Below, piece after piece: positions 1-49,772 of a DNA stretch of 49,772 nucleotides. The number at the start of each line of letters is the position of its first letter. Position 1 is the stretch's first letter. The notes beneath the pieces were generated by a model. The model was not told the DNA's origin. It was given only the letters and a program-made list of their open reading frames with translations, and did not search any database. The stretch comes from Candidatus Roizmanbacteria bacterium (GTDB taxonomy: Bacteria > Patescibacteriota > Microgenomatia > UBA1406 > GWC2-37-13). The DNA is taken from the NCBI GenBank assembly GCA_902200405.1, contig CABIKN020000012.1, positions 1 to 49,772 of the forward strand, read 5' to 3'. The position numbers were made by a program, and so were the translations under genes.

Positions 1-1
1 A

Positions 2-1429
2 TCTAAAAAGGGTGAAAAAATCGTTACCTTGGATGAAAAAGAAGTTACTCTGCCGGGAGGAGATATCGTCATGGAGGATGGATCAGGTCGACTAATTGAT
101 CTTTGCGGAATAATGGGCGGTCTAAATTCTGCTATCAGTGATATGACAAAAAACGTGGTTCTATTTGTCCAGACCTATGACAAGGTACGAATTCGGAAAA
201 CTACCATGACAACTGGAGTCAGAACAATTGCATCAACTTTTTTTGAGAAAGGTCTTGATCCCGAAAGAGTCGAGCCAACCTTAGTTTACGGAGTTGAATT
301 ATTAGAAAAATACGCGCAAGGAAAAGTAGGATCAAAATTGTATGATATTTATCCGAAAAAGCATGAAGAAAAGTTATTGGTTATGGGTTATGAGCTAATT
401 GGAAAGAAAATCGGTGTTGAAATACCAAGGAAAACAATAGATTCGATTTTGACAAATTTGGGATTTGGTGTTTCTGACGCGTCGAAACAGGGTCTGACCC
501 TCCGGGAGGGTCAGACCCTACAAATAACCGTTCCGTCATTCCGCACCAACGATATCAACATTCCAGAAGACATCATTGAAGAGGTGGCACGTGTATACGG
601 ATACCATAATATTCCGTCAGTCCTTCAGACGGCGACGTATGTCAGTCAACCAAAGGATATGGAAGACCTATTTGTCTTTCAAAATAGAATTAAAATATTT
701 CTAAAACATTTGGGTTTAAACGAAGTTATAAATTACTCGATGATTTCTAAAAAAATGATTGAAGAGTCCTGTTTGAAAATTGAAGATCATTTGAGATTGT
801 CCAACAGCATTTCCGAAGATATCGAGTACCTAAGAATTAGCTTATTACCATCGCTTAAAAAAAATATTAAAGAAAATTCTGGTAAAAAGGATGTTTTAAA
901 ATTATTTGAACTGGCCAAGGTTTATCTAAAAAGGGTCAGTCCTGTTAAGGACAGTCCTTATAAGGACGGACCTTATGAGGAGAGTCCTTGTGAAGAAGTT
1001 TATCGCCTAGCCATTGCCACAAATACAAATTATTCAGATTTGAAAGGCATAATTGAGGCGGTTTACAAAGAATTAAATATTGATGTAGGGAATAAAAATT
1101 TTTATTCCGTACCAGATATAATAGAAAATAACGGGATTTTTATGGTTGAACTCGATTTTCAATCTTTAATTAACAACTGTCAGTTAGTGCCAAAATATAA
1201 GCCACTTCACCCATACGCAATTATCAAATTAGATAAAACTTTCGAAATTCAGCCTCATACAACCTACGCGGTTGTACGGCAAAAGGCCTTTCAGTCGAAA
1301 CTATTGCAAAAAATTGAAGTCGTTTCAGTTTTTGAAAATAAATTTAGTCTTCGTTTTTATTATTCCTCGCCAGATCGAAACATTACCGAAGAAGAGGCGA
1401 AAAAGGAACTAAATAGGGTCAGACCCTAA
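2..1429 (+). CDS. pheT: Phenylalanine--tRNA ligase beta subunit, 5'-truncated by window edge
   Basis: The frame is open to the left edge, so the gene starts outside the window; 475 codons are visible. In order there is the end of the B3/4 editing domain (LCGIMGG near visible residue 35), a B5 DNA-binding-like domain (about 120-200, VPSFRTNDI and EEVARVYGY), the non-catalytic class II synthetase-like core, and a C-terminal FDX-ACB anticodon-binding domain (from HPYAIIKLDK). It pairs with PheS to charge tRNA-Phe. Two oddities are visible. B5 contains a 31-bp perfect inverted repeat (489-519), and the core contains four 15-bp tandem units (938-997) that encode SPxKD-like pentapeptides. The last residues, RVRP, and the stop come from a dispersed repeat, so the FDX-ACB end looks about ten residues short. 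Identity is clear; effects on function are inference. Confidence 0.95.
   Translation, partial: SKKGEKIVTLDEKEVTLPGGDIVMEDGSGRLIDLCGIMGGLNSAISDMTKNVVLFVQTYDKVRIRKTTMTTGVRTIASTFFEKGLDPERVEPTLVYGVELLEKYAQGKVGSKLYDIYPKKHEEKLLVMGYELIGKKIGVEIPRKTIDSILTNLGFGVSDASKQGLTLREGQTLQITVPSFRTNDINIPEDIIEEVARVYGYHNIPSVLQTATYVSQPKDMEDLFVFQNRIKIFLKHLGLNEVINYSMISKKMIEESCLKIEDHLRLSNSISEDIEYLRISLLPSLKKNIKENSGKKDVLKLFELAKVYLKRVSPVKDSPYKDGPYEESPCEEVYRLAIATNTNYSDLKGIIEAVYKELNIDVGNKNFYSVPDIIENNGIFMVELDFQSLINNCQLVPKYKPLHPYAIIKLDKTFEIQPHTTYAVVRQKAFQSKLLQKIEVVSVFENKFSLRFYYSSPDRNITEEEAKKELNRVRP
489..519. repeat. Perfect 31-bp inverted repeat inside pheT
   Basis: The arms AGGGTCTGACCCTCC (489-503) and GGAGGGTCAGACCCT (505-519) are exact reverse complements around one base. 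The insert keeps the pheT frame and adds GLTLREGQTL-like residues to the B5 domain. The same GGGTCTGACCC core recurs at 1415-1442 and 46450-46480. Confidence 0.9.
938..997. repeat. Four 15-bp tandem units inside pheT
   Basis: Four consecutive 15-nt units resembling AGTCCTTATAAGGAC start at 938, 953, 968 and 983. They are in frame and encode the pentapeptides SPVKD, SPYKD, GPYEE and SPCEE. Each unit contains the AGTCCT/AGGAC palindromic pair, so the array looks like an expansion of the nearby GGGTCAGTCC repeat type (931-943). Confidence 0.85.
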
Positions 1430-1442
1430 AGGGACTGACCCT
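1415..1442. repeat. Dispersed GGGTCAGACCC repeat at a convergent gene junction
   Basis: AGGGTCAGACCCT (1415-1427) is followed after two bases by AGGGACTGACCCT (1430-1442), a nearly inverted copy. The element holds the pheT stop (1427-1429) and overlaps the stop of the convergent PBP gene (1441-1443). It may fold as a transcript end for both genes, but there is no clear T-tract. Confidence 0.75.
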
Positions 1443-3981
1443 ATGGTGACGGCGTGACATAATCCCATGGTTTGTTGACTCCAAATTTGATTGTTGATTC
1501 ACCTTGCTTGTCTTTTTCATTAGTCCCGATTATCTGGAGCTCATAAACCCCGTCAGCTATTATTGAAATTGTTTCATCAATGTCACGTTTATCTTCATTC
1601 CAATCAAATCTTGTTTCACCGTTAATTTTAATTTTGACGTTCTTAATTTTCTCCAAAGATGCAATTTTAGCTTTTATATTTAAATTTCCTGAAGAAACTG
1701 TCGAGTGATCTCCTGGGTTTTTTACAGATACAATTACGGAGTCGGTAGCAGAATCAGACGTATCTGTTGGAGGTTTATATTTATTATCTCCTTGCTGTCC
1801 GGCCCAAGCATTGATCGCTTCCTGCCATCGATTTTTACCATCAGTTGACACGGGGTCACTTTCGGTGATAACTATAAAATCTTTCTCTTCGTAGTTGCCA
1901 CTTTTAATTTCGATTTCGTTTGCAAGTTTGCCATTAGATTTTGATATTTTTATTTTTTTGTACCATGGAGAAATATCCTTAGGTTCTGTACCTTCAATAT
2001 AATATTCTGATCGAGTTGGATAACCATCTTTCGGTAATCCACCCAAATACGAATCAACTATCAAAGCTTTGACTTTGTCCGGTTTATCCATAATTCCGTC
2101 ATCGTATTTTTTCAATAGTTCACGCATAATCCTGTACCAAATAGGTGAAGCTCCGGTTGCACCAGAAGCAATTTTTGGATTCATTTTACTATTGTCATTG
2201 TTACCCACCCAAACGCCTACTGTAATTGATTTAGTGTAACCAACTGTCCAGTTATCCCGTTTATCATCAGTTGTTCCGGTTTTGACGGCCACAGTTTTTC
2301 CGGGAACATTAAGATACGAATTTGGGCCAAACTCATCAATTCGAGCATTGTTATCAGACAAAATATGGGAAAGTAAAAATGAAATTTCCGGAGAAAAAAC
2401 CTTTTTTTCTTGAATCCTAACTTTTTTAAAAATATTTTTCCCTCTAAAATCGCTAATATCTGTAATTGAGCTAACCTCATGTTTCAAACCGCCTGTTGCC
2501 AATACCGAATAAGCAGAAGTAAGATTGAGCAGGGTAGTTTCTCCTCCTCCTAATGTCAGAGACAACCCAAATCTCTTTAAATTTTCACTGTTTGGTGCAA
2601 AGGTTGGCATTCCAAGGTCATCTAATTTAGTTAAAAAGTCGCGAACACCCAGTACTGCCAAAGATTTAACTGCCGGGATGTTGATTGAGTTGCCTAGAGC
2701 AAATCTCAGTTGAACCGGACCTCTAAATTTACCATCATAGTTGATGGGAGAATAGTCTTCTGTACCTTGATCCGGAAAAGTTGTCTTGACATCCATAAAG
2801 ATTGTTGAAGGGGTATAACCTTTTTCAAAAGCTAGACCGTAGGTAAACGGCTTTAGTGTACTTCCTGGCTGGCGTTGGCCCAGTTCGGCCACATTAAATT
2901 TTCCAAATTTTTCATCATTAAAATCATAGGAGCCAACCATGGCCAAAATCTCTCCCGTTTTTGAATCGAGAACTACAACAGCGGCATTAGTGGCGTTAAA
3001 ATCCTTTAATTTAGCAATTTCTTCTTTGACGATTTTTTCGGCAGTTTGTTGAACTTCTAAAGATAAGCTAGTTTTTATTTTGACACCTTGATCAATGATC
3101 TTTGAACCATATTCGTTTTCAATCTGGTCTTTGACATAAAAAACAAAATGAGGGGCTTCAATTAAAATTTTGGGGGCGCTAAATTTTGTTGACTCCACTT
3201 TTTTTAAAGCAGAATTTTCTTGATCACGAGTCATATATCCATCTTCACGCATTCGGCGCAAAACACTTTTAGTCCGCGCTTTCCAAGCATCATTTTTTCC
3301 GATGAAAGGGGAATAACTACTGGGTGACTGAGGTAATCCGGCTAGAATTGCCGATTCTGTCAGACTAAGATCCTTTACTGACTTTCCAAAATAGGCTTTG
3401 GCGGCGGTTCCCACACCCCAATAAGTTCCACCGTAAGGGGCTTCGTTCAAATACATTAACAGTATTTCGTCTTTTTTATAACGTCTTTCAACTTCAAATG
3501 CAAGAATAATCTCTTGAACCTTTCGAGTAATTGTTTGTCTATTTGTAAGAAGTACGTTTTTAATTAACTGTTGAGTAATTGTTGAGCCACTTTGAAGTCC
3601 TCGACCTAAAAACATATTAAAAACAGCTCGAATCATACCGGTTTGGGAAAAGCCACCGTGTTTATAAAAATTTTTATCTTCAATTGCTATCGTCGCCTCT
3701 TTGAGAGTTTTTGGGATTTCTTCAAAGGCAACTGGAACGCGATTTTTATCTTTATACATATCATAAAGAACCTTGCCTTCACGATCCAAGAAAACTGTCG
3801 AGTAACCTGTTTGTTGCGAAAGCTTGGAAGGGGATGGGAGATCTTTTGCATACCAAGCAAAGAGTACAAATAAAAAAATGAATCCAAGAATTACAGCCCC
3901 AGTTAAAAAAAATAGAAATTTTGCTATTAATTTTTCTTTATCGTATTGAGATCGAAATCTCTGATGATGAGATAATCGCAT
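1441..3981 (-). CDS. Class A penicillin-binding protein (PBP1A-like bifunctional peptidoglycan synthase)
   Basis: This 846-residue protein polymerises lipid II glycan strands and cross-links them outside the membrane. It has a cytoplasmic basic N-terminus, a membrane anchor (about 22-43) and a GT51 glycosyltransferase with E101 in EDKNFYKHGG and the GSTITQQLIKN motif (132-142). A transpeptidase follows with the catalytic motifs STLK (S374), SIN (432-434) and KTGT (567-570). The C-terminus carries a linker rich in T, S and D and an Ig-like domain (about 750-840). All catalytic residues expected of the family are present. It is convergent with pheT; the two stops lie in a shared repeat. No shape or division partner adjoins it, although mreB lies further along. 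Confidence 0.95.
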   Translation of the reverse strand: MRLSHHQRFRSQYDKEKLIAKFLFFLTGAVILGFIFLFVLFAWYAKDLPSPSKLSQQTGYSTVFLDREGKVLYDMYKDKNRVPVAFEEIPKTLKEATIAIEDKNFYKHGGFSQTGMIRAVFNMFLGRGLQSGSTITQQLIKNVLLTNRQTITRKVQEIILAFEVERRYKKDEILLMYLNEAPYGGTYWGVGTAAKAYFGKSVKDLSLTESAILAGLPQSPSSYSPFIGKNDAWKARTKSVLRRMREDGYMTRDQENSALKKVESTKFSAPKILIEAPHFVFYVKDQIENEYGSKIIDQGVKIKTSLSLEVQQTAEKIVKEEIAKLKDFNATNAAVVVLDSKTGEILAMVGSYDFNDEKFGKFNVAELGQRQPGSTLKPFTYGLAFEKGYTPSTIFMDVKTTFPDQGTEDYSPINYDGKFRGPVQLRFALGNSINIPAVKSLAVLGVRDFLTKLDDLGMPTFAPNSENLKRFGLSLTLGGGETTLLNLTSAYSVLATGGLKHEVSSITDISDFRGKNIFKKVRIQEKKVFSPEISFLLSHILSDNNARIDEFGPNSYLNVPGKTVAVKTGTTDDKRDNWTVGYTKSITVGVWVGNNDNSKMNPKIASGATGASPIWYRIMRELLKKYDDGIMDKPDKVKALIVDSYLGGLPKDGYPTRSEYYIEGTEPKDISPWYKKIKISKSNGKLANEIEIKSGNYEEKDFIVITESDPVSTDGKNRWQEAINAWAGQQGDNKYKPPTDTSDSATDSVIVSVKNPGDHSTVSSGNLNIKAKIASLEKIKNVKIKINGETRFDWNEDKRDIDETISIIADGVYELQIIGTNEKDKQGESTIKFGVNKPWDYVTPSP

Positions 3982-4038
3982 GAATAAAGTATATCAAAAG
4001 TGGCAAAATAATTTTATCCAAGTATCTATTTTATACTG

Positions 4039-4248
4039 TTATGGGGGTGTCGGTTTCTTCGCTCTTCTAATCTCATAGAGCGATTTTCTTTTTCCACGCT
4101 CATATATTTCATAAGATCTAACATTAGTTCTATGCTCTAAAACAGATGAAAAAACTTCAAATTGTATACCATTTTTATCATCATCTTGTGCCGAAAGTGC
4201 ATCCTTTCTACTTTTTAGCCATCTGCGTATACTAAAATTCTCAATCAT
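4039..4248 (-). CDS. Small basic hypothetical protein
   Basis: An unrecognised 69-residue ORF starting MIENFSIRRW. It has no membrane segment or signal peptide; charged residues dominate and the tail is RRAKKPTPP. It stands alone on the minus strand upstream of the PBP start, with an AT-rich 230-bp spacer on its 5' side. Composition is like real small patescibacterial proteins, but no motif supports a function and it could be spurious. Homologues in related genomes would settle it. Confidence 0.4.
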   Translation of the reverse strand: MIENFSIRRWLKSRKDALSAQDDDKNGIQFEVFSSVLEHRTNVRSYEIYERGKRKSLYEIRRAKKPTPP

Positions 4249-4452
4249 ATACGAGTTATTTTACTTCTTCTTCTTCTTTTCAATCGCAAATTGAGTGAAT
4301 TGGATTGAGATGTCATTCACTATTTTTTTTAGCTTCTTAACAATCTGGAATGTCACTTTTGTAGGTTATAAAAGGTTGACAAACTTATATCACTCAAATA
4401 CGCTTTTACTATGATCGTCGATTGAAGAATTTTTTTGAACTTGTTAATAGTT
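4249..4452. other. Spacer with a possible 31-codon ORF remnant and one dispersed element
   Basis: On the minus strand a GTG at 4356 opens a 31-codon frame ending in a lysine run at 4261, which may be a gene remnant or chance. The plus strand carries TTTTGTAGGTTATAA (4357-4371), also found at 37186, 42534 and 43671. TTGACA at 4376-4381 lies about 100 bp upstream of the TrpR-like gene, but no convincing -10 box was found at the right distance. Confidence 0.4.
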
Positions 4453-4478
4453 ACTTCAATCGTTTAAACGATTGAAGT
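4453..4478. promoter_or_regulatory. 26-bp perfect palindrome abutting the TrpR-like start codon
   Basis: The arms ACTTCAATCG and CGATTGAAGT flank TTTAAA, giving a perfect 26-bp palindrome whose last base touches the ATG at 4479. Copies occur at 4926-4947 and 5684-5707. The position over the ribosome-entry site fits an operator or translational hairpin. A dispersed repeat with no regulatory role is the alternative. Confidence 0.6.
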
Positions 4479-4919
4479 ATGGCAAGAGTATCAAAGTTTA
4501 AATTGAGGGACGACGTTCTTGAAAAATTGTTCGGTATGTTTTTTGAAACTATTGGAAATCGAGATGACAAAAAGCAATTTACAAAGATAATCAATGGAGT
4601 CTTTTCACAAAATGAGAGAATTGTTTTTGCTAAAAGAATTGGTATCGTATATTTACTTCTAAAAAATATTGATTTACATAACATATGTATGGCTCTCAAT
4701 GTTTCGACCGGGACAGTCGCAAAATTTAAACTGTTAATAGAAAACAATCATGAAGGATTGAATGAAGCATTTGAAGAAATTATTTTACGCGATAAAACTC
4801 GAGAAGCAATTGATGATTTTTTTAGTTTGATATTCAGACCAGGGAAATATGGAGTGAATTGGGAACTTGCTTGGGAAAGAAAAAGAGAAAGTGAAAGAAA
4901 AAAGCGATTTGGAATTTGA
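4479..4919 (+). CDS. TrpR/YerC-like helix-turn-helix regulator
   Basis: A 146-residue protein. Residues 8-95 have the layout of the Trp-repressor/YerC superfamily: a helical bundle beginning LRDDVLEKLFGMFF, then FSQNERIVFAKRIGIVYLL and a recognition HTH, NICMALNVSTGTVAKFKLL (about 68-86). The remaining residues form a basic helical tail (WERKRESERKKRFGI) not typical of TrpR. There are no tryptophan genes in the window, so the ligand is unknown. The gene is bracketed by identical palindromes, one touching its start and one just after its stop, a pattern that suits autoregulation and control of the nuclease that follows. Family assignment is firm; the regulatory reading is inference. Confidence 0.8.
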   Translation: MARVSKFKLRDDVLEKLFGMFFETIGNRDDKKQFTKIINGVFSQNERIVFAKRIGIVYLLLKNIDLHNICMALNVSTGTVAKFKLLIENNHEGLNEAFEEIILRDKTREAIDDFFSLIFRPGKYGVNWELAWERKRESERKKRFGI

Positions 4920-4925
4920 TAGCAC

Positions 4926-4947
4926 TTCAATCGTTTAAACGATTGAA
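4926..4947. repeat. Second copy of the TTCAATCG...CGATTGAA palindrome
   Basis: A 22-bp perfect palindrome, same sequence as the core at 4453-4478, begins 7 nt after the TrpR-like stop and lies about 55 bp before the nuclease start. It could be an operator for the nuclease or a repeat copy. Confidence 0.7.
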
Positions 4948-5000
4948 AGCTTTACTTTGAGGTTTAAAATGAATTACAATTGCTATAAATCCATAAATCC

Positions 5001-5678
5001 ATGAAAATTACTAAAAGACTTTTCTTTATACTTTTACTAATATTTGTCGTTTCACTGGTTTTTAATTTAATTTTTTTGTTAAAACAATATAGGTTTATTT
5101 CCTTGAAAAAAAATAATCGCATTGAAGCAACCGTAATTCGCGTTATTGATGGAGATACAGTCGATGTTTCGAATGGTGAAAGACTCCGATTTTACGAAAT
5201 TGACGCGCCGGAATATCCAAAAGGCTGTTTGGGAGTCGACGCAAAAACCCGAATGGAAAATTTGGTTTTAAACAAAAAGGTTCAGTATGAAAAAATCGGT
5301 AAGGATAATTTTGGAAGAATCTTGGCGTACGTGTTTGATAGTAGACTTTTGGTTAATGAAGTGATGGTGGAAGAGGGTTTGGCCTATTTTATAAAAGGAA
5401 AAGTTCAAACACAAAATTCTTTATTGATAGAACAATCCCAAGACAAAGCAAAATTATCTGAAAGAGGAGTCTGGTCTAGTTTTTGTCAAACAAAAAAGGA
5501 AGGTTGTGATATCAAAGGTAATTACAGATCAGCTGACAATACGCGAATTTATCACACGCCCAACTGCTATAACTATGATAGAATAACAATCAAGCTTGGA
5601 ACTTCTGACCGATGGTTTTGCAATGAAGAAGAAGCCAAAAAAGCAGGATTCAGAAAATCCAACGACTGTCCGAAATAA
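5001..5678 (+). CDS. Membrane-anchored thermonuclease (SNase-like) with a C-terminal cysteine module
   Basis: A 225-residue phosphodiesterase of the staphylococcal nuclease family. Residues 6-28 form an N-terminal membrane anchor. The SNase barrel (about 42-160) keeps VIDGDTVDV, the arginine in ERLRFYEIDAPE and the second arginine in DNFGRILAYV, so it should be active with calcium. After it comes KGNYR...IYHTPNCYNY...RWFCNEEEAKKAGFR...C, a four-cysteine module often found behind secreted nucleases and probably metal binding. The active domain should face outside, which suits uptake or scavenging of DNA by an organism that probably cannot make nucleotides itself (family-level inference). Palindromes of the TrpR-like locus lie on both sides. 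Confidence 0.88.
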   Translation: MKITKRLFFILLLIFVVSLVFNLIFLLKQYRFISLKKNNRIEATVIRVIDGDTVDVSNGERLRFYEIDAPEYPKGCLGVDAKTRMENLVLNKKVQYEKIGKDNFGRILAYVFDSRLLVNEVMVEEGLAYFIKGKVQTQNSLLIEQSQDKAKLSERGVWSSFCQTKKEGCDIKGNYRSADNTRIYHTPNCYNYDRITIKLGTSDRWFCNEEEAKKAGFRKSNDCPK

Positions 5679-5683
5679 ATTTA

Positions 5684-5707
5684 CTTCAATCGTTTAAACG
5701 ATTGAAG
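5684..5707. repeat. Third copy of the CTTCAATCG...CGATTGAAG palindrome
   Basis: A 24-bp perfect palindrome that begins 6 nt after the thermonuclease stop and ends 12 nt before the start of a small membrane peptide. In all three copies the palindrome lies directly at a gene boundary. A diverged copy (arms ACTTCGATCG / CGATCGAAGT) sits inside recG at 6294-6319. Confidence 0.7.
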
Positions 5708-5718
5708 GACTTACAGTT

Positions 5719-5829
5719 ATGAAAATATTAGGGAAAAAAATAAATCACAATAGTATTTGGAAGGCAATAATGATCGTTTCCTCAATACTGTTGATACTGA
5801 TGTCATTTGCACCAATGTTTTTGAGGTAA
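5719..5829 (+). CDS. 36-residue single-pass membrane peptide
   Basis: ATG at 5719 opens 36 codons. A basic, polar start (MKILGKKINHNSIWK) is followed by one hydrophobic helix (AIMIVSSILLILMSF) and the end APMFLR. The even hydrophobic stretch with a positive N-terminal flank argues for a real inner-membrane peptide. It has its own palindrome upstream and lies 67 bp before recG. Function unknown. Confidence 0.55.
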   Translation: MKILGKKINHNSIWKAIMIVSSILLILMSFAPMFLR

Positions 5830-5896
5830 ACTAAACAGCAGGGATTAGGGATTAGACGGTTAGGGAATAGAAATAAATAAAAATTTAATTGTCAAA
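5830..5896. repeat. Spacer with repeated GGGATTAG words
   Basis: The spacer before recG contains GGGATTAGGGATTAG followed by degenerate GGTTAGGGAATAG, an imperfect 7-13-nt word repeat of the type seen in many spacers of this window. Confidence 0.5.
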
Positions 5897-7951
5897 ATGC
5901 TTGAAAATTCTATCGAATCGTTACCGGGTACAAGCTCCACTACTATCCGTAAATTCAAATCCTTCGGTATTAATACTTACTTCGACTTGCTTAACTATTT
6001 CCCTACTCGTTACGAGAATTATTCCATCATTTCAAAGATTGATCGAATTCAGGTTGGAGAAATCGTTACTATTTCGGGAAAAATAGTTGAGGCAAAAAAT
6101 CAATACACTCGCTCAAAAATTACGATTCAAAATGTTGTTATAACAGATAATACGGGAACAGTTGAAGTAAATTGGTTTAATCAACCGTATCTGATTCGTG
6201 TTTTTAAAATTGGAGTAAATATTTCCGTCGCGGGATTAGTAAAACAGTTTGGCGCAAAAATATCGATAGAACCAAAAGAATACGAAATCGTCAACTTCGA
6301 TCGATCGAACGATCGAAGTGTTTTAAAACATACAGGAAGGATTATTCCAATTTATTCTGAAAAAAGGGGATTATCAACAAAAACAATTAGGGAAAAAATT
6401 TATGCGGTACTTGATGTGGCTTGCTTGCGCAAGCAAGCAGAGACGCTTCCAAAAGAAATAATTCTATTTAATAATTTGATCGATGAGGACGCAGCTTACC
6501 AACAAATTCATTTTCCGGATAATTTGAACATGGCTAATAAAGCTCGTGGCCGTCTTGCATTTGATGAGCTGTTTAGTTTGCAGTTGGCCAATAATTTGAT
6601 AAAAAAAGAGTGGCAAAAGGAGAAGGTTGGAAATGTGTTCAAAATTTCTAATTTCGAATTTCTAATTTCTAATTTTATCAACAATCTACCCTTCAAATTA
6701 ACCTCCGATCAAAATAAAGTCATCAAAGAAATCGTCAATGATTTAAAAAAAATCACCCCGATGAATCGATTTTTGCAGGGCGATGTGGGGTCAGGAAAAA
6801 CGGTCGTCGCCGCAGTTGCTTGTTATCTATCGTTTCTTAACTGCTATCAATCAATCATTATGGCACCAACGGAAATATTGGCAAATCAACATTATCAAAC
6901 AATTTCTGCTCTTTTTAAAAACTTACCAGTAAAAATTGGGTTACAAACTGGATCAAATAAATCAATTAAAGTAAAGACGCAAAATAATAACATAATTATC
7001 GGCACCCATGCTTTACTTAGTGAGAAACTAAAATTTAAGAAAGTTGGTTTAGTGGTGATAGATGAACAGCATCGATTTGGTGTCAATCAGCGAGCTTTTC
7101 TAAAAGAAAAAACATTAAATTCGCATTTACTGACAATGACAGCGACCCCTATTCCAAGAACTGTTGCGTTGACACTTTACGGCGAACTTGATCAAAGCTA
7201 CATTGCAGAGATGCCGCAGGGACGGCAAATTATCAAAACATTCTTAATTCCAAAAGAAAAAAGATTAGATGGTTACACCTGGATTAAAAAACAAATTAGA
7301 CAAAATAAGGCTCAGGTGTTTATAGTATGTCCACTAATCGAAGAGTCGGAATCCGAGACCTTAAAGTCGGTTAAAGCAGTTAAAATAGAATTTGAAAATT
7401 TAAAAAAAATATTTTCGGAATTCAAGCTTGGCTTGTTGCATGGTAAAATAAGAAGTTCCGAAAAACAGACGATAATGTCAGGCTTTAAAAATAATAAAAT
7501 TGACATACTTGTCAGTACGCCTGTTGTTGAAGTCGGAATCGATATTCCTGGAGCAACTATCATGATCATTGAAGGTGCCGAACGCTTTGGACTTGCACAA
7601 CTTCATCAACTTAGAGGTAGAGTTGGACGTTCAAATAAACAATCATATTGCTTTCTTTATTCAGAAAACGTAACTGAAAAAACTATTAAACGTTTAGATT
7701 ATTTTTGCAAAAACAATCTTGGTGTTAAGCTTGCAGAATTTGATTTGATCAACCGCGGCGCTGGAAATATATTTGGTACTCAGCAACACGGATTTGTGAA
7801 CTTAAAAATAGCCAATCTTTTTGATTTTGAGTTAATAAACAGAACTAAAAAAGCAGTTGAACATTTTGTCGAAAAATACAATATTGAGGAGTGGAACGAG
7901 TTAAATAAAAGAATTGAAAAATACAAGGTCAAGAATATATCTCGAGATTAG
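5897..7951 (+). CDS. recG: ATP-dependent DNA helicase RecG
   Basis: A 684-residue helicase that regresses stalled forks and branch-migrates Holliday junctions. An N-terminal helical segment (LPGTSSTTIRKFKSFGI) leads into the OB-fold wedge (about 50-150). The motor has GDVGSGKT (Walker A, 295-302), DEQH (389-392), TATPIPRT, and a second RecA-like domain with TPVVEVGIDIPGA and QLRGRVGR. All helicase motifs are intact, so inserted repeats appear tolerated: a diverged CGATCG palindrome at 6294-6319, GCTTGCTTGCGCAAGCAAGC at 6419-6438, and an ATTTCTAATTT word repeat at 6637-6674 between the wedge and the motor. The 3' end overlaps the convergent pilC gene by 4 nt. Confidence 0.96.
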   Translation: MLENSIESLPGTSSTTIRKFKSFGINTYFDLLNYFPTRYENYSIISKIDRIQVGEIVTISGKIVEAKNQYTRSKITIQNVVITDNTGTVEVNWFNQPYLIRVFKIGVNISVAGLVKQFGAKISIEPKEYEIVNFDRSNDRSVLKHTGRIIPIYSEKRGLSTKTIREKIYAVLDVACLRKQAETLPKEIILFNNLIDEDAAYQQIHFPDNLNMANKARGRLAFDELFSLQLANNLIKKEWQKEKVGNVFKISNFEFLISNFINNLPFKLTSDQNKVIKEIVNDLKKITPMNRFLQGDVGSGKTVVAAVACYLSFLNCYQSIIMAPTEILANQHYQTISALFKNLPVKIGLQTGSNKSIKVKTQNNNIIIGTHALLSEKLKFKKVGLVVIDEQHRFGVNQRAFLKEKTLNSHLLTMTATPIPRTVALTLYGELDQSYIAEMPQGRQIIKTFLIPKEKRLDGYTWIKKQIRQNKAQVFIVCPLIEESESETLKSVKAVKIEFENLKKIFSEFKLGLLHGKIRSSEKQTIMSGFKNNKIDILVSTPVVEVGIDIPGATIMIIEGAERFGLAQLHQLRGRVGRSNKQSYCFLYSENVTEKTIKRLDYFCKNNLGVKLAEFDLINRGAGNIFGTQQHGFVNLKIANLFDFELINRTKKAVEHFVEKYNIEEWNELNKRIEKYKVKNISRD
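6419..6438. repeat. 20-bp perfect palindrome inside recG
   Basis: GCTTGCTTGCGCAAGCAAGC reads the same on both strands and encodes ACLRKQA in a surface-type linker between the wedge and helicase domains. It has no similarity to the other palindromes in the window. Confidence 0.8.
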
Positions 7952-9150
7952 TTAAACGAATTCGTAAGGCTATAAATTGGTGTTATCACTGACATAACAA
8001 GGAAGCCTACACTAACTCCTAGAACTACAAGGATAATCGGTTCGATCAAAGTGGTCATAGTTTTAGTTGCCATTTCAGATTCCATTTCAAAATATTTAGA
8101 GAGCCTGAATAATGTATCGTCGAGATTGCCTGTTTGTTCTCCAACTTGGCTCATTTGTACTAAAATCGGAGGAAAAATTTTTTGTTGTTCAAGGGCCGTG
8201 CCTAAAGATATTCCTTTCTCTACTTTGTGACTGACGTTTAATAAAGCCTGCTGATACACGGTATTTTCCGTCGCATCGACTACAATAGAGAGCGCTTCTA
8301 GAATTGAAATTCCTGATGAAATTAGAATGGCCAAAGTGCGGGTTGACTCAACTAGTGCAGAAATTTTAATAATATTTCCAAAAACGGGTAATTTTAGGAC
8401 AAATCTATCAAAAGCGCCTTTACCTTCCTTGGTTGATAAATATTTCTTAACAAAATATGAAGCAACAAATATCATTACTAGTACGATTGGCCAAAATCGA
8501 GTAGAAAAAGTTGAAATAGCAATCAAAATCTTTGTTGACAATGGTAATTCGACGTTAAAATCTTTATATAACCCTAATAATTTTGGTAAAACGAAAGTAA
8601 CCATTATAAACATTACGATCAACATTCCAACTATAACAATTAGCGGATATACTAAGGCGCCTTTTAGTTTACTTTTAAATTCACGTTCTTTTTCTAAATT
8701 ATCCGCGAGCCTAAGAAGAATTTCACCCAACTTTCCAGATGCTTCCCCCGATTTAACTAATGATATATATAATTTAGAAAACATACCTCGATAATCTAAT
8801 AATGCAACAGAAAATGAAGATCCCCCTTTAATTTTTGAGTCTACATCTTCGATCATTTTTTTTAGAACTATTTTTTGTGTTTGTTTTTTCAAAATTTCTA
8901 AAGAATCAATAAGGGTTAAGCCAGCATTTAACATCAAAGCAACTTGGCGGGTAAAATCTACAATATCGTTAAAATCAACTTTCTGAGTAAGATTATTAAA
9001 TAAAGTAAATTCGGTATTTTTTATTTCCGTTACCGAAATAGGAAAGTAGTCATTTTTTTGTAAGTAATCTATCACCATTTCCTTGCTAGTTGCCTCGATT
9101 TTTTTTACGACCGCCACACCATCTTTTAAAGCCTTATATTGAAATAGCAT
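7948..9150 (-). CDS. pilC: Type IV pilus inner-membrane platform protein PilC (locus 1)
   Basis: A 400-residue GspF/PilC protein on which the assembly and retraction ATPases act. After an N-terminal soluble part (MLFQYKALKDGVAVVKK), it has two GspF repeats, each beginning with a helical bundle (FTRQVALMLNAGLTLIDSL and STRTLAILISSGISILEAL). Membrane helices lie at about 170-192, 213-234 and 370-395. The C-terminal EPIILVVLGVSVGFLVMSVI is typical. It is the last gene of the minus-strand pilB-pilT-pilC operon, starting 4 nt after the pilT stop. A second PilC paralogue lies at 32683-33741. Confidence 0.95.
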   Translation of the reverse strand: MLFQYKALKDGVAVVKKIEATSKEMVIDYLQKNDYFPISVTEIKNTEFTLFNNLTQKVDFNDIVDFTRQVALMLNAGLTLIDSLEILKKQTQKIVLKKMIEDVDSKIKGGSSFSVALLDYRGMFSKLYISLVKSGEASGKLGEILLRLADNLEKEREFKSKLKGALVYPLIVIVGMLIVMFIMVTFVLPKLLGLYKDFNVELPLSTKILIAISTFSTRFWPIVLVMIFVASYFVKKYLSTKEGKGAFDRFVLKLPVFGNIIKISALVESTRTLAILISSGISILEALSIVVDATENTVYQQALLNVSHKVEKGISLGTALEQQKIFPPILVQMSQVGEQTGNLDDTLFRLSKYFEMESEMATKTMTTLIEPIILVVLGVSVGFLVMSVITPIYSLTNSFN

Positions 9151-9154
9151 ATAT

Positions 9155-10207
9155 TTACTTGATAAGTCTCATAATTTCTTTTGGTCTAATCGCATAGGAG
9201 TAAGCTACTTCTTTAGTAATTATTCCTGCACGGTAAAGATTAAGAAGATTTTTTTCAAATAAGATCGAACCTTCATTTTCTGTCGTCTCTAAAATATTTG
9301 CTATTAGAAAAGTCTTTCCTTCCCGTATGCTATTTGAAATAGCAGAGTTATTTAATAATATTTCAACTGCTGGGATACGATCTAGTGAGTTTTGTTTAGG
9401 TATTAATCTTTGGGTGACTACCATTTTTAATACAACCGCCAATTGATTTTTAATTTGATTTTGCTGGTGGGGAGGAAATGCATCAATAATTCTATCGATC
9501 GATTCAGGCGCGGAATTTGTGTGTAATGTCGAAAAAACTAAATGACCTGTTTCTGCTGCAGTTAAAGCTAGTGATATCGTTTCAAAGTCACGCATCTCAC
9601 CAACTAACACAACGTCAGGATCTTCTCTCAATGCTGACTTTAAAGCAACAGTCCAAGAGTGAGTATCCTGATGTAGCTCTCTTTGTGAAATTATCGATTT
9701 GTGTTTTGGATAGATATATTCGATGGGATCTTCGATAGTAATGATATGTTTAGCGTATTTTTGGTTAATTTCGTTAACAAGCGATGCTAAAGTTGTTGAT
9801 TTGCCTTCTCCAGTCGGACCTGTCAATAAAACTAGACCCTGACGATAGTCCGTACATTGATGTAAAAGTGCTGGTAAGAATAGCTCTTCCAAAGTGCTGA
9901 TTCTTGATTGAATAGAACGAAAACTTCCACATAACAAATTTTGAGCATAATAAAGATTAACTCTAAAGCGGGCATTTTTAATTTTGTAGGCAAGGTCAAT
10001 TTCCCGATTAACAACTAAAATCTCCTTTTGTTCTTCGCTCAAGATCGACATTAACATTTTTTCAGATCTTTCAGGGGTCAATAATTCCAGGGTTGTCAAT
10101 TGAAATAATTCTCCATTTACTCTTATCGTCGGGAAATAGGACGGCAGTAGGTGTAAGTCTGAAGCTTTTTTGTCGATGGTTAACTGTAACAAATTTGATA
10201 GTTCCAT
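9155..10207 (-). CDS. pilT: Type IV pilus retraction ATPase PilT
   Basis: A 350-residue hexameric motor that depolymerises pili. The N-terminal PAS-like domain (KKASDLHLLPSYFPTIRVNG) is standard. Walker A is GPTGEGKST (130-138), still matching GxxGxGK[ST] although Glu replaces the usual Ser. The Asp box (TIEDPIEY), Walker B LVGEMRDFET (201-210) and His box ending FSTLHT (225-230) are all present. The C-terminus has the PilT-type helical part rather than the Zn site of PilB. It is the only retraction ATPase in the window although there are two pilus loci, so it may serve both. It lies between pilB and pilC with very short spacers. Confidence 0.95.
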   Translation of the reverse strand: MELSNLLQLTIDKKASDLHLLPSYFPTIRVNGELFQLTTLELLTPERSEKMLMSILSEEQKEILVVNREIDLAYKIKNARFRVNLYYAQNLLCGSFRSIQSRISTLEELFLPALLHQCTDYRQGLVLLTGPTGEGKSTTLASLVNEINQKYAKHIITIEDPIEYIYPKHKSIISQRELHQDTHSWTVALKSALREDPDVVLVGEMRDFETISLALTAAETGHLVFSTLHTNSAPESIDRIIDAFPPHQQNQIKNQLAVVLKMVVTQRLIPKQNSLDRIPAVEILLNNSAISNSIREGKTFLIANILETTENEGSILFEKNLLNLYRAGIITKEVAYSYAIRPKEIMRLIK

Positions 10208-10259
10208 AAACTAAATATTAAATCTTAAACTTTTAAAACTTAAATAATCCATTATATTT

Positions 10260-11969
10260 TTAGGTTTCGGCAACTCTTAAAACTTCTTCCATAGTTGTCA
10301 CTCCGTTAAGAACTTTTAAAAATCCATCTTCTATCATTCTAACAAATCCCTCTTTTTTAGCTGTTTCTTCAATCGCTTCAGCTGAATCTTGATGCAGTAT
10401 ATGCTGATTAATTGCCATAGTTACCTTAAGAATTTCAAAGATGGCGATTCGACCCAGATAACCAGTTTGGTTACATTCATCACAGCCTTTTCCTTTAGTT
10501 AATAAAATAGGATTTGTCTCAAATTTCTTAGGAAGCAACGGCCCTAAAACAGACTTTATATTTGCCGCTATTTCAGGTGGGGCTTGATACGAAACTTTAC
10601 AGTATGGACAAATTTTTCTAGAAATACGTTGTGCAAGTATCGCCGTGAGAACTGAGGCAATTAAAAATGATTCTGCTCCTAAATCAATCAAACGAGGAAT
10701 GGTCGTAGCAGCATTATTAGTATGAAGAGTGGAAAAAACTAAGTGACCTGTTAAGGCGGCTTGAATTGCCAATTGAGTAGTTTCTTTATCCCGGACCTCT
10801 CCAACTAAGATAATATTTGGATCTTGACGTAAAAAAGCTCTTAGGCCGGTCGCAAATGTTAAACCAGCCTGGGTATTTATCTGTACTTGATTGATTCCGG
10901 CTATCTGATATTCAACCGGATCCTCAAGAGTCACTATATTTATGGTTGGTTTATTTAATTTAGTTAATATTGAATATAGGGTTGTAGTTTTTCCCGATCC
11001 AGTAGGACCGGTGATCAAAATAATTCCATATGGCTTACTGATAGCTTCTTCCAATTCCTTAAGTTGGGGTCCGCCAAAACCCAGATCGCTAAGCGAGGGG
11101 ATTCCTCCTGTTTTTTTGAGCAGCCGCATAACAACTTTTTCTCCAAAAACTGTTGGCAAAGTTGAAACACGGAGATCCACTTCATCCTTTGTAGATTTAT
11201 AAGTAAAACGACCATCCTGAGGAATTCTTTTTTCATCTATTTTCATTTCAGACAGAATTTTTATGCGGGAAATTAAAGCTTCGTGAATCGTTCGAGGTAA
11301 AGACAATTTTTCCTGAAGTATTCCATCAATTCGATATCTTACTTTGGTTCTGGTTTCCTCAGGTTCGATATGAATATCCGAGGCACGCCCTTTTACAGAA
11401 AACTCTAATATTGTCGAGACAATTTTTGCAATTGGCGCTTGCTGTAATTGGACATTACTATTATTAGTTTCTTTATGAAGGTCTGGGGAATATTCTTTTA
11501 AAGCGTCACGTACCTCTGGAGACAAACCACTCTGACTAAAGGAAAGGTCGATCATTTTAAGGATCTGTTGTTTATCGGCCAAAGATAAAATTATTTTTTT
11601 ACCAGTTTTCTTTTCCAAAAAGTCTATAATTGATCTATCGAAAGGATCTTCGGTCGCAATAGAAATAGTTGAATTTGTTAGATCATACTTATAAGGAATT
11701 ATTTTATAACGTCGAGAGACCGACTCAGAAACTAAACCAACCGCTTGTGAGTCAATTGGTGTTTTTTCCAGATCAACATAAGTGATTTTTTCTATTTCTG
11801 CCTGAGCTCTAATAATTTCAATTCTTGGAATGCTTGTAAAGCTATATAAATAGTCTATTATTGAGATATTTTTTTGTAAGCTTGCAACTTCAAATTTGCT
11901 TCCTTCACCAGCTGTAATTTGCATATTTTTTATCAACTGATCAAGAATTTTTTTTGGAGATATATTCAT
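10260..11969 (-). CDS. pilB: Type IV pilus assembly ATPase PilB (locus 1)
   Basis: A 569-residue GspE/PilB motor for pilus extension. The N-terminal MshEN-like domain (about 40-155) is followed by the linker and N2 domain (QAPIAKIVSTILEFSVKGRASDIHIEPE-type motif near 177-204). Walker A is GPTGSGKT (321-328), Walker B ILVGEVRDKE (387-396), and the His box ends FSTLHTN. Four cysteines (C454, C457, C495, C498) form the PilB zinc site that PilT lacks. It heads the minus-strand operon and diverges from the holB-prepilin operon across only 43 bp, so both probably share a promoter region. Confidence 0.95.
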   Translation of the reverse strand: MNISPKKILDQLIKNMQITAGEGSKFEVASLQKNISIIDYLYSFTSIPRIEIIRAQAEIEKITYVDLEKTPIDSQAVGLVSESVSRRYKIIPYKYDLTNSTISIATEDPFDRSIIDFLEKKTGKKIILSLADKQQILKMIDLSFSQSGLSPEVRDALKEYSPDLHKETNNSNVQLQQAPIAKIVSTILEFSVKGRASDIHIEPEETRTKVRYRIDGILQEKLSLPRTIHEALISRIKILSEMKIDEKRIPQDGRFTYKSTKDEVDLRVSTLPTVFGEKVVMRLLKKTGGIPSLSDLGFGGPQLKELEEAISKPYGIILITGPTGSGKTTTLYSILTKLNKPTINIVTLEDPVEYQIAGINQVQINTQAGLTFATGLRAFLRQDPNIILVGEVRDKETTQLAIQAALTGHLVFSTLHTNNAATTIPRLIDLGAESFLIASVLTAILAQRISRKICPYCKVSYQAPPEIAANIKSVLGPLLPKKFETNPILLTKGKGCDECNQTGYLGRIAIFEILKVTMAINQHILHQDSAEAIEETAKKEGFVRMIEDGFLKVLNGVTTMEEVLRVAET

Positions 11970-12012
11970 AATTTAACTATATATTATTTCTGTGATAGAA
12001 TTCAAGTAAGTT

Positions 12013-12657
12013 ATGATTCCAATACTCATTATCTCAAAAGATTCAAAATTGGTCAAAAAATATCTTGATAATCTTAAAGCTGATAACTTTTTTTTTGAAA
12101 TATTACCATCGACAAAAGAATTTTCTATAGAGGATATCAAAAGTCTTATTAAAGATACAAAAATATTTAATCCCAAAATTAGAGTATATTTTCTTAATAA
12201 TTTCAATCTTTCTTCAATACCTGCTCAAAATTCATTTCTTAAATTACTTGAGGATCCGCCATCTAAAATTCAATTTGTTTTAAGCGCAAATGATAGAAAT
12301 AGTCTCTTGCCAACGATTATTTCTAGAGTGAAAATTGTTAAATTACAAGCAGATATTCTTCAAAAGGTTGTGGTAGATAATTTTGTCAAAAGCACTATAG
12401 AAGAATTGATTAATAAACCATCAGCAACAAAAATTCCATTTTTACAATATAAAACCGCAGATGCAAGCTCAGCAAATGATATTTTAAATCAGATAATTAT
12501 TTATTTCCAAAAAAAATTATCTTTGGATAAAAAATCAGCCAGGGTTATTAAAAAAATGTTAACGCTCATTAAGCTGCTATCTAGTAATAATTTAAATCCT
12601 CAATTAACAATTGACGAGGCATTGATTTTTATTTGGAAAACGTATAGAATGAAATAA
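12013..12657 (+). CDS. DNA polymerase III delta'-like (HolB) clamp-loader remnant
   Basis: A 214-residue protein that matches the central clamp-loader signature: [28 protein letters not shown], then [24 protein letters not shown] (the SRC-like position reads SRV). It has no Walker A P-loop and is much shorter than the usual roughly 300 residues, so it cannot bind ATP in the normal way. E. coli delta' also lacks ATPase activity, so a structural role is plausible. The stop is 1 nt before a prepilin start, and the gene begins the operon of six prepilins and pilMNO; co-transcription is likely. Family call is good, precise role uncertain. Confidence 0.72.
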
Positions 12658-12658
12658 T

Positions 12659-13123
12659 ATGAAAAAAGGCTTCACATTAATCGAGCTTCTTGTCGTCATT
12701 GCTATAATTGGAAGTCTTTCAGCTTTGTTTTTGCCAAATTTTATGGCGGCGCGAGAGCGGGCTCGTGACTCTCAAAGAAAATCTGATCTAAGACAGATTC
12801 AGAAGGCCTTAGAATTATATAAACAGGACCAGGCATCAGCATCATTTCCTGCTTCTGTTGCTTGTGATTCAGCTACCTGTTTTCCGTATACTGGCGGTCA
12901 ATGGTTAAATGTCACCACAAATTCTATTTATATGAACTTTGTACCTAGGGACCCAAACAGAACGGTTAATAATCGATATTATTTTTATTCCAATCCTGGA
13001 GATTTAACCTATGTTCTTTGTGCCTGTCTTGAAAATAAGGCAGATCCGGATGGAATTGCCGGTAATTGTAACACGAGTTATACCTGCACGAGTGGTAAAA
13101 GTTATATTGTAATTCAACCATAG
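12659..13123 (+). CDS. Type IV prepilin (locus 1, first)
   Basis: A 154-residue prepilin with the very short leader MKKG and the class III signature [20 protein letters not shown]; Glu is at mature position 5. The helix continues with [27 protein letters not shown], and the globular part has several cysteines that can form disulfides. This is the usual patescibacterial minor or major pilin layout. It follows the holB-like gene by 1 nt, implying translational coupling. Whether it is major or minor cannot be told from sequence. Confidence 0.93.
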
Positions 13124-13127
13124 TATT

Positions 13128-13177
13128 AAACATTTAACAGTTTATTTAAGTTTTATCAGTTTAACATTTAACAGTTT
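13128..13177. repeat. Word repeat between two prepilins that runs into a start codon
   Basis: AACATTTAACAGTTTAT occurs twice (about 13129-13145 and 13161-13177) around a related TTTAAGTTTTATCAG stretch. The second copy ends at the A-T-G of the next prepilin. No ribosome-binding sequence is obvious in it. Confidence 0.65.
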
Positions 13178-13561
13178 ATGAAAAAATCTTTTACACTCTT
13201 GGAAATGCTGGTTGTTATCGGAATTATCGCAATTTTAGTCAGTTTGGGATTTGCATCTTATTCGACAGTCCAAAAGAAGGCCCGCGATGCGAAAAGACAA
13301 GGCGATTTGAAAGCAGCTCAACAAGTATTGGAACAATGCTATTCTGTAAATAGTTTTCAATACCCAATTATATCTGGAAGTCCCGGAACTATTACTGCAA
13401 CCTGTCCAGCACCAAATGTAAGCATAACTTTTACAATGACCGATCCTCTTAATACGGGCACTTATAGGTACACAGTTTCGTCATCCTCGACAACAGCCTA
13501 TACGATTAGCGTTGATATAGAATCGACAACAACTGATTTTACTGTTAGTAATCAACAATAA
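13178..13561 (+). CDS. Type IV prepilin with Ser at the -1 cleavage position
   Basis: A 127-residue prepilin with MKKS|FTLLEMLVVIGIIAILVSL; the invariant Gly at -1 of the prepilin peptidase site is Ser here, while Glu5 is kept. Ala or Ser at -1 is tolerated weakly by known PilD enzymes, so processing may be slow. The amphipathic KKARDAKRQGDLKAAQQVLEQ continues the N-terminal helix. The globular domain is small and rich in Thr and Ser. It sits second in the prepilin array. Confidence 0.9.
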   Translation: MKKSFTLLEMLVVIGIIAILVSLGFASYSTVQKKARDAKRQGDLKAAQQVLEQCYSVNSFQYPIISGSPGTITATCPAPNVSITFTMTDPLNTGTYRYTVSSSSTTAYTISVDIESTTTDFTVSNQQ

Positions 13562-13562
13562 T

Positions 13563-13988
13563 ATGAAAAATAATAATGGGCTTGCCCTGAGCTTATCGAA
13601 GGGTTTTACATTAATAGAGATTCTAGTTGTTACCTCAATTATCGTTTTGTTAACCGCTACAGCTGTGGTAACTTACACTACTTTTTTAAAGCAGTCCCGT
13701 GACGCCCGAAGAAAGTCTGAACTAGGTCAGTTGAGCGTCGCACTGGAAATGTATCGATCAAATAATGATACATATCCGACAGTTGGTTTATCTCAACTAA
13801 CAGCCCCATCGATCTATATACAGTCGGTTCCCACAGATCCAAAAAATCCAACGTATACCTATTATTATACGGGTGCAGTTTCAGACTATACTTTGGGTGC
13901 ATATTTGGAAAATGGCGGAACTACTTGTGTTGTAGGTCAATGCGGAGGAAACTGTAATTATTGTTTAGGACCTTATGGACAAAAATAG
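13563..13988 (+). CDS. Type IV prepilin with a repeat-encoded leader
   Basis: A 141-residue prepilin. The leader is MKNNNGLALSLSKG, then FTLIEILVVTSIIVLLTATA with Glu5. GLALSLSKG is encoded by a dispersed palindromic repeat (13579-13604) that also supplies the cleavage-site Gly. The globular domain shows QSVPTDPKNPTYTYYYTG and C-terminal cysteine pairs, as in its neighbours. It starts 1 nt after the previous stop and overlaps the next prepilin by 14 nt. Confidence 0.92.
   Translation: MKNNNGLALSLSKGFTLIEILVVTSIIVLLTATAVVTYTTFLKQSRDARRKSELGQLSVALEMYRSNNDTYPTVGLSQLTAPSIYIQSVPTDPKNPTYTYYYTGAVSDYTLGAYLENGGTTCVVGQCGGNCNYCLGPYGQK
13579..13604. repeat. CCCTGAGCTTATCGAAGGG-type repeat within a prepilin leader
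   Basis: GCCCTGAGCTTATCGAAGGG belongs to the common CCTTCGACTAAGCTCAGGG repeat type. Related copies lie at 14944-14980, 19687-19711, 32608-32658, 37198-37246 and 46956-46976; three of the six lie in prepilin leaders. Confidence 0.75.
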
Positions 13989-14454
13989 AGGCTTTACTTT
14001 GATTGAATTTATGGTGGTAATCTCGGTTGTATTTCTTTTTTTAGGAACAATTTTACCCAGATATAATGATTTTGCCAGTCAAACAAAATTAAGAAGTGAA
14101 GCATCAAAAGTATTAGATATATTTGAATTAGCAAAAAAAAAGGCTATCTCAGCTGACCTTTTTGATAAAAACTGCACAAATTTTACCGGTTACCGTACTA
14201 CAGTTGCCGTAAGTAACTATTCACTAAAGTTTTGTTGTAATTCAATATGTTCAACCGTTCAAAATTTTAATTTGAGTACTAATGTTACTTTTATTACAGG
14301 AATTGGCGATTTTAATTTCACTCCGCTTATGATCAACCCAAATTTTATCAGTAATACTATACAAATAAAAAGTTCAATTATTAACAAATGTATTAATATT
14401 TCCGTATCTCCTATTGGAGTACTCGAGTTAAACGAAACCCTTATTTCCTGCTAA
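13975..14454 (+). CDS. GspH/FimT-like minor prepilin
   Basis: A 159-residue prepilin, MDKNRG|FTLIEFMVVISVVFLFLG, with Glu5. The SQTKLRSEASKVLDIFELAKKKAIS segment followed by a beta-rich domain is typical of GspH/FimT pseudopilins that cap or initiate the fibre. Two cysteine pairs occur (FCCNSIC). It overlaps the previous prepilin by 14 nt and is 12 nt from the next, so it is surely in the same operon. Confidence 0.9.
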   Translation: MDKNRGFTLIEFMVVISVVFLFLGTILPRYNDFASQTKLRSEASKVLDIFELAKKKAISADLFDKNCTNFTGYRTTVAVSNYSLKFCCNSICSTVQNFNLSTNVTFITGIGDFNFTPLMINPNFISNTIQIKSSIINKCINISVSPIGVLELNETLISC

Positions 14455-14466
14455 TTAATTATTAAT

Positions 14467-14934
14467 ATGAAAAAAGTACTCAGCTTAAGAAATAGAATAG
14501 GCTTCTCGCTTATTGAGGTCTTGGTTTTCATTACAATAATTTCATTATTTTTTATCACAGCTGTAACAATTACGGTTTTTAGCTTAAAAAACTCAAAAAT
14601 TCAACAATATAGAATTTTGGCTACGCGATTTGCGGAAGAAGGAATGAAATGGGTAAAACAAGAAAAGGAAGACGATTGGCAGGTATTCACTTTGCATGAT
14701 GACTCGGCAGGTCCAGGAGTGTCTTTTTGTCTGAATTCTTTAGACTGGAATACTAAAACTAATTGTAATGGAATTTACTCGCTTGGCCCACCAAATATAT
14801 TCAAAAGGATATTGGTTATTACAAATTCAGGTAATCCAGCAAATAGTATTAAAGTAAATGTTACTGTTAGCTGGCTTGAAAATAGTTTCGAACAAAAAAT
14901 AACTTTAAAATCGGTTTTAAATTTATGGGAATAA
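14467..14934 (+). CDS. PilV/GspI-like minor prepilin
   Basis: A 155-residue prepilin with a longer leader, MKKVLSLRNRIG, then FSLIEVLVFITIISLFFI and Glu5. The sequence ATRFAEEGMKWVKQEKEDDWQVF is the PilV/GspI-type AEEG motif region, which in pseudopilins helps form the tip complex. The C-terminal half is a short beta domain ending in LKSVLNLWE. It sits between FimT-like and PilW-like genes, the usual order for a minor-pilin priming cluster. Confidence 0.9.
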   Translation: MKKVLSLRNRIGFSLIEVLVFITIISLFFITAVTITVFSLKNSKIQQYRILATRFAEEGMKWVKQEKEDDWQVFTLHDDSAGPGVSFCLNSLDWNTKTNCNGIYSLGPPNIFKRILVITNSGNPANSIKVNVTVSWLENSFEQKITLKSVLNLWE

Positions 14935-14943
14935 TATTTATAT

Positions 14944-14980
14944 TGAGTCCTTCGATAGACTCAGGATAAACTAGTCGAAA
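14944..14980. repeat. Diverged CTTCGAT...ACTCAGG repeat before a prepilin
   Basis: AGTCCTTCGATAGACTCAGG and AACTAGTCGAAAT form a diverged copy of the CCTTCGAC/CTCAGGG repeat; it runs up to the prepilin start at 14982. Confidence 0.6.
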
Positions 14981-14981
14981 T

Positions 14982-15548
14982 ATGAAAAAAATTAAAGGTT
15001 TTACACTAATTGAAACTATTGTAGTTGTTGCGGTACTAGGACTGACCCTACCTGTAATATTTTCTATTTTTTTTGTATTGCTTCAGCAGCAAACAAAGAT
15101 CTACCGATTAAACACTACAAAAAAAGAGGGTGACTATTTAATTAATCTCGTTTCAAATAATATTAGGAATGACGCTTCTATAATTTTAAGTAGCAATTCT
15201 CCGTTACCTCCTGATGCGACGAATAAAAAATGTGACAATAATTCAACTAATTATTCTTCAAATGCAAGTCTATATTTTCTCGATCGAAATGGAGACTGGT
15301 TCGGTTACCTTATAAATGGAAACGCTATTGCATCAGTTTCGGCTAGCCTAGCTTCGATAAATTTAAATTCTGCAAAGACTCGTATAACTGGTTTTTCTAT
15401 TGGCTGTAGAAGAACATATATTCATTCACAGCCATCTGTCTCAATCAGCTTTGATATCGAATTTTGTAATAAGGTAGCCTGTGATCAAACCCGTACAGAA
15501 GAAATTTCAACTCTTCACTATAATACAAAAATTAAGTTAAGGAATTAA
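14982..15548 (+). CDS. PilW/GspJ-like minor prepilin
   Basis: A 188-residue prepilin, MKKIKG|FTLIETIVVVAVLGLTLPVIFSIFF, with Glu5. The following helix QQTKIYRLNTTKKEGDYLINLVSNNIRND has the layout of PilW/GspJ proteins. The globular domain contains cysteines and a C-terminal YNTKIKLRN strand. It is the last of six consecutive prepilins, with pilM starting 48 nt later after an AT-rich spacer with repeated TACTTGATACTTAA-like words. Confidence 0.9.
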   Translation: MKKIKGFTLIETIVVVAVLGLTLPVIFSIFFVLLQQQTKIYRLNTTKKEGDYLINLVSNNIRNDASIILSSNSPLPPDATNKKCDNNSTNYSSNASLYFLDRNGDWFGYLINGNAIASVSASLASINLNSAKTRITGFSIGCRRTYIHSQPSVSISFDIEFCNKVACDQTRTEEISTLHYNTKIKLRN

Positions 15549-15596
15549 TAGTATTTAATACTTGATACTTAATCCAAAATACCTTATATTAAATTT

Positions 15597-16622
15597 ATGT
15601 CTGATAATTATTTTTCACTAGATATAGACGAAAAATTTACAAAGGTTGTTGAATCGAAGCTGGTAGATCAGTTTGTGAAAATATCAGCTTTGGGAAAGAT
15701 AGAAACGCCTGAATTTTTTTACTCTAGCAATCTTGAAAAAATTGTTGATGCAGAGGTTTCCCAGATCAAAAAAATAATCGAAACACTAAATATTGTTAGT
15801 AAAAATGTAAATTTGATCATCCCTGATTCAATGACATATAATCAAATTATTTCGATGCCTCTTCTAAACGAAAAAGAACTTTTATCTGCAATTAAATATC
15901 AGGCAGATCAATTTATTCCAATGCCAATTGAGGAAACAAACATCGATATCGAGGTTATAGAAGAAAATCAAAAAGATAAAAAGGTTTTGCTTCTTATAGT
16001 AGCCGCACCAAAAAAAGTTATTGAGCGAATTCAAACTACAGCTGAATTAGCAGGTCTTAATCCTGAATCTATAGAGAATGAGCTAAGTAGTTATAGTCGA
16101 TTTATTAACGTTTTTAACAAAAACATTATCGCTCAACATAAAATTACTCAAGATAAGGGTCTTATCGTCGTGAATTTCGACACAAGCTCAAGTTCATTAT
16201 CATACTTTTCTACCGATCAATTAATAATTAGGGAAAGTCATCATATATCGATCGGATACAATTTATTTTTAAAAGAGGCACAAGTGAACACTGATACTGA
16301 TATTAAAAAAACCGAACAAATAATTAAAAGTTATGATCCAAAAAACCCTTCTCCTTATCCAATTGAAAAAATTGTCGAACCTTTGGTCAAGGAGTTAGCC
16401 AATGAACTAAGAAATTTTTCCGCCAAATATTCTCCATCTTCAATCCTATTTACAAATAAAATATTTCAATTTCCATCTCTCGTAACAAGCTTGAGCAAGG
16501 AGCTGCCTATTCCGGTTGATATTTTTAATCCCTATTCTATGATCAGTAAATCACAGTTGGTGGAAACTTATAAAAATGAACTTTCTATATTTCTTCCCGC
16601 CATTGGCGGAAACTTAAGATAA
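15597..16622 (+). CDS. pilM: PilM-like actin-fold pilus alignment protein
   Basis: A 341-residue cytoplasmic ATPase-fold protein of the PilM/FtsA group that links the assembly motor to PilN. Recognisable features are the N-terminal FSLDIDEKFTKVVE, the family motif ISMPLLNEKELLSAIKYQADQFIPMPIEE (about 78-106) and KVLLLIVAAPKKVIERIQTTAELAGL. The second actin lobe is present but glycine-poor, so nucleotide binding may be weak. The pilM-pilN-pilO order is conserved here, with a 5-nt gap to pilN. PilP and the secretin PilQ are absent, as expected if there is no outer membrane. Confidence 0.88.
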   Translation: MSDNYFSLDIDEKFTKVVESKLVDQFVKISALGKIETPEFFYSSNLEKIVDAEVSQIKKIIETLNIVSKNVNLIIPDSMTYNQIISMPLLNEKELLSAIKYQADQFIPMPIEETNIDIEVIEENQKDKKVLLLIVAAPKKVIERIQTTAELAGLNPESIENELSSYSRFINVFNKNIIAQHKITQDKGLIVVNFDTSSSSLSYFSTDQLIIRESHHISIGYNLFLKEAQVNTDTDIKKTEQIIKSYDPKNPSPYPIEKIVEPLVKELANELRNFSAKYSPSSILFTNKIFQFPSLVTSLSKELPIPVDIFNPYSMISKSQLVETYKNELSIFLPAIGGNLR

Positions 16623-16627
16623 CTCTT

Positions 16628-17221
16628 ATGAAAAAAAATAGGATCAATCTACTTATAAATAGGGAAGACTATCAAAAATATGAGAATCTATTTGAGCGAT
16701 TTAAATTATCAGCCGCAATTTTAACAACCATATTGGCGATAATATTTATTTTTTCCTATATCACTATTAAAAATAAATTCAATAAATATGAAAATATGAA
16801 CCTACAAAAAAAAACCTATTTACAATTGTTGGTTGAAAGAAGAGATGATGAGGCAAAAATTAACTATATCGAAAAAAAATATATCGATTTTAAGAAGTTC
16901 TTAAAAGATGATGCTTCTTCTGTCACCTATTATGAAATACTATCCGATTCTATAAAAAATAGTAGTGAGTCTGCAAAATTAAAGTCACTGGCTGTTGATA
17001 AGACAAGGAATACATCCTTCATAATCACTTTCTCAGTTTTTGAAAAAATGATGAGCTTTTTAAGGTTTGCTGAATCAGAAATGTTTTTAAATAACTTTGA
17101 AAGTATTTCACTAAAAAATCTCGTTATAGCTGGAAATAATAAGCTAAATGAGAATTACGAGTTAAGTTTTGTGGGTAAATTTGCACCCATTAAGGTAGAC
17201 ACTAATGAAAATAAAAATTAA
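16628..17221 (+). CDS. pilN: PilN-like alignment protein
   Basis: A 197-residue bitopic protein: a short cytoplasmic tail KKNRINLLINRED with the INLL PilM-binding motif, a membrane helix (about 31-50), a coiled coil, and a small ferredoxin-like extracytoplasmic domain. It matches PilN in length and layout, and its place after pilM supports the call. The 3' end overlaps pilO by 17 nt. Sequence similarity alone would be weak; context raises confidence. Confidence 0.82.
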   Translation: MKKNRINLLINREDYQKYENLFERFKLSAAILTTILAIIFIFSYITIKNKFNKYENMNLQKKTYLQLLVERRDDEAKINYIEKKYIDFKKFLKDDASSVTYYEILSDSIKNSSESAKLKSLAVDKTRNTSFIITFSVFEKMMSFLRFAESEMFLNNFESISLKNLVIAGNNKLNENYELSFVGKFAPIKVDTNENKN

Positions 17222-17891
17222 GCCATTCTTAAAACGATTAATTAAGGAAAATATATATTATATAATTGGAAATATATTTATTTTTATATTGATCATTATG
17301 ACTATAAAAATAGGTGTAACTGAAAATGAAAATTACAATAGAAAAATTTCTTCCCTCGAGCTGGAAAATATTGAGCTAATGAATAAGGCCACCTTAATGA
17401 ATAGTACAATCCCAAAAACGGATAAGCTAGACGAGGACGTGCTGTTTTTAAATACATTGATCCCTGACACAGAAGATTATTTTTCTATAATTTATGCTTT
17501 AGAAAAATTATCACAAAAATCGAATTTTACGATTACTGGTTATAGCGTCAATGTTAAGGGTTCCACACCGGAAAAAATACGAATTAGTGTTAGTGGAGTG
17601 GGAGATAGTCAATCACTAATCAGTTTTTTAAAAAATTATAATTTTTCAGGGGGTCGCTTAATCACATCTGATAAAGTTCAGCTCGATCCAGACTATTCTG
17701 GTTCAATTAAAATAGATCTAACCTTTTATAATAAAAAAACTAAAGCAGCTAATAAACTTGAAATGTCAGCTAACAGTAGTACATACGAAGAATTGGAAGA
17801 GCTTAAATCCAAGGTTAGGTTTAGTTTTGATAATGATAGCGCTTCGAACTCAGCAGATTTGAACTATCCGAAGAAAACGAATCCGTTCTAA
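17205..17891 (+). CDS. pilO: PilO-like alignment protein
   Basis: A 228-residue bitopic protein with one N-terminal membrane helix (about 18-38), a coiled coil (ENYNRKISSLELENIELMNKAT) and a PilO-type domain: LNTLIPDTEDYFSIIYALEKLSQKSNFTITGYSV, then ISVSGVGDSQSLISFLKNY. This is how PilO looks in Gram-positive-type pilus systems. The C-terminal tail after about 185 is polar and ends in YPKKTNPF. It is the last gene of the prepilin-pilMNO operon, facing rpsP. Confidence 0.84.
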   Translation: MKIKIKPFLKRLIKENIYYIIGNIFIFILIIMTIKIGVTENENYNRKISSLELENIELMNKATLMNSTIPKTDKLDEDVLFLNTLIPDTEDYFSIIYALEKLSQKSNFTITGYSVNVKGSTPEKIRISVSGVGDSQSLISFLKNYNFSGGRLITSDKVQLDPDYSGSIKIDLTFYNKKTKAANKLEMSANSSTYEELEELKSKVRFSFDNDSASNSADLNYPKKTNPF

Positions 17892-17892
17892 T

Positions 17893-17972
17893 CAGTCGAG
17901 TCAGTTAAATCGGTCAGAGTCTGTTGAATCGGTAACTGGTTTAACTGATTAAACTGATTTAACTGATTCAAC
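17893..17972. repeat. TTAACTGATT word repeat overlapping the rpsP 3' end
   Basis: Degenerate units such as TTAACTGATTAAACTGATT and GTCAGTTAAATCGGTCAG fill the spacer between the convergent pilO and rpsP genes. The repeat continues into rpsP, where it encodes the tail VESVKSV and the stop codon (17949-17972). Confidence 0.75.
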
Positions 17973-18206
17973 TTTTTTTCCTTTAAGTAGTTTACGAAGT
18001 CCTTCTGAAACCTGGGCGCCAACTTTCATCCAATAATCAAAACGATCCTTTTTAACTGTGAAAACTACAGGATTAGCCATAGGGTCGTAAAAACCTACCT
18101 CTTCTATATATTTTCCATCAGCCTTATAATGCTTGTTTACGGCTACGATTCTGTAAGAAGGACTTCCTTTTTTTCCTTGACGATATAGTTTCAGCGCAAC
18201 TGCCAT
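17949..18206 (-). CDS. rpsP: 30S ribosomal protein S16
   Basis: An 85-residue ribosomal protein with the normal S16 core (MAVALKLYRQGKKGSPSYRIVAVNKHYKADGKYIE in segments, then GFYDPMANP and RFDYWMKVGAQVSEGLRKLL). The tail VESVKSV is encoded by the flanking TTAACTGATT repeat and is unlikely to be ancestral. It has the same orientation as rnc, which lies 59 nt upstream, but trmD and rimM, often next to rpsP, are missing. Confidence 0.97.
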   Translation of the reverse strand: MAVALKLYRQGKKGSPSYRIVAVNKHYKADGKYIEEVGFYDPMANPVVFTVKKDRFDYWMKVGAQVSEGLRKLLKGKKVESVKSV

Positions 18207-18265
18207 ATTAAAATTAATTCCAAATATTAAATTCTAAGTAACAAATAAATTATAACATTAAAATT

Positions 18266-18961
18266 TTAAAAAACAACATTTTCGAGGGCCCCCTTAGCTG
18301 CTGCTTCTTCAGCTTCTTTCTTCGATGGGGCAACTCCAACTCCAAGTTCCTTGCTATTAAAGTAAACGCCAATTTTAAAAGAACGTTTATGTTCTGGACC
18401 TTTTTCTTCCAAAACTTTGTAAACAGGTGTTTTCTTGTATTTACTTTGTATCATCTCCTGCAATTTACTTTTGGATGATAAATAAAGGTTATTTTTTAAA
18501 AGATAATCCAGTTTGTCCTTGAAAAGAAAACTGACCACAAAAGTATAAGCAACTTCAAAACTTTTGTCTAAAAATATAGCGGCAATAAGCGCTTCAAAAC
18601 AATCCGCCATAATATTACTATTTGTCCTGCCGGAACCTCTTTCTTCTCCTTTTGAAAGAAGAAGATAATTGTTGAGTTCAATTTTTTTAGAAGCCTCGGC
18701 CAAGCTTTCCATCTTCACAATTGCTGATTTTATTTCAGTATAATCACCCTCTTCTAAATCCGGATAGTTTTTAAATAAATAAACGGAAGTTATGAGTGAG
18801 AGAACACTATCACCTAAAAATTCCAATCTTTCATTTGACGATAACTTAGAGCTTTTATGCTCATTAAGATAGGAACGGTGAATGAAGACATTTTTAAGTA
18901 GATCCCGGTCTTTAAACTGAATATTTAATTTTTTTTCTAAATTAGAATACTTGTTGTCCAT
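18266..18961 (-). CDS. rnc: Ribonuclease III
   Basis: A 231-residue double-strand-specific RNase. The catalytic domain has the signature NERLEFLGDSVL (43-54) with E47 and D51 as metal ligands, and the second acidic pair is in MADCFEALIAAIF. A dsRNA-binding domain follows (about 157-230, LQEMIQSKYKKTPVYKV and APSKKEAEEAAAKGAL). It processes pre-rRNA; the long stem flanking the 16S gene in this window (23978-24029 with 25653-25693) is a likely substrate. Its start is followed upstream by a repeat-filled spacer and nusB. Confidence 0.97.
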   Translation of the reverse strand: MDNKYSNLEKKLNIQFKDRDLLKNVFIHRSYLNEHKSSKLSSNERLEFLGDSVLSLITSVYLFKNYPDLEEGDYTEIKSAIVKMESLAEASKKIELNNYLLLSKGEERGSGRTNSNIMADCFEALIAAIFLDKSFEVAYTFVVSFLFKDKLDYLLKNNLYLSSKSKLQEMIQSKYKKTPVYKVLEEKGPEHKRSFKIGVYFNSKELGVGVAPSKKEAEEAAAKGALENVVF

Positions 18962-18963
18962 AT

Positions 18964-19070
18964 ATTTAATAAGTCAAAATTCAAAAGGCAAAAGTCAAAA
19001 ATGAAATTCAAAATTAAAAAGTTTTAAACACTTTTGACTTCTAACTTTTAACTTTTGAATTTTCTGTGTA
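18964..19070. repeat. AAAAGTCAAAA word repeat overlapping the nusB 3' end
   Basis: Units such as AAAAGTCAAAA, TTTTGACTTCTAACTTTTAA and GTCAAAATTCAAAAGGC fill the rnc-nusB spacer and extend into nusB, where they encode the final NSKVKS and the stop. A sister repeat with CTTTTGACTTCTAACTTTTAAC lies at 30118-30168. Confidence 0.7.
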
Positions 19071-19406
19071 TATCTTTCCCAACACCGCGTTTACAAAACC
19101 AAAAGTTTTGTCGCTCCCCAACTCCTTTGCCAACTCTATTGCTTCATCAATAATTACTTTAGGTGGTTCTTTTTTTTCAAAAATTAATTCGTAAACTGCT
19201 AACTGCAAGATTGAAAGATCAACCTTCGCAATTTTATCTAAAGGATATTTAGGTGCATGTTCTTTTATAAACCTATTGATTTCAGGTAGTATTTTTAATA
19301 CTTCTTTTGTTTTATTTTCTTTAGTCTTAACTTTTCCTTTTGAAAAACTGAGTGCAAATAATTGCTGGACGATCTTAACTCGAAGTTCATGTCTGGGGTC
19401 GGTCAT
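19041..19406 (-). CDS. nusB: Transcription antitermination factor NusB
   Basis: A 121-residue all-helical protein starting MTDPRHELRVKIVQQLFALSF; the chosen ATG (19406-19404) lies 7 nt after the rpmF stop, whereas an earlier in-frame ATG would overlap rpmF. The NusB core is seen in VDLSILQLAVYELIF and PKVIIDEAIELAKELGSD...GFVNAVLGKI. NusB with NusE binds boxA RNA and supports rRNA antitermination. The last residues, NSKVKS, come from the adjacent word repeat. The order rpmF-nusB-rnc-rpsP on one strand makes an RNA and ribosome operon. Confidence 0.94.
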   Translation of the reverse strand: MTDPRHELRVKIVQQLFALSFSKGKVKTKENKTKEVLKILPEINRFIKEHAPKYPLDKIAKVDLSILQLAVYELIFEKKEPPKVIIDEAIELAKELGSDKTFGFVNAVLGKIYTENSKVKS

Positions 19407-19413
19407 ACAATTA

Positions 19414-19563
19414 TTATTTCTTACAGTACTTACACGTTTTGTGCGGTAATTTTGTCTTTCCGCAATTAACACACTTTACCAATTTGGAAAAAGTTCTCAT
19501 TTTTGAGACTAAACTTCTTCCTTTTCTCGCTGTTGAACGTTTTGATTTTGGTAGAGGAGCCAT
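19414..19563 (-). CDS. rpmF: 50S ribosomal protein L32
   Basis: A 49-residue ORF starting MAPLPKSKRSTARKGRSLVSK, with the zinc ribbon CVNCGK...TCKYC (cysteines 31, 34, 44, 47). Length and the basic N-terminus followed by four cysteines are diagnostic for the zinc-binding form of L32. It is first in the minus-strand rpmF-nusB-rnc-rpsP group, with the nusB start 7 nt downstream. Confidence 0.95.
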   Translation of the reverse strand: MAPLPKSKRSTARKGRSLVSKMRTFSKLVKCVNCGKTKLPHKTCKYCKK

Positions 19564-19626
19564 AGTTAAATATAATATTTATAAAAATTATAAAAGTTAT
19601 AATGATTATACATAATATAATTCCTA

Positions 19627-19656
19627 TTGACAAATGGAAAAGAAATATATTATATT
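19627..19656 (+). promoter_or_regulatory. Probable sigma-70-type promoter of the prepilin at 19665
   Basis: TTGACA (19627-19632) is a perfect -35 box; TATATT (19651-19656) follows after 18 bp, or TTATAT after 17. The expected start site is about 19663, only one or two bases before the ATG at 19665, so the transcript would be leaderless or nearly so. Confidence 0.6.
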
Positions 19657-19664
19657 AAATATAT

Positions 19665-20222
19665 ATGAAAAAATTTAACAAAGGTTCTACCCTGAGTTTA
19701 TTGAAGGGTTTCACTCTTATCGAGCTTTTGATCGTCATTGCTCTTCTTGGGGCTTTAGCAGTTGGACTTCTAGCCGCACTTGATCCTTTTGAACAATTAA
19801 AAAAAGGTACTGATACCGGAACAAGAAATACAGTTTCAGAGATTCAGGGTGCGGTTATTCGTTATTATGCTATTAAAAACCAAATGCCATGGTGTGCCGA
19901 TACTAATTGTAGCACATATGAAGATGGATTGGCAGACACAGTGACAGCTGTTACCGCTAACACGATGACAAATACTATTGGTAATATAGTTACGGCCGGT
20001 GAACTGAAGACGGATTTTATTACTATAGCTGGCACGGCAACGCTAACTAAAATTGTTGTTTTCGGATCAAATACTAGTGCTACAGTTCAGGTATGTTATA
20101 AACCAACAGCAAAATCTTTTACAAACGATCCAAATACAAAATTCCTCCCAACTACGGGAGCTTCCACATGTGTTAGCACAGGGAATCCAACCACTAATAC
20201 ATGTCTATGGTGCGTATTATGA
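19665..20222 (+). CDS. Type IV prepilin with own promoter
   Basis: A 185-residue prepilin: leader MKKFNKGSTLSLLKG, then FTLIELLIVIALLGALAVGL with Glu5 and ALDPFEQLKKGTD, a turn typical of patescibacterial pilins. The leader residues TLSLLKG are encoded by a CCCTGAG...GAAGGG repeat copy. The globular domain is Thr-rich with a WCADTNC and a C-terminal CLWCVL cysteine pair. A strong promoter directly upstream suggests high expression, so it may be a major pilin. It overlaps the next prepilin by ATGA. Confidence 0.92.
   Translation: MKKFNKGSTLSLLKGFTLIELLIVIALLGALAVGLLAALDPFEQLKKGTDTGTRNTVSEIQGAVIRYYAIKNQMPWCADTNCSTYEDGLADTVTAVTANTMTNTIGNIVTAGELKTDFITIAGTATLTKIVVFGSNTSATVQVCYKPTAKSFTNDPNTKFLPTTGASTCVSTGNPTTNTCLWCVL
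19687..19711. repeat. CCCTGAGTTTATTGAAGGG repeat in a prepilin leader
   Basis: Copy of the CCTTCGAC/CTCAGGG repeat, in frame with the leader and encoding LSLLKG up to the cleavage-site Gly. Confidence 0.7.
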
Positions 20223-20716
20223 AGAATAGGAAAGACCTTAACCGAAGAATGTTTAAAGGATTTACACTCATTGAGCTTCTTATAGTGATTATTATTCTTG
20301 GGGTTTTAGCAGCATTGATTACGGGAAATTTTTTTACCTCACTGAAAAAAGGTCGTGATGCCAAAAGAAAAGCTGATCTTGAGCAGGTGCAAAGAGCCTT
20401 AGAAATGTATTATGAAGATAAAAGGATTTATCCGCTTACAGCCGAACTAACTTTTGGAACTTCGTTAACAGATCCAGTTAGTGGCAAGGTATATATGCAA
20501 AATGTCCCCAATGATCCAGTTTCGAACAAGGCCTATCAATATCTTTCTGCTGACGGAACTGATTATAAGATATTTGGTTGCCTGGAAAATAATTTACAGA
20601 GACTACCTTACTTGTCAACAGGCTATACTATAACTTGTGATGGTTGTGAGAATTTAAATGGAACGCCTGTTGCAGATTGTATTTGGGGAGTATCCAGTTC
20701 AAATATATCTCCATAA
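20219..20716 (+). CDS. Type IV prepilin
   Basis: A 165-residue prepilin from the ATG at 20219, which overlaps the previous stop (ATGA); an upstream ATG at 20201 is in frame but lies inside the previous gene. Leader MKNRKDLNRRMFKG, then FTLIELLIVIIILGVLAALI with Glu5, and KKGRDAKRKADLEQVQRALEMYYED. The C-terminus has CDGCENLNG and CIWG cysteines. It ends 4 nt from the stop of the convergent O-oligosaccharide ligase. Confidence 0.9.
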   Translation: MKNRKDLNRRMFKGFTLIELLIVIIILGVLAALITGNFFTSLKKGRDAKRKADLEQVQRALEMYYEDKRIYPLTAELTFGTSLTDPVSGKVYMQNVPNDPVSNKAYQYLSADGTDYKIFGCLENNLQRLPYLSTGYTITCDGCENLNGTPVADCIWGVSSSNISP

Positions 20717-20719
20717 CGA

Positions 20720-22828
20720 TTAAAGTGTTTGAAGTTCTTTAAGCACCTCTGAATCTCTTGGATTGAAGTTTTTTAATATATACTCAAATATTTTTTTTGC
20801 TTCTAATATAGAACCGTATTTTTTTAACAGTTGTCCTTTTAGTAAATAACCTTCACGGAAGTTTGATTTTAACTCAACAACTTTGTTTATTTCTTCAAGT
20901 GATAATTTCTGCCAGTTTTGTTTATCAAGATTATTTTTACTTATATCAAAAAGCATTGAGCTATAAAGAGCGATCAAGTAGGGGATCTTTGGGTCGGTGG
21001 GTGATAGCATTCGGGCTTTTTTTAAAGCATCAATTCCTTGTAATAGTTCATTTTCACTATTAGTAACTAGATAAAAATAATACATATTTTTTGCCCGCGT
21101 TTTCCAATAAAAAACATTTTTGGGGTAATCTTGAATATTTTTTCGATTATATAAATCTGCAAGAACGGCAATTTGCTTGGCAGGCTCATCCTGCTTTTGA
21201 AAAACAGCTAATGCTGAAAGGTATGCTAATGACCCAGAGAATCTATCTTCGTAAACAGGTTCTTTTCTAAGTTTTAATGCCCTCTCAAAATAAGAAGCAG
21301 CCTTTTGATAATCTAAAGTTTTTGGTTTAAGATATTTTAATCCATATGAGTAATTAACATCTGCTATATAATAGACGGCAAGAGAAAATAGAAGATAGAT
21401 GGTAGAAGCGGCAATAACAAAAATAACTAGCCATTGATAAGTATTTACTTTCTCAGATTTTTTCGTTTTCGTATACTGGTGATTACCCATGATAATAAAC
21501 GCTGGAATCAAATAAAAAAATAGTTGAGTCGTAGTTGTTGAAAAGCCGAAGAAGTTAGTAATTAATATTGTTAACCAGCCAACAAATAAGCTCAAGGATA
21601 AAATATCCTTTTTAATCTTTTTAATAGCATATATTATAAAAATGCCTATGAATAGTAAGTAGCTTCCTAATCCAATAAATCCTGTAGTAGCAAGATAATT
21701 GAAGTATTCATTATGGGCTTTATTATAAACATAGTCCCATTCTGATGTCAAATTATGGGATAAAGGTCTTACAAAATTATAGCTATAAGCAAACGTTTCA
21801 ACACCTGTGCCAAATAGAGGATATTTCAGCGCTAACTTCCAGGCTCCTTCCCAAACAATTTTTCTTATATCAAAAGATTCTGAGACCTGAGAAGTGTTTG
21901 GAGCGGGTAGTTCTTTGACAGGAGGAGAAGATTGTTTTGTAAAGAAATTTTGGTAGGTTTTGATAGTTAGGTATTTATCAACTTTATTTTCACCTGTTTT
22001 AAACAAAATTATTGGAATAACGGTCACAAACAGCAAAATAATCAAATACTTTTTGAGGTTAGTCTTAATAAAGAATGAAAAATAACTAATGAACAGTATT
22101 AGCCCAACAATAACTGCAAAAATAGCAGATCTTGATCGGCTAAAAAGAATCATTGAAAAATTAAGAAATAAATAAATAGATGCAATTATTTGTTGAGACA
22201 AGGCATGTCTTGTCTCAACCTTTTTAATCAAATAATATAACCCGATAAAAAATCCTACCGCTAAATACGCTCCTAACCAATTTGGTTGACCTAAGGTGGA
22301 AAACGCCCTTAATTCTGGACGAAATGCTAACGTAGTATTGTCCCAACAGGAATTACTAAATTTACCTGTAAATAATAGACAGGTTAAATCACGGCCAAAG
22401 TGGCCAGGAATAGCCCATAAAATCACTAACAAAGAAGATACGATGATTGATTTTAATAATTTCTCAATATTAACTACATTTGAGACGAAGGCGTAATAAA
22501 GTATTATGTAGCAAATAATTGAAAGTAAACCGCCGTTAAAACGGCCATAATATCCAAAAATAGAGGTATTTCTATCGATGGAAATAATTGTTGATATAAC
22601 CTGAGAAATAAAAAAAACCATGATTGGAATATCTAATGGTGTTTTTTTCAGTATAATTTTCTTATTGATAACCATTTTTGTTAACCAAAAAAAAGCGATT
22701 AGAATTGTTGCAGCATAAATAAATAACATTTTATTAAATTCGAATAGTTCAGAGGTCGATTTGGCCATGATCAGAGGAGTAATAAAAAAAAGGGCGTTAT
22801 AAAGAAGTTGAATAATTTGGTGAATCAT
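20720..22828 (-). CDS. O-antigen ligase/PglL-type oligosaccharyltransferase with TPR tail
   Basis: About 702 residues from MIHQ (22828); an in-frame ATG at 22864 would overlap the divergent mreB start. Ten or more membrane helices include the Wzy_C region (SRSRSAIFAVIVGLILFISYF) and a large extracytoplasmic loop with KYPLFGTGVETFAYSYNFVRP and YVYNKAHNEYFNYLATTGFIGL, a pattern of WaaL/PglL ligases. A soluble C-terminal part (about 480-702) has TPR-like repeats (YFERALKLRKEP, ALKKARMLSPTDPKIPYLIALYSS). Members transfer lipid-linked glycans to acceptors, sometimes pilins. Two prepilins directly adjoin it. Substrate is not visible from sequence. The palindrome at 22192-22219 lies in frame between helices. 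Confidence 0.82.
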   Translation of the reverse strand: MIHQIIQLLYNALFFITPLIMAKSTSELFEFNKMLFIYAATILIAFFWLTKMVINKKIILKKTPLDIPIMVFFISQVISTIISIDRNTSIFGYYGRFNGGLLSIICYIILYYAFVSNVVNIEKLLKSIIVSSLLVILWAIPGHFGRDLTCLLFTGKFSNSCWDNTTLAFRPELRAFSTLGQPNWLGAYLAVGFFIGLYYLIKKVETRHALSQQIIASIYLFLNFSMILFSRSRSAIFAVIVGLILFISYFSFFIKTNLKKYLIILLFVTVIPIILFKTGENKVDKYLTIKTYQNFFTKQSSPPVKELPAPNTSQVSESFDIRKIVWEGAWKLALKYPLFGTGVETFAYSYNFVRPLSHNLTSEWDYVYNKAHNEYFNYLATTGFIGLGSYLLFIGIFIIYAIKKIKKDILSLSLFVGWLTILITNFFGFSTTTTQLFFYLIPAFIIMGNHQYTKTKKSEKVNTYQWLVIFVIAASTIYLLFSLAVYYIADVNYSYGLKYLKPKTLDYQKAASYFERALKLRKEPVYEDRFSGSLAYLSALAVFQKQDEPAKQIAVLADLYNRKNIQDYPKNVFYWKTRAKNMYYFYLVTNSENELLQGIDALKKARMLSPTDPKIPYLIALYSSMLFDISKNNLDKQNWQKLSLEEINKVVELKSNFREGYLLKGQLLKKYGSILEAKKIFEYILKNFNPRDSEVLKELQTL
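22192..22219. repeat. Inverted repeat inside the O-oligosaccharide ligase gene
   Basis: GTTGAGACAAG (22192-22202) pairs with CTTGTCTCAAC (22209-22219) around a short GCATGT centre. It is in frame and encodes VETRHALSQ between membrane helices. Confidence 0.75.
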
Positions 22829-22829
22829 T

Positions 22830-23885
22830 ATGTTTAATTTTACGAATTTTTTAAAGAAAATCAAGCTGCCTTTTTTTGCTAATTTTGAAATTTATTTTGA
22901 TCTAGGCACTTCCATTACCAAAATCGCTATAAAAGACAAAGGTGTTATTTTACGTGAGCCAACATTCTTAGGCTACAATTCCAGAATTAAGGACTATTCA
23001 TTCACAGGTACCGAAGCAAAAACTATTCTTGGAAAAACTCCTGATTTTATAAAAATAGTCCGACCAATTGTAAGCGGGGTCATTTCAGATTTTGATGCAG
23101 AAGTTTATTTGCTACAAAAATTTTTGGAAAGATCTGTCTATATTTACACAGGAAACCGAACAATTAAACCAATGATGATAGGAATCGTGACCGTTCCACC
23201 TATTGCTACGGAAATAGAACAAAAGGCCGTCCGGGAGGCTTTATTAAAAATAGGTATGTCACAGGTTTTTTTGGTTGAAAAGCCACTTGCCACAGCGGCT
23301 GGAGCCGGAATAGATATATTTTCTCATGAGCCAACTCTTATCGCGGATCTTGGTGGTGGCTTGGTCGAACTATCAATCGTTGGGTCAAGCGGAATTCTTT
23401 CCCAAAAGACATTAAAAAACGCGGGGGATCAGATGAATAAGGTTATCTTCAATTACGTTTATTTAAAATACGGAATTATTTTAGGTGAGGCTACCTGCGA
23501 AAATCTAAAGATCAATATATTAAATTTTGAAAATACTGAAAAAATTATGGTCACTCGAGGAAAGTCTCTAGAAAATGGCTTACCAAAATCCGTTAAAATA
23601 AAAGGGTCTGATGTCAATGAGGCTTTGCGTTCTAATTTTAACCAAATAATAGACGGAATTAAGGAATTGATCGAAAGCTCACCTCCTGAAGTAGTTGATG
23701 AGCTGATGCAGAAAGGTGTAATACTGACCGGAGGGCTTTCAAGGATCCCTGGAATTGATAAATTTTTTGAAGAGGAACTTAAATTAAGCGTTCAATGTAG
23801 CGAAAAATACGAATATACAACTATCAATGGATTGATGAAATCAACTACTAATGTTGAGGCTTTTTCTAAGATACTGATATCATAA
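22830..23885 (+). CDS. mreB: Rod-shape determining protein MreB
   Basis: A 351-residue actin-fold ATPase that guides wall synthesis. Motifs are FDLGTSITKIAIKDKG (phosphate 1), MIGIVTVPPIATEIEQKAVREAL, EKPLATAAGAGIDI (connect 1 region), IADLGGGLVELSIV (phosphate 2) and the adenosine motif GVILTGGLSRIPGI. An amphipathic N-terminus (FNFTNFLKKIKLPFFANF) may bind the membrane. MreC, MreD and RodA are not adjacent. It diverges from the O-oligosaccharide ligase across a single base and is followed by the 16S gene. Confidence 0.92.
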   Translation: MFNFTNFLKKIKLPFFANFEIYFDLGTSITKIAIKDKGVILREPTFLGYNSRIKDYSFTGTEAKTILGKTPDFIKIVRPIVSGVISDFDAEVYLLQKFLERSVYIYTGNRTIKPMMIGIVTVPPIATEIEQKAVREALLKIGMSQVFLVEKPLATAAGAGIDIFSHEPTLIADLGGGLVELSIVGSSGILSQKTLKNAGDQMNKVIFNYVYLKYGIILGEATCENLKINILNFENTEKIMVTRGKSLENGLPKSVKIKGSDVNEALRSNFNQIIDGIKELIESSPPEVVDELMQKGVILTGGLSRIPGIDKFFEEELKLSVQCSEKYEYTTINGLMKSTTNVEAFSKILIS

Positions 23886-24064
23886 AATAGCGGTTGCTTT
23901 TTGGATTTTTATTTTATAAAATAAAAGTCTGCTCAAATTTGTTGAGTTGGTTTTTTTTGCACTTTGACAATTTGTTGTTTTTCTTTGCCAATTTAAGTTT
24001 TTATTTAGTTTTCAATAATCGGGTTAGGATCGTCCACGATAAAGGTTTGTGCTTTTATCTGGAT
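23886..24064 (+). promoter_or_regulatory. 16S rRNA leader with the 5' half of a processing stem
   Basis: This spacer contains the palindromic TTTTATTTTATAAAATAAAA (23908-23927). It also holds two blocks, TTTTCTTTGC (23978-23987) and AATAATCGGGTTAGGA (24014-24029), that are complementary to blocks downstream of the 16S gene (25684-25693 and 25653-25668). The second pair matches 16 of 16 with one G-U. A TTGACA at 23963-23968 has no good -10 partner, so the promoter is not resolved. Confidence 0.75.
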
Positions 24065-25581
<1,517 letters not shown>

Positions 25582-25707
25582 CTTATTTTCTTTCGATTTA
25601 GTAAAGAAAGTAGTCTGACTACGCGAGGCGTATGTACGACTTAAAACAAATTTCCTAGCCCGATTATTAGACTAAATTTAGCTTGCAAAGAAAACAAAAA
25701 AACTACT
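25582..25707 (+). promoter_or_regulatory. 16S rRNA trailer with the 3' half of the processing stem
   Basis: TCCTAGCCCGATTATT (25653-25668) and GCAAAGAAAA (25684-25693) are complementary to the 16S leader blocks and would close an RNase III-type stem around the 16S. Beyond it lies the convergent lepB stop at 25708. No 23S rRNA, spacer tRNA or clear hairpin-plus-T terminator is present. Confidence 0.75.
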
Positions 25708-26280
25708 TTAACGAATAGATTTCGGAAGTGGATTGGAGATTACCCCTATTACATTAGAGGGAAAATAGCGATAAAAGACATCACCAATGATATTTTCTAC
25801 TGGAACGGCGCAAAATTCCCGTGAATCTGAAGACCTAGGTCGGTTATCACCCATTACAAAAATATAACCGGCTACGACAGTATAAGGAACGTTGTCTTTT
25901 ATACAACCACCATCCCATAGATTAGTCGTAGCAGCAATATAATTTTCTAAAAGTTGAATATTATTAACTTTTACGACACCAGCTTTAGATATAGTAATAA
26001 CATCGCCAGGTAATCCTATAACCCTTTTTATGTATTCGATATCAGGATTTTTAGGTGATTTAAAAACAACGACGTCGCCGCGTTCAATTTTTCTAAACTT
26101 ATATGTTATTCTGCTGGTTAAAATATAATCGCCTGTGCGGAAAGTATTCTCCATAGAAGCCCCTTTGACTTGATTGGGGGTCAAAATAAAAAGATAAACA
26201 ACAATAAACATCGAACCGATAAATACCACGGTTTCTAGTATGTCCATGACAAAATCAATAATCGGTTTAACTATCTTCAT
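25708..26280 (-). CDS. lepB: Signal peptidase I
   Basis: A 190-residue membrane protease that removes signal peptides outside the membrane. There is one N-terminal membrane helix (about 14-34), the catalytic Ser42 in GASMENTF (box B), box D YIKRVIGLPGD with the general base Lys85, and box E GDNRPRSSDSRE. Length is that of the short Gram-positive-like form. It would process the secreted lipase and similar proteins in this window but not prepilins, which need PilD (not in the window). It is divergent from tRNA-Val and convergent with the 16S gene. Confidence 0.95.
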   Translation of the reverse strand: MKIVKPIIDFVMDILETVVFIGSMFIVVYLFILTPNQVKGASMENTFRTGDYILTSRITYKFRKIERGDVVVFKSPKNPDIEYIKRVIGLPGDVITISKAGVVKVNNIQLLENYIAATTNLWDGGCIKDNVPYTVVAGYIFVMGDNRPRSSDSREFCAVPVENIIGDVFYRYFPSNVIGVISNPLPKSIR

Positions 26281-26326
26281 AAGGATTCATTGTAAAAAAA
26301 AACCGGAAGTTTTACAAGCGATTTTG

Positions 26327-26332
26327 TATAAT
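26327..26332 (+). promoter_or_regulatory. Probable -10 box of tRNA-Val
   Basis: TATAAT (26327-26332) lies 8 nt before the mature tRNA 5' end, preceded by TTG. No good -35 box is seen at 16-18 bp. Initiation would fall at or next to the tRNA first base. Confidence 0.5.
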
Positions 26333-26340
26333 AAATAAAG

Positions 26341-26412
26341 GGTCGCTTAGCTCAACGGTAGAGCGCTTCATTCACATTGAAGAGGTTAAAGGTTCAAATC
26401 CTTTAGCGACCA
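26341..26412 (+). tRNA. tRNA-Val (anticodon CAC)
   Basis: A 72-nt cloverleaf: acceptor GGTCGCT/AGCGACC, D-stem GCTC/GAGC, anticodon stem CTTCA/TGAAG with loop TTCACAT (anticodon CAC), variable loop AGGTT, and T-arm AAAGG-TTCAAAT-CCTTT. The discriminator is A and CCA is not encoded (ACTA follows). All stems pair perfectly. The next gene starts only 4 nt after its 3' end. Confidence 0.96.
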
Positions 26413-26416
26413 CTAT

Positions 26417-27595
26417 ATGAAAAAAATTTTAATTAGTCATCGGGTAATTATCGAAACGATCGTTATTACAACAATTTTTGTCGTTATGACTGTTGGCGGT
26501 TTTCAATATTACAAAATGACAACTAGACAAATATTACTGATGCAGTCAAATAAAATAAAACTTGATCAAGCTCTAAAAAAAACTTCAAGAGATTTGAATA
26601 ATTTAAAATCTCAAGATCAGTACAAGATAAATAAGGATCTTGAAAGTAAAATCAAAAGTATTGAAACAACTTATTCTAAAACTGTTTTAGTTTACGAAAA
26701 ATTATTGGACCTAAAAAATGTTACCAAAAAAACGGAAAAGTTTGATTCCACATTTGCAAATATTTTAACTCTACTTTCAGAAAGAAATTATTCGTCTGCA
26801 GAAGCAGATTTACTAACTTTTGAAAAAGAAATTGGCACAGAAAAACAAAAAATTTTAGCCTCTTTTCAAATTCCGGCAAATGTACCAGAGAATAATACAC
26901 CGCTGGGGGCTGGATATTCAAACCAAGTTGTTAAATCAGATGTGGGTGATTTTTTAGTCGGAATTATAGCGGCCGATCTGAATTCTGCCAGAGCGATAGT
27001 TGATACGGCATCTGATTCCGATTGTAAAAATGATTGCCCTGTTATGTCTCTGGGTGATTATGTGTCCCGCTCAGGTGCTTTTGCCGGAATAAATGGTTCG
27101 TATTTCTGTCCGGCCGACTATCCAAGCTGCTCCGATAAAAAAAATTCTTTTGACACTTTGGCTATGAATAAAAATAAAAAATATTTAAATTCTGATAACA
27201 ATGTTTATAGCACCGTACCAGCTGTAATTTTTTCGGGAAATACTGTTCGTTTCGTTGGTCAATCCCTTGAATGGGGCAGGGACACTGGTGTTGATGCGGT
27301 ATTAGCAATGCAGCCATTACTAGTTTCTAACGGAAACATTGTTTTTAACGGTGACGGAGAACCGAAACGCGGCAGTAAAGGAAATAGAAGTTTTGTTGGA
27401 GCCAATGGCTCAACTGTGTATATTGGAGTAGTCTTTAATGCAACTGTTGCAGAAGCAGCTCATGTCCTAAAAACAATGGGTGTTCAGAATGCCTTGAATT
27501 TAGATAATGGGGGATCAACAGCTCTTTGGAGTAGCGGTTACAAAGCCGGACCTGGTCGAAATATTCCCAATGCTCTGCTACTAATAAGAAAATAA
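26417..27595 (+). CDS. Membrane-anchored NAGPA-type phosphodiester glycosidase
   Basis: A 392-residue protein with an N-terminal membrane helix (about 10-30), a long coiled coil (about 40-150), and a C-terminal NAGPA/DUF2233 domain. The last is seen in VGIIAADLNSARAIVDTA, GAFAGINGSYFCP, AVLAMQPLLVSNG, GNRSFVGANGSTVYIGVVF and MGVQNALNLDNGGSTALW, the family's metal and substrate motifs. Family members cleave GlcNAc-1-phosphodiesters or related sugar links in cell-wall polymers; the substrate here is unknown. Two cysteine pairs (DCKNDC and CPADYPSC) suit an extracytoplasmic location. It starts 4 nt after tRNA-Val and probably shares its transcript. Confidence 0.85.
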   Translation: MKKILISHRVIIETIVITTIFVVMTVGGFQYYKMTTRQILLMQSNKIKLDQALKKTSRDLNNLKSQDQYKINKDLESKIKSIETTYSKTVLVYEKLLDLKNVTKKTEKFDSTFANILTLLSERNYSSAEADLLTFEKEIGTEKQKILASFQIPANVPENNTPLGAGYSNQVVKSDVGDFLVGIIAADLNSARAIVDTASDSDCKNDCPVMSLGDYVSRSGAFAGINGSYFCPADYPSCSDKKNSFDTLAMNKNKKYLNSDNNVYSTVPAVIFSGNTVRFVGQSLEWGRDTGVDAVLAMQPLLVSNGNIVFNGDGEPKRGSKGNRSFVGANGSTVYIGVVFNATVAEAAHVLKTMGVQNALNLDNGGSTALWSSGYKAGPGRNIPNALLLIRK

Positions 27596-27597
27596 AT

Positions 27598-27963
27598 TTA
27601 TTTTGTTATCAAGCTATTTATTTTATCGAAAAACTGTTCTGTATTGAGAGAGCTTTTTATGATGTAATTTACCCGTGAATCCTTGAAAAAACTAATTGTT
27701 TCGTCACTATCGTCATTGGTAACAAAAACAATCTTTTCGCGATATTTTTCTGGGAAGTTTTTCTGTAGTCTTTTAAAGATCTTTCTACCATCTGATTTTG
27801 GTAAAAAAATATCTATTAAAATCAGATCATAATCCTTTTTAATTATTTTTTCGTAGGCAAATTCCCCGTCCTTGTCAATGTCAACTTTATAAACTGGAGA
27901 AAGTATTCCTACGTAGATATCTCTTATAAACTGATCGTCTTCAATAAGTAGTATTTTTTTCAT
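27598..27963 (-). CDS. Single-domain response regulator (CheY-like)
   Basis: A 121-residue receiver with no output domain. The acidic pair D9/D10 (LLIEDD), the phosphoacceptor D51 (LILIDIFLP), the switch Thr in FVTNDD and the conserved Lys in IIKSS are present. Such proteins act by protein contact. Its stop faces the NAGPA gene stop, 2 nt away, and it lies downstream of the major pilin gene behind a terminator. With the second receiver and Hpt at 35423-36140 it suggests phosphorelay control of the locus 2 pili (inference). Confidence 0.9.
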   Translation of the reverse strand: MKKILLIEDDQFIRDIYVGILSPVYKVDIDKDGEFAYEKIIKKDYDLILIDIFLPKSDGRKIFKRLQKNFPEKYREKIVFVTNDDSDETISFFKDSRVNYIIKSSLNTEQFFDKINSLITK

Positions 27964-27981
27964 CTAATCATTATACATAAA

Positions 27982-28007
27982 AAAACCCCGTCTTTCGACG
28001 GGGTTTT
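27982..28007 (-). terminator. Intrinsic terminator after the major pilin gene
   Basis: AAAACCCCGTC and GACGGGGTTTT form an 11-bp stem with loop TTTC. On the minus strand it is followed by a run of eight T in total, so it ends the pilin transcript from 28029. It lies before the response regulator, which must then have its own start or depend on readthrough. Confidence 0.85.
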
Positions 28008-28028
28008 ATACTGATAACCTAAGGTTAC

Positions 28029-28496
28029 TTATCTTGTTACTGTAATTGCAACGCCATTTACATCATTACTTCCAGCAACGGTAATTCTATTATTTGCATC
28101 TCTGGATATTGTATATCCAAGACTATACGTTGCGTTACATACTGTGATATTAGGTAAGTTCAGTGATGGAATCACAGGAAGTGCTGGTAAATATTTACCA
28201 GTTGCTCCCATCAATTCAGGACATATATCTGCTTGACCTACGGCTCCACCAATAACAGTTGGAGTACCTACTGCCAAACCAGATATTGCAACTGGCAAAA
28301 CACCTTTATTTTCTGCTACAAACTGGTGCGCTGCATTCAAAATCTGGAGAATATCAGATCTCTCTCTGGTATTGTTTGCTTGTGCAAACTGTCTAGCTGG
28401 ATTAATAGCAATCAGGGTGATTGCCAATAATATCGCCAAAATACCTATAACCACTAACAACTCAATCAGAGTGAATCCTCGTAAAACTTTTTTCAT
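28029..28496 (-). CDS. Type IV major pilin candidate (locus 2)
   Basis: A 155-residue prepilin: leader MKKVLRG, then [42 protein letters not shown] with Glu5. The AINPARQFAQANNT motif is the common form of abundant patescibacterial pilins. The globular part is Gly, Ala and Val-rich with one cysteine pair (DIC...TVC). A TATAAT box just upstream and a strong terminator just downstream give it its own monocistronic unit, which suits a highly expressed fibre subunit. The assignment as major pilin is inference. Confidence 0.93.
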   Translation of the reverse strand: MKKVLRGFTLIELLVVIGILAILLAITLIAINPARQFAQANNTRERSDILQILNAAHQFVAENKGVLPVAISGLAVGTPTVIGGAVGQADICPELMGATGKYLPALPVIPSLNLPNITVCNATYSLGYTISRDANNRITVAGSNDVNGVAITVTR

Positions 28497-28510
28497 ATAA
28501 TTAGTTAAAA

Positions 28511-28516
28511 ATTATA
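28511..28516 (-). promoter_or_regulatory. -10 box of the pilin gene at 28496
   Basis: On the minus strand TATAAT (28516 to 28511) lies 14 nt before the pilin ATG. Start near 28503 would leave a leader of about 7 nt with no Shine-Dalgarno. The -35 region at 17 bp (ATAACT) is weak. Confidence 0.5.
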
Positions 28517-28580
28517 ACTTATATTCAGAATAAAGTTATTTTAATATGTTTTCAAGAGGAGAATACTATAGGGTTGCGTG

Positions 28581-29246
28581 TTATTTTTTAATCATTATAA
28601 AAACAAGTAATCCAATCAGAACCAAAAATATCACCACTAATACTGGAACCAAAGATCTATCCGTATTTTTACTTTTTTGAATTTCTTCAATAGATTTTGT
28701 GGTAGGAACTTCCCTGCTTTCATCATATAGATTATCTTGTTTCATATTATTAATATTTTTCCAAATTTCTTTTACTGTTTCATTTCTTATATCAGCCCCA
28801 AATACAGAATATGGGAAAACTCCGATCATATGACCATTTTCTTTTTCAAAGACATCTTTAATAAAAGCGATAAAATCCTTATTACAGGCAATTAATTTCT
28901 TTCTATTATCATTAACCCATGAATGAAATATTGTATTTTCAAAAGGAATGCTATCAATAAAATCATTTTCTTCCTTTTTTTGGATCTCGACTTGAGACAA
29001 TGACCAATCTTTTTCAAATAAAACGTCTGATGTCATTATAAATATAAAAGAAAGATAGCTTAAGCTATTTTGTTTGATAAATTCTCTAATCAAATTTTCT
29101 AGTTTTAATTTATCGATTATCTCTAAGTTACTAAAAACATCTGGAGTAAAATTTAGACGTAGGAAAGGTTTATCTGTCAAATAAACTGACAGTCCCGTTT
29201 TATCCAGCCAGATCACTCCGTTTTGTTTAACTACTTTTTCTGCCAT
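28581..29246 (-). CDS. Tail-anchored hypothetical protein of pilus locus 2
   Basis: A 221-residue protein from the ATG at 29246, whose A is shared with the stop of the PilX-like gene (TAATG); an upstream ATG at 29264 would overlap that gene more. Residues 1-165 form a soluble mixed alpha/beta domain (GVIWLDKTGLSVYLTDKPFL, VIWL and IDSIPFENT). A polar linker and one C-terminal membrane helix (SLVPVLVVIFLVLIGLLVFIMI) follow. It is translationally coupled to minor pilins, so it probably helps assemble the fibre. A reduced PilM/PilN-like role is possible, but I do not recognise the family. Confidence 0.75.
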   Translation of the reverse strand: MAEKVVKQNGVIWLDKTGLSVYLTDKPFLRLNFTPDVFSNLEIIDKLKLENLIREFIKQNSLSYLSFIFIMTSDVLFEKDWSLSQVEIQKKEENDFIDSIPFENTIFHSWVNDNRKKLIACNKDFIAFIKDVFEKENGHMIGVFPYSVFGADIRNETVKEIWKNINNMKQDNLYDESREVPTTKSIEEIQKSKNTDRSLVPVLVVIFLVLIGLLVFIMIKK

Positions 29247-29632
29247 TAAGGAATTTCTTTCCAACTGATAATGTTCAACTGATTATTATTATAACTGGTA
29301 ATGACTTGAATTTTCCTGGTTAAATTATTAACGGTTGCAATACTGGTTACAGTCGACCCTACAATCGTGATAACCGCATTACTACTGCCCACAGACAAAG
29401 TTTCGCCGAAATAATTCGGATTACGAAGCAGTCGGAGCAGTGCGTTTTCTACACCTGCTTCAGCCACATAATATGCTTCAACAGCCTGTTGTCCTGTGCT
29501 GGCTGATCTAGTATTGGAAATAACTGTGGTGATGGTTGAAATTATCACGGTCATTGCAACCAATACAAACATCAGTAAACTCACCAAAGCTTGACCGTTA
29601 TGGTTTTTCCCGCAGTCCGATGACTGTTTCAT
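29246..29632 (-). CDS. PilX-like minor pilin, unusual N-terminus
   Basis: A 128-residue protein with KNHNG|QALVSLLMFVLVAMTVIIST and then NTRSASTGQQAVEAYYVAEAGVENALLRLLR, the AYYxAEAGxExA motif of PilX proteins. Position 5 after the putative cleavage site is Ser, not Glu, as in many PilX proteins, which have a relaxed signature. It overlaps the preceding PilW-like gene by 35 nt and the next gene by 1 nt. Confidence 0.85.
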   Translation of the reverse strand: MKQSSDCGKNHNGQALVSLLMFVLVAMTVIISTITTVISNTRSASTGQQAVEAYYVAEAGVENALLRLLRNPNYFGETLSVGSSNAVITIVGSTVTSIATVNNLTRKIQVITSYNNNQLNIISWKEIP

Positions 29633-30095
29633 ATGTTTGGCTCTCGAAACCTGCCGGATTTCTTACCCGACTGGTTACAGTAAATTGAATTTTAATAACG
29701 TCGTGGATATCATCTTGACCAAATCTGGTAAAAAGAATTTTAGGAATACTGGTATCGTATCCGTTTAGTTGATAGTTGTTAATTCCGTCTGACATGATAA
29801 GATTTTTTGCGCTATCGGTTGCGTAGGAATAATTTGTTCCATTTATAATTACGTCTAAAACGTTGGATTGATTGGGCGGATGAAGAGGTAGACTAATTGT
29901 TTTGGTTTGGTGAATATCATAGATAAATTTATTAATTAAATAACTACTATCCTGTTGAATATTTGAGGTTGACTCATTTTCCGTTCTAACTCTGGTTAAC
30001 GAGATAAACATTTCAATAAATACTAAAAGGATTATTGAAAGAATACCGATGTAAATCAAGAACTCGATGATTGTAAATCCTTTTTGTTTATTCAT
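29598..30095 (-). CDS. PilW/GspJ-like minor prepilin (locus 2)
   Basis: A 165-residue prepilin: MNKQKG|FTIIEFLIYIGILSIILLVFIEMF with Glu5, then LTRVRTENESTSNIQQDSSYLINKFIYDI, the long PilW/GspJ helix. The C-terminal half is a beta domain (DVIKIQFTVTSRV). Together with the PilX-like, PilV-propeller and FimT-like genes it forms a four-member minor pilin set that in other species makes the pilus tip complex. Confidence 0.9.
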   Translation of the reverse strand: MNKQKGFTIIEFLIYIGILSIILLVFIEMFISLTRVRTENESTSNIQQDSSYLINKFIYDIHQTKTISLPLHPPNQSNVLDVIINGTNYSYATDSAKNLIMSDGINNYQLNGYDTSIPKILFTRFGQDDIHDVIKIQFTVTSRVRNPAGFESQTYETVIGLREKP

Positions 30096-30117
30096 AAATC
30101 AAAACTAATAAAACTTT

Positions 30118-30168
30118 TTAATTTTTACTTTAACTTTTGACTTCTAACTTTTAACTTTTTACTTTTCG
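30118..30168. repeat. CTTTTAACTTTTTAC word repeat abutting a stop codon
   Basis: Units TTTAACTTTTGACTTCTAACTTTT and similar fill the gap between the pilin-propeller stop (30169) and the PilW-like start. The same words form the rnc-nusB spacer at 19023-19062. Confidence 0.6.
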
Positions 30169-32187
30169 TTATGGTGAATAATTAAAAGTTATATCATATA
30201 AAGTCGGTGCCTGATTGGGATCAGTCGTTTTTAATATCGCTCTATACTTAAAACACCGATCTGGATTATTAAATCCTGCAATAGGACTACCAAACGGCAC
30301 CGCACCACCGATTGTTGTTACTCCTGTATTAGTTGTCTTAAAAAAACTTGAGGTTGGACTACCAGGGTCTGGTCCGATGAAAACATATGAACTGCTACAG
30401 TCATTTATGGCCACCTGTAATTCAACGCTGCTGCCGGAAATCGGTTGGTTAACACTGGCGGTAAAACGGTTAAAGGCGGTCGGGAAACTAAAAGAGTGTA
30501 CCTGCGATGTAAACGTCCCCTCGGTCGCAAAACTACCACCCGGTCCGCCTTCGATCATCTGCAATTCTTTAGCGGAATCTTCTGTAATAATGTAGGAAAA
30601 AGTCCGACCGTTTTCAATTATCGAAGATACACCGTTAATCTTTAAACCGGAAACAGAAATCTTTCCACAGAAATTAGCTTCGTCCTTGTCAATATCTTTA
30701 AGGACAATATATTGATCGCCGTCATAACCAACAAAAATTGCTTTATTGCCGGTAACTAAGGTGACGGCTTTAGGATCCATATTGCCGTTTGCAACAGTGT
30801 CATATTGAGCCTTGATTGACAGACTATCCTTATTGGTCGTATCAACTATAAAAAATTCGTTTTTTCCTGATGTGGTGGATACTGCTGTCACGACGTAGGC
30901 CCGGTTACTATCAGAACGGGCAAAAACGCCTACCCCGGCTTTGTCACTTAACTGAATTTGACCGTTAGTTATATCTTTCAAGGTTAGCTGGTCAGTCCCG
31001 TCAATAATTTTTAATTGATGAGAAGTTGAGTTAACAGCAATAAAGACGTAACTGTTAACAACAAAAATTTTATTTCCCGAAACATTATTGTTATTAATTT
31101 TTAAAGTAATTGATCCTTTTGCAATGGCGCTGGTACGATCGCTTGATAGTTGATATCTATAAAGATTACTGTCTGCTGCGCTTACATAAAGCATATCTCC
31201 CTCAACAAAAATGCTGTTGGCATCGGTGTTGCCAGGTAAATTAATTTCAAGTGTTTTTACCGGTGTACTCGTGTTTGTTTTTAATATAATTACTTCACTG
31301 CTGTTTGTGTCTGTTGCTAAATAAGCAAAATAATTGCTTTCTATAGTTTGACCATAGATATCATTAGTTTTGTAACCATCATATGTTCCTAATTCATTAA
31401 CGACCGGAGCACCAGAACTTGGAATGTTTACGCTAATGTTGTAGAATGATTGACCGGAAGCATTCTCTCCTGTTCCCACAAAAGCCCGTCCGGGACTGGC
31501 AACTATTCCCTTAGCTACTCCACTACCACTTAAATCTTTAGTAACCAATGGTTCCGTTGGTGCGCACCAATCGCTGCTGCCTCCGGCACCAAGAGTTAAT
31601 TCTCCATCATCCGCGAAAGTCCCGGTTGTAGCTTTGACAAAAGTACTTTGCTGCGTTCCTGCCAAAAAACCTTGAATATCAGCGGTATTTTTCGTTTCGG
31701 TTAGAGGAAGATTATCTCGAAAACGTGTCATATATGTGACGTGATCAATCGATGAGGGTCGGGGAGTTAGCCAAGAAATTGTCGTCGTGACTTTTTTTGT
31801 CGACGGATCAAGAACACCGGGAGTAGGGAAAAGTACTATTGTTCCGTTAACATCTCTGTAAACATCATCAACAACTACCTGTTGGGTAAAGCCGTTTGTA
31901 CTGGCTGCGCCGGCAACTAGACTCCATGATGAGCCGGAAAGCTCCGGGTGATATGTACCGGTTGGAACTAGATAAGACCAACCTCGTTCACGAATATTTC
32001 TTGTTTCTTCCTGTGTCTGTTTCATTAATGAAGTAGCGAGCAAGCGCTGTTTCTGCTGTGCTTTACCATCCCTCGAAGACATAAATCCCGTAAATATCGG
32101 GGGCAATAATAATCCGGCCAAAGCAATGACCATTAAAAGCTCGATTAATGATTGACCTTTTTTATTCAATATTGATGATCGTGCCAT
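30169..32187 (-). CDS. PilV-like prepilin fused to a beta-propeller (tip adhesin candidate)
   Basis: About 672 residues from the ATG at 32187 (MARSSILNKK), which overlaps the previous gene by 26 nt; an ATG at 32217 is the alternative. The signature KKG|QSLIELLMVIALAGLLLPP has Glu5, followed by LMKQTQEETRNIRERGW of the PilV group. From about 190 to 530 there are repeated beta-blades of the LVIVD or WD-like kind (AKGIVASPGRAFVGTG, YLATDTNSSEVIILKT, KIFVVNSYVFIAVNS, RAYVVTAVST, KAIFVGYDG). A last jelly-roll-like domain follows (about 540-672). Normal PilV is about 150-200 residues. The design is like PilY1-type tip adhesins, but built into the pilin itself. Role in adhesion is inference. Confidence 0.8.
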   Translation of the reverse strand: MARSSILNKKGQSLIELLMVIALAGLLLPPIFTGFMSSRDGKAQQKQRLLATSLMKQTQEETRNIRERGWSYLVPTGTYHPELSGSSWSLVAGAASTNGFTQQVVVDDVYRDVNGTIVLFPTPGVLDPSTKKVTTTISWLTPRPSSIDHVTYMTRFRDNLPLTETKNTADIQGFLAGTQQSTFVKATTGTFADDGELTLGAGGSSDWCAPTEPLVTKDLSGSGVAKGIVASPGRAFVGTGENASGQSFYNISVNIPSSGAPVVNELGTYDGYKTNDIYGQTIESNYFAYLATDTNSSEVIILKTNTSTPVKTLEINLPGNTDANSIFVEGDMLYVSAADSNLYRYQLSSDRTSAIAKGSITLKINNNNVSGNKIFVVNSYVFIAVNSTSHQLKIIDGTDQLTLKDITNGQIQLSDKAGVGVFARSDSNRAYVVTAVSTTSGKNEFFIVDTTNKDSLSIKAQYDTVANGNMDPKAVTLVTGNKAIFVGYDGDQYIVLKDIDKDEANFCGKISVSGLKINGVSSIIENGRTFSYIITEDSAKELQMIEGGPGGSFATEGTFTSQVHSFSFPTAFNRFTASVNQPISGSSVELQVAINDCSSSYVFIGPDPGSPTSSFFKTTNTGVTTIGGAVPFGSPIAGFNNPDRCFKYRAILKTTDPNQAPTLYDITFNYSP

Positions 32188-32674
32188 ATTTATTAAAAAA
32201 AATTGTTTTTTGCTCATTGGAAACAGTATTTAGTAAAACTATTTTATTTCCCGGTAAAAAGTTGGATATTTCACCACTGCCGGGGGCAAAAATTAGCTGG
32301 CTCCCTGAAAAATTAATTTCTGACGCAATTATTTGATCTCCAAGTGGAACTGTAAAATTTGTTGTATTAGACGCTTCATAAGTAGTACCTTTAAAAACAG
32401 TATATTTTCTTTTATCACCATCAAAATAAACACCTTGTGTCGTCTCTCCGCTCATAGCTTTTAACTGCTGTTCCTTAATATCAGTAATTAAAGATTGAAC
32501 CGCTGTCGATAAAGAGGTTTTTTGTTTGATCGGAAAAAAATTAACCGAAGCTATCATCATTAGAATAACCATTATACCCATGACGATCACCAACTCTACA
32601 AAAGTAAAACCCTTCGATAAATTTATACTGAGTTTAGTCGAAGTACTCAGGGCAAGTCCATGATTATTTTTCAT
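32162..32674 (-). CDS. FimT/GspH-like minor prepilin with a repeat-built leader
   Basis: A 170-residue prepilin. The 22-residue leader MKNNHGLALSTSTKLSINLS-KG is unusually long and is encoded mostly by a CCTTCGA...CTCAGGG repeat (32608-32658). The mature part is FTFVELVIVMGIMVILMMIA with Glu5, then KQKTSLSTAVQSLITDIKEQQLKAM, the GspH/FimT helix. The beta domain ends in FFNKYGTIINIE. It leads the minor-pilin set and is followed by the pilin-propeller gene in overlap. Confidence 0.9.
   Translation of the reverse strand: MKNNHGLALSTSTKLSINLSKGFTFVELVIVMGIMVILMMIASVNFFPIKQKTSLSTAVQSLITDIKEQQLKAMSGETTQGVYFDGDKRKYTVFKGTTYEASNTTNFTVPLGDQIIASEINFSGSQLIFAPGSGEISNFLPGNKIVLLNTVSNEQKTIFFNKYGTIINIE
32608..32658. 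repeat. Composite CCTTCGA...CTCAGGG repeat in a prepilin leader
   Basis: CCCTTCGATAAATTTATACTGAG and TAGTCGAAGTACTCAGGGC give two linked half-palindromes in frame with the FimT-like leader, encoding GLALSTSTKLSINLSKG on the minus strand. Confidence 0.7.
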
Positions 32675-32682
32675 AATCGTAT

Positions 32683-33741
32683 TTATTTTTGAACACCGCC
32701 AACCTGGCCAATAAGTCCGTACATTGGGGCAATTATTGCGAGCATCATCCCTCCTACCAAAATACCAATTACGACCAGCATGATCGGCTCGAGAAGGGCT
32801 GTAAGTGATTTAAGAGAGTTTGTTACCTCATAGTCTAGATATTCTGAAGACTCAAGTAATGATTTGTCCAAATGGCCGCTTTTTTCACCGGCTTCGATCA
32901 CTCTGATAATAAGCGAAGGAACGTATTTTTTATACTTTCTAAAAGAGCTTGCCAGGCTTTTTCCCGATGCGACATTTTCTTTTGCATATGCGATCATATT
33001 GAAAATGTATTTGTTGATAACAATATCTTCAACTAATTCTAGTGAGTAGGAAATGTTTACACCTGAACCCAGTAACATGTGTAGGCTTCTTGTCAGTCTT
33101 GTTAGATCAATCTTTTGGATTAGGCCGGAAATTAAAGGAAGCGAAAAAATAAATTGTATCAACTCTCTTTTTCTTGTTTTAAAAAGAAAAAATATAAAAA
33201 TAAATGATATAACTAAACCAACGATTAGCGGAACTGTTGATTTTAAAATAAAATCCGAGAGAAATATCAAAACTTGGGTTGGTAATGGCAGATCAATTTT
33301 TAAGGATAAAAATATCTTGGAAATTTTTGGGATAACAAAGATCAAAATCATTAAAAAAACAGCCGCAAAAACTACCAAAATGAATATAGGATAGGTGAGC
33401 GCCGATTTTACCTTGTCAACGAACTCATTATCCTTTTGCATGTTTATCTTTATCTGCTTCAAACTTGAGTCAAGAGTTCCGGCTTCCTCAGCGGCCTTAA
33501 CTAAATTTATAGTTACCTTGTCAAATATGTTTGAAAATTTTGACAATGAAAGATAGACTCTTTTTCCCTGCTGAATATCACTTCTTAAAACAGTTAAAAA
33601 TATTTTAAAATTTCCTTTAGAGTCTTCAAGCATTGAATCTACCGACTCAACTATTGTAATTCCTGAAGAAAGCATTGTGCTTAAACTAATTAAAAACCCC
33701 ATCTTATCAGAATTGGAAATATCTAGATTTTCAGTTTTCAT
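32683..33741 (-). CDS. pilC: Type IV pilus platform protein PilC (locus 2)
   Basis: A 352-residue GspF/PilC protein, shorter than the locus 1 copy because it lacks the N-terminal soluble domain. It keeps the two GspF repeats (SLSTMLSSGITIVESVDSML and LTRSLHMLLGSGVNISYSLELV) and three membrane helices (about 118-142, 165-190 and 315-340), with ALLEPIMLVVIGILVGGMML at the end. It overlaps pilB2 by 4 nt (ATGA). PilC and PilB copies clearly belong together as a second machine, probably one for each set of pilins. Confidence 0.93.
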   Translation of the reverse strand: MKTENLDISNSDKMGFLISLSTMLSSGITIVESVDSMLEDSKGNFKIFLTVLRSDIQQGKRVYLSLSKFSNIFDKVTINLVKAAEEAGTLDSSLKQIKINMQKDNEFVDKVKSALTYPIFILVVFAAVFLMILIFVIPKISKIFLSLKIDLPLPTQVLIFLSDFILKSTVPLIVGLVISFIFIFFLFKTRKRELIQFIFSLPLISGLIQKIDLTRLTRSLHMLLGSGVNISYSLELVEDIVINKYIFNMIAYAKENVASGKSLASSFRKYKKYVPSLIIRVIEAGEKSGHLDKSLLESSEYLDYEVTNSLKSLTALLEPIMLVVIGILVGGMMLAIIAPMYGLIGQVGGVQK

Positions 33742-35426
33742 TGTATTCCGATCTTGGTAACTCTTAATACTTCTTCAAGTGTTGTCAGACCTTTTTTTAC
33801 TTTAATTAATCCGTCATCAAGCATAGTCGTCATACCATCCGTTATTGCCTGTTTTGCGATCATTTCCGAGTTAGCTTTCCCTACAATTAAAGCTTTAATT
33901 TTTTTCGATATTTCAAGGATCTCAAATATACCTATTCTGCCGGCATAACCAGTATTGTGACAGATTTTACATCCAGCCCCTTTAAATATTGTATATTTTG
34001 GAACATTTCCAAGATTTTTCGTAACGATATCGACAGGTATATTTTTGATCAGTTTTCCCTTTGGGATAGATATAGAACTTTTACACATTTCACAAATTTT
34101 TCTAATCAATCTCTGTGCAATGATCACGTTCACGGTTGAAGCCACTAAAAAGGGTTCAACCTTCATATCTATAAATCTTGGGAGGGCAGTTGCCGCATCA
34201 TTAGTATGGAGCGTTGAGAGGACTAAATGTCCGGTCAATGCCGCATTAACAGCAATCCCGGCCGTTTCAATGTCTCGTATCTCTCCTACAAAAACGATAT
34301 TTGGATCCTGACGAAGTATTGACCTTAAACCCGATGCAAATGTTAGACCGGTTTTGACATTAACATTGATCTGGTTGACCCCCTTAATTCTATATTCGAC
34401 CGGGTCTTCGATAGTGGTAATATTTTTTTCTCTTTTATTAATAATTTTTAAAATTGCATATATGGAGGTGGATTTACCTGATCCTGTTGGTCCGGTTGAT
34501 AATATCATCCCAAAAGATTTTAAAATGGATTCGTTTAACTTAGCTAGATCACGCTCGCTCATTCCAAGATCGATCAGTGAAAATTGACGAGCATGTGTAG
34601 AAAGCAATCTTAAAACAGCTTTTTCTCCGTCTACAATAGGTAAAATAGATACGCGGATGTCCATGGTTTCTTCATCATCATGAAAACGCATCTTACCATC
34701 CTGAGCGCTCATATGTTCGTCTGTCCGGAGATCTGACACTATTTTGATTCTTGTGACTATTCGATCGTGCAGATTAATTGGCAGCTGGACCATGTCATGG
34801 AGCATACCGTCAATTCTGAACCTTATTAGACACTTCTTTTCCTGTGGTTCTATATGGATATCAGAGGCCTTGTCCTGTGAGGCATATTGAATAATTAAGT
34901 TAACGATCTTAATAATTGGTGCATCCTCTTTGATTATAGATTGCAGATCCGAATAGACCTCATTTTTCAGGATCTGATCAAATATCATCTGGAGATCTTT
35001 TCTATAGATAAAAAAAGTATTACTAATATCACGTTCTGTTGCCAAATATGAAATGACCTTCAAGCCAGATTTACGGGCGATCATTTCAAGCAGTGTTTTT
35101 TTATTTGGGTTAGCTAAAGCCACCTTTAGGCTGGTTGCGTCTTTGAAAAAAGGAATAATTTTGTGTTTTCGGGCAATTTTTTCGGGAATAATTCTAAAAA
35201 CGTCTTCGGCAATCGATAGTTTTGCCAGAATGACAAAGGGGATTTTTAAAAAATCTGATATAAGAATGCCTAAATTTTCGTCAGAAATTATATTTTTTTC
35301 AATCAGAGCATCATAAAAGGTAGTGTCAGAATTTTTCAGATATTCAAGTATCTGCTCAATTCCTTTTTCATCGATGAGCTTGTTCTTTATAACTAATTTT
35401 TTTAGATCTTCATCACTAATTATCAT
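33738..35426 (-). CDS. pilB: Type IV pilus assembly ATPase PilB (locus 2)
   Basis: A 562-residue GspE/PilB ATPase. An MshEN-type N-terminal domain (LLEMIARKSGLKVISYLATERDI region near 110-135) is followed by the ASDIHIEPQE motif, Walker A GPTGSGKST, Walker B IVFVGEIRDIET, His box VLSTLHTNDA and the four-cysteine zinc site (CEMC and CKIC). Everything needed for an active extension motor is present. It is joined by ATGA overlaps to the receiver gene upstream and pilC downstream, so receiver, ATPase and platform are translated together. There is no PilT in this locus. Confidence 0.95.
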   Translation of the reverse strand: MIISDEDLKKLVIKNKLIDEKGIEQILEYLKNSDTTFYDALIEKNIISDENLGILISDFLKIPFVILAKLSIAEDVFRIIPEKIARKHKIIPFFKDATSLKVALANPNKKTLLEMIARKSGLKVISYLATERDISNTFFIYRKDLQMIFDQILKNEVYSDLQSIIKEDAPIIKIVNLIIQYASQDKASDIHIEPQEKKCLIRFRIDGMLHDMVQLPINLHDRIVTRIKIVSDLRTDEHMSAQDGKMRFHDDEETMDIRVSILPIVDGEKAVLRLLSTHARQFSLIDLGMSERDLAKLNESILKSFGMILSTGPTGSGKSTSIYAILKIINKREKNITTIEDPVEYRIKGVNQINVNVKTGLTFASGLRSILRQDPNIVFVGEIRDIETAGIAVNAALTGHLVLSTLHTNDAATALPRFIDMKVEPFLVASTVNVIIAQRLIRKICEMCKSSISIPKGKLIKNIPVDIVTKNLGNVPKYTIFKGAGCKICHNTGYAGRIGIFEILEISKKIKALIVGKANSEMIAKQAITDGMTTMLDDGLIKVKKGLTTLEEVLRVTKIGIQ

Positions 35427-35794
35427 TTAGTCTTTGGTAAATGGCTAACTACACTTTTAAGGAATACGTCAAAGTCAAAAAAACTTTTATTGATATATAA
35501 CTTGGCACCAAGATCTAGGGCTTTTTTGATGTCAGTTTCCTGACCAAGAGTAGAGAACACTATGACAGGTAATTTAGACAAAACTGGGTCAGCTTTTAAT
35601 TCAGCTAACACTTCAAAGCCGTCCTTTACCGGCATTATAAGGTCAAGCAAAATTAAATCCGGAAAAAAAGATTTTATCTTTTCAATACCTTCCTTGCCAT
35701 CATTGGCCACCTCAACTTCATACCCAAGATCTTTTAACTTAAGTGAATAAAAATTTTGGAAGAAATGGTCATCTTCTATTATTATAATCTTCAT
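35423..35794 (-). CDS. Single-domain response regulator coupled to pilB2
   Basis: A 123-residue receiver starting MKIIIIEDDHFF. An upstream in-frame ATG exists at 35860, but the 22 extra residues (FPRRRESMDPRLRGDDKR) come from a dispersed palindromic repeat, so 35794 is the better start. D8/D9, phosphoacceptor D51 (LILLDLIMP), the Ser of VFSTLG and the Lys of YINKSFF are present. It has no output domain. The stop overlaps the pilB2 start by ATGA, which implies stoichiometric production with the motor. A direct effect on PilB is inference. Confidence 0.9.
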   Translation of the reverse strand: MKIIIIEDDHFFQNFYSLKLKDLGYEVEVANDGKEGIEKIKSFFPDLILLDLIMPVKDGFEVLAELKADPVLSKLPVIVFSTLGQETDIKKALDLGAKLYINKSFFDFDVFLKSVVSHLPKTK

Positions 35795-35800
35795 ACGCTT

Positions 35801-35852
35801 GTCATCCCCGCGTAGGCGGGGATCCATGGATTCCCTCCTTCGAGGGAATGAC
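35801..35852. repeat. GTCATCCCCGCG...GAATGAC dispersed palindromic repeat
   Basis: Two linked hairpins: CCCCGCGTAGGCGGGG and TTCCCTCCTTCGAGGGAA, bounded by GTCAT...ATGAC. It lies between the receiver start and the Hpt gene, supplying the Hpt C-terminal tail. Other copies are at 38754, 42420, 44509 and 48202. Confidence 0.85.
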
Positions 35853-36140
35853 GTGAACAACTATTAACTTTTCAATTTCTGTCAATATTGCCTCCACATT
35901 AATTTCATTCACTTGAGTATTTTCCAGTTTCGCTTTAAAGTAGGTTTCAAGTTCCAAAGCTTTAAGACCAATATCATCAAAACCCATAAAAAAACTCTGC
36001 CCTTTTAAAGTATGGCAAACTCGATGAAGTGTTTTAACATCAACATCTTTTTGATCTATAAAACTTCGAATTAACCTTATTTCCTCTTGGGCATTTTTCA
36101 AATATAGCGCAGTATATGATTTTAAATCAAAATCAACCAT
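35802..36140 (-). CDS. Hpt phosphotransfer protein
   Basis: A 112-residue helical protein with the Hpt motif HTLKGQSFFMG (phospho-His43) in a four-helix bundle (about 5-98). Residues 97-112 (VIPSKEGIHGSPPTRG) are encoded by the palindromic repeat at 35801-35852, so the native protein was probably about 96 residues. It sits just upstream of the receiver gene with the same orientation. No histidine kinase is in the window, so phosphate must come from an unlinked kinase. Together with the two receivers it suggests a multistep relay that controls pili. Confidence 0.88.
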   Translation of the reverse strand: MVDFDLKSYTALYLKNAQEEIRLIRSFIDQKDVDVKTLHRVCHTLKGQSFFMGFDDIGLKALELETYFKAKLENTQVNEINVEAILTEIEKLIVVHVIPSKEGIHGSPPTRG

Positions 36141-36159
36141 ATATTGTATTTAAACTTTA

Positions 36160-36297
36160 TTATTTCATCATGCCCGCTGCGTAAGCTAATATCAAAGCCG
36201 AAATGATTATGAAAACAACTCCCACTTTTATGACGTTGCTTTTCATAGGGTCATATTTTGGTACGGCACGTCGGACAGCTTTTCTAGATTTAGCCAT
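36160..36297 (-). CDS. 45-residue single-pass membrane protein
   Basis: The ORF starts MAKSRKAVRRAVPKYDPMKSN and has one C-terminal helix (VIKVGVVFIIISALILAYAAGMM). The highly basic N-terminus followed by a single helix predicts a cytoplasmic N-terminus. It lies between rnfD-like and Hpt genes on the same strand, 19 nt before the Hpt start. Tail and spacing look like a genuine small gene; no function is known to me. Confidence 0.65.
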   Translation of the reverse strand: MAKSRKAVRRAVPKYDPMKSNVIKVGVVFIIISALILAYAAGMMK

Positions 36298-36356
36298 ATT
36301 AAAATTACATTAATTTATAACTTCTTATTTCAGAATAGAATAAGCGGAAGAAAAAA

Positions 36357-37085
36357 TCAAGATGAATTTTTAAGGAATACAAGATTGGACAGAAGTAAAG
36401 AACCTAATAAAACTTCAGGAATAAAAATTATCCTGGATAAAAAAATTAACATAACAGCCGTAACCGTTCCGAAATATATTTGTTTTAATCGGTTATTGGG
36501 TGATGTCATCGGTTCCGGCAACATTACCAAACTGAAAAAAACTATAACCGGGTCAAGTGGGTTAACGTAACCATTGAGGAAAAATGTTCCAATATTGTAA
36601 ATAATTAAAAAAGAAAGAATTGCGAAAATTTTTCTTGAGCGAAAAATTGAAACGTAGGCTGTGGAAAACAGCAGTATTGAAATTAACCACGAATTAGAGG
36701 AAACACCCCACCAAGCAACTGGAATTTTAAAAATCAAGCTGCCTAAAAAAAGGCCGAAAACAGCCGGATTGAAAATATGTCGACCTTTATATTTAATAAA
36801 GTGCTTCGAAGCAATTGCTAACACAATAATAATAAATAGTTCAAGGAATGAATTTTTAGGTGAGTAGAGGAGTGAAATGATCGAACCGGTCACAACTGCT
36901 CCTGATAATAAAAACGGCTTAATTTTTCGGGACCAAATAAAAAGATAGTCAACAAAGACCGTCAAGGATATTGTTATTACAAAATAGACTAGAAGATAAA
37001 GAGAAAAGTTAGAAATTAAGTGAAATAAAATAATTGCTAAAAGAATTAAAGCTAGTTGTAACTTCGGAGTTGCTAAGTATTTCAT
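36357..37085 (-). CDS. RnfD/NqrB-like integral membrane protein, stand-alone
   Basis: A 242-residue protein with about eight membrane helices. The family is shown by AIASKHFIKYKGRHIFNPAVFGL and by MLPEPMTSPNNRLKQIYFG, which match the RnfD/NqrB core. The SGAT-type motif that carries covalent FMN in RnfD/NqrB is not seen before the DPVxxSP-like region (here DPVIVFFSLVMLPEPMTSP). No other Rnf or Nqr subunit adjoins it. It may bind flavin non-covalently or have a different role. Family call is good, function unclear. Confidence 0.78.
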   Translation of the reverse strand: MKYLATPKLQLALILLAIILFHLISNFSLYLLVYFVITISLTVFVDYLFIWSRKIKPFLLSGAVVTGSIISLLYSPKNSFLELFIIIVLAIASKHFIKYKGRHIFNPAVFGLFLGSLIFKIPVAWWGVSSNSWLISILLFSTAYVSIFRSRKIFAILSFLIIYNIGTFFLNGYVNPLDPVIVFFSLVMLPEPMTSPNNRLKQIYFGTVTAVMLIFLSRIIFIPEVLLGSLLLSNLVFLKNSS

Positions 37086-37197
37086 TAGTTAATGATAACG
37101 TTTCCCACTTAAAAAACAACCCACTGCCAGAGAATGATTTGGCATATTGAAGAAAATCTCCTATTCTAACAATCTGAGTGATGAATTTTGTAGGTTA

Positions 37198-37246
37198 TCC
37201 TTCGACTTCCCTTCGATATAACTCAGGGTAAACGCTCAGGACAAGT
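37198..37246. repeat. CCTTCGACTTCCCTTCG...CTCAGG repeat in a spacer
   Basis: The 232-bp spacer between the rnfD-like and coiled-coil genes has a composite CCTTCGAC/ACTCAGGG/CGCTCAGGAC element here, directly preceded by TTTTGTAGGTTAT (37186-37198). Nothing else coding was seen in the spacer. Confidence 0.65.
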
Positions 37247-37317
37247 AACCTACTGACAAATGTTTAATAGTATTTTATGATTGAATAATTATTAATTATT
37301 TGTTTTAATTTAATCCT

Positions 37318-37617
37318 ATGATCACTGATGCGGATATCAAAAAAATGAAGGCGGTTTTTGCCACTAAGGAAGACTTAAAATCTATTGATGCAAAAATGGC
37401 AACAAAAGATGACCTTACAAGGTTTGCCACCAAAGAGGATATTGATAAGTTTACAACTAAGAAAGATATTCAAAATTTAACGAATGAACTAGTTGAACTT
37501 ATAACGTCAGGTTTTGATCGAACGGAAAAGGCTATTAGAATGATAAGTGATCATGATGAAATAATCAATGAGCATGAGCGTCGTCTTGATCGAGTCGAAG
37601 ATAAAGTCTTTGCATAA
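37318..37617 (+). CDS. Small coiled-coil protein with ATKEDL repeats
   Basis: A 99-residue soluble protein with repeated FATKEDLxxI-like units (about 14-55: FATKEDLKSI, MATKDDLTR, FATKEDIDK, FTTKKDIQN), then a long charged helix ending HDEIINEHERRLDRVEDKV. Such proteins are common in Patescibacteria and form trimeric coiled coils; the function is unknown. It is convergent with the DUF4325 gene (3-nt gap). Confidence 0.7.
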   Translation: MITDADIKKMKAVFATKEDLKSIDAKMATKDDLTRFATKEDIDKFTTKKDIQNLTNELVELITSGFDRTEKAIRMISDHDEIINEHERRLDRVEDKVFA

Positions 37618-37620
37618 ATC

Positions 37621-37881
37621 CTATTTTAATATTGATAGAGTTGCTTCAACAGATGGATTAGTGGTATTAATTAACTCAATTTTTTCCTTAAATTTTTGTT
37701 TTAATGGAGTCAAAAATTCATCAGCCCATGAAGGAGTCAAGACAATTACCCCATCAAAATTAACGATTATTTTTTCTCCTACTGCTATCTCATTTAATAT
37801 AGGTTGAAAAGCCAACCACGCTTCTTTTCCGGCCGGACGTGATACTAAAGTGGTTCCAAATTTTTTTAACTGAATATTCAT
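37621..37881 (-). CDS. STAS-like DUF4325 protein
   Basis: An 86-residue protein with the DUF4325 core KIIVNFDGVIVLTPSWADEFL (about 38-58); the segment aligns with the beta-strand and the Ser-containing turn of STAS anti-anti-sigma factors, and Ser52 would be at the phosphorylation-like position. Its start overlaps the HTH-GHKL gene stop by 4 nt (ATGA), so the two are made together. By analogy with SpoIIAB/SpoIIAA the partners may bind or phosphorylate each other; this is inference. Confidence 0.8.
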   Translation of the reverse strand: MNIQLKKFGTTLVSRPAGKEAWLAFQPILNEIAVGEKIIVNFDGVIVLTPSWADEFLTPLKQKFKEKIELINTTNPSVEATLSILK

Positions 37882-38609
37882 AATAATTCTTCAAAACTTA
37901 TAATAGCGAAGCATCCGTTGATATTTGTCTCACCTTGTTGAATGCTTAATTCGGAATCGTTCTTTTTTAAGTATAATCGAGCGTTTCCCGTTTGAAAAGT
38001 AAGTGAGAATGGATTTCCCACAATAATTGACCTAACAAATTTTAATCCGTTTCCTCTCGTTTCTGGATACCGACCGGATATTGTTTCAGTAAAAGCGAGC
38101 CTCATTGCTTCGCTAGAATTAATTAGTTCTGGCCGTACTCTCTTTAATGTTGTCAATATTCCTTGTCCGCGATCCGCCAATACTATTTTTCTATTCCTCA
38201 TAGAGTATGAAAAAAATATACCAGGAATATCAGACCAATTACCCAAATTATGATCAAAAGAATTATTCCCAATTTCACCGGCAATAGCAGTAATTAGAGA
38301 TACTATTTCAATAGAAGCAAATTTACTTAACTGCGATTGTAACTTTTCAAGTCGGGCTTGAAAAACATCACGAGTTTGACAGTATGACTCAGGGGTAGGT
38401 TCTGCTGGGTTTTCTGACTTAGCCCAATTTAATGCAACTGCATCAATTTCCAATATAAATTGATCAATGTCAGATCTATTATAAAATCTATGGCCTTTTG
38501 GACCAGTTCTAATTGATCGCAATCGACCAATAAAATCCCATCGTCGGAGAGTATCTATAGATACTCCCAACAATCTGGCAGTTTTTCCTATTGATAATAG
38601 CTTATTCAT
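37878..38609 (-). CDS. MerR-type HTH fused to a GHKL ATPase domain
   Basis: A 243-residue protein. Residues 1-55 form a MerR/excisionase-like HTH (SIGKTARLLGVSIDTLRRWD and the wing KGHRFYNRSDIDQFI). A short coiled coil (80-97) leads to a GHKL ATP-binding domain (100-243). The N box is EIGNNSFDH (E112, N116, H120), G1 is DRGQGI (146-151), and G2 is RGNGLK (185-190). There is no dimerisation-phosphoacceptor His, so it is not an ordinary histidine kinase. It resembles anti-sigma kinases such as SpoIIAB, but is tied to DNA binding. The STAS-like partner follows with an ATGA overlap. Direct repeats lie just upstream of its start. Confidence 0.85.
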   Translation of the reverse strand: MNKLLSIGKTARLLGVSIDTLRRWDFIGRLRSIRTGPKGHRFYNRSDIDQFILEIDAVALNWAKSENPAEPTPESYCQTRDVFQARLEKLQSQLSKFASIEIVSLITAIAGEIGNNSFDHNLGNWSDIPGIFFSYSMRNRKIVLADRGQGILTTLKRVRPELINSSEAMRLAFTETISGRYPETRGNGLKFVRSIIVGNPFSLTFQTGNARLYLKKNDSELSIQQGETNINGCFAIISFEELL

Positions 38610-38618
38610 AGTTATTTA

Positions 38619-38660
38619 TAAACCTATGCATATTTTAACATATCTATGTAAACCTATGCA
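38619..38660 (-). promoter_or_regulatory. Direct repeat TAAACCTATGCA, candidate operator
   Basis: TAAACCTATGCA occurs at 38619-38630 and again at 38649-38660, exactly 30 bp apart (about three helical turns), with a partial ATCTATGT between. The repeats are 10 and 40 bp upstream of the HTH-GHKL start, where an autoregulatory protein would bind. The proximal copy includes TATAAA on the minus strand side, but no clear promoter pair was found. Confidence 0.55.
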
Positions 38661-38753
38661 AGTGCCAAGTAACTACGAGTTGCCAGATATATAATTATCA
38701 CTCAATATTTTGAATATTTAGTATTACAAAGAGACAAATATGCTTAATAAATT

Positions 38754-38839
38754 GTCATTCCCGCGGAGGCGGGAATCCAGACTAAAATATCATTTTATGA
38801 TGTAATTATAGACTGGATCCCCTTCTTCAAGGGGATGAC
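38754..38839. repeat. GTCATTCCCGCG...GGGGATGAC repeat, expanded copy
   Basis: Two halves of the GTCATxCCC element (CCCGCGGAGGCGGG and CCCCTTCTTCAAGGGG) are separated by about 45 bp containing ATATCATTTTATGAT. The ends are GTCAT and ATGAC. The rest of the 38661-38997 stretch is AT-rich with nothing else recognisable. Confidence 0.8.
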
Positions 38840-38997
38840 AAACAAGTATCACGGATAATTATAGAGATGTTAATTCAGTGTCCCAATTGAAAAAGTCAAA
38901 TCTTGTTATGACAGGATAAACCATATACTAAAAATCAATTTATGAAGTTTTTGCGCAAGTCAGGAATAATATTTGAACTTTAAAAAGAGTATTTTAA

Positions 38998-39272
38998 TTG
39001 AAAAAAGATTTTATTTTAGAAAGAATAAAGAAAAAAAATTCTATTACAATATTTTTGTTTTCTTTTTTTTCTCTACTATTTTCAAAGTCGGGAAATTCTA
39101 ACGGATCATTAATTGAATCTGTGCTGGACGCGTTGATTGGGTGGCTCAATATTTTCCAGGTTATGTAAGTTTTGACCAGCCATGGTGGGGTTGGATATAT
39201 AAAGCGGGAAATAATGGAACGTGGATAAATGCAATTGACGTATTACCGGCATTTTCAGGTAATATTCTTTAA
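38998..39272 (+). pseudogene. Frameshifted small membrane protein gene
   Basis: A frame from TTG at 38998 encodes a basic start and a hydrophobic helix (SITIFLFSFFSLLFS), then SLIESVLDALIGWLN, and stops at 39166. Near 39140 the +2 frame takes over with DWVAQYFPGYVSFDQPWWGWIYKAGN...NAIDVLPAFSGNIL and stops at 39272. The second part is rich in Trp and Tyr and looks like genuine protein. One base change would join the two into about 90 residues. A sequencing error, a real pseudogene or programmed frameshifting are all possible. A terminator follows. Confidence 0.4.
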
Positions 39273-39284
39273 GTTTTTTGGTTT

Positions 39285-39320
39285 AAACAACCCGACGGAA
39301 GACGTTCCCAAGGGTTGTTT
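39285..39320 (+). terminator. Hairpin terminator after the frameshifted ORF
   Basis: AAACAACCC (39285-39293) pairs with GGGTTGTTT (39312-39320), with GACGGAAGACGTTC in the loop; TTTTATTTC follows. It ends the plus-strand transcript and abuts the stop of the minus-strand 38-residue gene. Confidence 0.6.
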
Positions 39321-39436
39321 TATTTCTTCGCAGATTTTCTGGCAGAGTCTTTTTTATTATCTAAATAAACTGTAAACATTGCAAGTATTCCTAAACATAA
39401 AGCTATATAAGGTAATATTCTTAGAAACAAATACAT
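39320..39436 (-). CDS. 38-residue membrane peptide, last gene of the lipase cassette
   Basis: MYLFLRILPYIALCLGILAM starts a single hydrophobic helix (about 3-25), followed by a highly basic tail (YLDNKKDSARKSAKK). It begins 1 nt after the stop of the next upstream micro-gene. The coding look, the tight spacing and the membrane-plus-basic design support it as real; function unknown. Confidence 0.6.
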   Translation of the reverse strand: MYLFLRILPYIALCLGILAMFTVYLDNKKDSARKSAKK

Positions 39437-39437
39437 A

Positions 39438-39530
39438 TTATTTTTTTGTACTTAAATGATAATAAATAACGAAAATAAATATTATCGACGCAAATAAAAA
39501 AAGAGGAGTGAAATAAAATGAATTTTCCAT
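39438..39530 (-). CDS. 30-residue membrane peptide of the lipase cassette
   Basis: MENSFYFTPLFLFASIIFIF then VIYYHLSTKK: one membrane helix with a short basic end. It lies 2 nt after the upstream two-helix protein and 1 nt before the 38-residue peptide. An AGTGAAATAAAATGAATTTTCCAT stretch precedes nothing obvious, so translation probably depends on coupling. Function unknown. Confidence 0.5.
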   Translation of the reverse strand: MENSFYFTPLFLFASIIFIFVIYYHLSTKK

Positions 39531-39532
39531 AA

Positions 39533-39733
39533 TTATTTTTTCATTAAATCTATTGAAAATAAAATCATTAATACAGAAATTATAAGTATAATAAAAATTG
39601 AAATCAATAGATCTTTGTCAAATAAAAATTTATAAATAATTGGTGTAACAATACTAATAGAAATATTAGCCACAGACGTATTAACAAAGACATCTGCAAT
39701 TACTTTTTTTTGATTTAAATTAAGTTTTTTCAT
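39533..39733 (-). CDS. 66-residue two-helix membrane protein of the lipase cassette
   Basis: Starts MKKLNLNQKKVIADVFVNTS, then two membrane helices (VANISISIVTPIIYKFLF and LLISIFIILIISVLMILFSI) and ends DLMKK. Its start overlaps the lipase stop by ATGA, so it is translated with it. Small two-helix proteins of this design occur in many genomes without known function. It may help export, anchor or inhibit the lipase (inference). Confidence 0.7.
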   Translation of the reverse strand: MKKLNLNQKKVIADVFVNTSVANISISIVTPIIYKFLFDKDLLISIFIILIISVLMILFSIDLMKK

Positions 39734-42405
39734 TTCTTCAAAATATTCTTTCTAAAAACGTAGGCAATTCCTCCTAATATTAGCGAAGTTATTGATGGCC
39801 AAATATAATCCCAAATATTTGATGATTTTGTAATTCCTTTTTTTGTCTCTGTCTGCTTATTTACTTCTGCTGGTGGAGTTATTAATTCCTCTTGACCTGA
39901 GGATATTCCTAAAACATCAGATGAAGTGTCTTTGGATAAAAGAGGACTGCTAACTAATGACTGAATCGGCTGATTATTCGTTGAAGAGTCGGTTGACGAA
40001 GATGAATTTGTAGATTGTGGAATGGATGCTGGTACTAGTGTTGGCGTTGGAGTTGCAGTCGGTGTTGAGGTTGGAATAGGAGTTGCCGTCGGAGAAGGAA
40101 ATATCGAGAAAGCTGTTTGATTGTTATATAGTATATTATAGTCATCAATTTGAGATGAGGCTGGCGATTGAGAGATTTCTCCGTTAATACTTTCCCAAAT
40201 ATCATTATTTTCCGAAATCTGGCCAACGATCACTTCGTATTTACCCTGATCAACTCCCTGGACTTTTAATTCATAATTTCCTGTTTGCGCATCAGGAATA
40301 AAAATAATTCCTTCATTTTCAACATATTCATTTTCATTAAATTCAACCGTCATCGTCGCTGGAGATTTGATCAGGAAAATTAAAGATGTTGAAATTTTTG
40401 TTGTTTGCCCTTCAACAATTTGGTCGTCATCGAAATTGATATTTAATATATTTAGTATTTTTTTAATCGCCTCTTTTTTAGTAATAATCTCTCCGTGATC
40501 AAAATAAAATTTTTCCGAATCAGTATCTTGAGAAGCACTTTTACTTAGAATCGTATAATCACCCAAATCAAAATACGATTCCCGAGGTCTTCCGTCCAAA
40601 TAATTTCCTAATAATTTATCAACAATATTTTGAAGTTCAACGATATAACCCGCCGGAGTGTTATTATCTTTCTCTCCGTAAATTGCCGTAAACAAGAAAA
40701 AGATTTCTAAAAAAGTTTGATTATAGACTGGTAAAAAATTATTTTTAATCGTCATACTATCAATTGAGATTTCGTTGCCCTGAAGATCTTTCAAAAAATT
40801 AAATGTTGGAAATAGTTCTTTTGCTATAGGAAATCTATTAGCAATTGTATCTTTGTCACTTTCTATGATTGATTTATTTAAAACCAGGATTATCTTTTCA
40901 GCCAACCACAAAAATGTATTATCTCTATCGACCTCTCCCGCTTCCAATGGTTTGTAAAACTGAACTGCTCCAAAATGCGGTGAGCCAACTGAAATAATCT
41001 GATTAATCTTGTCCTTATTTTTTTGAGTAAAAATCCGGGCGATCAAGCCTCCCAAAGAGTGTCCTACGATATTTACTTTTTGATTAGGTTCATTATCCCA
41101 AATTTTCGTCTGAAGATAACTATTCAAGTCATTGGTGGTTTTTTCTATTGACTGACGCCAGTCATAAGGAAATAAAAATAGATTAATGTTTTCCTGATAG
41201 CCAATATTTTTTAAAGTATTTATTAAACCATCATATTCTTTAACAAAATTTTGCATCTTCCAGGCAGAATAATCAACCGTTTGATTGTGTAAAATTGCAT
41301 CTCGATTCCATGAGGCCATAAAACCCGGAATGATAATTATGGGGGTAAGAATGTTTGGCGTAGGGGTCGGGTTTCCCGAACCTGATGTTGGAGTGGGAAT
41401 TGCAGTTGGCGTCGGAGTTGATGTGGGAGTCGGTGTTAAAGTTGGAGTTGGTAATAGTGTTGGAGTCGCTGTTGGAGTTTGCGTTGGTGTTGGTGTTGAC
41501 GTCGGGGACAGGCACGCCTGTCCTGTGCATGCCAAATTCAATCTCCAACGTGAATCGCTGCCCAGTCCCGAATAGTATAATTTTAAGCCTCCGTTATCAT
41601 TTAAAACTGAAGGAAAAATTAGGTGTCTTTGATCATAGGGATTATCCCTGGTCAATAAATATCCCTGATCAATAAATACGGAATCACAATTTAATGGTAG
41701 GGTGCTTTTTGCTACTTTTATTCCACTACTGTCTGAACGATGGAAAAATAAATATAGATCATTATTTTCCTGGTAAGGAAAAGGGCCATCGCCGCCGTAT
41801 AAAAATCCATTTGAACATCGTTGCCAAGTAATTAAATCGTCGGAATAAGCCAATTTTATTTTAAAACCGTCTCCGCCCCAAGCTCCGAAAAATAGATAGG
41901 TACGACTATTCTGTTGGAATGGAGACCCGGCAAAGACACCGTTTTTTTCCGAATTGTTATTAATATCAGGCGTTATAACAGGGACGAGATTTGGTGAACA
42001 GTTGAAATTAGAATCGCAAACACTGGAGTAGATTCTGTAAATCGTATTATTATCATATCGAGTAATAAATAGTAGATATCCTGTTTGAGTTTTTAGGACT
42101 CTTGCGTTTGATAGTTCAACGCCAGTATTTAAGATCTCCTTTTTCATCTGCCAGTCAATGCCATTGGCGGATTCAAAATATCCTAAAGAATAATATGTTT
42201 CCGGTGGTCTATGAATAACAAAAATTCCTTTATAAAGATCTCCTTCTTTGAAAATATTAGCTTGAAGTTGACTGGTGTAGCCATTGGTGTACGTAACAGG
42301 AAGGGGATTTTCGGTTACTTTTTCAAACTGAAAGGCAAAAGCATTTTTAACAAACAATAAACAAGTGATTAAAACTAAAATTAATCTAAAAATATTTTTT
42401 AACAT
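39730..42405 (-). CDS. Secreted beta-propeller / LCAT-like lipase, membrane-anchored
   Basis: An 891-residue surface protein. A signal peptide (1-24) is followed by a five-bladed beta-propeller like the GH43/GH32 fold (about 27-295; NARVLKTQTGYLLFITRYD, AGSPFQQNSRTYLFFGAWG, YQENNDLYLFFHRSD). A Pro-Thr linker (about 297-345) leads to an alpha/beta hydrolase of the lecithin:cholesterol acyltransferase type with PIIIIPGFMAS, FPYDWRQSIE, nucleophile GHSLGGL (about 446-452) and VGSPHFGA. A beta domain, a second Pro-Thr linker (about 765-792) and a C-terminal helix plus FRKNILKK anchor end it. The substrate is unknown, but lipid or acyl glycans of a host membrane are possible. A GGACAGGC palindrome (41506-41523) is in frame just before the first linker. 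Confidence 0.85.
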   Translation of the reverse strand: MLKNIFRLILVLITCLLFVKNAFAFQFEKVTENPLPVTYTNGYTSQLQANIFKEGDLYKGIFVIHRPPETYYSLGYFESANGIDWQMKKEILNTGVELSNARVLKTQTGYLLFITRYDNNTIYRIYSSVCDSNFNCSPNLVPVITPDINNNSEKNGVFAGSPFQQNSRTYLFFGAWGGDGFKIKLAYSDDLITWQRCSNGFLYGGDGPFPYQENNDLYLFFHRSDSSGIKVAKSTLPLNCDSVFIDQGYLLTRDNPYDQRHLIFPSVLNDNGGLKLYYSGLGSDSRWRLNLACTGQACLSPTSTPTPTQTPTATPTLLPTPTLTPTPTSTPTPTAIPTPTSGSGNPTPTPNILTPIIIIPGFMASWNRDAILHNQTVDYSAWKMQNFVKEYDGLINTLKNIGYQENINLFLFPYDWRQSIEKTTNDLNSYLQTKIWDNEPNQKVNIVGHSLGGLIARIFTQKNKDKINQIISVGSPHFGAVQFYKPLEAGEVDRDNTFLWLAEKIILVLNKSIIESDKDTIANRFPIAKELFPTFNFLKDLQGNEISIDSMTIKNNFLPVYNQTFLEIFFLFTAIYGEKDNNTPAGYIVELQNIVDKLLGNYLDGRPRESYFDLGDYTILSKSASQDTDSEKFYFDHGEIITKKEAIKKILNILNINFDDDQIVEGQTTKISTSLIFLIKSPATMTVEFNENEYVENEGIIFIPDAQTGNYELKVQGVDQGKYEVIVGQISENNDIWESINGEISQSPASSQIDDYNILYNNQTAFSIFPSPTATPIPTSTPTATPTPTLVPASIPQSTNSSSSTDSSTNNQPIQSLVSSPLLSKDTSSDVLGISSGQEELITPPAEVNKQTETKKGITKSSNIWDYIWPSITSLILGGIAYVFRKNILKK
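41506..41523. repeat. GGACAGGC-AC-GCCTGTCC palindrome inside the lipase gene
   Basis: Eight-base arms around AC, in frame, encoding GQACLS at the propeller-linker junction. It is unrelated to other palindromes here. Confidence 0.7.
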
Positions 42406-42419
42406 ATTTTCTGTATTTT

Positions 42420-42480
42420 GTCATCCCCGTGAAGACGGGGATCCATTCTTGGTCTGGATTCCCTCCTTCGAGGGAATGAC
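42420..42480. repeat. GTCATCCCCGTG...GAATGAC repeat upstream of the lipase
   Basis: CCCCGTGAAGACGGGG and TTCCCTCCTTCGAGGGAA hairpins within GTCAT...ATGAC ends, 15 bp upstream of the lipase start. The hairpin could influence the promoter of the cassette. Confidence 0.85.
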
Positions 42481-42497
42481 ACAAATGTCAATTTAAG

Positions 42498-42548
42498 AAC
42501 TTTATAAACTTTATGAACTTAATAGTCCACCGCTTATAACCTACAAAA
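42498..42548. repeat. ACTTTATGAACTT words plus TTATAACCTACAAAA element, copy 1
   Basis: ACTTTATAAACTTTATGAACTT is followed by CTTATAACCTACAAAAG (42533-42549). The same pair of parts in the same order occurs at 43620-43685, on the other side of the GT-C gene. Confidence 0.65.
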
Positions 42549-42569
42549 GTATGTTTTTGGAGCGTTAAA

Positions 42570-43619
42570 TCAATATTTTTTCTTCAATAGATACCCTATT
42601 TTTACGAAGCTAAGCCAAAGTACAAAACCGATGATATTTTGGGAAATTACTAACCAATTGGGAGTTAGCTTGCAAGTCTGACAAAACAATAAAAAGTAAT
42701 AAAAAGAGATCAAATATACGAAAATCATCAAAATAAGAAATATATATTTCCTAGGTTTTTCAATAATCAGAAAGGGGATTATCCAAACAAAATATTGAAT
42801 GGAAAAATTCGTTGTAAAAACGAAAAAGAAAAATAAGAGCTTTAGAATGTTTTTTATTAAATTTTTTTCTGTATTAAACCAGGAATATCTAAAAAAACTG
42901 ATTAAGAATATTAAAGTAGTTAGCTTTTGGAAGAGAATTCTTTGTTTTCCCAATAATGACGTCCAACCCCAGATACCCCATAACCCTTGATAATAGATTA
43001 AAGTTTTACCGATATTAAATAGAGAACTCTTGAATAGCCATACGTAAATTAAACTAAATATAACCGGGAAAATAATAATTAAGATTAATAATTTTTTATT
43101 CATTATCCTTCGCATAATTGGAATAAAAAATAAAATCGGCCAAGTCTTAGTTAAAATAGCAAATGAAAAACTTAAAATACCTCCTAATTCATTTTTCCTA
43201 TTTAATAAATATATGGTCAACAAAATAAAAAACAACGGTATTACATCAAACTGCCCGTGCAACGTAGTAACTAAAATAGTTACAGGATTAATAGCGTAAA
43301 GGAAAGCTGTCTTAAGGTTTTTCTTTGAAAGTAGATAAACTAAATAGAGAATCCCTGAATCGAATATAATATTTATAATTTTTATGATAATTATAATGAT
43401 TATTTTGCTTTGGCCCAACCAAACAGCCATCGCCTCGATATAAAGAAAAAACGGCAGATAAGGATGATGAAGATTGGCTACACTTGGATAAATGTTTATT
43501 CCCTTTAAGGTCAACTCACCAACCTGAACGTAAGATCGTAAATCATAGTTGCTAATATTTCTGAATAGATAAAGGAAAATTAATCGTACGATTATTGCAA
43601 GAATAAAAATCTTTTTCAT
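42570..43619 (-). CDS. GT-C fold polyprenyl-phosphate-sugar glycosyltransferase (GT87/GT39-like)
   Basis: A 349-residue protein with about nine membrane helices. An early acidic loop (NYDLRSYVQVGELTLKG; Asp at the GT-C catalytic place) and HGQFDVIPLFFILLTIYLL match mannosyltransferase families that use lipid-linked sugars. AILTKTWPILFFIPI is the typical second motif. It is flanked on both sides by the same dispersed element (42498 and 43620). It probably adds a sugar on the outer face of the membrane. The sugar cannot be told from sequence. Confidence 0.75.
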   Translation of the reverse strand: MKKIFILAIIVRLIFLYLFRNISNYDLRSYVQVGELTLKGINIYPSVANLHHPYLPFFLYIEAMAVWLGQSKIIIIIIIKIINIIFDSGILYLVYLLSKKNLKTAFLYAINPVTILVTTLHGQFDVIPLFFILLTIYLLNRKNELGGILSFSFAILTKTWPILFFIPIMRRIMNKKLLILIIIFPVIFSLIYVWLFKSSLFNIGKTLIYYQGLWGIWGWTSLLGKQRILFQKLTTLIFLISFFRYSWFNTEKNLIKNILKLLFFFFVFTTNFSIQYFVWIIPFLIIEKPRKYIFLILMIFVYLISFYYFLLFCQTCKLTPNWLVISQNIIGFVLWLSFVKIGYLLKKKY

Positions 43620-43685
43620 ACTTTATGGACTTTATAGACTTTATAACTTTATGAACTCTCTGTCAGTCGGTTATAACCTACAAAA
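43620..43685. repeat. ACTTTATGAACTC words plus TTATAACCTACAAAA element, copy 2
   Basis: ACTTTATGGACTTTATAGACTTTATAACTTTATGAACTC-type words (period about 10-11 nt) are followed by GGTTATAACCTACAAAAATA (43670-43687). The spacer holds no gene and separates divergent genes. Confidence 0.65.
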
Positions 43686-43765
43686 ATACAGAAATAGGGC
43701 GTAGAAACGGGATTTTAAAGGCAATATGCCACATCAAAATTTAGCGAAGTTGCTATAATATACCC

Positions 43766-44542
43766 ATGAGCGCGAAACTATCGGTTTTGATGATCACAAA
43801 AAATGCCGCCGAAACTTTGGAAAAATCCCTTGCTTCAATAAAAAAAATTGCTGATGAGATAATTATTGTTGATAGTAACTCGACCGACCGAACAGTTGAG
43901 ATTGCTAAAAATTATCTTGCCAAAGTCTATATTAAGGAATTTGCCAATATTGGAAAACAAAGAATTTTCGGATTTTCAAAAGCCACTGGTAAATGGGTAT
44001 TAATTCTCGATTGCGATGAAATTGTATCGGAAAAATTAATGAAGGAAATAAAAATGAAAATTGAAAATTTAAAATTGAAAATTAATTCATACTATATTCC
44101 TTACCAAAATTTCTTTTTAAATAAACCCCTCCAATTTGGAGGCGAGAATTATAAAATGCTTCGTCTTTTTCGTCGTATCAAGTTATCAATAGAACCATCA
44201 CTCGTCCATAACAGGATTAAAGTTAAGGACAAAAAAATAGGTTATCTTAAAGGGAAAATATTTCACCACTCATACCGATCGTTTTCTCAAACGTTTTTAA
44301 AGTTCACTGATTACGGAGTTCGCATGGCAAGAGAAAAGTATTTAACCGGGGAAAAATCTTCTTTTAAAAAAATATTTCTTTATCCTATTCACATGTTTTG
44401 GGCCCGGTTTATCAAAGACAAAGGCTATGAAGATGGACTTTTCAGGATACCGTTAGACATTGGATTTGCTTATATGGAATTCGTGACTTACTTTATGTTA
44501 GCCATTATGTCATTCCCTGGATCCCCGTCTTCACGGGGATGA
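43766..44542 (+). CDS. Family 2 glycosyltransferase (WaaE/KdtX-like)
   Basis: A 258-residue GT-A enzyme: LSVLMITKNAAETLEKSLAS at the start, IIIVDSNSTDRTVEIA, the DxD-like LILDCDEIVS, and FHHSYRSFSQTFLKFTDYG typical of the WaaE/Kdo-transferase-like branch. The last ten residues, FPGSPSSRG, and the stop are encoded by the palindromic repeat at 44509-44543; the original C-terminus is lost or extended. The next glycosyltransferase starts within the repeat edge. Donor and acceptor are unknown. Confidence 0.88.
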   Translation: MSAKLSVLMITKNAAETLEKSLASIKKIADEIIIVDSNSTDRTVEIAKNYLAKVYIKEFANIGKQRIFGFSKATGKWVLILDCDEIVSEKLMKEIKMKIENLKLKINSYYIPYQNFFLNKPLQFGGENYKMLRLFRRIKLSIEPSLVHNRIKVKDKKIGYLKGKIFHHSYRSFSQTFLKFTDYGVRMAREKYLTGEKSSFKKIFLYPIHMFWARFIKDKGYEDGLFRIPLDIGFAYMEFVTYFMLAIMSFPGSPSSRG

Positions 44543-44543
44543 C
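44509..44543. repeat. GTCATTCCCTGGATCCCCGTCTTCACGGGGATGAC repeat (35 bp), given in parts
   Basis: GTCATTCCCTGGAT followed by the hairpin CCCCGTCTTCACGGGG and ATGAC. It contains the stop codon of the glycosyltransferase (44540-44542) and an ATG that lies in frame with the next gene. Confidence 0.85.
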
Positions 44544-44556
44544 AATAAACACTTAT

Positions 44557-46476
44557 ATGAAAACGGCTTTTATTTTTGTTCTCTACAAGACGCCGCAATC
44601 AGAAATCAATAGATTAAAAACAGAAGTTAAAAACGTTGGCTTCAAAGATTACAAGATTTATTTTATTGACAATACCAACAACTTTCAAGGTTATGCAGCC
44701 GGGGTCAATCAAGGAATTAAAAACGCTCTAAAAGATAGTTGCGATCTGTTTGCAATCGCCAACCCAGATATTTGTTTAGCAAATCTAAAATTTCCATATT
44801 TTTTTGACGTCTCTCGACGTTTTGATATTTGGGGATTATCCATGAACCAACAAGATAAAACTTTTTATGGCGGAGAAATTGATCGCTGGCGCATGAGCGG
44901 GGGACTCATTGAAAAAAAGCCAACTAAACGATTTATTGAAACAGATTTTGTCTCGGGATCTTTAATGTTTATCAAAAAAAAAGTTATCGATAGGATTGGT
45001 TTACTAGACGAAAGTTACTTTATGTATTACGAGGAAGTCGACTTTTGTTATCGAGCCAAAAAAGCCGGTTTTAGGATAGGTGTCGATACAAAACTTGAAT
45101 ATGAACATTTCGAAGTTTCACAAGATAATCCAACCAAGGAATTTTACCTTTTTAAAAATCGCTTAAAGTTCTTATTTAAATTTGGGTCGTTCAAACAAAA
45201 AGTTCGTGAATTAATAAGGACACCTAAAACTATTTTTGAAGAAATAAAAAAACGGCCTTTTTACCTAAATTTTTTTAGTCTAAATATTTCATCGGTAACA
45301 AACAAAATTCTTCACTTTGTCTTGTTCTTAATCTTAATTAATTATTTCAAACCGGAAGAATTTGCTATCTATACTTTAGCATGGACTCAGATCGGACTGC
45401 TTTTACCGTTAGTTGATTTTGGAACAACTTCCTACGGCTTAGTCCATATCAATGATTCAATAGACAAAAAAGTTAGCGAGCTTTTTTCATTAAGATTTTA
45501 TTTATCACTAATAACTTTTGTTTTAACGATAATTTTGGCGGTTTTATTTCGTTATCCAACCTCCATCCTAATTCCAATTATTCTTATCTCTTTTGTTATT
45601 TTTGCAAACATGCTTTCCGGCACTTATCTTATTTTAACTTCAATTAAACAAAAATCTTATCTTGCCTCGCTCGTTTCGATGATCTTTCAAATATGTTTAG
45701 TAATTTCATTAATCGTCGGAGTTTTAATTACTAAACAATTGTTGACTGTTTTTGTTATCACTTTTGTTTTATACAATCTTTATTCTTTAATAAATTTTTT
45801 GCTTGTAAAAAAAGACGTTGGCAGTTTGTCTTTAAAAATTGATTTAAAACAGTGGTCAATAATTATAAAAAAATCTTTCGTATTTCTTTTAATCAGTTTA
45901 CTGGCAGGATTTTATTCTAAGGTTGATGTTCTTATTTTAAATTTTATAAAAGGGAAGGAAGCCGTAGGAATTTATTCAGCCGGTTATCGTTTCTTGGACG
46001 CATTAATGTTTATTGTTGTTGCCTATAATGTTTCTTCTATGCCATTATTTTCTAAACTGGCCAAAGAAAAAAAGGGGAATATTTTTGTAAATAAAATTAA
46101 GAAGGATGTGATTTTAGTTTTTGTAATTGGCATGTTTGTTGCCTTGGGTTTCTATTTTCTTGGTCCGATTATATTGCCGGTCGTATACAAAAGCACTTAT
46201 TTTGAGTCAATCCAGGTACTTCGGATAATTATTTTCGCCCTACCATTAATTTTGTTAACATCTGTTTTTTTGAACTCGATATATGCTTTAGGAAAAACAA
46301 AAATCGTTATCTATATTTTCTTGTTTCAACTAATTTTTAACATCGGCTTAAATTTATTCTTTATTCCAAAGTTTAGTTTCTTTGCCTCGGCGTACATTAC
46401 GCTCGCTGGAGAACTATTAAACACATTACTAACATTTGCAGTTTTATACAGGGTCAGTCCATGGAACAGGGTCTGA
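44557..46476 (+). CDS. Fusion of family 2 glycosyltransferase and polysaccharide flippase (Wzx-like)
   Basis: About 639 residues from MKTAFIFVLYKTP (44557); an ATG at 44539 is in the repeat. Residues 1-225 are a rhamnosyltransferase-like GT2 domain (LYKTPQSEINRL, YFIDNTNNFQGYAAGVNQGI, DFVSGSLMFIKKKVIDRIGLLDESYFMYYEEVDFCYRAKKAGF split here into segments). From about 245 a Wzx/MATE-type flippase has about twelve helices (NKILHFVLFLILINYF, VLILNFIKGKEAVGIYSAGYRFLDAL). The parts are usually two proteins; here they share one frame with no stop. The stop is inside a GGGTCTGACCC repeat. Confidence 0.85.
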   Translation: MKTAFIFVLYKTPQSEINRLKTEVKNVGFKDYKIYFIDNTNNFQGYAAGVNQGIKNALKDSCDLFAIANPDICLANLKFPYFFDVSRRFDIWGLSMNQQDKTFYGGEIDRWRMSGGLIEKKPTKRFIETDFVSGSLMFIKKKVIDRIGLLDESYFMYYEEVDFCYRAKKAGFRIGVDTKLEYEHFEVSQDNPTKEFYLFKNRLKFLFKFGSFKQKVRELIRTPKTIFEEIKKRPFYLNFFSLNISSVTNKILHFVLFLILINYFKPEEFAIYTLAWTQIGLLLPLVDFGTTSYGLVHINDSIDKKVSELFSLRFYLSLITFVLTIILAVLFRYPTSILIPIILISFVIFANMLSGTYLILTSIKQKSYLASLVSMIFQICLVISLIVGVLITKQLLTVFVITFVLYNLYSLINFLLVKKDVGSLSLKIDLKQWSIIIKKSFVFLLISLLAGFYSKVDVLILNFIKGKEAVGIYSAGYRFLDALMFIVVAYNVSSMPLFSKLAKEKKGNIFVNKIKKDVILVFVIGMFVALGFYFLGPIILPVVYKSTYFESIQVLRIIIFALPLILLTSVFLNSIYALGKTKIVIYIFLFQLIFNIGLNLFFIPKFSFFASAYITLAGELLNTLLTFAVLYRVSPWNRV

Positions 46477-46480
46477 CCCT
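46450..46480. repeat. GGGTCAGTCC...GGGTCTGACCCT repeat at a gene end
   Basis: AGGGTCAGTCC (46450-46460) and AGGGTCTGACCCT (46468-46480) are copies of the pheT repeat type. The flippase stop TGA (46474-46476) lies inside the second copy. Confidence 0.75.
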
Positions 46481-46486
46481 AATAAT

Positions 46487-47416
46487 ATGAAAAAAATATC
46501 AGTTGATGGTGGTGCTTTAAACCCAAAAAATAATCAGCGATTTGGGACGGCTGTTTTTTCTGAAAATTTGGTTAAAGCGTTACAACTTTATGATAAAAAA
46601 AATCAGTATTTTGTCTATACTTTTGGAAATTTAAAGCCTAAATTATTTTGGATGAAGGGAAGGGTCAGTCTGGAAGAGTTTAAAATAAAGAAGGATGTTT
46701 TTTTAGCTCTAAATCAGGCTTTGCCAATTTATTCTTCAGGAAAAATAATTAGCTTTTGTCACGGGCTATCTTACCACTTTTATCCTCAATATTACTCTAC
46801 AAAAGACGTCGCTCGACTTAACAAACAATTGAGGGAGATGATTACCAGATCAGATAAAATTATTGTCTCATCAGAAAAGGTTAAAAAAGAATTCATTTCG
46901 ATGTATCGATACATCGAAGGAAAAATATTTGTTCTACCGTTTGGAATACCTTTTGATACTTCGACTACGCTCAGTATTAAAAATAAAAATAAATATTTTC
47001 TCTTTGTTGGCATGGATCATCAGATAAAAAATATTGATTTTATTAAGCAGGCATTTAGTGAATTCAAAAAGGATAAAAAATATAAGGATTACAAGCTTTA
47101 TATACTAACTGAAAACGTTTCTCGTTTAAAACTTAAAAAACTTTATCAAAAAGCGACAGCTTTATTAACCGCTTCTCATTATGAAAGTTTCAATCTTCCT
47201 GTTCTTGAGGCGTTATCTCAGGGATGCCCTGTAATTGGATTAGAATCAGCCATAATTCCTGAATTAAAATCTTTTGTTAATGTAGTCAATAATATTGATG
47301 AATTTGTTGAAAATATGAAGAAAATATCCATAAAGCCAAGTGTATCATCGATTAATCGACTATACAAATTATTCAATTGGAAAAATTATGTCAATAATTT
47401 AGTAAGATTATATTGA
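46487..47416 (+). CDS. Glycosyltransferase family 1/4-type
   Basis: A 309-residue GT-B enzyme from MKKISVDGGALNPKNNQRFG (46487); an upstream ATG (46436) would overlap the flippase and read through the repeat. The N-domain is followed by a GT4 C-domain: YFLFVGMDHQIKNIDFIKQAF, ALLTASHYESFNLPVLEALSQGCPVIGL, the E(x7)E nucleotide-sugar motif. Palindromes lie in frame at 46897-46918 (TTCGATGTATC-type) and 46956-46976, so the central loop is repeat-rich. The length is short for GT4, with a reduced N-domain. Confidence 0.85.
   Translation: MKKISVDGGALNPKNNQRFGTAVFSENLVKALQLYDKKNQYFVYTFGNLKPKLFWMKGRVSLEEFKIKKDVFLALNQALPIYSSGKIISFCHGLSYHFYPQYYSTKDVARLNKQLREMITRSDKIIVSSEKVKKEFISMYRYIEGKIFVLPFGIPFDTSTTLSIKNKNKYFLFVGMDHQIKNIDFIKQAFSEFKKDKKYKDYKLYILTENVSRLKLKKLYQKATALLTASHYESFNLPVLEALSQGCPVIGLESAIIPELKSFVNVVNNIDEFVENMKKISIKPSVSSINRLYKLFNWKNYVNNLVRLY
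46897..46918. repeat. 22-bp perfect palindrome inside the GT4 gene
   Basis: Arms TTCGATGTATC / GATACATCGAA form a perfect palindrome encoding SMYRYIE. A second repeat (TACTTCGACTACGCTCAGTA, 46956-46976) follows about 40 bp later. Confidence 0.75.
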
Positions 47417-47420
47417 ATCT

Positions 47421-48227
47421 ATGAAATTAACTGCGGTAGTATTAACAAAAAACGAAGAAAAAAATATTGAGAGATGCCTTAAATCACTAGATTTTTGCGA
47501 TGAGATAATCATTGTTGATGATTATTCGGAAGATAAAACATTAGAGAAAATTCAAAAGTTAGAAGTCAAAAGTCAAAATTTAAAGTCAAAAGTCAAAATT
47601 TTTAAAAGACAATTAGAAAAAGACTTTGCACAGCAAAGAAATTTTGGTTTAACTAAGGCAAGCAATGAATGGGTATTGTTTGTTGACGCGGATGAAGAGG
47701 TATCTGAGGAATTAGCTAAAGAAGTTAGGAGTTATGTGTTAGGTGATAGGTGGAAAGAGTATAAAGCATTTTATATAAAACGTAGGGATTATTTTTGGAA
47801 CCAGGAATTAAAATTTGGTGAGGTAAAAAAAGTTAGAGAACAAGGAATTGTCCGTCTTGTCAAAAAAAATTCCGGTACATGGATGGGGACAGTTCATGAG
47901 GTTTTTCATACTGCTAAAAATATCGGTCAACTAAACAGCTACCTCAATCATTACCCCCATCAGACCTTAAAGGAGTTCATCAATGATGTAAATCGTTATT
48001 CAGATATTAGGTCGGAGGAATTGTTTAATCGTGGAACAAATACTAATGCCTTTGAAATTATTTTTTTGCCATTTGGTAAATTTATCTATAACTATTTTTT
48101 AATGTTAGGATTTTTAGACGGCCCAGCCGGTTTTACCTATTCTTTCATGATGAGCTTTCATTCATTTTTGGTTAGGTCAAAACTTTATCAATTGATTAAT
48201 ACTGGATCCCCGTCTTCACGGGGATGA
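47421..48227 (+). CDS. Family 2 glycosyltransferase
   Basis: A 268-residue GT2 enzyme (MKLTAVVLTKNEEKNIERCL, IIIVDDYSEDKTLEK, DxD at WVLFVDADEEVS, and TWMGTVHEVFH in the acceptor region). The loop KLEVKSQNLKSKVKIFK (about 48-64) is encoded by an AAAAGTCAAAA word repeat (47563-47599) like the nusB spacer. The C-terminal GSPSSRG is repeat-encoded, identical to the tail of the glycosyltransferase at 43766. The GT2 core is otherwise intact. Confidence 0.88.
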   Translation: MKLTAVVLTKNEEKNIERCLKSLDFCDEIIIVDDYSEDKTLEKIQKLEVKSQNLKSKVKIFKRQLEKDFAQQRNFGLTKASNEWVLFVDADEEVSEELAKEVRSYVLGDRWKEYKAFYIKRRDYFWNQELKFGEVKKVREQGIVRLVKKNSGTWMGTVHEVFHTAKNIGQLNSYLNHYPHQTLKEFINDVNRYSDIRSEELFNRGTNTNAFEIIFLPFGKFIYNYFLMLGFLDGPAGFTYSFMMSFHSFLVRSKLYQLINTGSPSSRG

Positions 48228-48228
48228 C
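48202..48228. repeat. CTGGATCCCCGTCTTCACGGGGATGAC-type repeat at a gene end, given in parts
   Basis: TGGATCCCCGTC, TTC and ACGGGGATGAC (27 bp) are the same half-element as at 44509; the stop codon of the glycosyltransferase (48225-48227) lies in it. Confidence 0.85.
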
Positions 48229-48238
48229 TCACTAAACC

Positions 48239-49321
48239 ATGAATATATTATTTTATCTAACCTCCCTTTTATTTTCCTTAGGACAATTAGGAAGAATTTC
48301 CCTCTTTGATCAGCAGGTTAATTTTTACCTATATGAAATTGTTTTAATAATAAATCTTTTTATTTTATTTTTTAAGCATCGTTTTGAACCCGTTAAAGAG
48401 GGTTGGAAAAAATTCCAATCGATTTTCATATTTTTAGGTATTTTAACAGCTTCCTTATTGGTTGATCTGACAAAATTTACTCAATTTCAAAATCTTGTTG
48501 GAACGTTATACCTATCTCGTCTTCACCTTTATTTTATTTACTTTTTTTATCTACGATATCATACTCTGAAGAATATTAAGTTCTCAAAGGTTATTAAAAA
48601 TGGAATTTTTATTGTTGCTGTTTTAACTATTATTTCAACTTTAATCCAATATTTTCTTTATCCTGATCTTAGAAATTTAATTTATCAAGGATGGGATCCT
48701 CATCTATACAGGACTTTTGGGATTTTTTTCGATACCTCAATTGCGGCCGCAATTTTTGGAATTTTTCTTCTCACTGCCGGTCATCCAGTTATCAAAATAA
48801 TTTACTTGATATTAGTTGTTCTAAGTTTTTCCCGCTCAATATATCTTGGTTTATCATTAACACTGATCTATCTATTTATTCAACAAAAGGATTTAAAAAA
48901 AATAATCTTTTATTTAATATTTTTCGCAACTCTGATCTTCATTATTCCCAAACCGTCTGGAGAGGGCGTCAATTTAAGCAGACTTTATTCTATTAATTCT
49001 AGGGTGGTCGATTATAAAGAGGGGATTGACGTTTGGATAAATAAACCGATCCTTGGATATGGCTACAATAGAATACGTTATGTAAAAAATAGTGATTCCA
49101 TCCATTCTGGCGCAAGTTATAGCTCAAGCTTTCTTACAATTCTGGTGTCTTCCGGAATTCTGGGGTTAATAAGCTTTATATCAGTTTTGTGGAGTCTGAG
49201 AAAGACAAACAAGCTTGCTCCTAGTTTATTAATTTTTATATCTATAATATCTTTATTTGATAACGTATTCTTACATCCGTTTATTTTATTTCTCCTATTT
49301 ATCAATCTTTCTGATAAGTAA
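48239..49321 (+). CDS. O-antigen polymerase/ligase-like membrane protein
   Basis: A 360-residue protein with about eleven membrane helices. The pattern of a WaaL/Wzy protein is visible: LVVLSFSRSIYLGLSLTLIYLF, then the periplasmic loop with VVDYKEGIDVWINKPILGYGYNRIRYV and the conserved-type HSGASYSSSFLTILVSSGILGLISF (H at the end of the loop). It is shorter than the ligase at 20720 and has no TPR part. It closes the run of glycosyltransferase genes and is probably a polymerase or ligase of the glycan made there. It converges with, and overlaps by 20 nt, the Ig-like gene. Confidence 0.78.
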   Translation: MNILFYLTSLLFSLGQLGRISLFDQQVNFYLYEIVLIINLFILFFKHRFEPVKEGWKKFQSIFIFLGILTASLLVDLTKFTQFQNLVGTLYLSRLHLYFIYFFYLRYHTLKNIKFSKVIKNGIFIVAVLTIISTLIQYFLYPDLRNLIYQGWDPHLYRTFGIFFDTSIAAAIFGIFLLTAGHPVIKIIYLILVVLSFSRSIYLGLSLTLIYLFIQQKDLKKIIFYLIFFATLIFIIPKPSGEGVNLSRLYSINSRVVDYKEGIDVWINKPILGYGYNRIRYVKNSDSIHSGASYSSSFLTILVSSGILGLISFISVLWSLRKTNKLAPSLLIFISIISLFDNVFLHPFILFLLFINLSDK

Positions 49322-49772
49322 CCTTGATAGTTTTTGTCTCAATGTTTCCGGCTATATCTTGAGCTGTTGCCGTAATTTGATTATCACCATCTTTCAAGCG
49401 GATAGAGGTTTCAAATCCACCGTTTGCGTCAACTATGACTGGTAGATCGTTTATATGAATATATGTTTCTTTATCGGTATTTCCCTTTACTTTTATTTCC
49501 TGTGTATTTGTTGTTGAATTATCAGAAGGTTCTGAAATTTCCAATTTCGGCTTTTCACTTTTATAAAAAACTTTGTACGTTATGGTTTTTTTTTCTATTT
49601 TATTGTCCTTAGATTTCGCCAGAATATAAATATCATTATCACCCTTTTCCAAATCTCCAATTTCTTCATTAAATATATCTGAAGTAGATTCTATTTCTTT
49701 AACCTTAACTTTATTCAAGTAAAAACTCAAGGTATCAAAATTTAGCACTGATCCCGATATGATAATTTTTGC
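49302..49772 (-). CDS. Secreted protein with bacterial Ig-like repeats, 5'-truncated by window edge
   Basis: The frame is open past the right edge (AKIIISGSVLNFDTL...), so only the last 156 codons are visible. Two Ig-like/glucodextranase-B-type domains are seen: DIFNEEIGDLEKGDNDIYILAK with YKVFYK, then PKLEISEPSDNSTTNTQEIKVKGNT...GFETSIRLKDGDNQITATAQDIAGNIETKTIKVTY. This pattern occurs in long surface proteins; similar Ig-like modules close PBPs of these genomes, as here at 1441. There is no C-terminal anchor, so an N-terminal one is likely outside the window. Confidence 0.85.
   Translation of the reverse strand, partial: AKIIISGSVLNFDTLSFYLNKVKVKEIESTSDIFNEEIGDLEKGDNDIYILAKSKDNKIEKKTITYKVFYKSEKPKLEISEPSDNSTTNTQEIKVKGNTDKETYIHINDLPVIVDANGGFETSIRLKDGDNQITATAQDIAGNIETKTIKVTYQKD

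What the first reader, a model, noticed from the sequence alone, without database searches (positions are those of the whole stretch)
37621..38660. MerR-HTH/GHKL-ATPase with STAS-like DUF4325 partner: a compact DNA-binding switch
Two overlapping genes (ATGA) encode a DNA-binding HTH fused to a GHKL ATP-binding domain and a DUF4325 protein of STAS-like fold. The GHKL part has N, G1 and G2 boxes but no phosphoacceptor His. In SpoIIAB/SpoIIAA-type switches, a GHKL kinase controls a sigma factor through a STAS partner. Here the kinase-like protein itself has an HTH, so the sigma factor may be bypassed and the STAS protein may directly gate DNA binding. The TAAACCTATGCA direct repeats upstream are candidate operators. 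A defence, phage-lysogeny or stress role is possible, but unknown.
Basis: partly seen in the sequence, partly recalled or inferred. Interest (0 to 1): 0.68.

Follow-up and report, generated by a model that had tools for sequence, protein, structure and literature searches.

The report
CPR-wide self-regulated HTH-kinase/STAS switch
Two overlapping bacterial genes make a DNA-binding protein fused to a kinase-like ATP-binding domain and its small STAS partner; the pair recurs across the ultra-small CPR bacteria, usually with matching repeats in its own promoter, and one amino acid of the DNA-binding part predicts the letters of those repeats, so the self-regulation can be tested directly although what the switch does for the cell is unknown.

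Summary
Gene A (37878-38609, -) is a BldC/MerR-like HTH plus a divergent GHKL domain. Gene B (37621-37881, -) is a one-domain STAS-like DUF4325 protein overlapping it by ATGA. The best 80 relatives of A, nearly all CPR, have B next door in 79 cases; the exception lies at a contig end. About 12% of sampled CPR species carry A. The upstream repeats look like real operators: 79 of 98 HTH-bearing members have 10-bp-phased direct repeats (2 of 98 at anti-phase spacings), against 2 of 12 members without an HTH. HTH residue 19 predicts the operator letters (Asp-CA, Gln/Met-TA, Asn-GG), including in separate lineages. In the window the repeats cover the predicted -35 box, spacer and start, so I infer autorepression. 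B's Ser51 is invariant (80/80) and matches the phospho-Ser position of STAS partners, so kinase-STAS signalling is likely but untested. No neighbour, toxin or immune operon is conserved, and tandem operators were seen only at the pair's own promoter in the genomes searched. Closest known: CapK/CapS (2026), where the STAS protein is the repressor; here the DNA-binding domain sits on the kinase. New variant of a known kind; cellular output unknown.

The parts
37878..38609 (-). Gene A: 243-aa BldC/MerR-like HTH + linker + GHKL domain
38454..38609 (-). HTH of gene A (residues 1-52)
   Evidence: Pfam MerR; BldC structures 6ama/6amk E about 2e-5
38553..38555 (-). Codon of Asp19, the residue that covaries with operator bases (D=CA, Q/M=TA, N=GG)
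37896..38318 (-). GHKL domain (about residues 98-238): N box E112-xxx-N116-xxx-H120, G1 D146-x-G-x-G, G2 R185-G-N-G-L
   Evidence: conserved columns in 78-sequence alignment A3; fold
37621..37881 (-). Gene B: 86-aa STAS-like DUF4325 partner
37729..37731 (-). Codon of Ser51 of gene B, candidate phospho-acceptor
   Evidence: invariant in 80/80; aligns with Ser of the partners of STAS-GHKL kinases
38650..38659 (-). Operator repeat 1, GCATAGGTTT (overlaps the predicted -35 box)
   Evidence: conserved in homologues
38640..38649 (-). Operator repeat 2, ACATAGATAT (in the promoter spacer)
38620..38629 (-). Operator repeat 3, GCATAGGTTT (over the predicted start site)
38656..38661 (-). Predicted -35 box TTGCAT (18-bp spacer)
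   Evidence: read from sequence; same layout in L003, L004, L005
38632..38637 (-). Predicted -10 box TAAAAT, occupying the 10-bp slot left free between repeats 2 and 3
   Evidence: read from sequence; TATAAT/TAGAAT in homologues

Best explanation
An autoregulated kinase/STAS switch that stands alone as a two-gene cassette. Step 1 (supported by covariation): the BldC-like HTH of gene A recognises 10-bp-phased TGCATAGRTT direct repeats in its own promoter. Step 2 (inferred from the position of the repeats and BldC precedent): several A molecules line up head-to-tail over the -35 box, spacer and start site and repress the operon. Step 3 (inferred from motifs): the GHKL domain binds ATP and acts on Ser51 of the STAS partner B, as SpoIIAB and CapK do with theirs. 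Step 4 (inferred, weakest): binding or phosphorylation of B changes how A assembles on the repeats, so an unknown signal lifts repression; B or A then also acts on an unidentified target.
For: A-B adjacency 79/80, the exception L064 ending at a contig end, and adjacent in all 29 HTH-bearing loci fetched from a separate phylum sample (some species overlap). In-phase repeats (10/20/21/30/31 bp) in 79/98 HTH members against 2/98 at anti-phase spacings; 2/12 of members without an HTH (Fisher p 2e-5). Two members with a different HTH (L078, L083) share TTAACxTATGTTAAGAT instead. Residue 19 against operator dinucleotide: D-CA 44/51, Q/M-TA 13/15, N-GG 6/7; highest covariation of all 243 columns (z 14.1, next 4.9); on a GHKL-only tree residue 19 changes about 16 times and Asn with a GG-type operator appears in separate places. 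Ser51 80/80, N/G1/G2 boxes conserved. GHKL part matches STAS-GHKL kinases (E 1e-6) and B matches their partners with the serine aligned (E 7e-7). wHTH-GHKL-DUF4325 single-chain fusions, same domain order. BldC precedent: PMC5859096. CapK/CapS precedent: PMC13373217.
Against: No kinase activity, complex or repression was measured. In the eight fusions aligned the Ser51 position is Ala. Members without an HTH keep B, so DNA binding is not the universal output. No target operon: no conserved neighbours, and exact half-sites outside the own promoter are no more frequent than the reversed control pattern in 10 genomes. G000 and 42 of 47 A-positive genomes have no detected SpoIIE-type phosphatase.
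Confidence: 0.55

Rival explanations
1. Same pair, but the HTH serves only to keep its own level constant; the real output is B (or phospho-B) acting on a protein target elsewhere in the cell (a sigma factor, RNA polymerase or an enzyme), as in anti-sigma partner switching.
For: Members without the HTH retain the GHKL-STAS pair; tandem operators found only at the own promoter, apart from a second partial copy in the same genome; ECF-size sigma hits exist in G000.
Against: No conserved neighbour or sigma gene beside the pair; no SpoIIE-type phosphatase in most carriers.
Confidence: 0.3
2. A toxin-antitoxin or stress module: two overlapping genes, autoregulated through repeats, patchy in distribution, with no fixed neighbours.
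For: Patchy occurrence (47 of 380 genomes); autoregulation; apparently decayed copies; precedent of VapS as antitoxin (PMC13373217).
Against: Neither protein resembles a known toxin in the searches made; no toxin family recurs beside it; members without an HTH persist.
Confidence: 0.12
3. A CapK/CapS-like controller of an adjacent immune operon.
For: Same two families of domains and aligned serine.
Against: No immune operon recurs next to the pair: the 140 nearest neighbours are mostly unrelated genes, with scattered defence-type matches of at most 3 members per model; B has no DNA-binding domain.
Confidence: 0.03

Closest known systems
CapK/CapS (Chambers et al. 2026, EMBO J, PMC13373217)
   Same: GHKL kinase gene directly followed by a STAS gene; HTH at the kinase N-terminus; invariant serine in the STAS protein; transcriptional autoregulation.
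   Different: CapK has an extra STAS domain and its HTH has no known role; CapS carries the wHTH and is the repressor, binding TTAA palindromes; the pair sits beside immune operons. Here the kinase carries the DNA-binding domain, the operators are phased direct repeats, B is a bare STAS domain, and no operon is attached.
VapKSC (same paper)
   Same: GHKL kinase plus STAS partner; B's best PDB sequence hit is VapS 9z7o, E 0.63, not significant alone.
   Different: No PIN toxin gene; N-terminal HTH instead of STAS.
SpoIIAB/SpoIIAA, RsbW/RsbV and RsbT/RsbS partner switches
   Same: GHKL N box with E/N/H pattern (from knowledge of SpoIIAB) and STAS partner with aligned serine.
   Different: No sigma gene in the operon; mostly no SpoIIE phosphatase in carriers; kinase carries its own HTH.
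BldC (Schumacher et al. 2018, PMC5859096)
   Same: MerR-like wHTH; direct repeats of about one helical turn.
   Different: BldC is a 68-aa stand-alone protein on 9-bp repeats; here the HTH is fused to a GHKL domain and the repeats are 10 bp with a readable residue-base code.
wHTH-GHKL-DUF4325 fusion proteins of CPR (L185-L193)
   Same: Same domain order in one chain; DUF4325 profile match E 1.7e-5.
   Different: Different wHTH, GHKL match insignificant by profile comparison, Ser51 position is Ala.

Membership tests
CapK/CapS | GHKL kinase gene immediately followed by STAS gene | tested here: met
   79/80 loci
CapK/CapS | kinase has HTH-STAS-GHKL architecture | tested here: not met
   243 aa; HTH and GHKL with a helical linker, no room for a STAS domain between
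CapK/CapS | STAS partner carries a wHTH and is the repressor | tested here: not met
   B is a single 86-aa STAS-like domain
CapK/CapS | invariant serine in the STAS protein | tested here: met
   Ser51 80/80
CapK/CapS | immune operon adjacent | tested here: not met
   no recurrent neighbour family
CapK/CapS | activation by ssDNA | not testable with these tools
   invariant Trp62 in the linker is only a lead
VapKSC | PIN-domain toxin as third gene | tested here: not met
   no PIN family among the most frequent Pfam matches of the nearest neighbours; no neighbour family recurs
SpoIIAB/SpoIIAA partner switch | GHKL fold with E-xxx-N-xxx-H N box | tested here: met
   comparison with SpoIIAB residues is from knowledge
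SpoIIAB/SpoIIAA partner switch | Ser phosphorylation of the STAS partner | not testable with these tools
   serine conserved and aligned only
SpoIIAB/SpoIIAA partner switch | cognate SpoIIE-type PP2C phosphatase | tested here: not met
   none detected in G000; 5 of 47 A-positive genomes have one
SpoIIAB/SpoIIAA partner switch | cognate sigma factor | tested here: inconclusive
   four sigma-70 region-2 hits in G000, none next to the pair
BldC family | BldC-like wHTH | tested here: inconclusive
   NCBIfam HTH_BldC E 9e-7 but 28.6 bits against a cut-off of 77; PDB 6ama/6amk about 2e-5
BldC family | recognises direct repeats | tested here: met
   phased repeats and residue-19 covariation; binding itself not measured
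BldC family | stand-alone HTH without other domains | tested here: not met
   fused to GHKL
DUF4325 (PF14213) | profile match above curated cut-off | tested here: met
   33.7 bits against 23

The most novel reading that the evidence does not exclude
A CPR-wide one-operon signal switch in which a GHKL kinase carries its own direct-repeat DNA-binding domain and a bare STAS protein gates its assembly on DNA, with a one-residue DNA recognition code legible from metagenomes.
Probability: 0.4. Interest if true: 0.75.

Novelty: new variant of a known kind. Interest (0 to 1): 0.62.

Why it matters
Little is known of regulation in CPR bacteria. This gives a widespread regulator with its operator and a residue-to-base code that can be tested with two proteins and short DNA, and it shows a different wiring of the GHKL/STAS switch just described in immune-operon control.

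Tried and rejected
Defence or mobile context: no conserved neighbours, mostly unrelated genes in the 140 nearest; no viral-contig relatives; in plasmids and phages at most 39% of the protein matched, mainly the HTH. Regulon search with the tandem operator in 8 genomes and the half-site in 10: nothing beyond the control level outside the own promoter, except the partial copy at G000:C67. Search for VapS on plasmids with a 50-aa segment: no match. Profile comparison of A's GHKL with the fusion GHKL: insignificant. SpoIIE phosphatase co-occurrence: none.

Full report
Check of the observation. The two ORFs are where the finding says, on the minus strand, overlapping by ATGA. A has a MerR-type HTH and B is DUF4325 above cut-off. 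No Pfam ATPase model finds the GHKL part, but 81 aligned homologues show conserved N, G1 and G2 boxes, and the model (pLDDT 90) matches GHKL proteins in the PDB by fold. B's model is confident and STAS-like, with modest match scores. The window lies in a 1.18-Mb genome in 85 contigs; its near relatives by this gene are Roizmanbacteria and other CPR.

Conservation. A relative of A occurs at full length in 3 of 57 near relatives, in 47 of 380 sampled genomes of the phylum, and at 206 places in GTDB contigs, of which the best 80, nearly all CPR by title, were kept. B is adjacent in 79 of the 80; the one without it ends at its contig's edge. A is 235-253 aa, B mostly 84-103 aa. Gene order is kept while everything around changes: no neighbour family is shared by more than 7 loci, and the 140 nearest neighbours are a mixture of mostly unrelated genes.

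The operator. Upstream of most homologues stands a direct repeat. In the window the units lie at 38650-38659, 38640-38649 and 38620-38629, 10 and 20 bp apart, over a predicted TTGCAT / 18 bp / TAAAAT promoter (the promoter is read by eye, the consensus scan does not list it). Across 98 HTH-bearing members, 79 have in-phase repeats and 2 have anti-phase ones; of 12 members without an HTH, 2 have in-phase ones. Two members with another HTH share a palindrome instead.

The code. The residue before TLRRWD in the recognition region (Asp19 here) predicts the two bases before TAG: Asp-CA 44 of 51, Gln or Met-TA 13 of 15, Asn-GG 6 of 7. It is the strongest covarying column of the whole protein (z 14.1 against 4.9). 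The tree of the GHKL part alone needs about 16 changes at this residue, with Asn and GG-type operators together in separate places. Shared ancestry inflates the counts, and the test was devised after seeing the pattern, but repeated joint change is hard to explain unless this HTH reads these repeats.

Mechanism. BldC, among the nearest solved HTHs, lines up head-to-tail on direct repeats (PMC5859096); the same is likely here, blocking the promoter. B's Ser51 is invariant and aligns with the serine of STAS partners of STAS-GHKL kinases in the same phylum, whose GHKL profile also matches A's. CapK phosphorylates CapS at an equivalent serine (PMC13373217). So a kinase-substrate relation is likely; gating of A's DNA binding by B is my inference. 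Fusions of a wHTH, GHKL and DUF4325 in one chain argue for contact between A and B, but carry Ala in place of the serine, which argues against phosphorylation being essential to every version. Members without the HTH keep B, so the pair can work without this promoter contact.

What is not known. The signal, any target beyond the own promoter, and the phosphatase. Tandem operators were not found elsewhere above control level in the genomes searched, except at a second, partial copy in the same genome.

Verdict. Ordinary in its parts, new in its wiring and unusually testable. Interest 0.62.

Noticed in passing
L002:36-209 (G000:C67, near contig start): A second copy in the same genome: conserved operator plus HTH (77% identical over 52 aa), then a stop 35 nt from the contig end. 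Truncated gene or assembly edge.
   Followed up: partly
L039, L079, L173, L176: Relatives in which the repeats (at least one unit) remain upstream but the HTH or HTH-to-GHKL segment is missing or out of frame; they look like independent decays or assembly faults.
   Followed up: partly
window 38756-38777, 35803-35850, 42457-42478: Dispersed palindromic element CATTCCCGCNNNNGCGGGAATC and variants: 53 forward and 60 reverse matches in the genome, many counted on both strands, against 0 for the reversed pattern.
   Followed up: partly
L185-L193: CPR proteins of about 340 aa fusing wHTH, GHKL and DUF4325, with Ala at the serine position.
   Followed up: partly
L194-L198: STAS-GHKL kinase plus DUF4325 partner pairs in CPR, resembling the VapK/VapS arrangement, with the serine kept.
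   Followed up: partly
window 39730-42405: 891-aa ORF matching lecithin:cholesterol acyltransferase-like hydrolases (PF02450, 1.6e-16), with PT-rich linkers.
   Followed up: no
window 33738-36140: Neighbouring minus-strand ORFs: an Hpt-domain protein, and by eye a receiver-like protein and a type II/IV secretion ATPase-like protein.
   Followed up: no
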